Shown one piece after another: positions 1-64,000 of a DNA stretch of 64,000 nt. A program made the translations under genes and the position numbers. Positions within the stretch are counted from its first letter, which is position 1; each line of letters opens with the position of its first letter. Origin of the DNA: Mycolicibacterium monacense (lineage in GTDB: Bacteria; Actinomycetota; Actinomycetes; Mycobacteriales; Mycobacteriaceae). The stretch is from NCBI RefSeq assembly GCF_010731575.1, contig NZ_AP022617.1, positions 2,790,001 through 2,854,000 on the forward strand, read 5' to 3'. The notes beneath the pieces are model-generated. The model did not search any database. It worked only from the letters and a program-made list of their open reading frames with translations, and had not been told where the DNA came from.

Positions 1-129
1 TTCGGTGCGCGCGATCGCCGCCTCGACGAGCTCGGCGCGCGACACCCGCCCCTGCTGCAGGGCCTCGACGATGCCGACGGCGTCGAGGTCGCCGAGGGCG
101 TCGTCGGTGAAGGCGTTGATGCGAGTCAT
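1..129 (-). CDS. Amidase, N-terminal fragment (AmiC-like, runs off the window)
   Basis: Only the first 43 codons are visible, reading from an ATG at 129 towards position 1. The start reads MTRINAFTDDALGDLDAV and continues into a helical stretch (ALQQGRVSRAELVEAAIART) typical of the N-terminus of amidase-signature enzymes, where a short helix precedes the catalytic Ser-Ser-Lys core. No catalytic residue lies inside the window. In M. tuberculosis amiC (Rv2888c) lies directly downstream of tsf in the same orientation, and that synteny is the main support for the call. A tsf terminator hairpin separates it from tsf, so it probably has its own promoter in the 49 nt between 130 and 178. Confidence 0.7.
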   Translation of the reverse strand, partial: MTRINAFTDDALGDLDAVGIVEALQQGRVSRAELVEAAIARTE

Positions 130-178
130 GCGCCCGACGGTACCAACACGTACCGCCGGGTTCGCCGAGCAGACGCAA

Positions 179-210
179 AAGTGCCCCGGAACTCGCGTCC
201 CGGGACACTT
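179..210 (-). terminator. Intrinsic terminator of the rpsB-tsf operon
   Basis: Read on the minus strand, an arm AAGTGTCCCGGG is followed about 9 nt later by CCGGGGCACTT and then TTGCG. The stem has 10-11 pairs with one mismatch and lies 17 nt after the tsf stop codon. The trailing U-run is short, as is usual in mycobacteria. Confidence 0.7.
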
Positions 211-227
211 CTACGACTGATCGCGCG

Positions 228-1052
228 TCAGGCCTGGCCGACCTCGAAGCGGACGAACCGGGTGACGGTCACGCCGGCCTCGTCGAGCAGGGCCTTGACC
301 GTCTTCTTGTTGTCGGACACCGACGGCTGATCGAGCAGCACGACGTCCTTGTAGAAACCGGTGACTCGGCCTTCGACGATCTTCGGCAGAGCCTGCTCGG
401 GCTTGCCCTCGTTGCGGGCCGTCTCCTCGGCGATGCGCCGCTCGTTGGCGACGACGTCCTCGGGCACGTCCTCACGGGTGAGGTACTTGGCCTTGAGCGC
501 GGCGATCTGCAGGGCGACCGCGTGCGCGGCCTCAGTGCCGTTCTCGCCGTCACCCGTGTACTCCACCAGCACGCCCACGGCCGGCGGCAGATCCGCGGCA
601 CGCTTGTGCAGGTAGGTCTCCACGTTGCCGTCGAAGTAGGCGACGCGGCGCAGTTCGAGCTTCTCGCCGATCTTGGCGCTCAGGTCCGCGATGACCTGCT
701 CGACGGTGGTGTCACCCACCTTGGCGGCCTTGAGAGCGTCGATGTCGGTCGCCTTGGCGGCGGCGGCCGCGGCGACGATCTGATCGGCCACCGATTGGAA
801 CTCCGCGTTCTTGGCGACGAAGTCGGTCTCGGAGTTCAGCTCGATCAGTGCGCCGTCCTTGGCGGCGACCAGGCCCTCGGCGGTCGCGCGCTCAGCGCGC
901 TTGCCGACGTCCTTGGCGCCCTTGATGCGCAGCAGTTCGACAGCCTTGTCGAAGTCGCCGTCGGCCTCGACGAGCGCATTCTTCGAAGCCATCATGCCGG
1001 CGCCGGTCAGCTCCCGAAGCCGCTTGACGTCGGCAGCGGTGTAGTTCGCCAT
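228..1052 (-). CDS. tsf: Elongation factor Ts
   Basis: Guanine-nucleotide exchange factor for EF-Tu, acting in the cytoplasm during translation elongation. The 274-residue product begins [19 protein letters not shown], the UBA-like N-terminal domain, and carries the EF-Ts signature TDFVAKN at residues 76-82, which contacts EF-Tu. Two dimerisation subdomains follow (to about residue 265). The ATG at 1052 is chosen over upstream in-frame codons because it starts at the family N-terminus and has GGAAGG six bases ahead. It lies 10 nt downstream of rpsB in the usual bacterial rpsB-tsf operon. Length matches the mycobacterial family. Confidence 0.97.
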
Positions 1053-1062
1053 GTGAGCCTTC

Positions 1063-1917
1063 CTACGGGTTCTGAGGGGCGGTGGGTTCGGTCTGGATAT
1101 CCGCCTCGGGCGTACCGGGCGCGGCACCGGCCGCGGTCGGCGACGCCGTCGCGCCGGCGAGCAGTTCCTGCTCCCACTCGGCGAGCGGCTCGGCAGCCTC
1201 GGCTTCCGGCTTGTTGCCGTTACCGCCGCCGGCCCGGGCCTGCAGACCCTCGGCGACCGCGGAGGCCACGACCTTGGTCAGCAGTGCAGCGGAACGGATT
1301 GCGTCGTCGTTGCCCGGGATCGGGTAGTCGACGACGTCGGGATCGCAGTTGGTGTCGAGGATCGCGATGATCGGGATGTTCAGCTTCCGCGCTTCGGCGA
1401 CCGCCAGGTGCTCCTTGTTGGTGTCGACGACCCAGATGGCCGAGGGCACCTTCTGCATGTCGCGGATACCGCCGAGGCTGCGCTCGAGCTTGTTCTTCTC
1501 GCGGGTCAGCATCAGGATTTCCTTCTTGGTGCGACCCTCGAAGCCACCGGTCTGCTCCATCGCCTCGAGTTCCTTGAGGCGCTGCAGGCGCTTGTGCACG
1601 GTCGAGAAGTTGGTGAGCATGCCGCCGAGCCAGCGCTGGTTCACATACGGCATGCCGACACGGGTCGCCTCTTCGGCGATGGACTCCTGCGCCTGCTTCT
1701 TGGTGCCGACGAACATGATGGAACCGCCGTGCGCGACGGTCTCCTTGACGAATTCGTACGCCTTGTCGATGTAGGTCAGCGTCTGCTGCAGATCGATGAT
1801 GTAGATGCCGTTGCGGTCGGTGAAGATGAACCGCTTCATCTTGGGGTTCCAGCGACGGGTCTGATGCCCGAAGTGGGTGCCGCTGTCGAGCAGCTGCTTC
1901 ATGGTGACTACGGCCAT
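1063..1917 (-). CDS. rpsB: 30S ribosomal protein S2
   Basis: Small-subunit protein S2 (284 aa), needed for S1 docking and initiation in most bacteria. The N-terminus [19 protein letters not shown] and the segment [20 protein letters not shown] are diagnostic, and the coiled-coil insertion around residues 105-150 is intact. The C-terminal ~55 residues are an Ala/Gly/Glu-rich tail, as in other mycobacterial S2 proteins, and are probably disordered. An AGGTAAGG ribosome-binding site precedes the ATG. First gene of the rpsB-tsf operon; its leader contains a hairpin (1988-2020) that might be regulatory. Confidence 0.97.
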
Positions 1918-1987
1918 GCTTGTGCCTTACCTGCTTGTCGGTTGTCGCCCGGCGTCGGGTGATGCCAGGCCCTGGTGACTGCGGGAG

Positions 1988-2020
1988 TGCCGGACCCGCT
2001 GTGACACGGGACCGCCGGCA
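1988..2020 (-). promoter_or_regulatory. Hairpin in the rpsB 5' leader
   Basis: TGCCGG (1988-1993) and CCGGCA (2015-2020) pair, and an inner CCCG/CGGG stem is possible, giving a GC-rich hairpin about 70 nt before the rpsB ATG. It is seen directly in sequence. A role in S2 autoregulation is only inferred, by analogy with S2 leader control in other bacteria. Confidence 0.4.
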
Positions 2021-2088
2021 TCCGGTACGACTCTGGGTCGAGGTGCAGACACGCGAAGTCAGCCCGCTCGATGCGAACTGCAGGTAGG

Positions 2089-2120
2089 AGTTTACACCGT
2101 CGGAACAGGTGCTTTGTCCA
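2089..2120 (-). promoter_or_regulatory. Possible rpsB promoter
   Basis: On the minus strand TGGACA (2115-2120) precedes TAAACT (2089-2094). The -10 fits the mycobacterial TANNNT pattern, but the 20-nt spacer is long, so the -35 assignment is weak. Transcription would start roughly 165 nt upstream of rpsB. The TTGTCCACA at 2114-2122 also matches a DnaA-box consensus and may be coincidental. Confidence 0.3.
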
Positions 2121-2192
2121 CAGCGGACGCCCGCTCCACAGGGCGGCGGCGAGTCCCTGGTGATTGGGGCAGGCACCGGCTGAACTGGGACG

Positions 2193-2678
2193 ATGCGATT
2201 CCTGGCGGTGTTGGTGGCGATCTCTGTCGCGGTGGCGGCGCCGGTGCGTGCCGAGGACCGGTTGGACTGGCCGCTGCGGCCGCGACCTGCGGTGGTGCGC
2301 ACGTTCGACGCGCCCACCCCGAACTGGCAGCGCGGCCACCGCGGGGTGGACCTGGCCGCGACCCCGGGGCAGCCGGTGTACGCCGCGCAGTCCGGCACGG
2401 TGGTGTTCGCCGGTGAACTGGCCGGACGGCCGCTGGTGTCGGTCGCCCATCCCGGCGGCCTGCGCACCAGCTACGAACCGGTGCGGCCGTCGGTGCGGGC
2501 GGGGCAGACGGTGCGGGCGGGCGCGGTCCTCGGCGAGGTCCTGGCCGGCCACCACGGGTGCGCGGCCGATGCCTGTCTGCACTGGGGTGCGATGTGGGGG
2601 CCGGCGTCGCGCGCGGACTACGTCGACCCGCTGGGCCTGCTGGAGACGACGCCGGTCCGGCTCCTGCCGCTGCGCTGA
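2193..2678 (+). CDS. Secreted M23-family metallopeptidase (Rv2891-like)
   Basis: A 161-residue protein with a cleavable signal peptide (about residues 1-20, ending AAPVRA) followed directly by a peptidase M23/LytM domain. The zinc ligands of the family are visible: H49 and D53 in HRGVD, and H130 in the CLHWG motif. It presumably cleaves or binds peptidoglycan in the periplasm. It is shorter than most M23 proteins because there is no coiled coil or LysM domain. The M. tuberculosis orthologue Rv2891 sits in the same divergent position next to rpsB. The ATG is chosen because it gives a complete signal peptide; the Shine-Dalgarno match is poor. Confidence 0.85.
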   Translation: MRFLAVLVAISVAVAAPVRAEDRLDWPLRPRPAVVRTFDAPTPNWQRGHRGVDLAATPGQPVYAAQSGTVVFAGELAGRPLVSVAHPGGLRTSYEPVRPSVRAGQTVRAGAVLGEVLAGHHGCAADACLHWGAMWGPASRADYVDPLGLLETTPVRLLPLR

Positions 2679-2731
2679 GCGATTTCGGCGTGTTTGGTCG
2701 CGCTGAGCGCGACTGCGCACGCCGAAATCGC
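2679..2731. repeat. Nested palindromic element abutting the M23 stop codon
   Basis: Perfect 14-bp arms GCGATTTCGGCGTG (2679-2692) and CACGCCGAAATCGC (2718-2731) enclose a second inverted repeat, TCGCGCT-g-AGCGCGA (2698-2712). The element begins at the base after the M23 stop codon. It could act as a terminator for the M23 gene or be a dispersed mobile palindrome. The GCGATTTCG core recurs at other intergenic sites in this window. Confidence 0.75.
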
Positions 2732-2734
2732 CCG

Positions 2735-3013
2735 TGCGACATCGAACTCAACGCGCTGATCCAGGCGGTGGTGGTGACCGACGACCGCGAGGCGGCCGCG
2801 GCGGATTTGGCAGCCGCGATCGGCGGGGTCGGCGCCACCGAACTGCTCGATTCGCCGTTCATATTGCTCGGCACCCACGAGCAGATGGCGCAGACGCTGG
2901 ACGAACGGCGACGGGTCTTCGGGGTGAGCTACTGGACGGTGTCCGACGAATGGGCCGGCCGGCCGTCGGCGATGTCGGACCTCGCGAAGGTCATCGCGCT
3001 ACTGCGGTCGTGA
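2735..3013 (+). pseudogene. 3' remnant of an LLM-family F420-dependent oxidoreductase (Rv2893-like)
   Basis: About 92 codons are readable up to the TGA at 3011. The translated segment (IELNALIQAVVVTDD near the start, SPFILLGTHEQMAQTLDERR in the middle, ISYW/VSYW-type end) matches the C-terminus of luciferase-like monooxygenase family proteins. There is no in-frame ATG at a sensible position, and the TIM-barrel N-terminal two-thirds are absent, replaced by the M23 gene and the palindrome at 2679-2731. In M. tuberculosis an intact oxidoreductase (Rv2893) lies at this locus beside xerC, so this looks like a deletion relic. A short expressed peptide from an internal GTG cannot be excluded. It overlaps the convergent small membrane protein gene by 15 nt. 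Confidence 0.75.
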
Positions 3014-3199
3014 CTTTCCGGCCCGCCAACCCAGGTAGACCAGTCCGATGCCCACCAGCGCAATGACCGGTCCGGCGATCGACCATGTCGTGGTGCCGCT
3101 CATCGGGCTGCCCCCGACGAACCCGAACCCCTGGAGCGCGAAGAGCCCACCCGCCAGGGCGACCAGGACTCCGACCACGACCAGCGCGACGCTTTTCAT
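2999..3199 (-). CDS. Small two-helix membrane protein, function unknown
   Basis: A 66-residue product with a strongly hydrophobic N-terminal helix (about 4-26) and a second helix (about 41-59) ending in a basic tail (WRAGKSRPQ). No catalytic motif is present. The start is an ATG at 3199. It lies between the LLM remnant and xerC and reads in the same direction as xerC, but 39 nt downstream of it, so it may be transcribed with it. The function is not recognised. It is supported by a typical membrane-protein composition rather than by a family match. Confidence 0.55.
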   Translation of the reverse strand: MKSVALVVVGVLVALAGGLFALQGFGFVGGSPMSGTTTWSIAGPVIALVGIGLVYLGWRAGKSRPQ

Positions 3200-3238
3200 C
3201 CGGCAACACTAGCCGCAGGCCGCGTCACACCGTCGCGC

Positions 3239-4141
3239 TCAGGCCCGCGGGTGGGCCTGGTCGTGGACGGCGCGGAGCCGCGCGACGGTGACGTGGGTGT
3301 ACAGCTGGGTGGTCGCGAGCGTCGAGTGGCCCAGCAGTTCCTGCACGATCCGCAGGTCCGCACCGCCTTCGAGCAGGTGGGTGGCGGCGCTGTGCCGCAG
3401 GCCGTGCGGCCCGATGTCGGGTGCCCCAGCCACCGCGCCGACGGTCTCGTGCACGACGGTGCGGGCCTGACGCGGGTCGAGGCGCCGACCGCGCGCGCCG
3501 AGCAGCAGTGCCGGGCCGGACTCGGCGGTGGCCAGCGCCGGACGGCCGCTGGTCAGCCACGCCCGCAACGCCTGCTCGGCCGGTTCGCCGAACGGGACGG
3601 TGCGCTGCTTGTCGCCTTTACCGAGGACGCGCAGCAGCCGTCGGGAGGTGTCGACGTCGTCGATGTCGAGGCCGCACAGCTCGCTGACGCGGATCCCGGT
3701 CGCGTAGAGCATCTCGACGATCAACCTGTCGCGCAACGCCAGCGGGTCTCCCTGCTGTGCACCGGAATTGGCGGCGTCGAGGGCGTCGCGCGCCTGATCC
3801 TGCCGCAGCACCGCGGGCAGTGTCCGTCGCGCCTTCGGCATCTGCAGCCGCGTCGCCGGGTCACTCGCCATCAGCCCGCGCCGCACAGCCCAGGCGGTGA
3901 ACGTCTTCACCGCCGACGTCCGGCGGGCCAGGGTGGTGCGGGCGGTTCCGGCGGCCGCCTGCGCGGAGAGCCAGGCGCGCAGCACCGGCAGGGTCAGGGA
4001 TCCGAGGTCGGCGCCGGGGGTCCGTTCGTCGACGAACGCGAACAGCGACCGCAGATCGCCCAGGTAGGCCCGCCGGGTGTGGTCGGAGCGCCCTCGTTCC
4101 AGCGCGAGGTACTGGTCGAACGCGTCGAGGACGGACTCCAC
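3239..4141 (-). CDS. xerC: Tyrosine recombinase XerC
   Basis: Site-specific recombinase that with XerD resolves chromosome dimers at dif. The 300-residue protein has the N-terminal SAM-like core-binding domain (about 1-95) and the catalytic domain with all active-site residues: R151 (TGIRVSEL), H246 and R249 (HGLRH), H272 (LGHST) and nucleophile Y281 (YTHV). A GTG at 4141 is chosen because translation from there begins [18 protein letters not shown], the normal XerC start. The longer open frame upstream runs antisense-like through the neighbouring gene's 3' end. Length matches M. tuberculosis XerC (298 aa), which occupies the same position. Confidence 0.95.
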
Positions 4142-4172
4142 GCCCCTACCGTGGCAGAGCCGCCGCAGGTGT

Positions 4173-5333
4173 CTAGCCGACGCGCCGCAGCGTGTCCGGG
4201 GTGAGATCGGCCAGCGTCGGATAGCCGTCGACGGCCATGGTGAGATCGGCTTCGGCGAGCAGTGAGCGCAGCACGTGGACGACGCCGTCGACGCCGCCGA
4301 GCGCCAACCCGTAGGCATAGGGCCGGCCGATCCCCACGGCGGTGGCGCCCAGGGCGAGCGCCTTGACGATGTCGGAGCCGCTGCGGATACCGGAGTCGAA
4401 CAGCACCGGCAGCCCGTCGGCGGCTTCCACCACACCCGGCAGGCAGTCGATGGCGGGCAGGCCGCCGTTGGCCTGCCTGCCGCCGTGGTTGGAGCAGTAG
4501 ATGCCGTCGACGCCTTCGTCCTTGGCGCGCCGGGCGTCGTCGGCGTGACAGATGCCCTTGAGGATCACGGGCAGCTTGGTCAGCGAACGCAGCCAGGGAA
4601 GGTCGTCCCAGGTCAGCGGGTTGCCGAACAGCGACACCCACTTGAGCACGGCGCCCTGCGGATTCTCCTCCGGTGGCTGCGTCAACCCGGCCCGGAACAC
4701 CGGGTCGCTGGTGTAGTTGGCCAGACAGCGCCCCCGGAGCTGCGGAAAGTTCGACGTCGACAGGTCGCGGGGCCGCCACCCGGGCACCCAGGTGTCGAGC
4801 GTGACGATGATTCCCTTGTAGCCCGCCACCTCGGCGCGCTGCACGAGGCTGGCGGCCAGCTCCCGGTCGGTCGGGGTGTAGAGCTGGAAGAAGCCCGGTG
4901 TCTCGCCGAACTCGGCGGCGACGTCTTCGAGTGGGTCCTCGGTCAGTGTGGACACCACCATCGGCACCCCGGTGCGCGCGGCGGCCCGCGCGGTCGCCAG
5001 GTCGCCGTGGCCGTCCTGCGCGCAGATGCCGATCACGCCGATGGGCGCCATGAAAACCGGTGCGGGCAGGGACAATCCGAACAGGTCGACAGAGAGGTCG
5101 CGTTCTCGGGTGGCGCGGAACATCCGCGGCACCAGACCCCAGTTGTCGAAGGCGGTGCGGTTGACCCGCTGCGTGCGCTCGTCACCGGCGCCGCCCGCGA
5201 CGTAGGAGTAGACCGACGGCGGCATCGCGGACTGCGCCTTGGCCTCCCAGTCCGCGAACGTCATCGGCAGCTTCGGCATGACGCCGGACAGCCCCTGCAG
5301 GTAGATCTCGAGTTGGTAGTCGCCGAATGCCAT
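4173..5333 (-). CDS. FMN-dependent alpha-hydroxy-acid oxidase, lactate 2-monooxygenase-like
   Basis: A 386-residue protein that resembles M. smegmatis lactate 2-monooxygenase along its full length: the [15 protein letters not shown] start region, [10 protein letters not shown], and the active-site block [11 protein letters not shown] with the catalytic base H283 and substrate-binding R286; K259 is the conserved FMN lysine (VILKG). The family oxidises L-lactate or related 2-hydroxy acids using FMN; lactate 2-monooxygenase decarboxylates to acetate. The substrate here is inferred, since paralogues with other substrates exist in mycobacteria. It is inserted between xerC and the viuB-like gene, an arrangement not found in M. 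tuberculosis, and reads in the same direction as both. The start is ATG. Confidence 0.85.
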
Positions 5334-5384
5334 GTCCGTCAGGGTGCCAGCCCGCCCGGCGGTCGGGGCGCAGACTCGCGTGTC

Positions 5385-6242
5385 TCAGCCCGTGGCTTCG
5401 GCTTTCGCCAATTCGGCCTTCCACTGACGGAAGGTCTCCTCGGTGCGCCCCCGCCGCCAGTAACCCGAGATCGACGACGCCCATTTGGCGTCGACGCCGC
5501 GTTCCTTGCGGATGTAGGGCCGCAGGTTGTGCATGACGGCCTGGGCCTCACCGTGGATGAACACCTGCACCTGGCCGGGTAACCACGACGCCTCCTTGAC
5601 GGCCGCGACGAGCGGGGCGTTGTCACCGGCAGCCTCCTCGGGGACCAGATCGGCGCGTCCGCCACGGTAGATCCAGCTGACCGACACCCCGTCCGGCGCG
5701 GACAGCGGTAGTACGTCGTCGGGTCCCGCGACCTCGATGAACGCCTTGCCGACGGCATCGGGCGGCATCGCCTCGAGCACGGCGCTGATGGCAGGCAGTG
5801 CGGCCTCGTCGCCGGCGAGCAGGTGCCAGTCCGCCGCGGCATCCGGGCTGTAGGCGCCGCTCGGCCCCATGAGGTAGGCCGGTTGACCGGGCTGCGCGGA
5901 GGCCGCCCACGGTCCGGCCACCCCGTGTTCGCCGTGCACGACGAAGTCGATCGTGACCTCGCCGCGTTCCGGGTCGACCTTGCGCACCGTGTAGGTCCGC
6001 ACCACCGGCTGCTTCTCCACTGGCAGCGCCTTGAAGCTGTCGAGGGTCAGCGGCGCCTCGAGCGCGGACACGTCGACCCCGTCCGGGACGATCACGAGTT
6101 TGACGTAGGCGTCGGCGAACTCGTTGGGGGTGAAGGTGTCGAAGCCGGACGATCCGTTGCCGCCGAGCACCACACGGATCATGTGCGGTGCGAGCTGCTC
6201 CGTGCGCACCACCTCGAACCTGTGCACCGGTCGTCCCGCCAC
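5385..6242 (-). CDS. viuB: Siderophore-interacting FAD-binding reductase (ViuB family)
   Basis: Cytoplasmic flavoprotein of the siderophore-interacting protein family, expected to reduce ferric siderophores with NAD(P)H and release iron. The 285-residue protein has an N-terminal FAD-binding beta-barrel with the VVRTYTVR motif and a C-terminal SIP domain (HLLAGDEAALPAI, then VFIHGEA). The GTG at 6242 is chosen because GGAGG lies five bases upstream and translation begins MAGRPVHRFEVV. The M. tuberculosis orthologue is Rv2895c, annotated viuB, at the same place between xerC and dprA. Physiological siderophore unknown. No clear IdeR box was seen upstream. Confidence 0.88.
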   Translation of the reverse strand: MAGRPVHRFEVVRTEQLAPHMIRVVLGGNGSSGFDTFTPNEFADAYVKLVIVPDGVDVSALEAPLTLDSFKALPVEKQPVVRTYTVRKVDPERGEVTIDFVVHGEHGVAGPWAASAQPGQPAYLMGPSGAYSPDAAADWHLLAGDEAALPAISAVLEAMPPDAVGKAFIEVAGPDDVLPLSAPDGVSVSWIYRGGRADLVPEEAAGDNAPLVAAVKEASWLPGQVQVFIHGEAQAVMHNLRPYIRKERGVDAKWASSISGYWRRGRTEETFRQWKAELAKAEATG

Positions 6243-6306
6243 GACTGCCTCCAAACTCTCGACTGATTCCCACCGACGATACGAGCGCGCCCGGCGATGC
6301 AGTGAC

Positions 6307-7437
6307 CTACCGTCCCCGCGCCATCCTCCAGCGGCCGCCCTCATGTACCACCAAGCCTGCCACCTCCAACATCGCCAATGGCCCCACGACCTGGTAGGCG
6401 GGGATACCCGCGGCGACCGCGACCTCGTCCGCACTGCGCGCGCCGCGTTTGGGCAGGGCGTCGTAGATCCGTCGCTCGGCGTCGGTGAGCCCGTCGAGCG
6501 GTGTGGCCGGTCCGGCCTCGACCGGCGGGAGCTCTCCCATCCGTCCGACCAGCTCGATGATCTCCTCGGCACGGGTCACCAGGATCGCGCCGCCGTCGCG
6601 CAGCAGGCGGTGACAGCCCACCGACGCCCCCGACGTGACCGGTCCGGGCACGGCGCACACGTTGCGACCGAGAGCGCCGGCCCACGCCGCGGTGTTCGCC
6701 GCACCGCTACGCGCCCCCGCCTCGACCACCACCGTGGCACCCGACAGCGCCGCGACGAGCCGGTTGCGGGTGAGGAAGCGGCTGCGCGTCGGGCGGGACC
6801 CCGGTGGATATTCGCTGAGCACCAGCCCGTTCGCGCGAATCCTGGCGAGCAGCGCGGAGTGGCCCGCCGGGTAGGGCACGTCGATACCGCCCGCCACGAC
6901 AGCGACCGTCACCCCCTCGCCCGCGAGCGTCGCCCGGTGCGCGGCGCCGTCGATACCGAACGCGCCACCGGACACCACCGCGACGTCGCGCATCGCCAGC
7001 CCGGCGGCCAGATCCGCCGCCACGTGTTCGCCGTAGGCGGTGGCCGCCCGGGTGCCGACGATCGCCGCCGCCCGCTCGGCCACCTCGTCCATACCGACCG
7101 GGCCGACCGCCCACAGCACGAGCGGCGGGTGGCCCTGCGGCCGCTTCTGCGTGTCGACGCCGGTGAACTTCAGAAAGTTCAACAGCGGCCATTCGTCGTC
7201 GAAGGCGGTGACCAATCGCCCGCCCATCCGGGCCAGCACGTCGAGATCCGCTTGCGCACAATCATGTTCGCGGCGGGCCTCGGTCTTGCGCCTCAACCGC
7301 TCACCCACCTCGGCGCGCCGGATCTTCTCGGCGGCCTCGACCGGCCCGACGTCGGTGACCAGGGCCGCCAGTTCCGGACACGGCGGTTCGGCGACCCGCG
7401 ACAGATACGCCCACGCGCGCGTTTCGATGGTGTTCAT
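6307..7437 (-). CDS. dprA: DNA-processing protein A
   Basis: A DprA/Smf homologue of 376 residues. In naturally competent bacteria DprA loads RecA on incoming single-stranded DNA; its role in mycobacteria is unsettled. The Rossmann-like core carries SGGAFGIDGAAHRATL and the downstream YPAGHSALLARI and SEYPPGSRP stretches typical of the family, followed by a C-terminal winged-helix region (about 310-376). ATG at 7437 overlaps the stop of comM by 4 nt (ATGA), indicating translational coupling in the yraN-comM-dprA string. Confidence 0.93.
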   Translation of the reverse strand: MNTIETRAWAYLSRVAEPPCPELAALVTDVGPVEAAEKIRRAEVGERLRRKTEARREHDCAQADLDVLARMGGRLVTAFDDEWPLLNFLKFTGVDTQKRPQGHPPLVLWAVGPVGMDEVAERAAAIVGTRAATAYGEHVAADLAAGLAMRDVAVVSGGAFGIDGAAHRATLAGEGVTVAVVAGGIDVPYPAGHSALLARIRANGLVLSEYPPGSRPTRSRFLTRNRLVAALSGATVVVEAGARSGAANTAAWAGALGRNVCAVPGPVTSGASVGCHRLLRDGGAILVTRAEEIIELVGRMGELPPVEAGPATPLDGLTDAERRIYDALPKRGARSADEVAVAAGIPAYQVVGPLAMLEVAGLVVHEGGRWRMARGR

Positions 7438-8945
7438 CGGATACCCGCCACGTTCCTGAAGCTCAGCGCGATACCGATCTCGTCGACGCCGGGGACCTGT
7501 CGGCCGGCGAGATCGGCGAGGGTCCACGCGACCCGCAATGAGCGGTCGACCCCCCGGATGCTCAGCACGCCGCGGTCGAGTGCCGAGCGCAAGGGCTCCA
7601 TCGCCTTGGTGGCGAGTCCGAACTTCCGCCGCAGCAACGATCCGCTGACTTCCGCGTTGGTGCGGATGCCGTAAGGGCGCCACCGTTCTGCGGCGGCGGC
7701 TCGCGCCGCGGCCACCCGTGCACGCACGACGGCGCTCGATTCCCCCGGTTCCGGCGCAAAGGCCCCCGCCTTCACCGCGTGCATCTCCACCCGCAGGTCG
7801 ACACGATCCATCAGCGGACCCGAGAGCTTGCCGAGATAGCGCTGTTTGATGCCGCCGGGACAGCTGCAGTTGCGCGGGTCGGCAGGTGCGCACGGGCACG
7901 GGTTGGCCGCCATCACCAGTTGGAAGCGCGCCGGGTAGCGGGCCACGCCGTCGCGGCGGGCCAGCCGTATCTCCCCGTCCTCCAACGGGGTTCGCAACGC
8001 TTCGAGGGCGCTGACCCGGATCTCGGCGCATTCGTCGAGGAACAAGACGCCGCGGTGGGCCCGACTCACCGCGCCGGGCCGCGCCATCCCCGCACCACCG
8101 CCGACCAACGCAGCGACGCTGGAGGTGGGGTGCGGCGCCACGAACGGCGGTCTGGTGATCAGCGGCGCGGCACCGGTCAGCAGACCCGCCACGGAGTGGA
8201 TCGCGGTCACCTCGAGCGACTCCTGCTCCGACAGCGACGGCAACAACCCCGGAAGGCGTTGAGCCAGCATGGTTTTACCGACACCGGGCGGTCCGGTCAG
8301 CATGAGGTGGTGGGCTCCGGCGGCGGCCACCTCCACGGCGTAGCGGGCATGCGCCTGACCGACGACGTCGGCGAGGTCGGCCGTCTCACCCGAAGGGGCG
8401 GGCGGCGCAGCGATCCGCGGTTCGAGGTCGGCCTTGCCCGCCAGCCACCTCCGCAGGTGCCCGAGGGTGCGCACTCCCCACACGTCGATACCGTCGATCA
8501 GGCCGGCCTCGGCGAGGTTCTCGCAGGGGACGACAACCGTCGGCCAGCCCTCACGCTTGGCGGCCAGCACCGCGGGCAGCACCCCTTTCACCGGACGCAC
8601 CCGGCCGTCGAGCGCCAATTCGCCGAGTAGGACGGTCTTCTCGAGCCGTGTCCACTCCGTCTTCTCGTGGGCGCACATCACCGCGGCGGCCAACGCCACG
8701 TCGTAGACCGACCCCATCTTCGGCAGCGTCGCAGGAGAGAGCGCCAGCGTCAGCCGGGACATCGGCCATTCGGCGCCGCAGTTGGTGATCGCCGCACGCA
8801 CACGGTCACGCGACTCCTGCAGAGCCGCATCGGGCAGCCCGACCAGATGCACCCCCGGCAAGCCGGAGGAGATGTCGGCCTCGATCTCGACGATCACCCC
8901 GTCCAGGCCCAGCACCGCCACCGAGAAGGCCCGTCCCAGCGCCAT
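7434..8945 (-). CDS. comM: YifB/ComM family Mg-chelatase-like AAA+ ATPase
   Basis: 503-residue AAA+ protein. In Vibrio ComM is a branch-migration helicase acting in integration of transforming DNA; YifB homologues are near-universal and often sit beside dprA, as here. The N-terminal ChlI/Lon-protease-like domain (GLPGVHLVGLPDAALQESRDR) is followed by Walker A GPPGVGKTML, Walker B LFLDECAE and the C-terminal Mg_chelatase_C domain. ATG at 8945 shares one base with the yraN stop (TGATG). Confidence 0.92.
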   Translation of the reverse strand: MALGRAFSVAVLGLDGVIVEIEADISSGLPGVHLVGLPDAALQESRDRVRAAITNCGAEWPMSRLTLALSPATLPKMGSVYDVALAAAVMCAHEKTEWTRLEKTVLLGELALDGRVRPVKGVLPAVLAAKREGWPTVVVPCENLAEAGLIDGIDVWGVRTLGHLRRWLAGKADLEPRIAAPPAPSGETADLADVVGQAHARYAVEVAAAGAHHLMLTGPPGVGKTMLAQRLPGLLPSLSEQESLEVTAIHSVAGLLTGAAPLITRPPFVAPHPTSSVAALVGGGAGMARPGAVSRAHRGVLFLDECAEIRVSALEALRTPLEDGEIRLARRDGVARYPARFQLVMAANPCPCAPADPRNCSCPGGIKQRYLGKLSGPLMDRVDLRVEMHAVKAGAFAPEPGESSAVVRARVAAARAAAAERWRPYGIRTNAEVSGSLLRRKFGLATKAMEPLRSALDRGVLSIRGVDRSLRVAWTLADLAGRQVPGVDEIGIALSFRNVAGIR

Positions 8946-9313
8946 CACGCCACCCCCGTCAGGTGGGTGATCTCCGGGGTGGCCTGCCGGCCGATACGCA
9001 CCCCGATGACGTCGATCCGCACCGCTGCCCAGCGTTCGTCCCGACCGGCCAGCCACAACCCGGCCAGCCGGCGCAGCCGTCGCACCTTCTGCGGCGTGAC
9101 CGCCTGCACCACCCCGCCGAAGTGGTCAGTGGTGCGGGTCTTGACCTCCACGAACACCACCGCCCGCGCGGCCGGGTCCTCGGCGATCACATCGAGCTCA
9201 CCGTAGCGGCACCGCCAATTACGTTCCAGCACACGCATTCCCAGCGAGTCCAGGTGTTTGACCGCCAAGTCTTCCCCCAGCGCGCCGATCGCCGCACGAG
9301 TCCACGTAGTCAT
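8945..9313 (-). CDS. UPF0102 family protein YraN (Rv2898c-like nuclease-fold protein)
   Basis: A 122-residue UPF0102 protein. It has the endonuclease-like fold signature GELDVIAEDP followed by VVFVEVKTRT, i.e. the E/D-D-ExK arrangement of PD-(D/E)XK nucleases. The ATG at 9313 (MTTWTRAAIGALGEDLAVKHL) gives the family's usual N-terminus; an upstream in-frame extension adds residues not found in homologues. First gene of the yraN-comM-dprA string. Activity has not been established in mycobacteria. Confidence 0.85.
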   Translation of the reverse strand: MTTWTRAAIGALGEDLAVKHLDSLGMRVLERNWRCRYGELDVIAEDPAARAVVFVEVKTRTTDHFGGVVQAVTPQKVRRLRRLAGLWLAGRDERWAAVRIDVIGVRIGRQATPEITHLTGVA

Positions 9314-9755
9314 GGGAGCAAGGCTGCGCACCCACACCGACACCGACGGCACACCGGCACCGGGTTATCCCCAGCCGCCGATTCATCCACAGGCCAGCAC
9401 GCCTCGGCGTATACGAGCTCACCGTCGAGTTCCGAGTCGCAACTATCGTGTTCGGAGATCACTTCGGAGACACCTGTGTAGCTGCTCGCTTGACAGTCGG
9501 TATTTCACTCAGTCGTCAATAATCGCAACCGATTCGGGCAGTTCGGCATCGCCATGAAGGCCAAAAGTCCCTGCTGATCAACCGCGGTCCAAGGGACGCT
9601 AGTTGCCGTGCTGCGCGGATAGCGCAGACCACCCGTGGCGCGACTCCCCGACCTAAGAATGCGTCCTCGGGTCGCCGACGAGCATGGAGACCGATTATGT
9701 ACGAGCCACACCAACCCGGCGGGTTCCGCAGGCTGCGCTCCTCGAGGGGCGCGCG
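9314..9755. other. 442-nt gap at the left edge of the accessory segment
   Basis: No convincing gene. Two near-matches to DnaA boxes lie 10 nt apart (TTATCCCCA at 9365-9373 and TCATCCACA at 9383-9391, each one base off TTATCCACA). TTGACA occurs at 9490-9495 on the plus strand, but no -10 at a normal distance follows it. Base composition here is slightly more AT-rich than the flanking genes. Confidence 0.5.
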
Positions 9756-10340
9756 ATGACCGCCGGGTGGTTCCCCGACCCCAGCGGGCAACCCGGACAG
9801 CGTTACTACGACGGGCAACGATGGACTCCGCATTTCGTACCCACTCCGCCGCCGGTCGTGGCGCCGCCTCCACCCTCTGTGGCGGTCGCTGTGTCCTCTG
9901 GCGGAGGACCCAACCACGCGTTGCACGCGGTGCTAACCCTGCTGACGTGCGGGCTGTGGCTGCCCATTTGGATCCTGGCCGCCATTATCGGTGCGGCCTC
10001 CGGATCGTCGGTCGCCGTCGTCGGTGGCGCTGGGGGCGCGAGAGTGACCACTCGGTCCAACAGGACTGCCCTGATCGCATTGGCCGGTTTGTTCGTCGGG
10101 CTGGTGATGCTGGGTGTCGTCGTCGAGCATCCTTGGCTGCTCGTCGTGCTGGCGCCTATGGTCGGCGCGGGCGCATTCTTCTTCTGGCAGTACAGGTCCG
10201 CTCAGGATCGGAGGTCTCGGGAGCTTCGCGAACAGTACCGGCGCGACGTGCTCGCCGATCGCGCCGACTACGAGAACGCGTTGTGGCAACGCGGCGACCC
10301 GCGCGGGACCTACGGCCGCTACATGCCGCCGAGGTACTGA
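9756..10340 (+). CDS. DUF2510-domain membrane protein
   Basis: 194 residues. The N-terminus is a DUF2510 motif (AGWFPDPSGQPGQRYYDGQRWT), a short module that fronts many actinobacterial membrane proteins. A proline-rich linker follows, then a hydrophobic helix with LLTCGLWLPIWILAA, which resembles the core of superinfection-immunity-type small membrane proteins, then a pair of helices (about 105-150) and a charged cytoplasmic-type tail rich in Arg/Asp/Glu. ATG at 9756 is chosen over an ATG 24 codons upstream because GAGGGG precedes it and the DUF2510 motif begins there. Function unknown. Confidence 0.75.
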   Translation: MTAGWFPDPSGQPGQRYYDGQRWTPHFVPTPPPVVAPPPPSVAVAVSSGGGPNHALHAVLTLLTCGLWLPIWILAAIIGAASGSSVAVVGGAGGARVTTRSNRTALIALAGLFVGLVMLGVVVEHPWLLVVLAPMVGAGAFFFWQYRSAQDRRSRELREQYRRDVLADRADYENALWQRGDPRGTYGRYMPPRY

Positions 10341-10507
10341 GCGAACTGTGGAGCGAGGCACGTTCGCATACGCCGACTGATCTGCGGCCTGGTGCGCACG
10401 AACGACGAGAGCACAGCATGCGTTTCACGCCCGTCAAAAAGGGGGACCCGTAGCCAGCCATCCGGCCACCCAATCGCGGCTGCACCGACGCAGGAGGTTT
10501 CACGAGC

Positions 10508-11368
10508 ATGAGCACCAGACCCGGCTACGGCGGAGGCATGGGTAGTGGCAGGGGCAGCGCCGGTGTCAATGGCGCGGTCAACAAGGCGACCAACAGCGAC
10601 GCCTTCGAATACACCGCCCGGGCCGGGTTCGCCGCGAGCGGGGTGCTCCACCTGCTGGTCGGCTACATCATCCTGCAGATCGCCCTCGGCAGCGGCGGCA
10701 ACGCCGACCAGTCCGGGGCGCTGGCGACGCTGGCCGGCCAGACCGGCGGCAAGATCGTGTTGTGGATCGCCACCATCGGATTGATCGCCCTGGGCCTGTG
10801 GCGGTTGGCCGAGGCGTTCATCGGCGCCAAGCCCGGCGAGCAGTACGGACAAGCCCAGGGCGACAACCCCGCCTGGAAACGCGCCAAGTCCGTGGGGCTG
10901 GCGATCGCCAACTTCGCCATCGCCTTCTCCGCGCTGCAGTTCGCCACCGGCGGCGGTCAATCCAGCGGCCAGCAGAACTCCGGGATCTCGGCCCAACTGA
11001 TGCAACACGGCTGGGGTAAGGCGCTGTTGATCCTCGTCGGCCTCGGCGTCATCGCGGTCGGCGGCTACCACGTCTACAAGGGCGCCACCAAGAAGTTCCT
11101 CGAGGACCTCCGGGTCACCGGCGGCACCGGCATCAACGCGGTCGGCGTCGCCGGCTACGTGGCCAAGGGCCTGGTACTCGCCGGGGCGGGCATCCTCGTC
11201 ATCGTCGCGACCCTGCAGGCCGACCCCGCGAAGGCCTCCGGTCTCGACGCGGCTGTCAAGACGCTCGGGCAGGCGCCGTTCGGCAAGTTCCTGCTCATCG
11301 TCGCCGCGGTCGGCATCGCCGCGTTCGGCGCCTACAGCTTCGTGCGCAGCCGCTACGGCCGCCTGTAA
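10508..11368 (+). CDS. DUF1206 family integral membrane protein
   Basis: A 286-residue protein with a Gly-rich N-terminus (residues 1-25), then three related two-helix units, the DUF1206 repeat: ARAGFAASGVLHLLVGY, AKSVGLAIANFAIAF and VGVAGYVAKGLVLAGAG start the three units. Between them are short basic loops such as GATKKFLEDLR. AGGAGG precedes the ATG. DUF1206 proteins are common in actinobacteria and cyanobacteria and have no established function. A strong hairpin follows the stop codon, so the gene is probably monocistronic. Confidence 0.85.
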   Translation: MSTRPGYGGGMGSGRGSAGVNGAVNKATNSDAFEYTARAGFAASGVLHLLVGYIILQIALGSGGNADQSGALATLAGQTGGKIVLWIATIGLIALGLWRLAEAFIGAKPGEQYGQAQGDNPAWKRAKSVGLAIANFAIAFSALQFATGGGQSSGQQNSGISAQLMQHGWGKALLILVGLGVIAVGGYHVYKGATKKFLEDLRVTGGTGINAVGVAGYVAKGLVLAGAGILVIVATLQADPAKASGLDAAVKTLGQAPFGKFLLIVAAVGIAAFGAYSFVRSRYGRL

Positions 11369-11389
11369 CCGCCCGAACCACCGAACCGT

Positions 11390-11410
11390 CGCCGCAGCCT
11401 CGCTGCGGCG
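11390..11410 (+). terminator. Terminator hairpin after the DUF1206 gene
   Basis: CGCCGCAGC-ctc-GCTGCGGCG is a perfect 9-bp stem with a 3-nt loop, 22 nt after the stop codon. A TTTT run comes only 9 nt further on, so this is a GC-rich mycobacterial-type terminator. Confidence 0.65.
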
Positions 11411-11573
11411 GCGGCTCGCTTTTCGGCTCCATCGCCCGGCAAATGCGCCGGCGACCGCACAACCCAGCTACAGCATCTCCAACGATTCCGGCAGCTACCG
11501 AACGACGAATTCCGGTCACGGCGGTCCGCCATCGTGGATGCCGACTCCGTCCCGGCGGGGAGGTAGGGAAGGG

Positions 11574-11601
11574 TATCTTCACTTAGGTCTGCCTCAGGTC
11601 A
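11574..11601 (+). promoter_or_regulatory. -10 element overlapped by an IdeR/DtxR-like box, iron-transport operon
   Basis: TATCTT (11574-11579) fits the TANNNT -10 pattern. Immediately downstream, TTAGGTCTGCCTCAGGTCA (11583-11601) matches the 19-bp DtxR/IdeR consensus TTAGGTTAGCCTAACCTAA at 13 of 19 positions by eye, with the left half (TTAGGT) perfect. A box covering the start site is the classic arrangement for iron-dependent repression. Operator function is inferred from position and from the iron-transport genes that follow. Confidence 0.5.
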
Positions 11602-11632
11602 CAGCGCCCGTGGCGCGGAAAGGATGCACTGG

Positions 11633-12661
11633 ATGCGACCACGTTTGAGCCGGATCAGCCGCCCGATCGTCGCCGTAGTGTCGGCCCTCGCGGTGGTGAC
11701 CGGTCTGGCCGCCTGCTCGAGTTCGGACGACTCCGACGAACTGCTGATCTACAACGCCCAACACGAGTCGCTGACCAAGGAGTGGATCGACGCCTTCACC
11801 AAGGAGACCGGCATCAAGGTGTCCTACCGTCAGGGCGGCGACACCGAACTCGGCAACCAACTGGTCGCCGAGGGCGATGCCTCACCGGCCGACGTCTTCC
11901 TGACCGAGAACTCCCCCGCCATGGCCGCCGTCGAGCGCGCCGGACTGTTCGCCGACCTCGACGCCGCCACGATCGACCAGGTTCCAGCGCAGTACCGTCC
12001 GGCCACCGGTAAGTGGACCGGCGTCGCCGCGCGCAGCACGGTGTTCGTCTACAACCCGTCCCGGCTCAAGGCCGATCAGCTGCCGAAGTCCCTGCTCGAT
12101 CTGCAGCAGCCCGAATGGAAGGGCCGCTGGGGCGCACCGCCGGCCAAGGCCGACTTCCAGGCGATCGTCGCCGCGTTGCTCCAGTTGGAGGGCGAGCCCG
12201 CGACCGCGCAGTGGCTGGCCGGGATGAAGGCGAACGCGGTCATCTACAACGACAACATCGCCACACTCAAGGCCGTCAACGCCGGTGAGGTCGACGGCGG
12301 CGTGATCTACCACTACTACTGGTTCCGCGATCAGTCCAAGACCAAGGAGATCAGCGGCAACACCGCGCTGCACTACTTCAAGAACCAGGATCCGGGCGCG
12401 TTCGTCAGCCTCTCCGGCGGCGGGGTGCTCGAGTCGAGCGACAAGAAGGACCAGGCGCAGCAGTTCATCACGTTCATCACCGGTAAGGCCGGTCAGGAAG
12501 TGCTCGAGAAGGGCACCTCGTTCGAGTACCCGGTCGCCAGCGGGGTGCCCGCCAACCCCGCTCTGCCGCCGTTGGACACCTTGCAGGCACCGACGGTCGA
12601 TCCCTCGACGCTGGACGCGCAGAAGGTGACCGATCTGATGACGAAGGCTGGCTTGCTGTAG
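11633..12661 (+). CDS. Ferric-iron-type ABC transporter substrate-binding lipoprotein
   Basis: 342-residue lipoprotein. The signal peptide ends in the lipobox LAAC (Cys28), so the protein is anchored outside the membrane. The mature part is a type-II periplasmic binding fold of the FutA/FbpA group: LLIYNAQHE at the start of lobe 1, and GVIYHYYWFRDQ, whose adjacent tyrosines correspond to the Fe(III)-ligand YY pair of this family. It should bind Fe(III) or a ferric chelate and deliver it to the permease that follows. ATG at 11633 is preferred to the ATG at 11624 because AAAGGA then sits about 8 nt ahead. First gene of a four-gene operon; no gap before the permease. Confidence 0.88.
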   Translation: MRPRLSRISRPIVAVVSALAVVTGLAACSSSDDSDELLIYNAQHESLTKEWIDAFTKETGIKVSYRQGGDTELGNQLVAEGDASPADVFLTENSPAMAAVERAGLFADLDAATIDQVPAQYRPATGKWTGVAARSTVFVYNPSRLKADQLPKSLLDLQQPEWKGRWGAPPAKADFQAIVAALLQLEGEPATAQWLAGMKANAVIYNDNIATLKAVNAGEVDGGVIYHYYWFRDQSKTKEISGNTALHYFKNQDPGAFVSLSGGGVLESSDKKDQAQQFITFITGKAGQEVLEKGTSFEYPVASGVPANPALPPLDTLQAPTVDPSTLDAQKVTDLMTKAGLL

Positions 12662-14242
12662 GTGGTCGCCGCCGCCCCGCCCGTTCCGCCCCCCGCGACA
12701 CCGGTCGCGCGGTCCGACAAGAACGCCCGTCCCGGCCCACTGGTGTCCGGCACGGTGGCGATCCTGGTCGCCGCCACACTGGTCCCGCTGGGCTACGTGG
12801 TGTGGGGTGCGGTCTCCATCGGGTGGGACCGGGCGTACGAACTGGTGGTCCGGCCGCGCGTCGGCGAACTGCTGCTCAACACCGTCGCACTGGTCGCGGT
12901 CACCGTTCCGCTGTGCGTGGTGATCGGCGTCGGCGTGGCGTGGCTGGTGGAACGCACCGACCTCCCCGGCCGGGCGTTCTGGCGTCCGCTGTTCGTCGCG
13001 CCACTGGCGGTCCCGGCGTTCGTCAACAGCTACGCCTGGGTCGGCGTCATCCCGTCGCTGCACGGGTTGTGGGCGGGCGTCCTGGTCACCACCCTGTCCT
13101 ACTTCCCGTTCATGTACCTCCCTGCGGCCGCGACGCTGCGCCGACTCGACCCGGCCGTCGAGGAGTCGGCGCGCGCGCTCGGCTCCCACTCCACCGGAGT
13201 GTTCTTCCGGGTGGTGCTGCCCCAGTTGCGGCTGGCCATCCTCGGCGGCGCACTGCTCATCGCCGTGCACCTGCTCGCGGAGTTCGGCGCGTTCGCGATG
13301 GTGCGCTTCGACACCTTCACCGTCGCGATCTTCCAGCAGTTCCAGGTGACCTTCGACGGTGCGGCGGGCAGCATGCTGGCCGGGGTACTGGTGCTGCTGT
13401 GTCTCACGCTGCTCGTCGCCGAGGCCGCCGCCCGCGGGAACGCGCGGTACGCCAGGATCGGGTCGGGGACGCAGCGCGCCGCCACGCCGGTTCACTTGGG
13501 CGCCAACATGATCCCTGCGCAGCTGACGCTGGCCGCCCTGGCCGTGCTGGCTCTCGGGGTGCCGGTGTGGACGATCCTGCGCTGGCTCCACATCGGCGGC
13601 GCCGAGGTGTGGGCGTTCGACGACATCGGCGAGGCGCTCGGCCAGACCGTCGCACTGGCCGGTATCGCGGCCGCGCTGACGACGGTGCTGGCCTTCCCCG
13701 TCGCGTGGGTCGCGGTGCGGTCCAGCGGATTCCTGGCCCGCGCGGTCGAAGGCGCCAATTACGTGACGAGTTCGCTGCCCGGCATCGTCACCGCACTTGC
13801 GCTCGTCACCGTCACCATCCACGTCGTGCGCCCGCTCTACCAGAGTGTGGCGCTCATCGTCTTCGCCTACGTGCTGCTGTTCATGCCGCGCGCCCTGGTC
13901 AACGTGCGCGCCGGGCTGGCCCAGGTGCCGACCGGTCTCGAGGAGGCCTCCCGCTCACTCGGCCGCTCCCCGACGGTGACGTTCCTGCGGGTGACGTTGC
14001 GTCTCACCGCACCCGCCGCGGCGGCCGGCGCGTCGATGGTGTTCGTCGCCGTTGCAACGGAACTGACCGCGACGCTGCTCCTCGCCCCCACCGGCACGCG
14101 CACGCTGTCGATGCTGTTCTGGTCCTACGCCAGCGAACTCGACTACGCCGCCGCCGCACCGTACGCGCTGGTGCTGGTCCTGCTCGCGGTGCCGGTGACG
14201 ATGATCCTGCTCAAGCAGTCGACGAAGGGGGCCGCCCAGTGA
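12662..14242 (+). CDS. Ferric-iron-type ABC transporter permease (fused double unit)
   Basis: 526 residues with two tandem BPD_transp_1 units, about 12 membrane helices, as in SfuB/FbpB. Each unit carries an EAA loop for docking the ATPase: EESARALGSHSTGVFFRVVLP near residue 166 and EEASRSLGRSPTVTFLRVTLR near residue 428. The GTG start follows the lipoprotein stop codon without a gap, so translation is presumably coupled; the stop overlaps the ATPase start by 4 nt. Confidence 0.9.
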   Translation: MVAAAPPVPPPATPVARSDKNARPGPLVSGTVAILVAATLVPLGYVVWGAVSIGWDRAYELVVRPRVGELLLNTVALVAVTVPLCVVIGVGVAWLVERTDLPGRAFWRPLFVAPLAVPAFVNSYAWVGVIPSLHGLWAGVLVTTLSYFPFMYLPAAATLRRLDPAVEESARALGSHSTGVFFRVVLPQLRLAILGGALLIAVHLLAEFGAFAMVRFDTFTVAIFQQFQVTFDGAAGSMLAGVLVLLCLTLLVAEAAARGNARYARIGSGTQRAATPVHLGANMIPAQLTLAALAVLALGVPVWTILRWLHIGGAEVWAFDDIGEALGQTVALAGIAAALTTVLAFPVAWVAVRSSGFLARAVEGANYVTSSLPGIVTALALVTVTIHVVRPLYQSVALIVFAYVLLFMPRALVNVRAGLAQVPTGLEEASRSLGRSPTVTFLRVTLRLTAPAAAAGASMVFVAVATELTATLLLAPTGTRTLSMLFWSYASELDYAAAAPYALVLVLLAVPVTMILLKQSTKGAAQ

Positions 14243-15288
14243 CCGGCCCCGCCATGCTCGAAGTCCGCGCCCTGGCCAAGACGTTCCACGACCACACGGT
14301 GCTCGATCACATCGACCTCGACCTGGCACCGGGCAGCCTGACCGCCGTCGTCGGAGCCTCCGGATGCGGGAAGACCACCCTGCTGCGGCTGATCGCCGGG
14401 TTCGAGACCCCGGACTCCGGAACCATCGCCATCGCCGGCCGGCAGGTGGCGAGCGCGACGAGTTCGGTTCCACCGCACCGCCGCAGCGTCGGATACGTCG
14501 CCCAGGACGGCGCCCTCTTCCCGCACCTGACCGTCGGCCAGAACATCGCCTACGGCCTGTCCGGCACCACCCGAAGCGCCGCGGTGCGCACCAGGGTCGC
14601 CGAGCTGCTCGAAACCGTCTCTCTGGAGCCGAGTTTCGCCGCCCGCCGTCCCCACCAGCTGTCGGGCGGCCAGCAACAGCGCGTCGCGCTGGCCCGTGCA
14701 CTGGCCCGCGAACCGGACCTGATGCTGCTCGATGAACCGTTCAGTGCCCTGGACACCGGCCTGCGCGCGTCCACCCGGAAGGCCGTCGCGGGACTGCTGT
14801 CCCGGACCGGCGTGACCACGCTGCTGGTGACGCACGACCAGGAGGAGGCGCTGTCGGTCGCCGACCAGGTCGCCGTCATGCGCGACGGCCGCTTCACCCA
14901 GGTCGGCACGCCCGAACACGTCTACCGCCGGCCCGTGGACCGGTTCACCGCCGAATTCCTCGGCGACTGCATCACGCTGCCGTGCACCGTCACCGCCAAC
15001 GTCGCCGACAGCGCGCTGGGACGCATCCCGGTGATCGCCGACGACGGTCCGGGAACCTTGATCCTGCGCCCCGAACAGCTCGTGGCGACGGTCGTCTCCG
15101 ACAGCGGCCGGCTCGACGGCGTGGGCACCGTCATCGCCACCGAATTCCTCGGTCACGACGTACTGCTCACGATCGACCCGGCCGGCGACGGCGCGCCGAT
15201 CGTCGTGCGCCAGCACAGCCTCGCCCCTCCGCCGGTGGACGCCAAGGTGCGCATCGAGGTGGTGGGTCACGGAGCGGTGCTGAAATGA
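14239..15288 (+). CDS. Ferric-iron-type ABC transporter ATP-binding protein
   Basis: 349-residue ATPase of the FbpC/PotA group. Walker A GASGCGKTTLL, Q-loop VAQDGALFP, signature LSGGQQQRVALARAL, Walker B LMLLDEPFSALD and the switch His in LLVTHDQEEAL are all present. A C-terminal TOBE-like regulatory domain occupies about residues 240-349. The GTG start overlaps the permease stop by 4 nt (GTGA), and its own stop overlaps the next ATG by 4 nt (ATGA), so all four genes are tightly coupled. Confidence 0.93.
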   Translation: MTGPAMLEVRALAKTFHDHTVLDHIDLDLAPGSLTAVVGASGCGKTTLLRLIAGFETPDSGTIAIAGRQVASATSSVPPHRRSVGYVAQDGALFPHLTVGQNIAYGLSGTTRSAAVRTRVAELLETVSLEPSFAARRPHQLSGGQQQRVALARALAREPDLMLLDEPFSALDTGLRASTRKAVAGLLSRTGVTTLLVTHDQEEALSVADQVAVMRDGRFTQVGTPEHVYRRPVDRFTAEFLGDCITLPCTVTANVADSALGRIPVIADDGPGTLILRPEQLVATVVSDSGRLDGVGTVIATEFLGHDVLLTIDPAGDGAPIVVRQHSLAPPPVDAKVRIEVVGHGAVLK

Positions 15289-17777
15289 GCCGCCTCGTCG
15301 ATTGTCTTCGCGCGCACGGGGATCGGATCGCGGTACTCACCGATTCCGAGCGGCTCTCATACCGCGACCTCGCCGACCTGGTGTCCGGGTCGGCCGCCCG
15401 TCTCGGGGACACCCGTCGTCTGGTGATGCTCGAGACCCGCAACGACCTGCCGACCCTGGTGCACTACCTGGGGGCGCTCGCCGGCGGCCACGTGGTGCTG
15501 CCGGTGCCTGCCGGACGCGATCACCGCGAGTTGACGGCCACCTACGATCCCGACGTCGTGGTCGACGGGTGCGGACCGCAGATCAGGCGCGAGGGCAGCG
15601 CACACCGCCTGCACGACGACCTGGTGCTGCTGTTGTCCACCTCGGGCAGCACCGGCTCACCCAAGCTGGTCCGGCTCTCGCGGCGCAATCTGCTCAGCAA
15701 TGCCCATGCGATCGCCGACTACCTCGACATCCGCGAAACCGACCGCGCCGCAACGACACTGCCGATGTCGTACTGCTACGGCCTGTCGGTGGTCCACAGC
15801 CACCTGCTGCGCGGCGCCGCGCTCATCCTCACCGAACACTCCGTGGTCGACGACGAGTTCTGGACGTTGTTCCGCCGCCACGGCGGCACCACCTTCGCCG
15901 GTGTGCCCTACACGTTCGACCTGCTCGACCGCGCCGGTTTCGACACCATGGACCTGCCGCACCTGCGCTATGTCACCCAGGCCGGTGGACGGTTGGCGCC
16001 CGAACGGGTGAAACGGTACGCCGAACTCGGCGCGGCACGCGGCTGGCAGCTGATCGTCATGTACGGCGCGACCGAGGCGACGGCCCGGATGGCCTACCTT
16101 CCGCCCGACCTCGCCGCCGAGCATCCCGGCTGCATCGGCGTACCGATCCCGGGCGGCTCGTTCACGATCGAGGCGCTGGACGGCTGGCCGGCCGACGATG
16201 CCGCGGGCGAACTCGTCTACCGCGGGGACAACGTGATGATGGGCTATGCGCACACCGCGGCCGATCTGTCGCGCGGCGACGAGGTCGAGGCGCTGCACAC
16301 CGGCGATATCGCCCGCCGCCGGCCCGACGGTCTCTACGAGGTGATCGGCCGCAGCAGCCGGTTCGTCAAGATGTACGGCCTGCGCATCGATCTGCAGCGG
16401 CTCGAGACGGCGCTGCGTGCGCGTGGCGTGCCCGCGTTGTGCTCCGACCTCGACGACCGCCTCGTCGTCGCCGCGACCGCACCGCAGCGCCCGGCGGAGG
16501 TCGCCCGGCTGGCCGCCGAGGCCGCGGGTGTGCCGTCGAGCGCGGTGCACGCCGTGGTGGTCGCCGACCTGCCGGTGCTGCCGACCGGCAAACCGGACTA
16601 CCCCGCGGTGCGGGCACTGGCGGCGCCGGTCGACGACGCACCGCCGACCACGGATCTGACGACCGTGTTCGCCGAGGTGCTGCACCTCGACAGGGACGGC
16701 ATCGACCCGGACGCCAGCTTCGTCGACCTCGGCGGCAACTCGCTGACCTACGTGGCGATGTCGGTCCGGCTGGAACGGGCACTGGGCCGCCTGCCCGCCG
16801 ACTGGCAGCGCGTGCCGCTGCGCGATCTGCAGACCCGCGCGGTACCGCCGCGCCGGCGCTGGACGGCCACCCTCGAGACCAGCGTCGCGCTGCGCGCGGT
16901 CGCGATCGTGCTGATCGTCGGGTCGCATGCCACGCTCTTCGAACTGTGGGGCGGGGCGCATGTGCTGCTGGGCATCGCGGGGTACAACTTCGGCCGGTTC
17001 TGTCTGACCCCCGCTCCCCGCGCGCAGCGGGTCCGGCACCTGCGCACGACGATCGCCTGGATCGCGGTCCCGTCGGTGGTGTGGGTGGTGATCGCGCTAC
17101 TGGTCACCGACGACTACCACCTGTCGAACCTGTTGCTGGCCAACAAGTTCCTCGGTCCGCACGACAGTATGACCGCCGGGCGGCTGTGGTTCGTCGAGGT
17201 GCTGGTGTGGACCCTCGTCGCGCTGGCGGTGCTGATGGCGGTGCCCGCCGCCGACCGGGCCGAGCGGCGGTGGCCGTTCCTGTTCGCCGTGGTGTTCCTG
17301 GCCGCCGGCCTGGCGTTGCGCTACGACATCCTCGGGCTCGACCTGGGCCGCGACGCGTGGTTCACGATGCTGACCTTCTGGTTCTTCGCGGCCGGATGGG
17401 CCGCGGCGAAGGCCACGGCACCGTGGCAGCGGGTGGCGGTCACGACGGCCCTCGTGGTCAGTTTGTACGGGTACTTCGGGAACACCAACCGCGAGATCCT
17501 GGTGCTCGCCGGCTTCCTGCTGCTGATCTGGCTGCCCGCGCTGCGCTGCCCGCCCGGGTTGACGGTCATCGCGGGCGTCGTCGCCGAGGCGTCGCTGTAC
17601 ACCTACCTCACGCACTTCCAGGTGTACGCATTGTTCGAGGGGCGTCCCGCGCTCGGCGTCGCCGCGTCGATCGCGGTGGGTGTGCTGCTCACCCAGGCGC
17701 TCACCCTGCTGCGCCGGCGGTTGCGCGACCGCCGGCCGAGCGTCAGTGCGGCGACGGCGGTTCCCGCTCGGCGATGA
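15285..17777 (+). CDS. Adenylation domain - carrier domain - membrane acyltransferase fusion protein
   Basis: 830 residues in three parts. Residues ~1-445 are an ANL adenylation domain with core motifs in order: STSGSTGSPK (119-127 region), YGATEAT (260-266), HTGDIARRRPDG (338-349), GRSSRFVKMYGLRI (355-368) and the lysine motif PTGKPDY (433-439). Residues ~455-520 are a phosphopantetheine carrier domain, DLGGNSLTYV, with S486 as the expected attachment site. Residues ~528-815 are about ten hydrophobic helices of the acyltransferase-3/OafA type, with the family's R-X10-H motif at R537-H548 in the first helix. The domains imply activation of a carboxylic acid, thioester loading and transfer to an acceptor at or across the membrane. 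Acid and acceptor are unknown. It is coupled to the ABC transporter, suggesting an iron-chelate role. Confidence 0.88.
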   Translation: MSRLVDCLRAHGDRIAVLTDSERLSYRDLADLVSGSAARLGDTRRLVMLETRNDLPTLVHYLGALAGGHVVLPVPAGRDHRELTATYDPDVVVDGCGPQIRREGSAHRLHDDLVLLLSTSGSTGSPKLVRLSRRNLLSNAHAIADYLDIRETDRAATTLPMSYCYGLSVVHSHLLRGAALILTEHSVVDDEFWTLFRRHGGTTFAGVPYTFDLLDRAGFDTMDLPHLRYVTQAGGRLAPERVKRYAELGAARGWQLIVMYGATEATARMAYLPPDLAAEHPGCIGVPIPGGSFTIEALDGWPADDAAGELVYRGDNVMMGYAHTAADLSRGDEVEALHTGDIARRRPDGLYEVIGRSSRFVKMYGLRIDLQRLETALRARGVPALCSDLDDRLVVAATAPQRPAEVARLAAEAAGVPSSAVHAVVVADLPVLPTGKPDYPAVRALAAPVDDAPPTTDLTTVFAEVLHLDRDGIDPDASFVDLGGNSLTYVAMSVRLERALGRLPADWQRVPLRDLQTRAVPPRRRWTATLETSVALRAVAIVLIVGSHATLFELWGGAHVLLGIAGYNFGRFCLTPAPRAQRVRHLRTTIAWIAVPSVVWVVIALLVTDDYHLSNLLLANKFLGPHDSMTAGRLWFVEVLVWTLVALAVLMAVPAADRAERRWPFLFAVVFLAAGLALRYDILGLDLGRDAWFTMLTFWFFAAGWAAAKATAPWQRVAVTTALVVSLYGYFGNTNREILVLAGFLLLIWLPALRCPPGLTVIAGVVAEASLYTYLTHFQVYALFEGRPALGVAASIAVGVLLTQALTLLRRRLRDRRPSVSAATAVPARR

Positions 17778-18561
17778 GCCCCTCCTGCGCGAGGGTCGCG
17801 GCGATGACGCCGTCCGCGCGGACCAGGCTCGCGGTGATCATGCCGCGGCCGCGGGCGGCGGCCGGTGAGGTGGACTCGAGCAGGTTCCACTCGTCGGCGC
17901 GCACCGGTTGGTGAAACCACACCGACGAATCGGTGGTGCCGCTGCGGTGGGTCCGCGCCCGCATCGAGTGTCCGTGCACCTGCAGCGCGGGGTCGATCAT
18001 GTAGAGGTCGGTGACGTATACCGCGATCAGGGTGTGCAGGAGCGCGTCGTCGGGCAGGTCGACCGTGACTCGCCACCACAACCGCCGCACGAAACCCTCG
18101 CCGGAGCCGTCGTCGGCGATGCGGATGTCGAGTTCGTCGAGCGGTACCGACGGTGCCGGGCCGGGCGGTCCGGTGGGCTCGAGGGCGTCGGGTCCGGTTG
18201 CGGGAAGCCGGTGGTGACCGTGTTCGGGACCGGCCATCGGCGCGGCGAACGACACCGTGGCGGTGGTCAGCAGCCGGCCGGCCTGGCGCGATTCGACGCG
18301 CCGGGAAGCCGTCGTGCGGCCGTCGTAGACGGCGGTGACGTCGTAGTCGACCGGGTCGCCCGCCTCGCCCCCGCGCAGGAACTGCAGATGCATGTTGGTC
18401 GGGGGCCGGTCGCCGTCCACGGTGCGCGCGGCCGCGGCCAGGCTCTGTGCGGCGAACTGCCCGCCGTAGGCCCGTTTGCCCGCGGGTCCGCTCGGCGCCC
18501 CGATCCAGGTGTCCGCGCGCTCCCCCGCGGCCACGTCCAGGAGCTCGAGCAGGTGACTCAC
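17743..18561 (-). CDS. TesB-family acyl-CoA thioesterase
   Basis: 272 residues forming a double hot-dog thioesterase. The first hot-dog has KRAYGGQFAAQSLAAA; the second has the catalytic set of thioesterase II: the Asp in DPALQVHGHSMR, the Ser/Thr in HRSGTTDSSVWFHQ and the Gln in TLAQEGLI. It should hydrolyse acyl-CoA to free acid and CoA. The start is GTG at 18561, inside a GTGA overlap with the upstream CoA-transferase stop. Its 3' end runs 35 nt into the convergent acyltransferase fusion gene. Likely substrate: the acyl-CoA handled by the neighbouring CoA-transferase (inference). Confidence 0.88.
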   Translation of the reverse strand: MSHLLELLDVAAGERADTWIGAPSGPAGKRAYGGQFAAQSLAAAARTVDGDRPPTNMHLQFLRGGEAGDPVDYDVTAVYDGRTTASRRVESRQAGRLLTTATVSFAAPMAGPEHGHHRLPATGPDALEPTGPPGPAPSVPLDELDIRIADDGSGEGFVRRLWWRVTVDLPDDALLHTLIAVYVTDLYMIDPALQVHGHSMRARTHRSGTTDSSVWFHQPVRADEWNLLESTSPAAARGRGMITASLVRADGVIAATLAQEGLIAEREPPSPH

Positions 18562-19778
18562 GCTCCGCCTGATCCTGTTGCGACGGAACCGGATTCGGCG
18601 AGGTGCGCGATCTCGTCGGCGGGCATGCCGAGCCATTCGGCGAGTACGGCCGCGGTGTCGTCGCCCAGTGCGGGTGCGGCCACGGCGGGCGGGTAGGTGC
18701 CGTCGATCGCGATCGGCAGACCGGGTGCCAGATAGCGGCCGACGCGCGGTTGGTCGAGCTCGGTGAACAGTGGATTGGTCGTGACGCGGTCGTCGCCTGC
18801 CACTTCGGCGAAGCTGCGGTAGCGCTCCCACAGCACCGAGGTGCCCGACAGCGCGGACGCCACCTCGTCGGCGGTGTGCGCGCTGAACCAGACGGTGAAC
18901 AACCCGGTCAGCGCGTCGCGGTGACGGTAACGTTCCCCTTCGTCGGTGAAATCGGCGCCGAGCGCGTCGCCCAGTGCGGCGACGGCCTTGGCGGTGCCGG
19001 TCAGTTCGGTGAGGTCACGGAAGTGCCGGTTGGTCAGGGCCACCACCATGAACGCTGCGCCGTCGCAGCTGACGAAGTTCTGCCCGTACGTTCCGTAGAG
19101 CGAGTTGCCCACGCGGGGGCGGGATTCGCCGGTGACCATCGCCTCGGTGAGGAACGCGAGATTGCCCGCGGTGGCCAGCGCCACGTTCTCCAGGGGGATG
19201 CTGATCCGGGCGCCGTCGCCGCTGGCGTCGCGGTGGCGCAGGGCGGTGGTGACCGCCAGCGCGGCGTACAGCCCGCAGGACACGTCCCACGCCGGGAGCA
19301 CGTGGTTGACCGGGGTGGCGAGTTCGGGCGGTCCGGTCACCAGGGGGAATCCGGTGGCGGCGTTGACGGTGTAGTCGACCGCGGTGCCGCCGTCGGCGCG
19401 ACCCGAGACCTCGACGTGGATGAGATCCGGGCGCTGCGCGGCCAAGGTGTCGTACGAATGCCATTGCCGTCCGGCGACATTGGTGATCAGGATGCCGGCG
19501 TCGACGATCAGGCGGGTCGCCAGTTCCTGACCTTCGGCGGTCCGCATGTCCACGGCGACCGAACGCTTGCCCTTGTTGAGCCCCGCCCAGTAGATGCTGT
19601 CCCCGGCGTCGGTGACCGGCCAGCGCCGGTAGTCGGCCGCGCCCCCCACCGGGTCGACGCGGATGACCTCGGCACCCAGCTGCGTCAACGTCATCCCCGC
19701 CAGCGGTACCGCCACGAAGCTGGAGATCTCGACGATGCGCACCCCGGCGAGCGGCCGGACCGGATCCGTTGCAGGCAT
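18558..19778 (-). CDS. Class III (CaiB/BaiF) CoA-transferase family protein
   Basis: 406 residues, standard for the family. The N-terminal Rossmann part has GVRIVEISSFVAVPLAGMTL and QLGAEVIRVDPV, and the catalytic aspartate is D165 in PAWDVSCGLYA. Family members move CoA between carboxylic acids without a ping-pong on glutamate (formyl-CoA, carnitine, bile acid and 2-methylacyl-CoA enzymes). The substrate cannot be read from sequence. The ATG start is 20 nt after the E1 gene's stop; the stop overlaps the thioesterase start. Together with the thioesterase and the E1 gene it suggests a small acyl-CoA catabolic unit. Confidence 0.88.
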   Translation of the reverse strand: MPATDPVRPLAGVRIVEISSFVAVPLAGMTLTQLGAEVIRVDPVGGAADYRRWPVTDAGDSIYWAGLNKGKRSVAVDMRTAEGQELATRLIVDAGILITNVAGRQWHSYDTLAAQRPDLIHVEVSGRADGGTAVDYTVNAATGFPLVTGPPELATPVNHVLPAWDVSCGLYAALAVTTALRHRDASGDGARISIPLENVALATAGNLAFLTEAMVTGESRPRVGNSLYGTYGQNFVSCDGAAFMVVALTNRHFRDLTELTGTAKAVAALGDALGADFTDEGERYRHRDALTGLFTVWFSAHTADEVASALSGTSVLWERYRSFAEVAGDDRVTTNPLFTELDQPRVGRYLAPGLPIAIDGTYPPAVAAPALGDDTAAVLAEWLGMPADEIAHLAESGSVATGSGGA

Positions 19779-19798
19779 CCGCTCAAGTTAGCAAGCGC

Positions 19799-21968
<2,170 letters not shown>

Positions 21969-21972
<4 letters not shown>

Positions 21973-22742
21973 ACCAGGTCGATGGCTTCGGCGATGGACG
22001 GCAGTACCCGGCTGGGCCGGAACGGATACCGCTCGACGTCCTCGATGGTCGTCGACCCGGTCAGCACGAGGATGGTCTCCAGCCCCGCCTCGATACCCGC
22101 CACGACGTCGGTGTCCATCCGGTCGCCCACCATCACCGTGCCCTCCGAATGCGCCTCGATGCGGTTGAGGGCGCTGCGGAACATCATCGGATTCGGTTTC
22201 CCCACGAAGTAGGGTTCGCGCCCAGTGGCCTTGGTGATCATGGCGGCCACCGATCCGGTGGCGGGCAGTGGACCCTCCGCGGACGGACCGGTCACGTCCG
22301 GGTTGGTGGCGATGAACCGGGCACCGCCGAGGATCAGCCGGACGGCCTTGGTGATCGCCTCGAACGAGTAGGTGCGGGTCTCCCCGAGCACCACGAAGTC
22401 CGGGCCGACGTCGGTCAGCGTGTACCCGGCCTCGTGCAGCGCGGTGGTCAGGCCCGCCTCGCCGATGACGTAGGCCGATCCGCCCGGCAACTGGTCGCCG
22501 AGGAAGGTCGCGGTGGCCAGCGCCGAGGTCCAGATCGCCTCCTCCGGCACGATGAGCCCGGACCGCGCGAGCCGGGCGGCCAGGTCACGCGGGGTGAAGA
22601 TCGAGTTGTTCGTCAGGACCAGGAACGGCCGCTCGCGTTCGACGAGCCGGGCGAGGAACTCGGCGGCACCGGGCAGGGCGTGCTCTTCGCGGACGAGCAC
22701 GCCGTCCATGTCGGTGAGCCAGCATCGGGTGTTGGAGCGCAC
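21969..22742 (-). CDS. NagD-like HAD-superfamily (IIA) phosphatase
   Basis: 257-residue HAD hydrolase of the NagD/4-nitrophenylphosphatase group. Motif I DMDGVLV (nucleophile Asp), motif II LTNNS, motif III KPNPMMF and motif IV MVGDRMDTDV are all present, with a C2-type cap between motifs II and III. It should dephosphorylate a small phosphorylated metabolite; the substrate is unknown. The GTG at 22742 is chosen because it begins directly before the core domain (RSNTRCWLTDMDG). First gene of the HAD-E1-CoA-transferase-thioesterase string. Confidence 0.87.
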
Positions 22743-22808
22743 GCGTTCAGTCTGACATTGCCCGGCGGCACACCCGGTCATTCGGGCGCCACCGATAAGG
22801 TCTGCAAC

Positions 22809-23966
22809 GTGAGCGTCCCGCCCGATCTGACCCTGGACAACTGGCAGACGGTCCCCCATCTGCACTGGGCGTTCCAGCACCTCGCCGAATTCCTGCCCAC
22901 CGCGCGGATCTCCCGTGGCACCGGGCCGGTCGCGGAGCTACCCGGCCGGGCCGCCGCGGTGTCGGACATCGCGGTGCCGGGCGGCGCCACCACCGTCGGC
23001 GAAGTGCTGGATACGACCGCGACCGACGGGTGGATCGTCACCCGCAACGGCGAGATCCTCGAGGAGCGGTATCCGAGCGGCATGCTCGCCGACACCCCGC
23101 ATCTGCTGATGTCGGTCAGCAAGACCCTCGTCGCCACCGTGGCGGGCGCGCTGGTCGGCCGGGGCGCGCTGAGCCCCGATGCGCAACTGACCCGCTACGT
23201 CCCGGCGCTTGCGCGGTCCGGCTACGCCGGCGCGACCGTACGCCACCTGCTCGACATGCGGTCGGGCATCGCGTTCTCCGAGGAGTACCTCGACCCGCTC
23301 GCCGAGGTGCGGTTGCTCGAGCAGGCGATCGGCTGGGCGCCGCGCACCGTGGCCGACCTCCCCGACACCATGTATGGCTTCCTGCTGACGCTGCGCCAGA
23401 GAGGCCCACACGGCGGCCCGTTCGACTACCGCTCGTGTGAGACCGACGTGCTGGGCTGGATCTGCGAGGCCGCCGCGGGCACCCGCATGCCGGCACTCAT
23501 GTCGGAGCTGCTGTGGAGTCGCATCGGCGCGCAGACCGATGCGGTCATCGGCGTGGACCGCGAAGGCACCGGCATGTTCGACGGTGGCATCAACGCCTGC
23601 CTGCGCGATCTGGTCCGGGTCGGCTCCCTGTTCCTCAACGAGGGGGTGTCGCTGACCGGCCACCAGGTCGTACCGGCGGCCTGGATCGCCGACACGCTGG
23701 CCGGCGGTGCCGATTCGCGTGCGGCCTTCGCGGCGGGCCGCGACGCCGCCCGCTTCCCCGGCGGGATGTACCGCAACAAGTGCTGGCTGCCGTACCCCGG
23801 CGACGATGTGCTGCTGTGCCTCGGCATCCACGGGCAGATGATCTACGTGAACCGGCCCGCGGGGGTGGTCGCCGCCAAACTGTCGAGCTGGGCGCTGCCC
23901 GAAGAGGACGACAAGCTCATGGCCACGATCGCGGCGTTCGACGCCGTCGCCACCTCTTTCAGGTGA
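22809..23966 (+). CDS. NylB/beta-lactamase-like serine hydrolase
   Basis: 385-residue member of the class C beta-lactamase/penicillin-binding fold, closest in feel to 6-aminohexanoate-dimer hydrolases. The catalytic SxxK is SVSK in LLMSVSKTLVA (about residue 104), the second motif is YRSC (tyrosine in FDYRSCETD), and the C-terminal HGQMIYVNRPAGVVAAKLSSW block stands where the KTG motif usually is. No signal peptide is visible, so it is probably cytoplasmic. It likely acts on an amide or ester substrate. The GTG at 22809 gives a sensible N-terminus (SVPPDLTLDNWQ). It is transcribed divergently from the HAD gene, with a 66-nt gap. Confidence 0.82.
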   Translation: MSVPPDLTLDNWQTVPHLHWAFQHLAEFLPTARISRGTGPVAELPGRAAAVSDIAVPGGATTVGEVLDTTATDGWIVTRNGEILEERYPSGMLADTPHLLMSVSKTLVATVAGALVGRGALSPDAQLTRYVPALARSGYAGATVRHLLDMRSGIAFSEEYLDPLAEVRLLEQAIGWAPRTVADLPDTMYGFLLTLRQRGPHGGPFDYRSCETDVLGWICEAAAGTRMPALMSELLWSRIGAQTDAVIGVDREGTGMFDGGINACLRDLVRVGSLFLNEGVSLTGHQVVPAAWIADTLAGGADSRAAFAAGRDAARFPGGMYRNKCWLPYPGDDVLLCLGIHGQMIYVNRPAGVVAAKLSSWALPEEDDKLMATIAAFDAVATSFR

Positions 23967-23969
23967 GCG

Positions 23970-24275
23970 CTATTCCGGCAGCCGCAGTTCGGGTTTCTCG
24001 ACCTCTTCGATGTTGACGTCCTTGAACGTGATCACCCGGACCTGTTTGACGAAGCGGGCGGGCCGGTACATGTCCCACACCCACGCGTCGGCCAGCCGCA
24101 GCTCGAAATACACCTCGCCGTTGGCGTTGCGGGGCACCATCTCGACGCTGTTGGCCAGGTAGAACCGGCGCTCGGTCTCCACCACGTAGCTGAACTGCCC
24201 GACGATGTCCTTGTACTCCCGGTACAGCGAGAGCTCCATCTCGGTTTCGTACTTCTCGAGATCCTCGGCGCTCAT
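23970..24275 (-). CDS. DUF2469 protein (Rv2901c-like)
   Basis: 101 residues, highly conserved in actinobacteria next to rnhB. The sequence starts MSAEDLEKYETEMELSLYREYKDIVG and is rich in acidic residues in the first 25. No enzyme motif is known. In M. tuberculosis it is Rv2901c, downstream of rnhB in the same direction. The intergenic distance to rnhB (75 nt) allows cotranscription with lepB-rnhB. Its stop lies 3 nt from the stop of the convergent serine hydrolase. Confidence 0.9.
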   Translation of the reverse strand: MSAEDLEKYETEMELSLYREYKDIVGQFSYVVETERRFYLANSVEMVPRNANGEVYFELRLADAWVWDMYRPARFVKQVRVITFKDVNIEEVEKPELRLPE

Positions 24276-24350
24276 CAGTGCTGCTGTCCTTCATGTCGGT
24301 ATGGCACGGCCGGTGGCTGTTCACTCATGCGGCCCATCGCAATCCTCCCC

Positions 24351-25070
24351 CTATCCGAGTTCACAGCACTGCCCGGGTTCGGCGTCGGTCAGCCCCCCGC
24401 TGATCTGCGGGGTACCCGCGGTGACCAACCGGCGCACGTTGATGAACGAGTAACGGTGCTGGGCGCACGGGCCGAGTTCGGCCAGCGCGGCGGTGTGCGC
24501 CGGTGTGCTGTACCCCTTGTGCTCGGCGAAACCGTAGCCGGGATGCTCGCGCTCCATCGCCACCATCAACCGGTCGCGGCTCACCTTGGCCAGCACGCTG
24601 GCCGCCGCGATGCAGGCGGCCGCGGCGTCACCCCCGACGACCGGCAACGACGGCATCGGCAGCCCCGGAACCCGGAACCCGTCGGACAGCACGTAACCCG
24701 GCCGCACCGACAGACCGGCCACCGCCCGCCGCATGCCCTCGATGTTGGCGACGTGCACACCGCGGCGGTCCACCTCTCCGGAAGGGATGAACACCACGTG
24801 ATAGGCCAGCGCATAGCGACGGATCACCGGGAACAGCCGCTCACGCTCTTTCTCACCGAGCTTCTTCGAATCGTCGAGCGCGGCGAGGCTCTCCAACCGG
24901 TTCGGGCCGAGGACGCACGCCGCGACCACCAGCGGGCCCGCGCAGGCCCCGCGGCCCACCTCGTCCACCCCGGCCACCGGTCCGAGCCCGTTGCGGTACA
25001 GCGCGGACTCGAGGGTTCGCAGGCCGGAGGCCTTGCGGATCACCGTGCGGGGCGGCCATGACGCCGGCAA
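24351..25070 (-). CDS. rnhB: Ribonuclease HII
   Basis: Removes ribonucleotides from RNA-DNA hybrids and misincorporated rNMPs from DNA. The 239-residue protein has [18 protein letters not shown] with catalytic D and E, KKLGEKER, and the later active-site aspartates (SDGF, SRDR). A TTG start at 25070 ([12 protein letters not shown]) is chosen because the M. tuberculosis protein begins with the near-identical [12 protein letters not shown]; a GTG nine codons later is the alternative. It follows lepB by 45 nt in the same direction, as in all mycobacteria. Confidence 0.92.
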
Positions 25071-25115
25071 GCTCAGGACCCCGGTTCGTGGCTCATCGCG
25101 GATCTCCTACGGTTC

Positions 25116-25970
25116 CTACTGGTTCGGGTCGGCGGCGGTCTGCGGGTTCACCGATCCCACCCCGCCCCATCTCCCCGGCGGCCAGGCGATGAACCGCGCC
25201 TTTCCGATCACATTCTCCACCGGAATGGTGCCCGCTTCAGGGTCACCGGTGCACAGCAGACCGCGCTGGGCGTCGCCGGGCAGGTTCGTGCAGTGCGCCC
25301 GCGAGTCGGCGGAGTGCGTGCGGTTGTCGCCCATCACCCACAGCTTGTCCTCGGGGACGGTGACGGGCCCGAACTCGTTGCCCAGACAGGGGTAGACGGC
25401 GGGGTCGGCCATCATCGTCTTGGGATCCAGATACGGCTCCTCGAGCCGTTTGCCGTCGACGGTCAGGCCGGTGGCCGCGCGGCACTCGACGGTCTGACCG
25501 CCCACCGCGATCACCCGTTTGACCAAGTCGTTCTCGTCGGGCGGGACGAATCCCACGACGGAGAGCGTGTTCTGCAGGAGGCGGATGGCGGGGTTGTCCG
25601 ACCGGATCGACTTGTAGCCGATGTTCCAGTTCGGTGGGCCCTTGAACACGATGACGTCGCCGGGTTCGGGTTCGGAGAACCGGTAGGTCACCTTGTCGAC
25701 CATGATCCGGTCGCCGACGCAGCCCGGGCATCCGTGCAGCGTGGGTTCCATCGACTCCGACGGAATCAGATACGGCCGCGCGACGAACGTGAGCATCACG
25801 TAGTACAAGACGATCGCGATGGTGACCAGAATGGCCAACTCGCGCAGCGCGGAGTGTTTTCGGCCGGGGGTCTCGTCCTGATCGTCGGCGTGCGGTTCGG
25901 CGTCCTGTTCGAGGCCGGGGTCAACACTGCCGACGGCGTCCTCGGACGACGACTCGGGGCGATCGGTCAC
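25116..25970 (-). CDS. lepB: Signal peptidase I
   Basis: Membrane-anchored serine protease (284 aa) that removes Sec and Tat signal peptides. A charged N-terminal tail of about 45 residues precedes one membrane helix (LAILVTIAIVLYYVMLTFVA). The catalytic Ser lies in IPSESMEPTL and the general-base Lys in DLVKRVIAVGG; box E MGDNRTHSADSR is also present. It lies downstream of rplS by 51 nt and upstream of rnhB, the conserved actinobacterial order. Confidence 0.95.
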   Translation of the reverse strand: MTDRPESSSEDAVGSVDPGLEQDAEPHADDQDETPGRKHSALRELAILVTIAIVLYYVMLTFVARPYLIPSESMEPTLHGCPGCVGDRIMVDKVTYRFSEPEPGDVIVFKGPPNWNIGYKSIRSDNPAIRLLQNTLSVVGFVPPDENDLVKRVIAVGGQTVECRAATGLTVDGKRLEEPYLDPKTMMADPAVYPCLGNEFGPVTVPEDKLWVMGDNRTHSADSRAHCTNLPGDAQRGLLCTGDPEAGTIPVENVIGKARFIAWPPGRWGGVGSVNPQTAADPNQ

Positions 25971-26021
25971 GGCTTCAGACTAGCCAGCGCACGGACCGTC
26001 GCCCGTCAGCGCCGTGGCGGG

Positions 26022-26363
26022 TCAGCGCTTCTCCTTGATCTTCGCCTTCTTACCGCGGAGCTCACGCAGGTAGTACAGCTTGGCGCGGCGGACGTCACCG
26101 CGGGTGACGACGTCGATGTGGTCGATGTTGGGCGAATGCACGGGGAACGTGCGCTCCACGCCGACGCCGTAGCTCTCCTTGCGGACCGTGAAGGTCTCGC
26201 GGATGCCACCGCCCTGGCGGCGGATGACGACACCCTTGAAGACCTGGATGCGCTCCTTCGAGCCCTCGATCACCTTCACGTGAACGTTGACGGTGTCGCC
26301 CGGGCCGAAAGCCGGGATGTCGTCGCGCAGCGACGACTGATCGACGAAGTCCAGCGTGTTCAT
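26022..26363 (-). CDS. rplS: 50S ribosomal protein L19
   Basis: 113-residue L19, located at the 30S-50S interface. It begins [25 protein letters not shown] and carries [21 protein letters not shown], the family's RNA-binding core, ending in a basic tail [10 protein letters not shown]. The ATG at 26363 follows GGAAG. An upstream promoter (26506-26536) closely matches that of rpsP. Confidence 0.96.
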
Positions 26364-26505
26364 CGGTGACACTTCCTTGTTGCTTGCGGCATGGGCGGGC
26401 TGTGCGGGACAGCGCGCGCCGGGCCGGTGGGTACGGACGCTTTCGGGGCGTATCTCGCAGCGGACCGCGGGGACGCACCCCACGTCCTGCGCGGACAACT
26501 GCTCA

Positions 26506-26536
26506 ATTGTGCCAGACGGGCACCGGTCCAGTGAAA
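26506..26536 (-). promoter_or_regulatory. rplS promoter, twin of the rpsP promoter
   Basis: On the minus strand TTTCAC (26531-26536) is separated by 19 nt from CACAAT (26506-26511), the -10 lying in GTCTGGCACAAT. The rpsP promoter at 29724-29754 has the same GCGATTTC upstream block, the same 19-nt spacing and the identical GTCTGGCACAAT, so both are probably read by the same form of RNA polymerase. Confidence 0.55.
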
Positions 26537-26598
26537 TCGCCGCCTCGCGGCGCTCTTCCCCCGGTGGGCGCTGATCAGCGTCGCCACCGGGTACACGT

Positions 26599-26604
26599 TA
26601 GGCT
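26599..26604 (+). promoter_or_regulatory. Candidate -10 element of lppW
   Basis: TAGGCT preceded by GT, matching TANNNT, would give a leader of about 70 nt. The same hexamer appears before both dacB2-type genes. No good -35 is seen. Confidence 0.35.
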
Positions 26605-26682
26605 GGGGTTACTTGTTTCCCGCACCCGGTGCGCGGATCAGTTCCCGCCACAGGCGCCCCCCAGCTATCGAAAAGGAGAGCC

Positions 26683-27609
26683 ATGCGACGGCCGTCGGTG
26701 CTGTTGACGGCCACCGCCGCGAGCGTTGTCGCGGCAGTCGTCGTCTCGGGGTGTGAGGCGCGCGTGTACGGCACGCCGCCCGCGCCCGACGGCCCGCACC
26801 TCACCGTCGTCGCACCTCAGGGGGCCTTGGCGCCGCTTCCGGAGGCTCCGCCAGATCAGCCCCCCGCGGCGTTCACCGGGCTCGACGACCGGGCGCGGAT
26901 GGCCACCGAGGAGGCCGCCGAGGCGGGTGCCGACATCACCTTGGTGGTCGAGGACCGCAACACCGGCCAGATCGTGTCCAACGGCAACAACCGTGGGATC
27001 GCGATCGCCTCGGTGGTGAAACTGTTCATCGCCGACGACCTGTTGCTCAGCGGTGAACCGTTGTCCCCGGAGGACGTCAAGAACTTCCAGTCGATGCTGC
27101 GGTCGTCCGACGACAGTGCGGCCGAGGTCTTCTGGAACCGCGGCGGGGGCAGTGACATCGTCACCCGCGTCGCGCAGCGCTACGGACTGAGCGGCACGCG
27201 TCCGCCCGGCGACGGCCGGTGGTGGAACACCATCAGCACGGCGGCGGACCTGGTCCGCTACTACGACATGCTGCTGTCCGGCGCCGGCGGTCTGCCCCGC
27301 GACAAGGCCGGCATGATCATCGCCAACCTCGCCGCATCGACGCCCGACGGCATCGACGGCACCCAACCCGGCGGGGTGTACCCGCAGCGCTTCGGCATCC
27401 CCGAGGGCCTGTACGCGGTGCCGGTGGCGGTCAAACAGGGCTGGATGTGCTGCGTCGGCTCGGACTGGATGCACCTGTCGACCGGCGTCATCGGTGCGGA
27501 CCGCCGCTACATCGTGGTGATCGGCTCCGACCAGCCGGCCGGGGCCGCCGAAGCCCGCGCCACCATCACCCAGGCGGTCAAGACGTTGTTCCCGGGCGGC
27601 CGGATCTAG
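26683..27609 (+). CDS. lppW: Lipoprotein LppW, beta-lactamase-fold
   Basis: 308-residue lipoprotein. Signal peptide with lipobox VSGC (Cys at about residue 23), a Pro-rich linker, then a serine-hydrolase-like domain: [12 protein letters not shown] contains an S-x-V-K-type SxxK (IASVVK), and [11 protein letters not shown] occupies the SDN-like position. The KTG element is represented by [10 protein letters not shown]. LppW has been annotated in M. tuberculosis (Rv2905) at the same spot between rplS and trmD. Role unknown; it may bind peptidoglycan peptides. AAAAGGAGAG precedes the ATG. The stop shares a CTAG with the convergent trmD stop. Confidence 0.88.
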
Positions 27610-28289
27610 TTGTCGCCCAACAGGTCCGGGCGCCTGTCCCGGGTCCGGGTGAGCGCCTGCTCGTGCCGCCAGGCCGCGACCTTCGCGTGATCACCGGACA
27701 GCAGCACGGCGGGTACGTCCAGCCCGCGCCAACTCGGCGGCCGCGTGTAACTCGGCCCCTCGAGCAGGCCCGCGGAGTGCGAGTCGTCGGCGTGTGAGGC
27801 GGGGTTGCCGAGCACCTCCGGCAGCAACCGCACGACCGCCTCGACCATCACCAGCGTCGCGGATTCGCCGCCGTTGAGCACGTAATCGCCGATCGAGACC
27901 TCCGCCACACGCATCCGCCGGGCGGCGTCGTCGACGACCCGCTGATCGATGCCCTCGTAGCGCCCGCAGGCGAACACCAGATGCCGTTCGGTGCTCCACC
28001 GCGCAGCGGTGGCCTGATCGAAGAGCCGCCCCGCCGGGGTCGGCACCACCAGCAGCGTGTCGTCGGTGCAGACGTCGTCGAGTGCGGCACCCCACACCGG
28101 CGCCTTCATCACCATCCCCGGCCCGCCGCCGTAGGGCGCATCGTCGACCGAACGGTGCACATCGTGGGTCCACGCGCGCAGGTCGTGGACCCCGAGTTGG
28201 ATGCGGCCGGACTCGATCGCCTTGCCGGGCAACGATTCTCGAAGCGGATCGAGGTAGCGCGGGAAGATCGTGATGACGTCAATTCGCAC
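27606..28289 (-). CDS. trmD: tRNA (guanine-N1)-methyltransferase TrmD
   Basis: Adds the m1G37 methyl group to tRNAs with G36, using SAM bound in a trefoil knot; prevents +1 frameshifting. The 227-residue protein has the knot segments [12 protein letters not shown] and [11 protein letters not shown], and the C-terminal domain with [16 protein letters not shown]. The GTG at 28289 is chosen since it gives [21 protein letters not shown], the usual start. A GTG at 28307 that overlaps the rimM stop by 4 nt is an alternative and would add six residues. Confidence 0.95.
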
Positions 28290-28303
28290 AGGCGCGCATC
28301 CCG

Positions 28304-28825
28304 TCACTCCAGGTCCAGCAGACCCTCGGGCGGATCGATCTCCACCAGGCCGTCGGCCAGTGACACCCGCGGCACGATCGCGGTGACGAACGGCACGAGA
28401 ATCTCGGCGCCCTCGGGCGTCTTCACCGACAGCAGTTCGCCGGCCGCGGTGTGCAGCACCTCGGCCACCGTGCCGACGTCCACCCCGTCGACGGTCCGCA
28501 CGAGCAGCCCTTCGAGTTGGTGGTCGTAATACTCGTCGGGCTCCTCGATGGGCGGCAGATCCGCGCTGTCGACGAGGAACACCGTCCCGCGCAGGGCGTC
28601 GGCGGCGGTCCGGTCGGCCACCCCGTCGAGGCGCAGCAGCAACCGACCGCCGTGCGGGCGAACGGATTCGACGACGAACGCACGTTCGGCGCCACCCCTG
28701 GGGGCCCGGCCGCGCAACCGCGCGCCCGGCACGAACCGGGCGTCGGGGTCGTCGGTGCGGACCTCGACGACCAGTTCACCGGTGACGCCGTGCGCCTTGG
28801 CGACCCGCCCGATTACGAGGTCCAT
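28304..28825 (-). CDS. rimM: Ribosome maturation factor RimM
   Basis: 173-residue 30S maturation factor that binds S19 near the 3' domain of 16S rRNA. Two beta-barrel parts are visible: the RimM N-domain ([20 protein letters not shown]) and the PRC-barrel C-domain ([11 protein letters not shown], then [13 protein letters not shown]). The ATG at 28825 follows the KH-protein gene by 16 nt. It lies in the rpsP-KH-rimM-trmD operon, as in most bacteria. Confidence 0.95.
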
Positions 28826-28841
28826 GAACGGTGTTCGTCCG

Positions 28842-29084
28842 CTACTGGTCGGTGTCCACCACGTCGACGCGGATACCCCGACCGCCGATACCGGCGACCA
28901 GGGTGCGCAGCGCCGTCGCAGTGCGACCGCCGCGACCGATGACCTTGCCGAGATCCTCGGGATGCACATGCACCTCGACTGTCCGCCCGCGCCGGTTGGT
29001 CACCATGTCCACCCGCACATCGTCGGGATTGTCCACGATTCCGCGGACGAGGTGTTCGACTGCGTCGACGACGACTGAGCTCAC
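28842..29084 (-). CDS. KH-domain RNA-binding protein (KhpA/Rv2908c-like)
   Basis: 80-residue single KH domain. The RNA-binding GxxG loop is [12 protein letters not shown], preceded by the [12 protein letters not shown] strand-helix. It matches the small KhpA group encoded between rpsP and rimM, which bind sRNAs or mRNAs in Gram-positive bacteria. It is 8 nt downstream of rpsP. The mycobacterial target is unknown. Confidence 0.92.
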
Positions 29085-29092
29085 GGTGACGC

Positions 29093-29599
29093 TCAGCCTT
29101 CAGTGGCGCCGGCGACCGTGGCGTCTTCGCCCTCAGCGGCGGGCTCGGACTTGTCCGCGTTGCCCGCGGGATCAGCGGTCGCCTCGATGTCGGAAGCCGC
29201 CTTCTTGGCGGGGGCCTTCTTCTTCTTGGGCTGGGTGGCCTCATTGCTGGGCCCGCCCTCGGCCTCGGCCAGCGCTGCGTTGAACAGGTCGAGCTTGCTG
29301 GGCTTGGGCTCCTTGACCTTCAGCGTGCCCTCCGCGCCGGGCAGACCCTTGAACTTCTGCCAGTCGCCGGTGATCTTGAGCAGCTGGAGGACGGGTTCGG
29401 TGGGCTGGGCGCCGACACCGAGCCAGTACTGGGCCCGCTCCGAGTTGAGCTCGATCAGGCTCGGCTCTTCCTTCGGGTGGTAACGGCCGATGACCTCGAT
29501 CGAGCGACCATCGCGGCGGGTGCGCGCGTCGGCGACGACGATGCGGTACTGGGGGTTGCGGATCTTGCCCAAACGGGTCAGCTTGATCTTGACAGCCAT
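29093..29599 (-). CDS. rpsP: 30S ribosomal protein S16
   Basis: S16, an early-assembling small-subunit protein. The first ~100 residues are the S16 core ([21 protein letters not shown], then [13 protein letters not shown]). The remaining ~65 residues are a Lys-rich then acidic, low-complexity tail ([13 protein letters not shown], later [12 protein letters not shown]) characteristic of mycobacterial S16. The ATG at 29599 has GAGGAGAA upstream. It heads the rpsP-KH-rimM-trmD operon behind a promoter shared in form with rplS. Confidence 0.96.
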
Positions 29600-29723
29600 G
29601 GGTGTTGCGATTCTCCTCAGGGGTTGCCACGCTGCAATTCGGCGAGCGGGCGGATTGCCCGATCCGGTTTTGCCTCGCGTGTGTGACCACCGCGCGGCCG
29701 GAGTCGCGGGCGGACAGCGGTCC

Positions 29724-29754
29724 ATTGTGCCAGACCAGCGGGTCCGCTCGGAAA
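29724..29754 (-). promoter_or_regulatory. rpsP promoter, twin of the rplS promoter
   Basis: TTTCCG (29749-29754) and CACAAT (29724-29729), 19 nt apart, on the minus strand, with GCGATTTC just upstream and GTCTGG before the -10. Leader to rpsP about 115 nt. Confidence 0.55.
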
Positions 29755-29779
29755 TCGCTCGGCCCGGCACACTGGTGCC

Positions 29780-30418
29780 ATGTCTATACGTCAGCGACTC
29801 CTCACCACCGTGGCCGGACAGCTCGGCCACCCGCACGGGCGCCTCGGCGGCGTCGTCGCCGGAGCCCTGAACCGAGGTAACGGCCAGGCGATCGCGACGG
29901 CGGTGGCCGCCGCGCAGGTGCCTGCCGGCGGGGTCGCCGCCGATGTCGGCTTCGGGGGCGGCGCGGGCCTGCGCCTGCTCGTCGACGCCGTCGGCACCGG
30001 CGGCACGGTGCACGGTGTCGAGGTCTCCGACGACATGCTGGACCGGGCGCGGCGACAGTTCCGCAGCGACATCGACAGCGGCCGGCTCCGACTGGCACAG
30101 GGTTCGCTGACCGCGATGCCGTTCGGCGACGCCACCCTCGACGCGGTGATCACCGTCAACACCGTGTACTTCGTCGACGATCTGGACGCGGTGTGCACCG
30201 AACTCGCGCGGACACTGCGCCCCGGCGGCCGGGCCGCCATCGGCGTGGGCGATCCGGAGGCGATGCGCCGGCTGCCCGTGACGCCGTACGGCTTCCGGCT
30301 GCGTCCGGTCGCCGACATCGTCGCCGCGCTGGAACGGGCCGGGTTGACGGTCACCGTGGAGAGCCGCGCCGACGGCCGCCTCCCCCGCCACACGATCACC
30401 GCCCAGCGCGGGGCGTGA
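29780..30418 (+). CDS. Class I SAM-dependent methyltransferase
   Basis: 212 residues. The SAM-binding motif I is [11 protein letters not shown], the acidic residue of motif II is in GVEVSDDML, and motif IV is [16 protein letters not shown]. This is the UbiE/Methyltransf_11 type that acts on small molecules. A helical N-terminal part (1-45) carries a GHPHGRLGG patch. The substrate is not predictable. CACACT, a -10 candidate, lies 7 nt before the ATG, so the mRNA may be leaderless. It is divergent from rpsP. The stop sits at the edge of a palindromic element (30425-30502). Confidence 0.82.
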
Positions 30419-30424
30419 GCGATT

Positions 30425-30502
30425 TCGAGTGTGCCCTCACGGCGCCGAGTGTGAGCTGAGGGCGGCATTCAGCGCCGAATCTCGCCGTGACGTCACACTC
30501 GA
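30425..30502. repeat. Imperfect long palindrome after the methyltransferase gene
   Basis: Arms TCGAGTGTG (30425-30433) and CACACTCGA (30494-30502) pair outside a 4-nt internal loop; CACGGCG (30438-30444) and CGCCGTG (30483-30489) pair inside it. It is flanked on the left by GAGCGATTTCG, the same core as the element at 2679. It separates two convergent genes and could serve as a bidirectional terminator. Confidence 0.65.
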
Positions 30503-30517
30503 CGCGGTGGGCGTGGC

Positions 30518-30955
30518 TCACACCAGCTTGTCGAAGCACTTCTCCTCGACGCGCCGCGTCATCCGCCAGCCCTCGGCGGTGCGGACGAACTCGTCGACGT
30601 ACCAGATGCCGACGAAGTAGACCTGCTCACCCATCACCATCGGGTTGAAGCAGATCGCACGCGACGTCGCGGTGTCACCGGACACCCGGACGTCGAAATT
30701 GCCCACCAGGTGGGAGTAGGCCGGGAAGTTGGGCAACACCTCGGCCAGCCACTTCTTCACCTCGGGGTAGGAACCGTCCACCCCGCCGGTGGCCCGGTAG
30801 TCGATATAGGCGTCCGGGGTGAACACCCGGTCGAGGTCGTCGAACCGGCGCTGGTCGATGGCCGAGGAGTAGTCGACCATCAGCTGCTGGATCTCCAGCC
30901 GGTCCGAGATTTCCGCCAGGCTCAACATGGCTCGATTGAACACGATTAGGCTCAC
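30518..30955 (-). CDS. SnoaL/NTF2-like protein (Rv2910c-like)
   Basis: 145 residues with the cone-shaped SnoaL-like fold: EISDRLEIQQLMVDYSSAIDQRRFDDLDRVFTPDAYIDY at the start (helices), then a beta-sheet ending GWRMTRRVEEKCF. The Tyr/Asp pair in the first helices is shared with dehydratase-like members, but activity is unknown. The M. tuberculosis counterpart Rv2910c is of similar length. The start is uncertain: GTG at 30955 gives the longer form; ATG at 30928 begins MLSLAEISDRL. The longer start nearly touches the dacB2 ATG. Confidence 0.8.
   Translation of the reverse strand: MSLIVFNRAMLSLAEISDRLEIQQLMVDYSSAIDQRRFDDLDRVFTPDAYIDYRATGGVDGSYPEVKKWLAEVLPNFPAYSHLVGNFDVRVSGDTATSRAICFNPMVMGEQVYFVGIWYVDEFVRTAEGWRMTRRVEEKCFDKLV
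30947..30952 (+). promoter_or_regulatory. -10 element of the first dacB2-type gene
   Basis: TAGGCT within ATTAGGCT, ending 8 nt before the ATG at 30961, so the transcript is likely leaderless or nearly so. Confidence 0.45.
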
Positions 30956-30960
30956 CCGCC

Positions 30961-31836
30961 ATGGGGAGGCTCGTCAGTCTGTTCGCAATCGTCCTGGCCG
31001 CACTCGGCGTCGTCGCCGCGCCCGTCGCCGCCGCCGACATCGACATCCAGCCGGTGGGGTCGGTACCGATCCCCGCCGGTCCGGCGGAGGCGTGGATCGT
31101 GGCGGACATGGACACCGGTCAGGTGCTGGCCGGCCGCAACGACACCACGCGTTACGCCCCCGCGAGCACGATCAAGACACTGCTGGCGCAGGTGGTGCTC
31201 GACGAGGTGCCGCTGGACACGACGATCGCCGCCGAGGAGGCCGACACCAGGGTGGAGTGCAACTGCGCCGGGGTGGCGCCCGGCCACGTCTACACGGCCC
31301 GCCAACTGCTCGAGGCGCTGCTGCTGGTGTCGGGCAATGACGCCGCCAACACCCTGGCTCGCATGCTCGGCGGCATGGACTCCGCCGTGGCGAAGATGAA
31401 CGCCAAGGCCGCCCAACTGGGCGCCCACGGCACCAACGTGGTGACTCCGTCCGGCCTGGACGGACCCGGGATGCCGTTCTGGTCCACCGCCCACGATCTG
31501 GCGGTGATCTTCCGGGCGGCGATGGCCAACCCGGTGTTCGTGCAGATCACCGCGATGCCGTCGACGGTCTTCCCGACCAAGGCCGGGGAGGCCGTCCTGG
31601 TCAACCAGAACGAGCTGCTGCACCGCTACCCCGGCGCCATCGGCGGCAAGACGGGGTTCACCGACATCGCCCGCAAGACCTTCGTCGGCGCGGCGCAGCG
31701 CGACGGCCGACGGTTGGTGGTCGTGCTGATGCACGGGCTGGTCAAAGAGGGCGGCCCCACCTACTGGGATCAGGCGGCCGGCCTGCTCGACTGGGGCTTC
31801 GGGCTCGACCGCGGCGCGAGCGTCGGAACCCTGTAG
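30961..31836 (+). CDS. dacB2: D-alanyl-D-alanine carboxypeptidase DacB2
   Basis: Exported DD-carboxypeptidase (291 aa) that trims the terminal D-Ala of peptidoglycan stem peptides. Signal peptide at 1-25 (APVAAA). Motif 1 STIK at S69-K72, motif 2 SGN at S124-N126 and motif 3 GKTGFT are all present. The typical S11-family second domain is lacking, as in M. tuberculosis DacB2 (Rv2911). ATG start with no Shine-Dalgarno; a -10 element close ahead suggests a leaderless mRNA. A second homologous gene follows 82 nt downstream. Confidence 0.92.
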   Translation: MGRLVSLFAIVLAALGVVAAPVAAADIDIQPVGSVPIPAGPAEAWIVADMDTGQVLAGRNDTTRYAPASTIKTLLAQVVLDEVPLDTTIAAEEADTRVECNCAGVAPGHVYTARQLLEALLLVSGNDAANTLARMLGGMDSAVAKMNAKAAQLGAHGTNVVTPSGLDGPGMPFWSTAHDLAVIFRAAMANPVFVQITAMPSTVFPTKAGEAVLVNQNELLHRYPGAIGGKTGFTDIARKTFVGAAQRDGRRLVVVLMHGLVKEGGPTYWDQAAGLLDWGFGLDRGASVGTL

Positions 31837-31840
31837 CGCC

Positions 31841-31859
31841 TGACACAAACAGAGTGTCA
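31841..31859. repeat. TGACAC-N7-GTGTCA inverted repeat between the dacB2 pair
   Basis: Perfect 6-bp arms (31841-31846, 31854-31859) four bases after the dacB2 stop and about 45 nt before the -10 of the second copy. Could be a weak terminator or, given the symmetric 19-bp form, a repressor operator. No U-run follows. Confidence 0.4.
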
Positions 31860-31904
31860 TTGAGCTGCAACGGTTTCGAGACCGATCCGAGGCGTAAGCG
31901 CCGT

Positions 31905-31910
31905 TAGGCT
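31905..31910 (+). promoter_or_regulatory. -10 element of the second dacB2-type gene
   Basis: TAGGCT in GTTAGGCT, ending 8 nt before the GTG at 31919; same hexamer and same distance as for the first copy, indicating a leaderless mRNA. Confidence 0.45.
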
Positions 31911-31918
31911 CTGGCGCC

Positions 31919-32773
31919 GTGGCCTGTTCGCGTTCGCGTCGGTGGTCGCGGACGTTCATCGCGGGATGCGCGCTCGCGATGACCATGTCGTCGGTCGGCG
32001 TGGTGACGCGAACGCCTGCCGCGCTCGCCCAACCGCAACCGGCGGGCGCCGTCGCGCTGCCCGAGGGACCGGCGCAGGCGTGGCTGCTCGCCGACCTCGA
32101 TTCGGGCCGAGTCCTGGCCAGCCGCAACCCCTATGAACCCCACGCCCCCGCGAGCACGATCAAGGTGCTGCTCGCCATGGTGGTGCTCGACCACCTCTCC
32201 CCCGACAACTTCGCCAGAGCCAACAGATCCCACACCGAGGTCGAGTGTTCCTGCGTCGGGCTCACCCCGGGCCAGCCCTACACCACCCGCCAGCTGCTCT
32301 CGGCGCTGCTCATGGTGTCGGGCAACGACGCCGCCAACATGCTCGCCGACATGCTGGGCGGCCAGCGCGCCGCGGTCGCGGCGATGAACCGCAAGGCCGC
32401 CCTCGTCGGCGCCAAGTCGACCAGGGCATCGTCACCGTCGGGCCTCGACGGGCCCGGCTGGGAGTCGATCACCACCCCGCACGATCTGGCCGTGATGTTG
32501 CGGGCAGCGCTGAACTATCCGCTGATCGCGCAGATCATGCGGTCACCGACGGCGCCGTTCCCCGGCAAGACCCTCACGAACCAGAACGAACTCCTGAGCC
32601 GCTACCCGGGCGACATCGCCGGTAAGACCGGCTTCACGAACCTGGCCCGCAAGACCTATGTCGGTGCGGCGCAACGCGGCAACCGCCGCCTCGCGGTCGT
32701 GCAGATGTACGGCACCGGCGACCTCTACGGTCAGGCCATCGGGTTGTTCGACTACGGCTTCAGCCAGCCCTAG
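31919..32773 (+). CDS. Second D-alanyl-D-alanine carboxypeptidase, DacB2 paralogue
   Basis: 284 residues with the same architecture as the preceding gene: signal peptide with a positively charged start (to about residue 38), STIK at S79-K82, SGN in LLMVSGNDAAN and KTG in IAGKTGFTNLARKTY. The two proteins align through their length (for example HAPASTIK versus YAPASTIK, NQNELL in both), consistent with a tandem duplication. The GTG start lies 8 nt after a -10 element. In M. tuberculosis this place holds Rv2912c-Rv2914c (pknI) instead. The stop overlaps the convergent amidohydrolase stop by CTAG. Confidence 0.9.
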   Translation: MACSRSRRWSRTFIAGCALAMTMSSVGVVTRTPAALAQPQPAGAVALPEGPAQAWLLADLDSGRVLASRNPYEPHAPASTIKVLLAMVVLDHLSPDNFARANRSHTEVECSCVGLTPGQPYTTRQLLSALLMVSGNDAANMLADMLGGQRAAVAAMNRKAALVGAKSTRASSPSGLDGPGWESITTPHDLAVMLRAALNYPLIAQIMRSPTAPFPGKTLTNQNELLSRYPGDIAGKTGFTNLARKTYVGAAQRGNRRLAVVQMYGTGDLYGQAIGLFDYGFSQP

Positions 32774-33876
32774 AAGACCCGGCCCCGCAGGATGACCAGC
32801 CCCGGCTCGTTGACCACCGCGGAGCCGAGGCGCGGATCCTCGTCGTAACACACCAGATCGGCGGGGGCGCCGTCGACCAGCCCCGGCCGGCCCAGCCAGG
32901 TGCGCGCATCCCAGCACGCCGCGCCCAACGCATCCGTCGCGCTCATCCCGATGCCCCGCAGCGCGTCGATCTCGTCGCCGATGCGCCCGTGGGCGATCGT
33001 GCTGCCGGCGTCGGTGCCGGCGTAGATCGGCACACCGGCCTCCCGCGCGGCCGCCACGCGCGCATAGCTGCGCTGGTAGAGGTCGCGCATGTGGGCGGCG
33101 TAGGTCGGGTACTTGGCCGCCTGGTCGGCGATCCCGGGAAAGTTCTCGAGGTTGATCAGCGTCGGCACCAGCGCGGTCCCACGCTCGACCATCAACTCGA
33201 TCGTGTCGTCGGTCAGGCCGGTGCCGTGCTCGATGCAATCGATCCCGGCGTTGATCAGACCGGGCAGCGCGTCCTCGCCGAAGACGTGCGCGGTCACCCG
33301 GGCGCCGTTGGCATGGGCGGCCGCGATGGCCTGTTCGAGAATCTCGTCGTCCCACAGCGGCGCCAGGTCGCCGATCGACCGGTCGATCCAGTCGCCGACC
33401 AGCTTCACCCAGCCGTCACCGCGGCGGGCCTGCTCGGCGACGATGCCGGGGAGCTGCGATTCGTCCTCGACGTCGACCGCGTAGCCGGCGAGGTAACGCT
33501 TGGGCTTGGCCACGTGCCGGCCGGCGCGGATGATCCGCGGCAGGTCGTCGCGGTCGTCGAGGCTGCGGGTGTCGGTGGGCGACCCGCAGTCACGCAGCAG
33601 CAACGCGCCGACGGCCCGTTCGGTCTCGGCCTGCGCGGCCGCCTCGTCGATGCCGACCGCACCCCCGGGCACCGGTCCGAGCCCGACATGGCAGTGCGCG
33701 TCGACCAGGCCGGGCACGATCCAACCACCGTCCCAGACCGTCTCGGCGCCGCGCACCGGTTCGGACCGCAGCACCCCGCGGGACCTACCGTCTTCGGCCG
33801 AGCCCTCATCGACCACCCACCACTCGACCGGCTGCCCGTCGGGCAGACCGCGGCCGCGCACGTGCAGTGCGGGCAT
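32770..33876 (-). CDS. Metal-dependent amidohydrolase (Rv2915c-like)
   Basis: 368-residue TIM-barrel amidohydrolase. Metal ligands: HxH in DAHCHVGLG, His in VTAHVFGED, His in DCIEHGTGL, Asp in YAGTDAGSTI. The KLVGDWID lysine may be the carbamylated bridging residue seen in related prolidase-like enzymes (inference). The substrate is unknown. It begins one base into the ffh stop (TGATG), so it is cotranslated with ffh. Confidence 0.88.
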   Translation of the reverse strand: MPALHVRGRGLPDGQPVEWWVVDEGSAEDGRSRGVLRSEPVRGAETVWDGGWIVPGLVDAHCHVGLGPVPGGAVGIDEAAAQAETERAVGALLLRDCGSPTDTRSLDDRDDLPRIIRAGRHVAKPKRYLAGYAVDVEDESQLPGIVAEQARRGDGWVKLVGDWIDRSIGDLAPLWDDEILEQAIAAAHANGARVTAHVFGEDALPGLINAGIDCIEHGTGLTDDTIELMVERGTALVPTLINLENFPGIADQAAKYPTYAAHMRDLYQRSYARVAAAREAGVPIYAGTDAGSTIAHGRIGDEIDALRGIGMSATDALGAACWDARTWLGRPGLVDGAPADLVCYDEDPRLGSAVVNEPGLVILRGRVF

Positions 33877-35447
33877 CAGTTCTTGGGGAACTTCAGCTTG
33901 CTCAGGTCGAAATCGGCCAGCCCGGGTGGGAGCTCGTCGAGCCCCTTCGGCATGTTGGACAGGTCGGGGAACCCGGCGGGCATGCCCGGCATACCCGCAC
34001 CGAGCGGGTTGCGGTTCTTCGGCGGCGTCGGGCCCCGTCCGGCCTTCTTCCCCTTCTTGCCCTTGCCCTTGGCGTTCTTGCGGGTGTTCTTGCCACGCCC
34101 GAACGGCATGCCCATCTGGCCCGCCATCTGCGACATCATCTTGCGGGCCTCGAAGAACCGGTCGACGAGCTGGTTGACCTCCGACACGCTCACGCCCGAA
34201 CCGTTGGCGATCCGCAACCGCCGGGAGGCGTTGATGATCTTCGGATCGGCGCGTTCGGCCGGTGTCATACCGCGGATGATCGCCTGCACCCGGTCGAGTT
34301 GGCTGTCGTCGACGGCGGCGAGGGCGTCCTTCATCTGGCCCGCGCCGGGGAGCATGCCCAGCAGGTTGCCGATGGGGCCCATCTTGCGGATGGCCAGCAT
34401 CTGCTCGAGGAAGTCCTCGAGGGTGAGCTCGCCGCTGCCGATCTTGGCCGCGGTCGCCTCGGCCTGCTCGGCGTCGAAGTGCTGCTCGGCCGCCTCGATG
34501 AGCGACAGCACGTCGCCCATGCCGAGGATGCGGCTGGCCATCCGGTCGGGGTGGAAGACGTCGAAGTCCTCGAGCTTCTCACCGCTGGACGCGAACAGGA
34601 TCGGCACGCCGGTGACCTCGCGGACCGACAGCGCGGCACCGCCACGGGCGTCACCGTCGAGTTTGGTCAGCACGACGCCGGTGAACCCGACACCCTCGCG
34701 GAACGCCTCGGCGGTGGTGACCGCGTCCTGGCCGATCATCGCGTCGAGGACGAACAGCACCTCGTCGGGGTCGACGGCGTCGCGGATCGCGGCCGCCTGA
34801 TTCATCAGCTCCTCGTCGATGCCCAGGCGGCCCGCCGTGTCGACGACGACGACGTCGAAGTGTTTGGCCTTCGCTTCGGCGAGGCCCGCCGCGGCGACCG
34901 CGACCGGGTCGGCGGTGCCCTTCACCTCCGGTGCGCCGGGCGCGGTGCCGGGGTGCGGTGCGAACACCGACACACCCGCGCGCTCGCCGACGATCTGAAG
35001 CTGGTTCACCGCACCGGGACGCTGCAGGTCGCAGGCCACCAGCAGCGGGGTGTGGCCCTGACCGCGCAGCCACTTCGCGAGCTTTCCGGCCAGCGTCGTC
35101 TTACCGGAACCCTGCAGGCCGGCGAGCATGATGACCGTCGGCGGGGTCTTGGCGAACACCAGCGGGCGGGTCTCCCCGCCGAGGATGCCGATGAGCTCCT
35201 CGTTGACGATCTTGACGACCTGCTGGGCGGGGTTCAGCGCGGCCGAGACCTCGGCGCCCTTGGCGCGTTCCTTGATGCGCGCGACGAACGCACGCACCAC
35301 GGGCAGGGAGACGTCGGCCTCCAGCAGCGCCAGCCGGATCTCCCGGGCAGTCGCGTCGATGTCGGCGTCGGTCAACCGGCCTTTGTTGCGCAGCCCCTGC
35401 AGGGCACCGGTCAACCGGTCGGACAAGGATTCGAACACGGTGTCCAC
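33876..35447 (-). CDS. ffh: Signal recognition particle protein Ffh
   Basis: GTPase of the SRP (523 aa) that recognises signal sequences and hands ribosomes to FtsY. N domain (1-85); G domain with GLQGSGKTTLAGKLA, DTAGRLGIDEELM and TKLDGDARGG; M domain (about 300-440) with the RNA-binding RIANGSGVSVSEVNQL. A basic stretch (FGRGKNTRKNAKGKGKKGKK) is followed by a Pro/Met/Gly-rich tail ending LSKLKFPKN, characteristic of actinobacteria. Start GTG. Followed by a one-base overlap with the amidohydrolase gene. Confidence 0.96.
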   Translation of the reverse strand: MDTVFESLSDRLTGALQGLRNKGRLTDADIDATAREIRLALLEADVSLPVVRAFVARIKERAKGAEVSAALNPAQQVVKIVNEELIGILGGETRPLVFAKTPPTVIMLAGLQGSGKTTLAGKLAKWLRGQGHTPLLVACDLQRPGAVNQLQIVGERAGVSVFAPHPGTAPGAPEVKGTADPVAVAAAGLAEAKAKHFDVVVVDTAGRLGIDEELMNQAAAIRDAVDPDEVLFVLDAMIGQDAVTTAEAFREGVGFTGVVLTKLDGDARGGAALSVREVTGVPILFASSGEKLEDFDVFHPDRMASRILGMGDVLSLIEAAEQHFDAEQAEATAAKIGSGELTLEDFLEQMLAIRKMGPIGNLLGMLPGAGQMKDALAAVDDSQLDRVQAIIRGMTPAERADPKIINASRRLRIANGSGVSVSEVNQLVDRFFEARKMMSQMAGQMGMPFGRGKNTRKNAKGKGKKGKKAGRGPTPPKNRNPLGAGMPGMPAGFPDLSNMPKGLDELPPGLADFDLSKLKFPKN

Positions 35448-35501
35448 CTTAACGGTCGAGCTCCACTTCCCACCCGGGCGGCGCTCGGCCGCCCGGCCCG
35501 C

Positions 35502-38015
35502 TCAGCTCGCCTGTTCGGCCGGCTTGGGGGGCGGCGGCGGGGTGGGCAGCACCGCGTAGAGGTCACGTTCGAGTTCGGCCCGGATGCTCTGACGGTCGGC
35601 GTCGGTGCCGGTGGCCAGCGCGGGCACGGCGATACCGAAGACGTCGACCACCGACGATCCCAGCGTGGTGACCTTCGCCCACGCGATGTCCACCCCGTCG
35701 CGTTCGAACACCGCGGTCAGCCGCGCGAGCAGTCCGACGCGGTCGATGGTGCGGATCTGCACGACGACCTCGCTCGGTGAGGGACCCGACGACCACAGGA
35801 CCCGGGGCGGGGCCGGGACGTGGTTCGCCGGGACCGCGGCCAGGATCTCCCCGGCCCGCGACGTGCCGTACTGGGCGGCCTCGCGTTCGCGACGCTCCAC
35901 CGCCGCGAGCACGTCGAGTTCCCCGTCGAGGGCGAGCATGAACTGCTGGCGCAGCAGGCCGGCCGCGGGCGGCGCACCGAAGTGCGGCGACACCACGAAG
36001 GTGTTGATGGCCGAACCCTGATGGCTGTTCACCGATGCGGAGTGCACGCGCAGCGAGTTCAGGGCCAGCACGCCCGCGGCCTTGGACAGCAGTCCGCGCC
36101 GGTCCGGGGCGATCATCGTCACCTGGTGGATGTGGGGGCTGTCGGACGGGGTGAGCTCGACGTGGACGCCCACCTCGGCAGCCAGCTCCAGGTGCCGTGG
36201 GTCGATCGGATCCGGATGCGGCAGCGGTTCGCCCGCCATCACCAGCCGGCACCGCCGCACCAGGTCCCCGATCAGCGAGGCCTTCCAGTCACCCCACACG
36301 CCCGGGCCGGTGGCCAGCGAATCCGCCTCGGCCAGCGCGTGCATCAGTTCCAGCAGGACCAGATCCCCGCCGAGTTTGTCGACCACCCCGTCGATGGTCT
36401 TGGCATCCTGCAGGTCCCGCCGCGTCGCGGTGTCCGGGAGCAGGAGGTGGTAGCGGACCATCTTCGACAGCAGGTCGATGTCCGAGGGCCACAATCCCAG
36501 CCGGGTGCCGATCTGCTCGGCGAGTTCGGCGCCGATCACGCTGTGGTCCCCGCCGCGACCCTTGCCGATGTCATGACACAGCGCCCCGAGCACCAACAGG
36601 TCCGGGCGTGCGACACGGGTGGTGAATGCGCTTGCCCGCGAGACGGTTTCGACGGAATGACGGTCGACGGTCCAGATGTGCACGACGTCACGCGGCGGCA
36701 GGTCGCGCACCGCACCCCATTCGGGGAAGAGCCGTCCCCACAACCCGGTGCGGTCGAGCGCCTCGATGGTGGACACCACCGCCGGACCGGCACCCAGCAT
36801 CACGAGCAGATCCTTGAGCGCCTCACGCGGCCACGGTGTGCGCAGTTCGGGTGCGGTCTCGGCGAGCCGGCTCAGCGTCGACACCGCCATCGGCAGCCCG
36901 GTGGTGGCCGAGGCCGCCGCCACCCGCAGGATCAGCCCGGGGTCCCGCTCCGGACGGGCGTCGCGGGCCAGGATGACCTCGCCCGCGTACTCGACGACGC
37001 CCTCGTCCAGGGGCCGGCGCACCGGCCGGCGCAACGCGGCGAACCCGCGCCGCGGCAGCGCGTTGGAGGCCGTGCGCAGCCCGGCGTCGACGTAGTAGCT
37101 GATGGTCCGGGCCGCGTCGGAGAGCATGCGGGCCAGATCGAATCGGTCCCCGATGCGTAGCGCCGCGCCGATCTCGTCGGCGTACTGCGCCAACAGCAGA
37201 TCGCGGCCGCGGCCCGAGACCCGGTGCAGTTCGGTGCGCACGTTGAGCAGCGCCAGGTGCGCGCCACCGAGCGTGCCCGTCGGCGACGCCAGCGCCGGGC
37301 TGGGATACACGTCGGCCAGCTGCGCGATGGCCAGCGCGTTGAGCAGTTGTACGTCGCGCAGGCCGCCGCGGCCGGATTTGAGGTCGGGTTCGGCGCGGTG
37401 GGCGATCTCACCGCTGCGGTTCCAGCGCGCCTGGGTGTGCTCGACGAGTTCGCCGAAGCGCGGGGCGATCCCGGTGCGCCACTGCCTGCGGGCCCCACCG
37501 ACGAGCAGGTTCGACAGGTCCGCGTCCCCGGCGATGTGACGCACCTCGAGCATCGCCAACCCGGCCGAGATGTCGTCGCCGGCGACCTTGAGCGCCTCGG
37601 GCACCGTCCGCACGCTGTGGTCGAGCCGAATGTTGGCGTCCCACAACGGATACCACAGCAGTTCGGCGACCTGACTCACCACGTCGGCGGGCATGTTGTC
37701 GTGCAGCAGCATGAGGTCGAGATCGGAGTAGGGCAACATCTCGCCGCGGCCGAGCCCGCCCGTGGCGACGATCGCGAACCCGCTGGTGGCGGTGATCCCG
37801 ATCTCGTTCGCCTTTGTGCCGAGCCAGAATTCGTACAGATCCAACAGCGCGTCCCGCAGCGCCGCGGTGTCGAGTGGACGCGGCCCGCCGTTCAGCAGTT
37901 GCTGTGTCGCCTTGACGAGATCGGTGGCGGGGCGGGCCGAACCCGCTGCCGGCGCCGTCCATCTGGGGGCGCCGGCAGCCGGGTCCGGTCTGCTACCCGG
38001 TTGTTGTTGTGTCAT
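35502..38015 (-). CDS. glnD: PII uridylyltransferase/uridylyl-removing enzyme GlnD
   Basis: 837-residue bifunctional regulator of PII; in actinobacteria GlnD adenylylates GlnK/GlnB. N-terminal nucleotidyltransferase with [20 protein letters not shown] phosphohydrolase with [16 protein letters not shown]; two C-terminal ACT domains ([40 protein letters not shown]) that bind glutamine. The end is a Pro-rich tail. It lies 67 nt after glnB in the amtB-glnB-glnD operon, upstream of ffh. Confidence 0.95.
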
Positions 38016-38082
38016 ATCGGAAGTCCTCCCCCGGACCAGTGAACGCTTACGGTGTTGAGCCGGGAGACGACCCCCTCGTCGG

Positions 38083-38454
<372 letters not shown>

Positions 38455-39795
38455 TCAGACGAGTTCATAAGCCGTTTCCGCATGCTCGGTCTCATCGATG
38501 CCGGTGTCCTCGTCTTCCCTTGTCACACGCCAGCCCATCGGCTTGACGATGAAAGCGATGATCACGGTCATCACTCCCGTAAACACCACTGCTACCAGAG
38601 CGATCACGATCTGCACCACCAGTTGCTGGAACCCGCCGCCGTAGAAGAGGCCGGTCTCGGTGGCGAGGAAGCCGATGCCCACGGTGCCCCACAGGCCCGC
38701 GACCAGGTGCACACCGACCACGTCGAGCGAATCGTCGTAGCCGAACTTGTACTTCAGGCCGATGGCCAGAGCCGACAGGACGCCGGCGATGACACCGAGG
38801 ATGAGCGACCCGATCGGCGAGAGCGAGCCACAGGCCGGGGTGATCGCGACCAGGCCGGCCACGATGCCCGAGGCGGCGCCGACGCTGGTGGCGTGTCCGT
38901 CACGGATGCGCTCGACCGCGAGCCAGCCCAGCATCGCGGCGGCGGTGGCGGCGGTGGTGTTCACCCACACCAGACCCGCGAGCGCATCGGCGGCGCCTTC
39001 GGACCCGACGTTGAAGCCGAACCAGCCGAACCACAGCAGCGCAGCGCCGAGCATCACGAACGGGATGTTGTGCGGACGGAACGGCGTGCGGCCGAACCCG
39101 GTCCGCTTACCGATCAGCAGCGCCAGCACCAGCGCGGCCATACCGGCGTTGATGTGGACCACCGTGCCGCCGGCGAAGTCGATCGGCGGGACGTTGGCCG
39201 CGCCCTCGTCGGCGTTGTAGCCGAACAGCCATGAGGCGAAACCGTTCTCGGCACCCGAGAGCAGACCGCCACCCCAAACCATGTGGGACAGCGGGAAGTA
39301 CACCAACGTCACCCAGATGCCGCCGAACACCAGCCAGGTGGCGAACTTCATCCGCTCGGCCACCGCGCCGCTGATCAGCGCGACGGTGATCACGGCGAAG
39401 GTCAACTGGAAGGCGACCCAGACGATCGCGGGAACCGAACCGAAACCACCGATCGGGTACAGCTCCTCACCGCCGATCTCGCGCGACTCCAACAGCGGGC
39501 TCAACCCGAACAGCGAGAACGGGTTGTCGAAGATGCCCAGGATGTCGCTCTCGCCGGTGTGCGCCGACGCGAACGACATCGAGTAACCCCAGAGCACGTA
39601 GATCACGCTCACGACGCCCAGAGCCCCGAAGGACATCATCATCATGTTGAGGACGGACTTCTGGCGGGACAGGCCGCCGTAGAAGAACGCTAGAGCGGGC
39701 GTCATCAACAGCACCATTGCGGCGCTGGCGAGCACCCAGGCGGTGTCGCCGCTGTTGAACGCGGCGTACGCGTCGTCCGGTAAGGCTAAGACCAC
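38455..39795 (-). CDS. amtB: Ammonium transporter AmtB
   Basis: 446-residue Amt channel, about 11 membrane helices. FYGGLSRQKSVLNMMMM, the pore-lining segments GFGSVPAIVWVAFQ and FAGGTVVHINAGMAAL, and the twin-His helix region with DDSLDVVGVHLVAGLWG are present. The start is GTG at 39795 with GGAGG 10 nt upstream. Head of the amtB-glnB-glnD operon; two GlnR-like motifs lie about 90-135 nt ahead. Confidence 0.95.
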   Translation of the reverse strand: MVLALPDDAYAAFNSGDTAWVLASAAMVLLMTPALAFFYGGLSRQKSVLNMMMMSFGALGVVSVIYVLWGYSMSFASAHTGESDILGIFDNPFSLFGLSPLLESREIGGEELYPIGGFGSVPAIVWVAFQLTFAVITVALISGAVAERMKFATWLVFGGIWVTLVYFPLSHMVWGGGLLSGAENGFASWLFGYNADEGAANVPPIDFAGGTVVHINAGMAALVLALLIGKRTGFGRTPFRPHNIPFVMLGAALLWFGWFGFNVGSEGAADALAGLVWVNTTAATAAAMLGWLAVERIRDGHATSVGAASGIVAGLVAITPACGSLSPIGSLILGVIAGVLSALAIGLKYKFGYDDSLDVVGVHLVAGLWGTVGIGFLATETGLFYGGGFQQLVVQIVIALVAVVFTGVMTVIIAFIVKPMGWRVTREDEDTGIDETEHAETAYELV

Positions 39796-39882
39796 TTTGT
39801 GTGAACCTCCTTGGGAAGTGCGCCGACGGATCGGCCTCCCGAGAAGACTCTTTTGCCCGCGTTTCGCTGGTGATGCGTGGGC

Positions 39883-39930
39883 GTTTCTGAAATGTGAACG
39901 CAGCGACCCGCCTGGTTACGCTCATGTTTC
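39883..39930 (-). promoter_or_regulatory. GlnR-like binding sites upstream of amtB
   Basis: On the minus strand TTCAC-N6-GAAAC (39883-39898) matches the GTnAC-N6-GAAAC half of the actinobacterial GlnR consensus with one mismatch. A second pair, GAAAC-N6-GTAAC, lies at 39915-39930. The sites are about 90-135 nt before amtB, which GlnR activates in mycobacteria under nitrogen limitation. Binding is inferred. Confidence 0.5.
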
Positions 39931-39969
39931 CGGCCGGCACATCCCGGTTGATTCGGCGCGTACCGGGTC

Positions 39970-41370
39970 TCAGCCGAGCAGCGCGTCGACGAAGGCGCCG
40001 GGTTCGAACGGTGCGAGATCGTCGGGGCCCTCCCCGAGGCCGACGAGTTTGACGGGGACGCCGAGTTCCTGTTGCACGCGGAAGACGATGCCGCCCTTGG
40101 CGGTGCCGTCGAGTTTGGTCAGCACGACCCCGGTGATCTTCACCACCTCGGCGAAGACCCGCGCCTGCGGCAGGCTGTTCTGGCCGATCGTCGCGTCGAG
40201 GACCAGCAGCACCTCGTCCACCGCGGCGCGCTTCTCCACCACCCGCTTGACCTTGCCCAGTTCGTCCATCAGCCCGGTCTTGGTGTGCAACCGGCCCGCG
40301 GTGTCGATGGCGACGACGTCGGCGCCGTTCTCGATGCCCTTGGAGACCGCGTCGAAGGCCACCGATGCGGGATCGGCGCCCTCCGGTCCGCGCACCACCT
40401 CGGCGCCGACCCGTGAGGCCCACGTCTGCAACTGGTCGGCCGCCGCGGCGCGGAAGGTGTCGGCGGCGCCCAGGACGACGCGGCGCCCGTCGGCGACCAG
40501 GACGCGGGCGAGTTTGCCGACCGTGGTGGTCTTACCGGTGCCGTTGACGCCGACGACCAGCAGCACCGACGGTTTGTCGGCATGCGGCAGAGCGCGAATG
40601 GACCGGTCCATCTCGGGGTGGAGTTCGGAGATGAGGACGTCGCGCAGCACCGCGCGGGCGTCGGCCTCGGTGCGCACCGCGTCACTGGCCATCCGGGTGC
40701 GCAGCGCAGCGACCACCGATTCGGTGACCACCGGTCCGAGGTCGGCGATGAGCAGGGTGTCCTCGATCTCCTCCCACGACTCCTCGTCGAGGTCGCCGCC
40801 GCCGAGCAGGCCGAGCATGCTGCGGCCGAGCGCGTTCTGCGATTTCGCCAGCCGGCCGCGCAGCCGGTCCAGCCGCCCGTGCGTGGGGGCGATGACCTCG
40901 GCCGGCTCGGGTTCGGGCGCGGGCTCCGGTTCGGGTGTCGGCTCGGGTTCGGGGGCCGGTTCCGGTTCGGGGGCCGGTTCCGGTTCGGCGACCGGTTTCT
41001 CGGGTGCCCGCGGTGGGGCGGTCTCGGTGGGCGGTTCGGGCAGCCGGACGTCGGCGATCGGGCGCTTGGGCGCATCGCGCGGGATCGTGGCGTCGTCGCC
41101 GACCGCGGGCAATCCGGTGGTGTCGATGCGATCCTTCGGCCGGACCGGTGGCGCCGCCGGCGGGGTCGCAGTCGCTGACGATTGTGTGAACGTGATCCCG
41201 GAACTGGCCGTGTATCCGCCGGAGCGGTCGACCGGTGTGGCAGTGTCGGTTTTCGACAGCCTGATGCGCCGCCGCCGGTACCGGACGAGGCCGACGACGA
41301 GCGCGACGACGAGAAGAACGGCGATGACCGCGATTGCGATCCACACAGCCAGCGAGAGATCCAGGGTCAC
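39970..41370 (-). CDS. ftsY: Signal recognition particle receptor FtsY
   Basis: 466-residue SRP receptor GTPase. A true N-terminal membrane helix (VWIAIAVIAVLLVVALVVGL) is followed by a basic patch, then an acidic/Pro A-domain with a PEP-repeat stretch near residues 130-155, and the NG domain: GVNGTGKTTTVGKLA, DTAGRLHTKTGLMDEL and LTKLDGTAKGGI. Start GTG. The membrane anchor and repeated linker are a mycobacterial trait. It lies between smc and amtB, with fni inserted on the other strand. Confidence 0.95.
   Translation of the reverse strand: MTLDLSLAVWIAIAVIAVLLVVALVVGLVRYRRRRIRLSKTDTATPVDRSGGYTASSGITFTQSSATATPPAAPPVRPKDRIDTTGLPAVGDDATIPRDAPKRPIADVRLPEPPTETAPPRAPEKPVAEPEPAPEPEPAPEPEPTPEPEPAPEPEPAEVIAPTHGRLDRLRGRLAKSQNALGRSMLGLLGGGDLDEESWEEIEDTLLIADLGPVVTESVVAALRTRMASDAVRTEADARAVLRDVLISELHPEMDRSIRALPHADKPSVLLVVGVNGTGKTTTVGKLARVLVADGRRVVLGAADTFRAAAADQLQTWASRVGAEVVRGPEGADPASVAFDAVSKGIENGADVVAIDTAGRLHTKTGLMDELGKVKRVVEKRAAVDEVLLVLDATIGQNSLPQARVFAEVVKITGVVLTKLDGTAKGGIVFRVQQELGVPVKLVGLGEGPDDLAPFEPGAFVDALLG
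40904..40992. repeat. Coding tandem repeat in ftsY (PEPEPA units)
   Basis: Units of about 18 nt encoding Glu-Pro-Glu-Pro-Ala/Thr-Pro on the minus strand, four to five copies with minor drift. They form part of the acidic linker between the membrane anchor and the NG domain. Confidence 0.75.
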
Positions 41371-41449
41371 CCGGCCATTGTTCCAGGGTGGGTCTCAGGG
41401 TGGGTAACCGGTGACATTGCGGCCTCACACCACCCGAAGTGGCAGCGGT

Positions 41450-42457
41450 ATGGGGATGGAGACCCGCAAACGCCGCCACATCGACGTGTGCCTGGGCGGG
41501 CCGGTGGAGTACCAGACCGTCACCACCGGGCTGGAACGCTTCCGGTTGCCGTACAACGCGCTGACCCAGACGTCGCTGAGCCGTGTGCGGCTCGACACCC
41601 GGTTCCTCGGTAAGCCGCTGTCGGCACCTGTGCTGATCGGCGCGATGACGGGGGGCGCCGAGTTGTCCGGCGTCATCAACCGCAACCTCGCCGCCGCCGC
41701 ACAGCGACTCGGTGTGGGCATGATGCTCGGCTCCCAGCGGATCATGTTCGACAACGACGCGGTGGCGTCGAGCTTCGCGGTCCGCGACATCGCCCCGGAT
41801 GTGTTGCTGATCGGCAATGTGGGCCTCGCGCAGTTGTCCGAACCCGTGATGCCCGCGCTGGAGCGGGCGCTCGAACGGGTGGGCGCCGACGCGCTCGCGG
41901 TGCACACCAACCCCCTGCAGGAGGCCATGCAGCGCGACGGGGACACCGACTTCACCGGGTCGATCGACCGGCTGCGCACGCTCGCCGCCACCCTGCGGCA
42001 GCCGGTGATGCTCAAGGAGGTCGGGCACGGGATCGGCGCGGCCGCCGCCGCCGAACTGGCGGGCAGCGCGCTGGCCGCCGTCGACGTCGCCGGGGCCGGC
42101 GGCACCTCGTGGGCGCGGGTCGAACAGCTCGTCCGCTACGGCGAGATCCGCTCCCCCGCGCTGGCCGAGTGGGGTATCCCCACCGCACAGGCGTTGCTCG
42201 AGGTGCGCGGCACCCTGCCGGACGTGGCGGTGGTGGCCTCCGGCGGGATCCGCACCGGGATGGACGCGGCGAAGGCACTGGCGATGGGCGCCGATGTGGT
42301 CGCCGTCGCCCGTCCGCTGCTCGCCCCCGCCATCGAATCGGCCGACGCGGTCGTGGAGTGGCTGCGGGGGTTCATCGACGAACTGCGGGTGTGCCTGCAC
42401 GGCTGCGGGGCGGCGGATCTGCCCGCGCTGCGACGCGGCGGCGTCCTGCCCGCCTGA
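41450..42457 (+). CDS. fni: Type 2 isopentenyl-diphosphate isomerase
   Basis: FMN-dependent enzyme interconverting IPP and DMAPP, supplying isoprenoid units. The 335-residue product has the N-terminal [24 protein letters not shown], the [14 protein letters not shown] active-site motif and [19 protein letters not shown] flavin-phosphate site. ATG at 41450 is used; ATG at 41456 and a GTG at 41411 are alternatives. It is inserted between ftsY and smc on the opposite strand. M. tuberculosis carries the type 1 enzyme (Idi) elsewhere and no such gene here, as far as I recall. Confidence 0.88.
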
Positions 42458-42460
42458 GGC

Positions 42461-42522
42461 CGTCGAACGTGCGGCCACTGCGAGATCTCCGCCGATTCTT
42501 CGCACTCAGCGCACGCTCGGCG
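42461..42522. repeat. Imperfect palindrome between convergent fni and smc
   Basis: CGTCGAACGTGCG (42461-42473) pairs with CGCACGCTCGGCG (42510-42522) with two mismatches (one G-T); inside, TGCGA and TCGCA pair after a 5-nt internal loop. Probable bidirectional terminator; layout resembles the element at 30425. Confidence 0.55.
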
Positions 42523-42526
42523 AAGC

Positions 42527-45500
42527 CTAGGACTGCGTGCCGACCAGTTCCTGGCCGCGCAGGCGCTGCGAGATCACCTGGGTGATGCCGTCGCCCTGCA
42601 TGGTGACGCCGTAGAGCGCGTCGGCGACCTCCATCGTGGCCTTCTGGTGGGTGATGACGATGAGCTGCGACCGTTCGCGCAGCTGCTCGAACAGGCTGAT
42701 CAGCCGGCGCAGGTTGACATCGTCGAGCGCGGCCTCCACCTCGTCCATCACGTAGAACGGCGACGGCCGGGCCCGGAAGATCGCCACGAGCATGGCGACC
42801 GCGGTCAGCGACTTCTCCCCGCCCGACAGCAGCGAGAGCCGTTTGATCTTCTTGCCCGGCGGCCGCGCCTCGACCTCGATCCCGGTGGTCAGCATGTCGT
42901 CGGGGTCGGTCAGCAACAGCCTGCCCTCGCCGCCGGGGAACAGCGTGGCGAAGACCTGGGTGAATTCACGCTCGACGTCCGCGTAGGCCTCGGTGAACAC
43001 CTGAAGGATGCGGTCGTCGACGTCGGCGATCACGTCGAGCAGGTCCTTGCGCGCGGCCTTGACGTCCTCGAGCTGGGTGGACAGGAAGTTGTACCGCTCC
43101 TCCAGGGCCGCGAACTCTTCCAGCGCCAGGGGATTCACCCTGCCGAGTTCCTTGAGTTCCTTTTCCGCCAGTTTGGCGCGGCGCTCCTGGGTGCCGCGGT
43201 CGTACGGCATGGGCGCCGGTGCGACGACCTGCTCACCGCGTTCCTTGGCCTGTTCGTACTCGGCCATCTCCAGGTCCGTCGGCGGCAGCGCGATGTGCGG
43301 GCCGTACTCGGCGATCAGGTCGGCGGGCGCCATCCCGAACTGTTCGAGCACGGTGGCCTCGAGCTGTTCGATGCGCAGCGCAGCCTGGGCCTTGGCCACC
43401 TCGTCGCGGTGCAGGGAGTCGGTCAGCGCGGTGAGTCGGGTGCCGAGTTCGTTGACCTCCTCGCGCGCCTTGCTCAGCGCCTCCGCCCGTTGCCTGCGTT
43501 CGGCGGCCAGCGTGTCGCGGTTGCGCGATGCGGCGGCGACGACCGCGCTCAGCCGCACCGCGACCTGTCGGCCGGATTCGGCGACCGCACCGGCGACCGC
43601 GGCGGCGTGTTCGCGGGCCTGCTTGGCACGCTGCGCGCGCACCCGCGCCTCACGTTCGGCGGCGGCCGCACGGCGCAGTGAATCCGCCCGTCCGCGAACG
43701 GCATTGGCGCGTTCCTCGGCGGTGCGCACGGACAACCGGGCCTCGACCTCGGCGGCGCGGGCGGCTTCGGCGGCGGCCATCGAGGCCTGCCGGTCCACCG
43801 GTTCGGCCTCGAACATGGGCGCCTGCTGCGCATTGTGCAGCCGGTTCTCGAGTTCGGTGAGTTCCTCGACGGTGCGGGTACGGCCGGCCTCGAGTTCGTC
43901 GCGTTGGCGGATCAGCCGCTGATACTCCTCGGCGGCCGCGCGGGCGTCCTGACCGAGCCGGCCGAGCTGTTCGTAGATCGACGAGATGGCGGCGTCTGAT
44001 TCGTTGAGCGCGGCCAGTGCGTGTTCGGCGGCGTCCTGGCGGGCACGCTGTTCGGCCTGCGCACCGGACAGCACGGCAGCCAGTTCACCGACCTGTTTCT
44101 CGGCGGCCTCGAGGTCGGTGCGGGCTTTTTCGATCTCCGAGGCGATCTCCAGCGTGCTGGGTTTGCGGTCCGACCCGCCGCTGATCCAGCCCGCCCCCAC
44201 CAGGTCGCCGTCGGCGGTCGCCGCCCGCAGCCCGGGCCGGCCGGTCACCACGTCCAGCGCGGAGGCCAGGTCCCCGACGATCGCGACGTCGGACAGCATC
44301 GCGGTCACCGCGCCGCGCAACCGCGGCGGGATGTCGACCACGTCGACGGCCCACACCGCACCGGCGGGGAGCGCCGGTGGGTCGTCGACGGGGGTCTCCG
44401 GCCAGTCGCCCAGCACGAGTGCGGCCCGCCCGCCGTCGGACTCCTTGAGCGCGGCGACCGCGGCACGCGCAGCGCCGGAGTCCTCCGCGGCGAGCGCGTC
44501 CGCGGCGGCCCCGAGCACCGCCGCCACTGCCACCTCATGGCCGGGCCGCACCTTGACCAGTTCGGCGATCGAGCCGAAAAGACCTGCGCCCCCGCGGTTC
44601 TGCTGCAGCCACGCCGCCCCGTCGCGGCGATCGAGGCCGACCGCGAGCGCGTCGATGCGCGCCCGCAGCGAGGCGACCTGTCGTTCGGCGGCCCGCTCGG
44701 CGGTCTGTAGTTCGGCCACCCGCTCGTCGGCCTGGCGCAGCGCCGCCACCGTGCGGTCGTGGTGCTCGTCGAGCCCGACCTCGCCCTCGTCGAGTTCGCC
44801 GACGCGCGACTGCACGGTCTCGAACTCGGCCTGGGCGGCCTCGGCCTTGGCGGCGGCCTCCTCGATGCCGACCGTCAACCGCGCCACGGTCTCGTCGATC
44901 GACTCCACGCGGGTCCGCATGGTGTCGACCTGACCGGCCAGCCGGGCCAGGCCCTCGCGGCGGTCCGCCTCGGCGCGGGCGGCGGCCATGTGCGCACGTT
45001 CGGCCTCGGCGGCGACCCGCTCGCGTTCGGCCAGCTCGTCGCGTGTGGCCTCCAGGACTGCGCGGGACTCGGCGAGCTCGGCGAGCAGTTCGGCTTCGTG
45101 GGCCGCCATGTGGTCGGCCTCGGCCTCCAGCTCGTCGGGATCACGGCCGGTCGACGGCTCCGGTTCGGTGTCGAGCAGCTGGGTGCGCTCGTCGGCGATC
45201 CGCACGGTCGCGTTGACCCGTTCGGCCAGCGCCGAGAGCCGGAACCAGGTCCGCTGCGCCGCCTCGGCGTGTTCGGACAGTTCGGCGACGGCGACCTCGT
45301 GGCCGTCGAGTTCGGCGGTTGCGGCTTCGAGACGGGTGGTGATCTCGTCGTGCTCGCGGCGCAGCATCGTCTCGGTCTGGTGGGTGCTGTCGAACTCCGA
45401 GCGCCGGGTCACCAGATCGTCGGCGGCCAGCCGCAGCCGGGCGTCGCGCAGATCGGCCTGGATGGTCTGGGCGCGCCGCGCCATCTCGGCCTGGCGGCCC

Positions 45501-46114
45501 AGCGGTTTGAGCTGTCGGCGCAGTTCGGTGGTGAGGTCGGTCAGCCGGGCCAGGTTGGCCTGCATCGAATCGAGCTTGCGGACCGCCTTCTCTTTGCGTT
45601 TGCGGTGTTTGAGGACACCCGCGGCCTCTTCGATGAACGCGCGGCGGTCCTCCGGGCGGGATTCGAGGATCTCCGAGAGTTTGCCCTGCCCGACGATGAC
45701 GTGCATCTCCCGGCCGATCCCGGAGTCGCTGAGCAGTTCCTGGACGTCCATCAGGCGGCAGTGGCTGCCGTTGATCTCGTACTCGCTGCCGCCGTCGCGG
45801 AACATCCGGCGGGTGATGGACACCTCGGAGTACTCGATCGGCAGCGCGTTGTCGGAGTTGTCGATGGTGACCGTGACCTCGGCGCGGCCCAGCGGGGCGC
45901 GCGAGGACGTCCCCGCGAAGATGACGTCCTCCATCTTGCCGCCGCGCAGCGTCTTGGCGCTGTGTTCGCCCATCACCCAGGTCAGCGCGTCGACGACGTT
46001 CGACTTACCCGACCCGTTGGGGCCGACCACACAGGTGATGCCCGGTTCGAACCGCAGAGTCGTCGGCGCCGCGAAGGACTTGAAGCCCTTGAGCGTCAGA
46101 CTCTTCAGATGCAT
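42527..46114 (-). CDS. smc: Chromosome segregation SMC ATPase
   Basis: 1195-residue SMC protein, the core of the condensin complex with ScpA/ScpB. Walker [15 protein letters not shown] in the N-terminal head, two long coiled coils rich in Glu/Ala/Arg (about 165-500 and 680-1000), a hinge around 510-640 ([14 protein letters not shown]), and the C-terminal head with [15 protein letters not shown] and Walker [17 protein letters not shown] start. Upstream of it, 15 nt away, is acyP. Confidence 0.96.
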
Positions 46115-46129
46115 GACGTGCCAGACTAC

Positions 46130-46414
46130 CTAGCGCTCGTGGAATCCGGTGATCTGCTCGCGCGCGTCGGACCAGTCGGCGATGACCTTGTCGACCCGGC
46201 CCGGCGTGTCACCGCCCTCGAGCAGGCCGAGCAGGCGCTCACAGTCTTCGCGCGACCCCTGGGCGACGACCTGGACCCGGCCGTCCGGCTTGTTGGCGGC
46301 GAATCCGGTCAGCCCGAGCTCGAGCGCCCGCGAACGCGTCCACCAGCGGAAACCGACGCCCTGGACGCGGCCGTGCACCCAGGCGGTCAGGCGGACCTCA
46401 GGCTCGGCCGACAT
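46130..46414 (-). CDS. acyP: Acylphosphatase
   Basis: 94-residue acylphosphatase hydrolysing carboxyl-phosphate bonds. Catalytic Arg in GVGFRWWTR and Asn in [13 protein letters not shown], in the usual beta-alpha-beta fold. The start overlaps the stop of the OsmC gene by 17 nt. In M. tuberculosis a small acyP also sits directly upstream of smc. Confidence 0.93.
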
Positions 46415-46814
46415 TCTTGACCTCGAACGTGACCTTGGTACCCGATTTGAGCGTGCGTCCGACGGTGCACACCTGGTCGATGGCGCGTTCGACGACGGTC
46501 AGCAGGCGGACCACCTCGGCGTCGGACAGGCCGGTGAGGTCGACCTCGAGGGATTCTTCGAGCAACGGATAGCGTTCCTGCTCGCGGTCGGCGGGCCCGG
46601 CCACGCGGATCGTCGCGGGATAGTCGTCGCCCAGCCGGCGGCGCAGCGGTTGGTCGCTGCTCATACCGCTACAGGCGGCCAGGGCGATCTTCATCAGCTC
46701 GCCGGGGGTGAACACCCCTTCGACGTCTTCCGAGCCGACCAACACCTCCGCGCCGCGTGAGCTGCGCCCGGTATAGCGGCGCACCCCCGTGCGCTCCACC
46801 CACAGATCCGTCAT
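46398..46814 (-). CDS. OsmC-family protein (Rv2923c-like)
   Basis: 138 residues of the OsmC/Ohr fold. The two reactive cysteines are in [10 protein letters not shown] and [13 protein letters not shown], so peroxide or hydroperoxide reduction is likely. The ATG at 46814 ([15 protein letters not shown]) is chosen over an ATG three codons earlier. A strong hairpin (46827-46888) lies directly ahead of the start, between mutM and this gene, and may limit read-through. Confidence 0.87.
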
Positions 46815-46826
46815 GGCTCCCATCTT

Positions 46827-46888
46827 CGCCGAAACTGCTCAGAGATCATGAATCGGGCGATTTCGGTGATCTCCCAGCAGTCTCGGCG
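46827..46888. repeat. Long hairpin between mutM and the OsmC gene
   Basis: 22-nt arms (46827-46848 and 46867-46888) match at 19 of 22 positions; the loop contains a further palindrome AATCG-gg-CGATT (46851-46862) next to TTTCGG. It ends 3 nt before the mutM stop codon and begins 13 nt upstream of the OsmC start, read on the minus strand. Confidence 0.75.
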
Positions 46889-46890
46889 AG

Positions 46891-47748
46891 TCAGGCGCGG
46901 CGCACCCGCGGGCGGGGCTGGCAGCGCGGGCAGTAGAACGACGAGCGGTTCATGAACTTCTCGCGGCGCATGATCGCCCCGCAGCGCCGGCACGGCTCAC
47001 CCTCGCGGCCGTAGGCGTCCAGCGACCGGTCGAAGTATCCGGATTCGCCGTTGACGTTGACGTAGAGCGAGTCGAACGACGTGCCGCCTTGTCCGAGCGC
47101 GTCGCGCATGACGTCGGCCGCGTGGTCGAGGATCTCGGCGAGCTTGGGCTTGGTCAGCGACTCGGCCAGCCGGGCCCCGTTGACCTTGGCCCGCCACAGC
47201 GCCTCGTCGGCGTAGATGTTGCCGATCCCCGATACGACGGTCTGGTCGAGCAACTGGCGTTTGATCTCGGAATGCTTGCCGCGCAACACCTTTACCACCG
47301 CATCGCGGTCGAACCGCGGATCCAGCGGGTCGCGGGCGACGTGCGCGACCGGGACCGGGACGTCGGTGCCGTCGACGGTCACCATGTCTGCGAGCAGCCA
47401 GCCGCCGAAGGTCCGCTGGTCGACGAAGCTCAGCGCGGTCCCGTCGTCGAGCAGCGCGGCGATGCGCAGGTGGTCCTCTTTCGGGATGGGCCCGAGCAGC
47501 ATCTGCCCGCTCATCCCGAGGTGCACCACCAGCGCCGACCCGTCGTCCAGCGTCAACCACAGATACTTGCCGCGCCTGCCGGTGCCGGTGATCCGCATAC
47601 CGAGCAGCCGCGCCGTCAGATCGGCGGGCCCGGCTTCGTGGCGACGCACCGCCCGCGGATGGTGCACCCGCACGGCGGTGATCGCCTTACCGGTGACGTG
47701 GGCGTCCAGACCGCGCCGGACGACCTCGACCTCGGGGAGTTCTGGCAT
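46891..47748 (-). CDS. mutM: Formamidopyrimidine-DNA glycosylase
   Basis: 285-residue base-excision repair glycosylase/AP lyase for 8-oxoG and Fapy lesions. The N-terminus [13 protein letters not shown] places catalytic Pro1 and Glu2; helix-two-turn-helix region [16 protein letters not shown]; a C-terminal zinc finger with C-x2-C ... C-x2-C in CRRCGAIM and FYCPRCQ. It sits 6 nt downstream of rnc, as in M. tuberculosis (fpg, Rv2924c). Confidence 0.95.
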
Positions 47749-47754
47749 CGAGGC

Positions 47755-48459
47755 TCAGGCGTCGACGTCCGTGGCGGACAGCGCCGTCCACGCCGCCGCG
47801 GCCGCCTTCAGTTCGGCTTCCTTCTTGGTGCGCCCGACGCCCCTGCCGTATTCGATGTCGGTGACGAGCACCGTGGCGGTGAACTCCTTGTCGTGGTCCG
47901 GACCGGTCGAGGTGACGACGTAGTGCGGAGCGCCGAGCCCGCGCGCGGCGGTGAGTTCCTGCAGGCTGCTCTTCCAGTCCAGACCGGCGCCCAGCGTGGG
48001 AGCGGTGTCGAGCAGACCGGCGAACAACCGCAGGATGACCTCGCGGGTGACCGTGAGCCCATGCTGGACATAGATTGCGCCGAGCAGGGATTCGACCCCG
48101 TCGGCCAGGATGCTGGATTTGTCGGCTCCCCCGGAGCTCTCCTCGCCCTTACCGAGCAGCAGGTAGGAGCCGAGGCCGTCGTCGCTCAGTTTGCGCCCGA
48201 CGTCGGCCAGCGCCCCGGTGTTGACGATGCTGGCCCGCAGTTTGGCCAGGTCCCCTTCCGAGCGGTCGGGGTGGCGGTGGAACAGCTCTTCGGTGATGGT
48301 CAGCCCGAGCACCGAGTCGCCGAGGAATTCCAGCCGTTCGTTGGTGGGCAGTCCGCCGTGCTCGTAGGAGTAGCTGCGATGGGTGAGCGCGATGGTGAGC
48401 AGATCGTCGGGCAGCGTCACGCCGAGCGCCGCCAGCAGCGGGGAACGGTCCAGCGTCAC
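47755..48459 (-). CDS. rnc: Ribonuclease III
   Basis: Double-strand-specific RNase (234 aa) that matures rRNA. RIIID signature [14 protein letters not shown] and the second acidic site [11 protein letters not shown], then a dsRNA-binding domain ending [18 protein letters not shown] at 48459 overlaps the stop of the DUF177 gene by 4 nt (GTGA), which favours it over other in-frame starts. Confidence 0.95.
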
Positions 48460-49025
48460 TTCTCGTCTCGATCCAGCAGCCCGGCGAGTTTCGCCCAGCG
48501 TGGGTCGATCGTGTCGTGGTGGTGGCCGGGTTCGGCGGTGGCCAGCGCGACCCCGCATTCGGCGCACAGCCCCGCACAGTCGGGGGTGCACAGCGGGACG
48601 AACGGCAGCGCCAGCCCCACCGCGTCGATGATCGGCTGTTCGAGGTCGACGGTGTCGGGCACGCCGTTGGCGCCGACGCGGCCCACCTCGTCCTCGTCGG
48701 TGGTGGCTTCGGTGGTGCTGTCGGGGTACGCGTACAGCTCGGTGAGCTCGATCTCGACCTCACCGGTCACCTGCGTCAGGCATCGCGCGCATTCACCGGT
48801 GGTCGGCGCGGCCACCGTGCCGGTCACCAGCGCGCCCTCCGACACCGCCTGAACGCGCAGGTCCATCGTCAGCGGGGCGCCTTCGGCGATGCCGATCAGG
48901 TCAAGGCCGATCCGCAACGGACTCGGAACGGTCTCCTGGAACGTCATCATCGAGCCGGGTCGCCGGCCCAGTCGCGAGATATCGAGCACCAGCGGCGATC
49001 GTGTTGCTCTGCCGTGCGTCGCCAT
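48456..49025 (-). CDS. DUF177/YceD family protein (Rv2926c-like)
   Basis: 189 residues. YceD proteins are linked to rRNA or 50S maturation in plants and bacteria. Cysteine pairs in ECARCLTQV and [13 protein letters not shown] suggest zinc binding. In most bacteria rpmF follows; here rnc follows directly with a GTGA overlap. The ATG at 49025 gives the full conserved N-terminus. Confidence 0.88.
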
Positions 49026-49081
49026 GTCTCGATCCTACGGCGCAGGCCTGCGTGGCCTGCGCCGTACCGGGGTGGTCGGGC

Positions 49082-49819
49082 TCAGCGCGCCGCGTAGTCG
49101 TGCGTGCCGGCGGCGGTGCGGAGCTGGTGGCGGCCGCGGCCCACCGAGCGCAGCGTGCCGTTGAGGAAGTCCTCGAACTCGGCGAGTTTGCTGTCGACGT
49201 AGATGTCGCATTCGCCGCGCAGCCGGTCCGCCTCGGCGTGGGCGGTGTCGATGAGCCGGGTGGCCTCGGCGGTGGCGGTGGAGACGATCTCCGTCTGCGA
49301 CACCAGGCGCTGCTGCTCCTTGATGCCCTCCTGGACGGCCTTCTCGTAGGCCAGGTTGCCGCTCTCGATCAGGCGGTCGGCCTCGGACTTGGCCCGTCCG
49401 GTGCTGGCGTCGTATTCGCGCTTGGCGGTGGCCATCACCCGCGAGGCCTCTTCGCGTGCCTCGCCCACCATGCGTTCGCTGTGCTGACGGGCCTCGCCGA
49501 CCATCCGGTCGGCCTGGGCCTTGGCGTCGGCCAGCAGGCGGTCGGCTTCGGCGCGGGCGTGGTTGACCATCGACTCTGCCTCGGCGCGCGCGTTGGTCAC
49601 CATCGACTCCGAGTGCTCCTTGGCGTCGCGCAGCATGGAGTCGCGGGCGTCGAGCACGTCCTGGGCGTCGTCGAGTTCGCCGGGGATGGCGTCCTTGATG
49701 TCGTCGATCAACTCCAGGACGTCACCGCGAGGGACGACACACCCTGCCGTCATCGGCACGCCGCGGGCTTCTTCGACGATCGCGCCCAGTTCGTCGAGCG
49801 CTTCAAAAACTCGGTACAC
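49082..49819 (-). CDS. sepIVA: DivIVA-like septal protein SepIVA
   Basis: 245 residues of almost unbroken coiled coil (about 25-235) with heptad-like repeats such as RAEAESMVNHARAEADRLLADAKAQADRM. The N-terminal YRVFEALDELGAIVEEARGVP matches M. tuberculosis Rv2927c and M. smegmatis MSMEG_2416 (SepIVA), which affect polar growth and septation. GTG start with GGAGGG ahead. Unlike in M. tuberculosis, the PDIM genes do not follow. Confidence 0.9.
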   Translation of the reverse strand: MYRVFEALDELGAIVEEARGVPMTAGCVVPRGDVLELIDDIKDAIPGELDDAQDVLDARDSMLRDAKEHSESMVTNARAEAESMVNHARAEADRLLADAKAQADRMVGEARQHSERMVGEAREEASRVMATAKREYDASTGRAKSEADRLIESGNLAYEKAVQEGIKEQQRLVSQTEIVSTATAEATRLIDTAHAEADRLRGECDIYVDSKLAEFEDFLNGTLRSVGRGRHQLRTAAGTHDYAAR

Positions 49820-49965
49820 GGCAACACCCTCCAGGCGTAGTTTGTTGGTTACCAGTGTGCCTGGTGTTACGCCTGTGACTCGGCTTCTCGCGCCGGTGTG
49901 TCGCCGCGGCCAGGCACGTCTGGCTCGGTGTTCCCCGAGATTATGTCAAGTGCCGGCCCGGCGGC

Positions 49966-50532
49966 TCAGCGCAGTGCCGCACCGATCACGTCGCGGGCCC
50001 GGTCGATCATCGACGCGAACGGTCCGACGGCGAAGTTGAGCTTGGCCGATTCGACCCCCGGATGCGGTCGGGTCGGGGCGATCGCCTCGGCCGCCCGCAC
50101 GGCCGACGCCAGCCGTTTGAGGTCGTCGGCGTCGAGTTCGCGCTGCAGTTTGTCGAACTCCTCCGACTCCTCGAGTTCGGCGTGCTGGACGACGGCGTCG
50201 CGGAACACCGCGAGCTCCTCGAGGAACTCCGGCGAGCCGAAGTCCATGCCCTCCAGCCTCGACAGCTGCTCCTTGGCGTCGTGCTCCTCGGCCAGCCGGG
50301 CGTCGACGACCTCGTCTCCCCCGCTGACCTCCTGGCGCGCCCGCGGGTGGACCACCATCTCCTCGGCGGTCTCGTGCACCGCGAGCAGTTGGCGCAGTTC
50401 GGTGAAGGCCTTCGCCCGCGCCTCGTCCGACGAGGCCGCGAACACCTCCTCGAACATGTCCTTGATCAGGTTGTGCTGATCTTTGAGGAACCTGACGACG
50501 TCGTCGGTCGACTGGACGAATGTTTCAACCAT
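49966..50532 (-). CDS. Hemerythrin-like HHE protein
   Basis: 188-residue four-helix HHE protein expected to hold a di-iron site. Ligand-type residues: H in LKDQHNLIKDMFEEV, H in LLAVHETAEEMVVHPRA, H-D-E in RLAEEHDAKEQL, and H in VVQHAELEESEEF. Likely roles are oxygen or redox sensing/peroxide response; related M. smegmatis proteins are tied to SigF and peroxide sensitivity. GGAGG precedes the ATG; a SigF-type promoter is 60-85 nt upstream. It sits where M. tuberculosis has the PDIM locus. Confidence 0.85.
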   Translation of the reverse strand: MVETFVQSTDDVVRFLKDQHNLIKDMFEEVFAASSDEARAKAFTELRQLLAVHETAEEMVVHPRARQEVSGGDEVVDARLAEEHDAKEQLSRLEGMDFGSPEFLEELAVFRDAVVQHAELEESEEFDKLQRELDADDLKRLASAVRAAEAIAPTRPHPGVESAKLNFAVGPFASMIDRARDVIGAALR

Positions 50533-50594
50533 GGCGAGAACCTCCGGATGGGCTGAGGCGACGCTCTGGGCTGTGCGCCGCCGCCGATCTACCC

Positions 50595-50619
50595 CTACCC
50601 CGCCGGAGCCGGCTCAACC
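50595..50619 (-). promoter_or_regulatory. SigF-like promoter of the hemerythrin gene
   Basis: Minus strand: GGTT (50616-50619), 15-nt spacer, GGGTAG (50595-50600), close to the SigF consensus GTTT-N15/16-GGGTAT. The region overlaps the last bases of coaD. Confidence 0.4.
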
Positions 50620-51090
50620 CCGCAGTTTGGCCTGTAACCGCACGTTCACCGCGTCGGGCAGCAGCGCGGAGACGTCCCCGCCGAGGGTGGCGACTTCCTT
50701 GGCCAGCGACGAGGAGACGAAGGAGTACGACGGGGCGGATGCGATGAAGAACGTGTCGACGCCCGCGACGTGCTTGTTCATCTGCGCCATCTGGAGTTCG
50801 TACTCGAAGTCGGTGCTGCTGCGCAGTCCCTTGACGATCGCGGAGTATCCCCGCGCCCGGACGAAGTCCACGACCAGGCCCTGACCCGATTCGACCCGCA
50901 GGTTCGGCAGGTGCGCGCAGGACTCCGCGATCATCTCCATGCGCTCGTCGAGGGTGAACATGCCCTTCTTGTTCGGGTTCACCAGCACCGCGACGACGAC
51001 CTCGTCGAATTGGGCCGCGGCCCGCTCGAAGATGTCGACGTGGCCGAGGGTCACCGGGTCGAACGATCCAGGACACACCGCGCCGCTCAT
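50614..51090 (-). CDS. coaD: Phosphopantetheine adenylyltransferase
   Basis: 158-residue PPAT, the penultimate step of CoA synthesis. T/HxGH motif in [19 protein letters not shown], and the ISSTxx-like [14 protein letters not shown]. The ATG at 51090 ([11 protein letters not shown]) is the standard start. It is 32 nt downstream of rsmD; the pair is conserved. Confidence 0.95.
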
Positions 51091-51122
51091 GGGTGACGAC
51101 CGTACCCGATCAAGGTCGGGCG

Positions 51123-51695
51123 TCACGGCGCCGGAGGTTGCTCCCATTCGGCGATGTCCAGGCGGGTGTCGCCGTAGCGGCGCGAGGGCCATCGCGACCA
51201 CCCGGGCGGCCAGGTCAGCTCGACGCCCGACGCCCGCCGCTCGATGACCGCGATCGTGCCGTCGTGTGCCCATCCGCGCGCATCGAGCACGGCGAGCAGC
51301 GATTCCACCTCGCTGTCCGGCGCGTCGTAGGGCGGATCGGCCAGCACCAGGTCGACGGGCCGGTCCGCACCGCCGGCCAGCACCGTCGCCACCGGCGCGC
51401 GCCGTACCTCGGCGGCGGCGCCGACACCGAGTTCGGCGATGTTGCGGCTGATCGTCGCCGCCGCCCGATGATCCTGCTCGACGAACACCGCCCGCGACGC
51501 ACCCCGCGAAAGCGCTTCCAGGCCAAGGGCTCCCGATCCGGCATAGAGGTCGAGCACCGCGAGACCGTGGAAGTCCAGCCGGGCGTCGAGCACGTTGAAC
51601 AGCGCCTCGCGCACCCGGTCCGATGTCGGGCGGGTTCCCTTGGGCGGCACCGAGATCCGGCGGCCCCCGAGTGTCCCGGCGATGATCCGGGTCAG
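51123..51695 (-). CDS. rsmD: 16S rRNA (guanine(966)-N(2))-methyltransferase RsmD, apparent CTG start
   Basis: Methylates G966 of 16S rRNA in the 30S particle. SAM motif [18 protein letters not shown] and catalytic ADPPY are present. The family N-terminus [33 protein letters not shown] is encoded in frame back to a CTG at 51695 that overlaps the pyc stop codon as CTGA. No ATG, GTG or TTG exists upstream in this frame before a non-conserved region; the first standard start is the GTG at 51650, which would cut off 15 conserved residues. With CTG the product is 190 aa. Downstream is coaD. Confidence 0.85.
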
Positions 51696-54600
51696 CTGAC
51701 GACCACCAGCAGGTCGCCGCCCTCGACCTGGGCGGTGGCCGAGACCGCGACCCGCTCGACGGTGCCGGCCTTCGGTGCGGTGATCGCGGCCTCCATCTTC
51801 ATCGCCTCGATGGTCGCGATGGTCTCCCCGGCGCTCACGGTGTCACCGACCTCGACGCCGACGGTGACCACCCCGGCGAACGGGGCGGCGATGTGGTCGG
51901 GATTGGCGCGGTCGGCCTTCTCGGCGGTCGGCACGTCGCTCGCGACGCTGTGGTCGCGCACCAGTACGGGGCGCAGCTGCCCGTTGAGGATGCACATCAC
52001 CGTGCGCATGCCGCGTTCGTCCGGATCGGAGACCGCCTCGAGTCCGATCAGCAGTTCCACACCGCGTTCGAGCACGACGCGGTGCTCGTCACCGTGGCGC
52101 AGGCCGTAGAAGAACTGGTTGGCGCTCAACCGCGAAGTGTCCCCGTAGGTTTCGCGGTGCGCCTCGAATTCCTTGGTGGGCCCGGGGAACAGCAGGCGGT
52201 TGAGCGCCGCCTGGCGTTTGACGCCGGGCTGGGCCAGCACCGCCTCGTCCTCGGCGGACAGTTCCTCGACGGGTTTGGCCGGGGCGCGTCCGGCCAGCGC
52301 CTTGCTGCGCAGCGGTTCCGGCCATCCTCCGGGCGGGTCACCGAGTTCGCCTCGCAGGAAACCGATCACGCTGTCGGGGATGTCGAACCGGGCGGGGTCC
52401 TCGGCGAATTCGTCGGCGGTGATACCCGCACCGACCAGCGCCAGCGCGAGGTCGCCGACCACCTTGCTCGACGGGGTCACCTTCACCAGCCGGCCCAGGA
52501 TGCGGTCGGCGGCGGCGTAGGCCTCCTCGATCTCCTCGAAGCGGTCCCCCAGCCCCAGTGCGATCGCCTGCTGGCGCAGGTTGCTCAGCTGACCGCCCGG
52601 GATCTCGTGTCGGTAGACCCGACCGGTGGGCGCCGGCAACCCAGATTCGAAGGGGGCGTATACCTTTCGCAGCGCTTCCCAGTACGGCTCCAGTTCGCAC
52701 ACGGCTTCCAGCGACACTCCGGTGTCGTATTCGGTGTGCGCCGCAGCGGCGACGATCGAACTCAACGCCGGCTGGCTGGTGGTGCCCGCCAGCGGGGCCG
52801 CGGCGCCGTCGACCGCGGACGCACCCGCCTGCCACGCGGCCAGATAGGTGGCCAGTTGACCACCCGGGGTGTCGTGGGTGTGCACGTGCACCGGCAGGTC
52901 GAAGCGCGAGCGCAGCGCCCCGACCAGTTTCGCCGCGGCCTGCGGGCGCAGCAGCCCCGCCATGTCCTTGATCGCCAGCACATGGGCGCCGGCCTCGACG
53001 ATCTGTTCGGCCAGCCGCAGGTAGTAGTCCAGGGTGTAGAGGTTCTCCGCCGGGTTCGACAGGTCACCGGTGTAGGACATCGCGACTTCGGCGACGGCCG
53101 TACCGGTTTGGCGCACGGCATCGATCGCCGGACGCATCGACTCGACGTTGTTGAGTGCGTCGAAGATGCGGTAGATGTCGATACCGGTTGCGGTCGCCTC
53201 CTCGACGAACGCCGTGGTCACCGTCTCCGGATAGGGCGTGTAGCCCACCGTGTTCCGGCCGCGCAGCAGCATCTGCAGGCAGATGTTCGGCACCGCCTCG
53301 CGCAGGGCGGCCAGCCGCTCCCACGGGTCTTCCTTCAGGAAGCGCAGCGCCACATCGTAGGTCGCCCCACCCCAGCATTCGAGCGACAGCAACTCCGGTG
53401 TCATCCGGGCGATGTGCGGTGCGACCATCAGCAGACCGGTCGTGCGGATGCGGGTGGCCAGCAGCGACTGGTGGGCGTCCCGGAACGTGGTGTCGGTCAA
53501 CCCGACCGCCGGTGAATCCCGCATCCAGCGGGCGAAGCCTTCGGGCCCGAGCTCGACGAGCTTCTGCTTGCTGCCGGCCGGCGGTGGTGCGGTGTGGTCG
53601 ATCTGCGGGAGCTTGTCCTGCGGATACACCGTCGACGGCCGCGGGCCGTGCGGCTGGTTGACGGTCACGTCGGCCAGGTAGTTGAGGATCTTGGTGCCCC
53701 GGTCCGCGGGTGTGCGGGAGGTCAGCAGGTAGGGCCGTTCGTCGATGAACGACGTGGTGACGCGGCCCGCGCGGAAATCCGGATCGTTGACGACGGCCTG
53801 CAGGAACGGGATGTTCGTCGACACCCCGCGCACCCGGAACTCGGCGAGAGCGCGCCGGGCCCGCGACACCGCGGTGGAGAAGTCCCGGCCCCGGCAGGTC
53901 AGCTTGACCAGCATGGAGTCGAAGTGGGCGCTGATCTCCGCGCCGAGCACGGTGCCGCCGTCCAGGCGGATCCCCGCACCGCCGGGTGAGCGGTAGCCGG
54001 TGATGCGTCCGGTGTCGGGGCGGAAGCCGTTGGCCGGGTCCTCGGTGGTGATCCGGCACTGCATGGCGAAACCCCGTGGCGCCGCCAACTTCTCCTGGCT
54101 CAGTCCGAGGTCGGCCAGCGTCTCGCCGTCGGCGATCCGCATCTGCGACGCCACCAGGTCCACGTCGGTGATCTCCTCGGTCACCGTGTGCTCGACCTGG
54201 ATGCGCGGGTTCATCTCGATGAAGACGTGCCTGCCGCGTTCGTCGAGCAGGAACTCGACCGTGCCTGCGTAGCTGTAGCCGATCTCGCGCGCAAAGGCCA
54301 CCGCGTCGGCGCAGATCCGCCTCCGCAGTTCGGGATCCAGGTTCGGCGCGGGCGCCAGCTCGATGACCTTCTGGTGGCGCCGCTGCACGCTGCAGTCGCG
54401 TTCGAACAGGTGCATGATGTCGCCCTGCCGATCGGCGAGGATCTGTACCTCGATGTGGCGGGGATTGACGACCGCCTGCTCCAGGTAGACCATCGGATCG
54501 CCGAACGCCGACTCCGCCTCCCGGCTGGCCGCCTCGATCGCCTCGGCCAGCGCGTCGGGGTCGGTGACCCGCCGCATACCGCGGCCCCCGCCGCCGGAGA

Positions 54601-55078
54601 CGGCCTTGACGAACACCGGGAACTCCATGTCGGCGGCCGCCGCGACGAGTTCGTCGACCGATGACGACGGCGCCGACGATCGCAGCACCGGCAGGCCGGC
54701 GGCGCGGGCGGCCTCGATGGCCCGCGACTTGTTGCCGGTCAGCTCCAGCAGTTCGGCCCGCGGGCCGATGAACGTGATGCCGGCCTCCGCGCACGCGGCC
54801 GCCAACTCCGGGTTCTCCGACAGGAATCCGTAGCCGGGATACACCGCATCGGCGCCGGCGTGCTTGGCGACCCGGATGATCTCGTCGACCGACAGATACG
54901 CCCGCACCGGATGGCCCATCTCGCCGATCTGATAGGACTCGTCGGCCTTCAGCCGGTGCAGCGAGTTGCGGTCCTCGTACGGGTACACCGCAACGGTCGC
55001 GATACCCATCTCATAGGCCGCACGGAACGCGCGGATCGCGATTTCTCCACGATTGGCAACCAGGACTTTGGAGATCAC
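51692..55078 (-). CDS. pyc: Pyruvate carboxylase
   Basis: 1128-residue biotin enzyme making oxaloacetate from pyruvate and bicarbonate. Biotin carboxylase domain ([19 protein letters not shown]-grasp [12 protein letters not shown]), carboxyltransferase domain with [20 protein letters not shown] and the later KDMAGLL metal site, and the C-terminal biotinyl domain with [12 protein letters not shown] start. It is followed by rsmD with a 4-nt CTGA overlap, the M. tuberculosis order (pca-rsmD-coaD). Confidence 0.96.
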
Positions 55079-55112
55079 GCGTTTACCTAACCGCCACGTT
55101 GTTTCCGGAGTG

Positions 55113-55769
55113 TTACACGAGCGTGGACCAGTAGTCCCAGAAGCGGACCAGAATCAGCAGAATCACCGCGGTGAACCACAGCGCCGTGAGCGACCAGCGC
55201 CATTGGTGCAGGACCCGCGCCACGGCGTTGCCGGAGTGGGCATCTTCCCCGCTCGCAGGGGCCGGCCGCAGGGCGATCGACGACACCACCACCAGCAGCG
55301 GGACCGTCACGGCCCAGACGACCATGCAGTAGGGGCACAGCGCCCCGATGCGGTAGAGGCTCTGGAAGATCAGCCAGTGCACGAACACCGTGCCGAGCAG
55401 CGTGCCGACGGCCAGACCCGACCAGTACCAGCGCGGCAACCGCACGCCGGCCACGGCCAGCACCCCGGTCACCGTGACGACGGTGAAGGCGGCGATGCCG
55501 ATCAGCGGGTTCGGGAACCCGAACAGCGCGGCCTGCGGCGTCACCATCACCGATCCGCAGGACAGCACCGGATTCAGCGAGCACGACGGGGTGTAGGACG
55601 GATCGATCAGCAGCTCGATCTTCTCGATCGTCAGCGTCGCCGCGGCGACGAAGCCGACCACACCGGCGATGAGCACCCACACCGCACTCGGTTTCGGCAC
55701 CGCGAGCCCGGCCGTCCGGCCGGCCGGCGAGGCGGTCGACGAGACGGTGTCGGGTGCGGTGGCGGTCAT
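55113..55769 (-). CDS. Vitamin K epoxide reductase-family membrane protein
   Basis: 218 residues, four to five membrane helices. VKOR motif CPYC in IGALCPYCMVVW plus the loop cysteines in SCSLNPVLSCGSV. It should reoxidise the DsbA partner using menaquinone, as shown for the M. tuberculosis homologue (Rv2968c). The ATG overlaps the DsbA stop by 4 nt (ATGA). Confidence 0.93.
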   Translation of the reverse strand: MTATAPDTVSSTASPAGRTAGLAVPKPSAVWVLIAGVVGFVAAATLTIEKIELLIDPSYTPSCSLNPVLSCGSVMVTPQAALFGFPNPLIGIAAFTVVTVTGVLAVAGVRLPRWYWSGLAVGTLLGTVFVHWLIFQSLYRIGALCPYCMVVWAVTVPLLVVVSSIALRPAPASGEDAHSGNAVARVLHQWRWSLTALWFTAVILLILVRFWDYWSTLV

Positions 55770-56524
55770 GACGTGGGTGCCGGCGCCGCACCGTCGAGGC
55801 CGGGCACGTCGCCGACGATCTCCTTGATCTTGGCCACGAGCGCGTCGGGGGTCGACGGGTCGTAGTCCTCACCGTTGATGCGCACGGTCGGGGTGGCGCG
55901 GATCTCGGTGGCCGAGGCCATCCCCTTGACCATGTCGACGTAGCGGCCCTTCTTGATGCACTCGGGCACGGTGCCGCCCGCACCGGCCTGGCGGGCCAGT
56001 TCGGTCAGCTGCTCGTCGCCGGGGTAGGTGCCGCCGCCCTCGGCGGGCTGGATGCCCTCGGTGTAGAGCGCGGCGTGGAACCGGCGGAAGGCGTCCTTGT
56101 TCTCGTCGGCGACGCAGTACGCGGCGCTGCCGGCCCGTGACGAGTAGCCATCACCCTGGGCGTCGAGGATCGAGACCATGTAATAGTCCGCGGCGACCGC
56201 TCCGGTGTCGATCAGCTTGTTGATGGTCGGGCCGAACTGGCGCTCGAAGTTGCCGCAGGCCGGGCACAGGAAATCCTCGTAGAGCGACAGCACGGCCTTG
56301 GGCTCGCTGGTGCCCTCCTGGGTCACGACGTTCTCGGCGGCCACCCGCACCGCGGTCGCCTCACCGGAGCCCGGCTTGTCCTCCGCCGACATCACGATGT
56401 AGAGGACGAGTGCGACGGCGAACACCACGACAACCGCGGTCAGACCGATCTGGACGAACAGATTGCGCTTGCGATCGGCCGCCTTCAGGTCGTAGCGGGG
56501 CGTCTTCTTCGGTTTCGTGGCCAC
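55766..56524 (-). CDS. Membrane-anchored DsbA-like thiol oxidase
   Basis: 252 residues. N-terminal membrane helix (about 27-47) after a basic start, then a thioredoxin fold with an inserted helical domain; active-site CPAC in DFLCPACGNFERQ and cis-Pro in RATPTVRI. It introduces disulfides into exported proteins together with the VKOR encoded next (M. tuberculosis Rv2969c). GTG start. Confidence 0.93.
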   Translation of the reverse strand: MATKPKKTPRYDLKAADRKRNLFVQIGLTAVVVVFAVALVLYIVMSAEDKPGSGEATAVRVAAENVVTQEGTSEPKAVLSLYEDFLCPACGNFERQFGPTINKLIDTGAVAADYYMVSILDAQGDGYSSRAGSAAYCVADENKDAFRRFHAALYTEGIQPAEGGGTYPGDEQLTELARQAGAGGTVPECIKKGRYVDMVKGMASATEIRATPTVRINGEDYDPSTPDALVAKIKEIVGDVPGLDGAAPAPTS

Positions 56525-56548
56525 GCGACAAGAGTACCGGCGGCGGAT

Positions 56549-57676
56549 CTAGCCGCGGCTGAGGTGGGCGCGCAGCGCCGAGATCATCGCCGCGGTGGCG
56601 GTCGCGCTGTCGCCGCCGAGCGGGAAGAAGTTCGCGAACGCGTGGATCAGGGAGCGCTCCTCCCGCAGGTCCACCGGCACACCGGCGGCCCGCAGCGCCT
56701 CGGCGTAGCGGTTGCCCTCGTCGCGCAGCGGGTCGAAACCGCCGGTGAGCACGAGCGCCGGGGGCAGTCCCGACAGGTCGTCGGCCAGCAGCGGGGACAC
56801 GTCGGGATCGGTCCGGTCGACGGAGGCGCCCTCGAGGTAGAGGTCCATGAACCAGGCGATGTCACGGGCGGTGAGGAAGTAGCCGTCGGCGAACAGCGTC
56901 TTGGACCGGGTCTCGCTACCCACGTCGACGACGGGATAGATCAGCAGTTGCAGCGCAGGCAGGGGCGCTGCGGCGTTGCGGGCCCGCTGACAGACGACGG
57001 CGGCGAGGTTGCCCCCGGCGCTGTCGCCGCCGACGGCGATGCGGTCGGCGGCGACACCGAGTTCGGCGGCGTGCTCGGACGCCCAGCGGAACGCGGCGTA
57101 GGCGTCGTCGGCCGCGGCCGGCGCCTTGTGTTCGGGCGCGAGCCGGTAGTCCACCGAGAGCACGGTGATCCCGCCGTCACGGCAGATCACCCGGCACAGG
57201 TCGTCGTGGGTGTCGAGATCGCCGATCACGAACCCGCCGCCGTGGTAGAAGACGAGCAGGGGTCCGTCGGGGTCCGTCGAGGTGGGGCGGTACAGCCGCG
57301 CGGGGATGGCGCCGGCCGGACCGGGGATGGAGAGTTCGGTCACGTCGGCCACGATGTCGGCGGGGAACATCGCGGCGGTGAGACGCAGTTGGCGCCGCGC
57401 GACCACGACGTCGTCGCTGGCGACCAGGCCGTTGATCCCGGCGGCGCGCTGGGCGGCGAGCAACAGCTGCAGGGTGGTGTCGAGGGTGTTGCCGTCGACG
57501 GTGACCGACCGGAAGCCCAGCAGCGCGCGCTTGACGCGGTCGGGCAGCACCGGCAGGGTCCGCAGCGTCATCCGCGTCGCCGCGTTGACGACCGCATCAC
57601 GCGTCCGGTTCTTGCCCCGGGGCGCCGGATCCTTGCCGCGGACGGGCGGGGCGGAGGCTGGCAGACTCGGCGGCAT
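56549..57676 (-). CDS. lipN: HSL-family esterase/lipase LipN
   Basis: 375-residue alpha/beta hydrolase of the hormone-sensitive lipase group. HGGG oxyanion motif (FYHGGGFVIGD), nucleophile in GGDSAGGNLAA, acid Asp in GGFDPLRDEG and His in SLIHAFANFF. It hydrolyses short-chain esters. The ATG at 57676 shares CATG with the ATG of the divergent aldo-keto reductase. Same position as M. tuberculosis Rv2970c. Confidence 0.92.
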   Translation of the reverse strand: MPPSLPASAPPVRGKDPAPRGKNRTRDAVVNAATRMTLRTLPVLPDRVKRALLGFRSVTVDGNTLDTTLQLLLAAQRAAGINGLVASDDVVVARRQLRLTAAMFPADIVADVTELSIPGPAGAIPARLYRPTSTDPDGPLLVFYHGGGFVIGDLDTHDDLCRVICRDGGITVLSVDYRLAPEHKAPAAADDAYAAFRWASEHAAELGVAADRIAVGGDSAGGNLAAVVCQRARNAAAPLPALQLLIYPVVDVGSETRSKTLFADGYFLTARDIAWFMDLYLEGASVDRTDPDVSPLLADDLSGLPPALVLTGGFDPLRDEGNRYAEALRAAGVPVDLREERSLIHAFANFFPLGGDSATATAAMISALRAHLSRG

Positions 57677-58505
57677 GGGAGCTCCTCTGGTCGCGTTGAA
57701 CGACGGCAATTCGATTCCTCAGGTCGGCCTGGGGGTTTGGCAGACACCACCCGAAGACACCGAACGCGCGGTCGCGGCGGCGCTCGCCGCCGGCTATCGA
57801 CACGTCGATACGGCCGCAGCGTACGGCAACGAGGAGCAGACCGGCCGGGCGATCGCCCAGTCCGGACTGGACCGTTCGCAGGTGTACCTGGTCACCAAGC
57901 TGTGGAACTCCGAACAGGGCTATGACGCGACGCTGGCGGCCTTCGAGGCGAGTGTGGACCGCCTCGGGGTCGACTACCTCGACCTGTACCTGATCCACTG
58001 GCCGGTCCCCGAGAAGAACCTCTTCGTCGACACCTTCAGAGCGTTCGCCCGGCTACGTGAGGACGGTCGCATCCGGTCCATCGGTGTGAGCAACTTCGAA
58101 CCCGAACACCTGCGGGTCCTGATCGACTCGACCGGCATCGTGCCCGCGGTCAACCAGATCGAGTTGCATCCGCTACTGCCTCAGCGGGAACTGCGAGAGC
58201 TGCACGCGCAGTTGGGAATCGCCACCGAGGCGTGGAGCCCGCTGGGCCAGGGGTCGCTGCTGGCGCACCCCACGGTGACCGGTGTCGCCGAGTCGCACGG
58301 AAAAACCGCAGCACAGGCACTGATTAGGTGGCATATGCAACTCGGTAATATCGTCATCCCCAAGTCGGTGAACCCACAACGGATTGAGAGCAACTTCGAC
58401 GTGTTCGACTTCGAGTTGAGCGAGCAGGACATGGCGTCCATCTCGTCTCTCGAGGACGCCTCCCGCCTGGGTCCCGACCCCAAAACATTCAACTTCACAG
58501 GGTAG
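57675..58505 (+). CDS. Aldo-keto reductase (AKR5 family), first of a tandem pair
   Basis: 276 residues, TIM barrel. Catalytic tetrad Asp and Tyr in [13 protein letters not shown], Lys in LVTKLWNSE and His in [13 protein letters not shown]-binding [14 protein letters not shown]. It reduces aldehydes or ketones; methylglyoxal-type carbonyls are likely. Translation starts at the ATG at 57675, overlapping the lipN start; a Shine-Dalgarno is absent, so the mRNA may be leaderless. Followed 5 nt later by a close relative. The pair matches MSMEG_2407/2408-type genes. Confidence 0.88.
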
Positions 58506-58510
58506 GTGAC

Positions 58511-59362
58511 ATGACGTCAACGCGCGGTGAGGCAGCCGGCATCCCCTCCGTCTCCCTCAACGACGGACACTCGATCCCGGTCCTCGGACTCGGCGTCGGT
58601 GAGCTCTCCGAGTCCGAGGCAGAACGGTCGGTGGCCGCCGCGCTCGAGGCGGGTTACCGGCTGATCGACACGGCCGCGGTCTACGGCAACGAGGCCGCGG
58701 TGGGCCGGGCGGTCAACGCCTCGGGCATCCCGCGCGAGGAGATCTACGTGACGACCAAGCTGGCCGTCGCGGATCAGGGTTTCGGGACCTCGCAGGACGC
58801 CGCACGCGCCAGCCTCGAACGCCTCGGCCTCGACTACGTCGACCTGTACCTCATCCACTGGCCCGCCGGCGACCACGGCAAGTACATCGACAGCTGGGGC
58901 GGGCTGATGAAGGCGAAACAGGATGGCGTCGCCCGCTCGATCGGTGTCTGCAACTTCAACGCCGAGCACCTGTCGAACATCATCGATCTGTCGTTCTTCA
59001 CCCCGGCCATCAACCAGATCGAGTTGCATCCGCTGCTCAATCAGGCCGAACTGCGTGAGGTCAACGCCGGCTACGGCATCGTGACCGAGGCGTACGGCCC
59101 GCTGGGTGTGGGCCGGCTGCTCGATCACGCGGCGGTGACCGGTGTGGCCCAGGCCCACGACAAGACGCCGGCGCAGGTGCTGCTGCGCTGGAGCATCCAG
59201 CTGGGCAACGTGGTGATCGCACGCTCGGCCAACCCGGACCGGATCACGTCCAATCTCGAGGTGTTCGACTTCGAGTTGACCGACGATGAGATGGCCACCC
59301 TCAACGGCCTCGACGAGGGCACCCGCTTCCGCCCCGACCCGGAGACCTACACCGGGCCGTAG
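58511..59362 (+). CDS. Aldo-keto reductase (AKR5 family), Rv2971-like
   Basis: 283 residues. Tetrad: [13 protein letters not shown] (Asp, Tyr), [12 protein letters not shown] (Lys) and [19 protein letters not shown] (His). The N-terminus resembles the single M. tuberculosis gene Rv2971. About half the residues match the preceding gene, implying tandem duplication in this lineage or loss of a copy in M. tuberculosis. It begins 5 nt after the first gene's stop codon and ends before a perfect terminator. Confidence 0.9.
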
Positions 59363-59381
59363 GGCTCAGCACTCTTCTCGT

Positions 59382-59412
59382 GAATCGGCCGGCGCCCTGC
59401 GCCGGCCGATTC
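59382..59412. terminator. Bidirectional terminator between convergent genes
   Basis: GAATCGGCCGGCGC (59382-59395), loop CCT, perfect complement (59399-59412), then TGTTT. Serves the aldo-keto reductase pair (+) and the recG/HNH operon (-). Confidence 0.85.
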
Positions 59413-59430
59413 TGTTTCGCCTGTGCGGGG

Positions 59431-60141
59431 TCAGCCTCTCGGGCAGGAGTCCGCCGCCCGCCGCAGCGCGGGTACCGACGGTGCGTCGACGGGTAGTCCG
59501 TAGCCGCGCAGCACCGCGATGAACTGCATCGCGTACTGGCAGTGGAAGGCCGTGTTGGGCGGCATCCACAACGCCGGCTCCTGATCCCCCTTGTCCTGGT
59601 TCGCCTCCCCCTGCACGGCAAGCAGATTGGCCGGATCGTTGGCGAACCGCACCCGCATCTCGTCGGTCCAGGCGCGCGCACCCTGGTCCCAGGCGTAGGC
59701 GAGCGGGACGATGTGCTCGATCTGGACGGCCGCCCCGGTCTGGTTGCCGCGGGTGAACGGGATGACGATGTTGGTGTACGGGTCGTGCAGGACCCCGGTC
59801 GCGACCGCTGTGGGACACCGGCTGATCGAGACGTAGGTCTTGTCCACGAGATCGCGGTCGAGGATGTCGTTGCGGGTGTCGCAGCCGTTGTGGCCGCCCA
59901 GCGCGCTGTTGTCGTCGGTCCACGCGTCGCCGAACGCGGCCCGCCGGTAGTCGTGGCCGCGGATCCGGGCCGGCACCGTCGCCACACCGGCGAGGACGTC
60001 GACTCCCGGCGCGACGGTGGGCACGTCGGCGTCGGCGATGAACTGCGCCGACCGCTCGGCCGTCGAGGACACGGTCTGATACGCGACGAGCACCGCGAGC
60101 ACCGCGGCGAGCACCACCCACACCGACCGCGAGCGGTTCAC
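59431..60141 (-). CDS. Exported HNH-type nuclease (DUF1524, Rv2972c-like)
   Basis: 236 residues. A signal/anchor helix (VWVVLAAVLAVLVAYQTV) leads to an HNH/DUF1524 domain: QIEHIVPLAYAWDQG (metal-site His), then FANDPANLLAVQGEANQDKG (Asn/Asn/Lys of the ββα-metal fold). A secreted or surface nuclease is likely. GTG at 60141 overlaps the recG stop by 4 nt. Same neighbour as in M. tuberculosis. Confidence 0.87.
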   Translation of the reverse strand: MNRSRSVWVVLAAVLAVLVAYQTVSSTAERSAQFIADADVPTVAPGVDVLAGVATVPARIRGHDYRRAAFGDAWTDDNSALGGHNGCDTRNDILDRDLVDKTYVSISRCPTAVATGVLHDPYTNIVIPFTRGNQTGAAVQIEHIVPLAYAWDQGARAWTDEMRVRFANDPANLLAVQGEANQDKGDQEPALWMPPNTAFHCQYAMQFIAVLRGYGLPVDAPSVPALRRAADSCPRG

Positions 60142-62363
60142 GACTTCTCCAGGTACTCGACCCGATCGGTGTCGATGAACGGCGCGGCGAGCATCGCCAT
60201 CCCCGGGTGGTCCGGCTCGTTCTCGTAGAGCGTTTCGCACAGCTCCCGTGCCGCGAGGATGACATCGAGGTGGTCGGACAGCGACAGGAAGTGCAGCGAG
60301 TTCAGGCGTCCGGACTGGTGCATCCCGAGCACGTCACCCTCTCTGCGTTCCCTCAGGTCGAGGTCGGCGAGGGCGAATCCGTCGAGCGTGCCTGCCACCG
60401 CCTTGAGCCGCGCGCCCGCCTTCGAGGTCTCCGGCAGGCGGGTGGCCAGCAGACACAGGCTGGGGTGGCTGCCGCGGCCGATGCGGCCCCGCAGTTGGTG
60501 CAGCTGGCTGATGCCGAACCGGTCGGCGTCCATCACCACCATCACCGTGGCGTTGGGCACGTCCACCCCGACCTCGATGACCGTCGTGCACACCAGCACG
60601 TCGATCTCACCGGCCCGGAAGGCCGTCATCACCGCGTCCTTCTCGTCACCGGAGAGCCGGCCGTGCATCAGCCCGAGGCGTAAGCCGGCCAGCGGACCGC
60701 TCTTGAGGATGTCGTACAGCGCGACGACGGTCACCGGCGGCGGCCCCTGCTCCTCCTTCTGCGGTTTGTCGCTCTCGTCGATGCGGGACGCCACCACGTA
60801 CGCCTGCCTGCCGTCGCGGACCTCCTCCACGATGCGGGCCCACGCGCGGTCCAGCCATTTCGGGTGCTGGGTCACGAAGATCGTGTTGCTGGTGATGGGC
60901 TGACGGCCGCGGGGCAGCTCGCGCAGCGTCGAGGTCTCCAGATCGCCGTAGACGGTCAACGCCACCGTCCGCGGTATCGGTGTCGCGGTCATCACCAGCA
61001 GGTGCGGTGTGATGCCCCCACGGGCCTTGGCGCGCAACCGATCCCGCTGTTCGACACCGAACCGGTGTTGTTCGTCGACCACGACCATGCCGAGGTTGTC
61101 GAATTCGACGGAGTCCTGCAGCAGCGCGTGCGTGCCGATGACGATCCCGGCCTGCCCGGTGGCCACCTCGTCGCGCACCTGCCGCTTCTGCTGCGGGGTC
61201 ATCGATCCGGTCAGCAGCGCGACCCGGGTCGCGGACTCCGCCCCGCCGAGCTGACCGGCCATCGCCAACGGACCCAGGATCTGCCGGATCGAGCGATCAT
61301 GTTGTGCGGCAAGCACTTCGGTGGGCGCGAGCATGGCGCACTGGTAGCCGGCGTCGACCATCTGCAACATGGCCAACACGGCGATGACCGTCTTGCCCGA
61401 TCCCACCTCACCCTGCAGCATGCGGTTCATCGGGCGGGTACCGGCCAGTTCGCCCGACAGCACTTCGAGCACCTCGCGCTGACCGTTGGTGAGCTCGAAG
61501 GGCAGCCGCTCCCGCATCCCGGCGACCAGCCCGTCCTCCCGCAGCGGCGCCGGCGGGCCGGCCTCGGTCAGCTCGCCGTAACGCCGCGACACCAGGCCCC
61601 ACTGCAGGCCGACCGCCTCGTCGAACGTCAGCCTCTCCCGCGCCCGGTCGCGGTCGCGCTCGTTCTCCGCGAGGTGGATCCCGCGTAGCGCGGCGTCCTC
61701 GGAGATCAGACCGCGTTCGCGCACAACGCTTTCCGGTAGCGGTTCGGGGACCGGGTCCAGCACGTCGAGAACCTGGCGCACACAGGCGTAGATGTCCCAG
61801 CTCTGCACTTTCGCGCTGGCCGGGTAGATCGGGAAGAAGTCGCGTTCGAACGCGGCGAGCAGCTCGTCGCCCGTGGCGCCCGACGACGCCGCGATGGTCT
61901 TGAGCGATTTGGTGCCGATCTTCCTGGTCGCCGACGATTCGAGGACGAGGAACGCCGGATGGCTCAACTGCAGGGTGTTGCGGAAGTACTTCACCTCACC
62001 GGAGAGCATGAGCCGGGTGCCGACGGGCAGCTTGTCGATCATCCAGTCCGCGTTGAAGAACGTCGCGGTGACCACCGGATTGCGCCTGCCGAGCGTGACG
62101 CGCAGATACTTCCGCGGCCGCTTACCCGGTATCGGCTTCATCTGTCCCGGCTCGGCTTTGGTGATGACGTCGACGAACGTGACGTGCTCACCCTCCTCGA
62201 GGTCGAGGCTCTCCCCCTCACCCCGCACGCTCATCCCGTCGCTGTACTTGCGCGGATAGTGGCGCAGCAGATCGTTGACGGTGCAGATGCCGAAGTGCTC
62301 TTCGAGCAACGCCGCGGACTTGCCGCCGATGACGAAGTCGAGGCGATCGGTCAGGGCGACCAT
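60138..62363 (-). CDS. recG: ATP-dependent DNA helicase RecG
   Basis: 741 residues, branch-migration helicase that regresses stalled forks. Wedge/OB domain (KYSDGMSVRGEG ... RKYLRVTLGRR), helicase domain 1 with GEVGSGKTVIAVL and VVDEQHRFGVEQR, domain 2 with GRIGRGSHPSLC, and the C-terminal TRG-type motif (ERREGDVLGMHQSGR). ATG one base from the DAK2 gene stop. Confidence 0.96.
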   Translation of the reverse strand: MVALTDRLDFVIGGKSAALLEEHFGICTVNDLLRHYPRKYSDGMSVRGEGESLDLEEGEHVTFVDVITKAEPGQMKPIPGKRPRKYLRVTLGRRNPVVTATFFNADWMIDKLPVGTRLMLSGEVKYFRNTLQLSHPAFLVLESSATRKIGTKSLKTIAASSGATGDELLAAFERDFFPIYPASAKVQSWDIYACVRQVLDVLDPVPEPLPESVVRERGLISEDAALRGIHLAENERDRDRARERLTFDEAVGLQWGLVSRRYGELTEAGPPAPLREDGLVAGMRERLPFELTNGQREVLEVLSGELAGTRPMNRMLQGEVGSGKTVIAVLAMLQMVDAGYQCAMLAPTEVLAAQHDRSIRQILGPLAMAGQLGGAESATRVALLTGSMTPQQKRQVRDEVATGQAGIVIGTHALLQDSVEFDNLGMVVVDEQHRFGVEQRDRLRAKARGGITPHLLVMTATPIPRTVALTVYGDLETSTLRELPRGRQPITSNTIFVTQHPKWLDRAWARIVEEVRDGRQAYVVASRIDESDKPQKEEQGPPPVTVVALYDILKSGPLAGLRLGLMHGRLSGDEKDAVMTAFRAGEIDVLVCTTVIEVGVDVPNATVMVVMDADRFGISQLHQLRGRIGRGSHPSLCLLATRLPETSKAGARLKAVAGTLDGFALADLDLRERREGDVLGMHQSGRLNSLHFLSLSDHLDVILAARELCETLYENEPDHPGMAMLAAPFIDTDRVEYLEKS

Positions 62364-62364
62364 G

Positions 62365-64000
62365 TCACTCGACCCCGATCAGCAGCACGTCGCCGCGGTG
62401 GCCGGTGTGGTAGGTGACCAGTTCGGTGCCCAGGTGACGGTGGTGCACGTGCTCGCGCAGGGCCGCGCCGATGTCGGTGCCGACCGCACCGTCGGCTCCG
62501 TGCCCGGTGAGCACGGTGACCAGTTCGCCGCCGGACAGCAGCAGCAGGTCGATCAACCCGGACGCCGCGGCGGTCACGTCCGGGCCGACGATGAGCACCT
62601 CGTCGCCCGAGATGCCCAGTCCGTCGCCGGGGCGGCAGGCGCCCGCCCAGGTGAGCGCCTCTTCGGTCGCGACCCGGACGGCGCCGTGCCGTGCGGCCGC
62701 CGCGGCGCGGGCCATGGTGTAGCCGTCGTCGACGGCGTGACGCGCGGGATCGTGGACGGCCAGCGCCGCCAGCCCCTGCACCATCGACCCGGCCGGGACG
62801 GGTACGACGTCGATGCCCCAGCCCGTCGCGGCGGTGCACCCGGCGACGAGTTCCTCCGCGGCCACATAACCGTTCGGCAGCACCATCACCTGCCCGGCCC
62901 CGGTGTCGACGAGGCCGCGCAGCAGCTGCTTGGCGGTGACGGGCGCATCGGTTTCGGCCAGCAGGACGTGGGCGCCCTCACCGGCGAACAACTCCGCCGC
63001 GCCGGGGCCGTCGACGACGGCGAGCACGGCGCGTTCGCGGCTCCAGCTGCCCTGCGGGCGGGTGGTGGCCGTGGCCGCCAGCGCGGTGATCTGGATCCGG
63101 GTGGGTACGCCGACGGCCAGACCGGCTTCGACGGCGCCGCCGGCATCGTCGGAGTGGACGTGCACCGAGTACTGCCCGGGAATGCCCGAACCGCCCGCCG
63201 CCGCGATCACGATGGAGTCACCGAGACCCTCGAGCCGGCGCCGCAGCACCTCGACCCCGTCGGCGTCGCACCCCCCGAGCAGGTACATGACCTCGAACTG
63301 CGGGGCGGCACCTGCGGCCCTGCGGGCGGGTGGCGCCGCCGGCCGGTAGCTCGGGCGCCGAGCGGCATGGCCGCCCAGGGTGCGGGTCAGGGCGTCGAGC
63401 AGGACGAGCAGCCCGCGCCCGCCGGCGTCGACGACTCCGGCGTCGGCGAGGACGTCCAATTGCCCGGGTGTCTCGTCCAGGGCGATGGCCGCGGCGTCGG
63501 CCGCCGCGACCACGACCCCGGGTAACCCGGACGCCGCGGTGCCCGAAGCCTGGGCGTCGGCGGCGTGGGCCGCGGCCCCCAGCACCGACACGATGGTGCC
63601 CGGTTGGGTGTCCAGCGCGGCCTCGACGAGGTCGACGGCGTGACGCAGGGCGGCGGCGAACAGTGCACCGTCGACCTCGGGCAGCGTCCCGCCCCTGCGG
63701 GCCGCGGCGCCTGCGGTGACCTCGGCGAAACCGCGCAGGATCTGCGACAGGATGACACCGGAGTTGCCGCGGGCCCCGTGCAGCGCACCCGCGGCGAGCG
63801 CGGCGGACACCTCGGCGACGTCACCGGCGCAGTCCTGGGCCCGTGACCAGGCCGAACGCATGGTGAACAGCATGTTCGTACCGGTATCGGCATCGGGGAC
63901 CGGGAAGACGTTGAGGCCGTTGATCTCGTCGGTGTGCGATATCAGGTCCTCGACCGCCGAGTGGGCCCAGTCGCGCAGAACCGTCGCGTCGAGTCGCCCA
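62365..64000 (-). CDS. DAK2/DhaL-domain protein (FakA-like, Rv2974c), 5' end outside the window
   Basis: About 545 codons visible; the start lies beyond 64000. The N-terminal DhaL domain carries the nucleotide/metal motif NVFPVPDADTGTNM and the lid GARGNSGVILSQILRGFAE; the C-terminal part (from about 160 residues on) is the DegV-partner domain with YSVHVHSDDAGGAVEAGL and ending HTGHRGDVLLIGVE. By family this is a fatty-acid kinase subunit acting with a DegV-type FakB, or a dihydroxyacetone-kinase-like protein. Upstream of recG as in M. tuberculosis. Confidence 0.92.
   Translation of the reverse strand, partial: GRLDATVLRDWAHSAVEDLISHTDEINGLNVFPVPDADTGTNMLFTMRSAWSRAQDCAGDVAEVSAALAAGALHGARGNSGVILSQILRGFAEVTAGAAARRGGTLPEVDGALFAAALRHAVDLVEAALDTQPGTIVSVLGAAAHAADAQASGTAASGLPGVVVAAADAAAIALDETPGQLDVLADAGVVDAGGRGLLVLLDALTRTLGGHAARRPSYRPAAPPARRAAGAAPQFEVMYLLGGCDADGVEVLRRRLEGLGDSIVIAAAGGSGIPGQYSVHVHSDDAGGAVEAGLAVGVPTRIQITALAATATTRPQGSWSRERAVLAVVDGPGAAELFAGEGAHVLLAETDAPVTAKQLLRGLVDTGAGQVMVLPNGYVAAEELVAGCTAATGWGIDVVPVPAGSMVQGLAALAVHDPARHAVDDGYTMARAAAAARHGAVRVATEEALTWAGACRPGDGLGISGDEVLIVGPDVTAAASGLIDLLLLSGGELVTVLTGHGADGAVGTDIGAALREHVHHRHLGTELVTYHTGHRGDVLLIGVE

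Follow-up and report, generated by a model that had tools for sequence, protein, structure and literature searches.

How bacteria deliver insoluble iron to importers of free Fe3+ is, to our knowledge, poorly understood, and the locus described here raises the question of why an enzyme predicted to activate an acid and transfer it at the membrane should be built into the operon of such an importer. The locus lies in a window of 64,000 nucleotides of Mycolicibacterium monacense, the whole stretch of DNA that was analysed. Its four genes (11624-17777) follow one another with no gap between lipoprotein and permease (12661/12662) and then with two 4-nt overlaps (14242/14239 and 15288/15285), and these ORF boundaries bear out the compact four-gene operon that an earlier note on this DNA had proposed. 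The lipoprotein ORF was taken to start at 11624, position 11633 being an in-frame second Met. The features are as follows:

11583..11601, + strand: DtxR/IdeR-like iron box TTAGGTCTGCCTCAGGTCA, 13/19 to the consensus
11624..12661, + strand: ferric-binding lipoprotein gene, SfuA/YfuA/FbpA class (345 aa)
12662..14242, + strand: fused two-domain iron permease gene, from Pfam and NCBIfam profiles (526 aa)
14239..15288, + strand: importer ATPase gene, from Pfam and NCBIfam profiles (349 aa)
15285..17777, + strand: fusion enzyme gene (adenylation, carrier and AT3 membrane acyltransferase), from Pfam (830 aa)

The first three genes encode an FbpABC-type ferric importer, with predicted Fe3+ binding and transport. 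Pfam profiles recognized SBP_bac_6 in the lipoprotein, BPD_transp_1 in two stretches of the permease, and ABC_tran plus TOBE_2 in the ATPase. Solved ferric-binding proteins matched the lipoprotein, with 8k7n as the best (E 9.6e-132) and YfuA (1xvx, E 2.3e-129) and SfuA (1xvy, E 2.6e-128) also among them; its top NCBIfam models, for 2-aminoethylphosphonate transporters, scored well under cut-off (75 bits vs 310). The sequence contains a LAAC lipobox and, at residues 230-232, an HYY motif whose two tyrosines we take to be iron ligands. This motif occurs in 19 of 21 aligned lipoproteins, window included (the two other rows, L055 and L061, are wrong reading frames, and L078 is absent from the alignment). 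The structural matches, the HYY motif and the fused permease with its ATPase are those of the FbpABC-type importer with a YY pair recognized earlier. The partner lipoproteins in actinobacterial loci fall into three ferric classes (three were compared directly and the others typed by identity), and since the three compared are all of the free-Fe3+ class, an imported xenosiderophore, one of the ligands envisaged in the earlier note, becomes less likely. Like FbpABC, SfuABC and YfuABC, the system has a lipoprotein, a fused permease and an ATPase of the same class; unlike them, it has as fourth gene an acyl-activating enzyme, which elsewhere, in other genomes, is preceded by an iron box of its own. 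We found no described FbpABC system with such an enzyme, and no description of the pairing, in the open-access literature searched, in keeping with the earlier remark that no described system of this layout was known to its author.

The fourth protein combines three Pfam families, AMP-binding, PP-binding and Acyl_transf_3, arranged as follows:

15285..16625, + strand: adenylation domain (residues 1-447), with Lys436 (16590-16592) as the A10 lysine
16656..16790, + strand: carrier domain (residues 458-502; PF00550, E 6.9e-10)
16740-16742, + strand: carrier Ser486, the arm-bearing serine
16848..17732, + strand: AT3 (Acyl_transf_3) membrane domain (residues 522-816), from predicted helices, residues and profile

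The key catalytic residues of the three domains (K436, S486, R537, H548 and Y774) are invariant in 49/49 sequences of an alignment from which L060, L082 and L089 were left out. The Acyl_transf_3 profile scored 25.0 bits on the whole window protein and 28.5 bits on the excised domain, for a curated cut-off of 31, and was found at E <= 1e-3 in 30 of 31 scanned family members (best 2.9e-14); in those 30 members no other Pfam family matched the membrane part, and PF01757 is a precomputed domain in many of the relatives listed. The membrane domain contains R537-X10-H548 and an SXXXY motif (770-774), as do the AT3 acyltransferases OafB and OatA, in which R-X10-H, RXXR and SXXXY are placed in TM1, TM3 and TM9, respectively, in the available part of PMC9833829. 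Its serine, S770, is invariant in 14/14 sequences of one alignment and below the level of at least 46/49 in the larger one, and the second arginine of its RXXR (R584-R587) is not conserved across all aligned rows. The fusion enzyme differs from OafB and OatA in that its AT3 domain is joined to an adenylation domain and a carrier, not to SGNH; the same portion of that source lists SGNH, alanine racemase and eukaryotic fusions as AT3 partners and acyl-CoA as the donor (PMC9833829). The domain order suggests that here the fused carrier might be the donor. A model of the whole protein, compared with solved structures over residues 1-447, had a pTM of 0.52, so that it does not define the relative packing of the domains.

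The best reading of the adenylation domain, with activity predicted from its residues, is that it activates an acid without an alpha-amino group. The position of the aspartate that binds the alpha-amino group in NRPS adenylation domains is an invariant glycine (Gly166), so the substrate is probably not an amino acid; the enzyme also differs from an NRPS in that a profile search found no condensation (C) domain. Its best adenylation-domain segments are 34-46% identical to stand-alone acyl-ACP ligase-like domains of glycan and LuxE-LuxC clusters, with TIGR03098 as the top NCBIfam model, and it shares their YGLS-like and YGQTEAxxR motifs (27/27 relatives read, namely 26 of 30 adenylation-domain-only loci plus L097). 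Unlike the fusion enzyme, those ligases have, in the loci scanned, a separate ACP-sized gene and LuxE/LuxC neighbours, no membrane domain in the match, and an importer in 0/30 cases. Two guides to the substrate were discarded. The invariant Arg268, aligned at PheA position 331, might have indicated a dicarboxylic acid but is not diagnostic, being present in all 27 relatives, and the model of the 2-oxoglutaryl-ACP ligase AmcH matched too weakly (71 bits vs a cut-off of 370).

In the Dlt relay, DltA, DltC and DltB carry out adenylation, carrier loading and membrane acyl transfer in series. The fusion enzyme has the same three functions in the same series and differs in being one polypeptide, in having an AT3 and not an MBOAT (DltB) membrane part, and in the replacement of the amine-binding aspartate by glycine.

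Iron starvation appears to turn on the fusion enzyme and the importer, a regulation predicted from the box upstream of the operon. Scored against a DtxR/IdeR 19-bp consensus, this is the sole site of at least 13/19 within the window; such scores arose in 0.35% of 2000 draws of random regions of like composition, and 34 of 100 random 64-kb windows held at least one. Across 34 named actinobacterial loci, a box of at least 13/19 precedes the gene or operon in 33 and one of at least 14 in 30, compared with 4/232 and 0/232, respectively, for the remaining upstream regions in these loci. Fusion genes without an importer retain it in 13 of 14 cases (L051, L052, L053, L058, L063-L066, L071, L085, L087, L089 and L097; the miss, L054, scores 12), which, with the 33 of 34, upholds the iron link suggested earlier for the fusion gene. 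A box was also present in 15/18 further order-survey loci and in 6/6 plasmid loci examined. The genome bearing the importer encodes two DtxR-family (Fe_dep_repr_C) proteins and a second copy of the pairing, also with a 13/19 box. Validation of the box consensus in this genome gave mixed results: a stricter scan (at most 3 mismatches) retrieved 7 places, against 1 for the reversed pattern, and missed both the window box and the box of the second copy. Six of the seven were inspected by eye; an NRPS/PKS cluster that includes an mbtH-like gene accounts for three, another is flanked by a pheA-like gene and by a gene close to a ferritin-like one, and two adjoin genes without recognisable iron link.

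Pairing of the fusion gene with a ferric importer is general and conserved, being found in many soil bacteria that are relatives of mycobacteria and Streptomyces. The earlier note had regarded a fusion gene mostly apart from iron transporters as evidence against its reading, and on this point the outcome is mixed. In a survey of the order (397 genomes), a related permease is no more than 10 kb away for 27 of 50 near-full-length fusion genes, the other 23 lying apart, and among named Actinobacteria 20 of 34 adjoin ferric importers in several layouts and 14 lie apart, whereas the proteobacterial homologues are apart in 16/16 loci. The 50 genes leave out split or cut matches (G149, G058, G065, G161, G212 and G327) and adenylation-domain-only matches; the importer-less L054, L087 and L097 either lie on short contigs or are truncated where their contig ends. 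Plasmids of Mycolicibacterium and Rhodococcus carry all four genes together, and the importer is present in 5/6 plasmid loci examined. This recurrence in many genera and on plasmids makes the arrangement more than chance. In the window's genus, 4 of 17 fusion genes have no adjoining importer, and among these four a box is missing as well in 3. It is quite improbable, in our view, that fusion gene and importer serve unrelated pathways and merely share a repressor. The many fusion genes that stand alone with their own box would fit such chance co-regulation; against it, a quick tree of the fusion proteins shows at least 5 changes of partner class, at least 6 of layout and at least 7 of the pairing itself, and gapless or 4-nt-overlap operons are repeated (window, L194, L195 and L197). 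That tree had 47 rows, the window and 46 loci, including 12/16 proteobacterial loci; the named actinobacterial loci L054, L060, L070, L082, L087, L089 and L097 were outside it.

In the route that we propose, low iron would release a DtxR/IdeR-type repressor and the importer and fusion enzyme would be made together. The adenylation domain would activate a carboxylic acid without alpha-amino group and load it onto the protein's own phosphopantetheine arm, and the AT3 domain would pass the acyl group across the membrane onto an outer-face acceptor, perhaps a glycan, a lipid headgroup or a small alcohol or amine, the whole enzyme working as a Dlt-type relay contained in one protein. Its acylated product would most likely hold Fe3+ in solution or close to the membrane and pass it to the lipoprotein, so that enzyme and importer might form a single siderophore-like route built on free-Fe3+ uptake. 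We hold it about evenly balanced that this is a low-iron enzyme passing an acid from its own carrier to membrane transfer, with a product that is probably a ligand feeding the importer. A further reading is possible and put forward tentatively: one membrane protein would turn a common acid into a ferric ligand and install it outside, and with FbpABC this would constitute a mobile, plasmid-borne siderophore alternative across Actinobacteria, the one-enzyme chelator being membrane-tethered or exported and feeding free-Fe3+ importers. The fusion enzyme and the ferric importer point to an undescribed cell-surface iron handling, and a product that binds iron would represent a new class of siderophore-like ligand from one protein. 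As the enzyme is widespread, apparently iron-regulated, plasmid-borne with the importer and intact in its key catalytic residues, its product can be looked for by simple strain comparison.

The enzyme could instead acylate or export a siderophore made elsewhere, by tailoring or membrane anchoring, the importer merely taking released Fe3+. Siderophore synthases do exist in the surveyed order, with NIS synthetases in 170/397 genomes and salicylate synthase, the mycobactin starter, over cut-off in 63/397. Acyltransferase genes that are under DmdR1 control and lie away from siderophore clusters can contribute to siderophore pathways, as reported for desGH of Streptomyces coelicolor in the accessible part of PMC12161575. 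The desJGH locus resembles the present one in that respect and differs in its protein types, and the DmdR1 regulon account, in the same part, includes no FbpABC with an adenylation-AT3 fusion (PMC12161575). Siderophore tailoring is nevertheless unlikely. No siderophore cluster recurs beside the fusion gene: counting neighbour clusters of three or more genes, not each identified, none occurs in more than 5 of 54 loci once the importer region and the fusion gene itself are set aside. Moreover, of 42 genomes of the window's genus, 14 of the 16 with the fusion gene lack salicylate synthase and 2 have it, so the fusion gene is not tied to mycobactin, while the synthase is present in 20 of the 26 without the fusion gene and absent from 6 (Fisher p 7.7e-5, a clade-confounded contrast). 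An Smc tree gives 5 changes for each of the two traits; of 5 independent pairs 0-2 are informative, and the sign test is not significant (rows were partial for G281, G207 and the outgroup G317, and L193, the second piece of the split Smc of G207, was left out). Replacement of mycobactin by the fusion enzyme was therefore set aside, this anticorrelation being clade-bound and a lead only.

The proteobacterial homologues share the catalytic residues of the actinobacterial enzymes and have an iron box in 0/16 and an importer in 0/16 loci, so that the chemistry by itself is not iron-specific. Fur boxes, sought by consensus before 14 of these homologues, showed no excess over control windows, and among the proteobacterial and stand-alone genes inspected no partner was common to more than a few loci. 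These homologues bear on another explanation, in which acylation of an envelope glycan or lipid would adjust the cell surface when iron is scarce, through its charge, permeability or vesicle release, with an acyl group that does not bind iron and a shared signal accounting for joint production with the importer. AT3 proteins acylate diverse carbohydrates, according to the available part of PMC9833829, and a polysaccharide flippase adjoins the proteobacterial genes L073 and L076 and a second AT3 gene L069 and L091, all of which would suit envelope acylation. We consider it rather unlikely, as the repeated pairing with three free-Fe3+ lipoprotein classes, on plasmids too, suggests a tighter link between the enzyme and iron uptake.

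The genome around the window comprises 6.04 Mb in a single contig. An earlier note had assigned to four genes an FbpABC-type ferric importer (lipoprotein, fused permease, ATPase) and a protein joining adenylation, carrier and AT3 membrane acyltransferase domains (hereafter the fusion protein), and the domain search bore out all four assignments.

Genes of the operon and the nearby comM gene (window coordinates)
7440-9032, comM gene
11624-12661, lipoprotein, first gene of the operon
12662-14242, permease, no gap after the lipoprotein gene
14239-15288, ATPase, 4-nt overlap with the permease gene
15285-17777 (+), fusion protein (830 aa), 4-nt overlap with the ATPase gene

SfuA/YfuA ferric-binding proteins with solved structures are close relatives of the lipoprotein, and the top named relatives of the fusion protein come from Mycobacterium sp. 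IS-1496 (90%) and from Mycolicibacterium baixiangningiae and litorale (83-84%). A DUF1206 membrane protein gene (10508-11368, +) lies directly upstream; it precedes a 19-bp DtxR/IdeR-like site (iron box) and was left out of the operon. Near comM, a siderophore-interacting protein gene (FAD_binding_9 + SIP; 5385-6572, -) is another iron-related gene 5 kb from the operon.

The pairing of fusion gene and ferric importer is general. Fusion-protein and permease searches covered 397 genomes of the order, and the positions listed were matched up manually, counting only fusion matches spanning ~700 residues or more (n=50). A permease match lay within 10 kb in at least 27 of these 50 (at least 13/17 in the window's genus and at least 14/33 elsewhere in the order), counts that are lower bounds because the permease search mostly lists one match per genome at E <= 1e-40. 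Among 80 named loci kept from at least 498 confirmed matches, with neighbours tested by tblastn, importer genes were nearby in 20 of 34 actinobacterial loci, in none of 16 with proteobacterial homologues and in none of 30 with A-domain-only relatives. Paired genera include Mycobacterium, Streptomyces, Nocardioides, Pedococcus, Janibacter, Agromyces, Saccharothrix, Lentzea, Phytohabitans and Arthrobacter, and the layouts comprise a co-directional upstream importer, a downstream one, and divergent and convergent pairs. Three partner lipoproteins compared with PDB fell into three different ferric classes.

Lipoprotein classes by PDB search
Window lipoprotein, SfuA/YfuA class
L086 lipoprotein, HitA/FbpA class
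L090 lipoprotein, FutA-like class

On a quick fusion-protein tree of 47 rows, with open forks and some long branches, lipoprotein class (assigned at the remaining loci by tblastn identity rather than by PDB search) changed at least five times, layout six times and pairing seven times. One locus, L135 (7114-16060), holds a single FbpABC set with a fusion gene on either side (55% and 40% identity to the window's), and each fusion gene has an iron box near its start.

Scored as matches out of 19 to what we take to be the DtxR/IdeR consensus, the sole site in the window reaching 13 lies at 11583-11601 and ends 22 bp before the lipoprotein start. Of 100 random 64-kb sequences, 34 contained one or more such sites; of 2000 random regions like 11369-11640, only 0.35% did. 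The fusion-gene or operon promoter scored at least 13 in 33 of the 34 named actinobacterial loci (the exception, L054, scored 12) and at least 14 in 30, while other upstream regions of these loci reached 13 in 4 of 232 cases and 14 in none. No box was found at the 16 proteobacterial loci. Among the 18 unnamed survey loci whose upstream DNA was usable, 15 reached 13, and the misses (L011, L018, L020) all belong to the window's genus. Allowing at most three mismatches, the box pattern occurred at seven places in the window's own genome versus one for a reversed control; neither the window's operon nor its second copy in this genome was among them. Of the six places fetched, with genes identified by eye, three border an NRPS/PKS cluster that includes an mbtH-like gene and a fourth is next to pheA-like and ferritin-like genes, both settings where IdeR sites are known; the other two have no visible iron link. 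Two DtxR-family proteins are encoded in this genome.

The box also precedes the fusion gene in 13 of the 14 named actinobacterial loci without an importer nearby; from these promoter sequences, the actinobacterial fusion gene appears to be an iron-starvation gene even when it stands apart from the importer. The four surveyed importer-less fusion genes of the window's genus (L126-L129) all lie near comM, a neighbourhood shared with the window's operon that suggests importer loss; three of the four lack the box as well.

Our best reading of these sequences is that the fusion enzyme, induced by iron starvation, would activate an acid, load it onto the fused carrier and transfer the acyl group across the membrane, in the service of the ferric importer. 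Proteobacterial homologues have the same catalytic residues and no iron signals. Those of sphingomonads (L069, L091) are directly followed by a second AT3 acyltransferase gene, and those of Asticcacaulis and Caulobacteraceae (L073, L076) adjoin a polysaccharide flippase gene, hinting at a glycan acceptor there. A-domain-only relatives (L095-L125) have ACP-sized genes alongside, and SDR, LuxE, LuxC or glycan genes were nearby at the loci scanned.

Among 42 genomes of the window's genus, salicylate synthase, the mycobactin starter, was absent from 14 and present in 2 of the 16 with the fusion gene, and absent from 6 and present in 20 of the 26 without it. This rare co-occurrence is clade-bound. 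An old report is said to describe a mycobacterium without mycobactin (M. vaccae). In the open-access literature, covered mostly through listings, we found no description of the fusion gene-importer pairing. The nearest published parallel found, desJGH, is a DmdR1-controlled locus outside siderophore clusters; it involves other protein types (PMC12161575). SfuABC-like genes are reported in Arthrobacter, with no such fusion enzyme named alongside in the portion consulted (PMC3534580).

Fusion-protein matches occurred on 102 plasmid records (tblastn), covering at least 80% of the query in 31. Six plasmid loci were fetched and inspected, and all six carry an iron box: the gene order is lipoprotein-permease-ATPase-fusion in M. 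chubuense and M. crocinum and fusion-lipoprotein-permease-ATPase in three Rhodococcus records, and the Pseudarthrobacter defluvii plasmid has the fusion gene without importer. The second operon copy in the window's own genome (L045, 5817-12039) is complete, its four products being 77% (lipoprotein), 73% (permease), 75% (ATPase) and 64% (fusion protein) identical to those of the window, and in the quick 47-row tree its fusion protein clusters with the M. chubuense plasmid copy. A P-type ATPase gene lies 2 kb downstream of this second operon.
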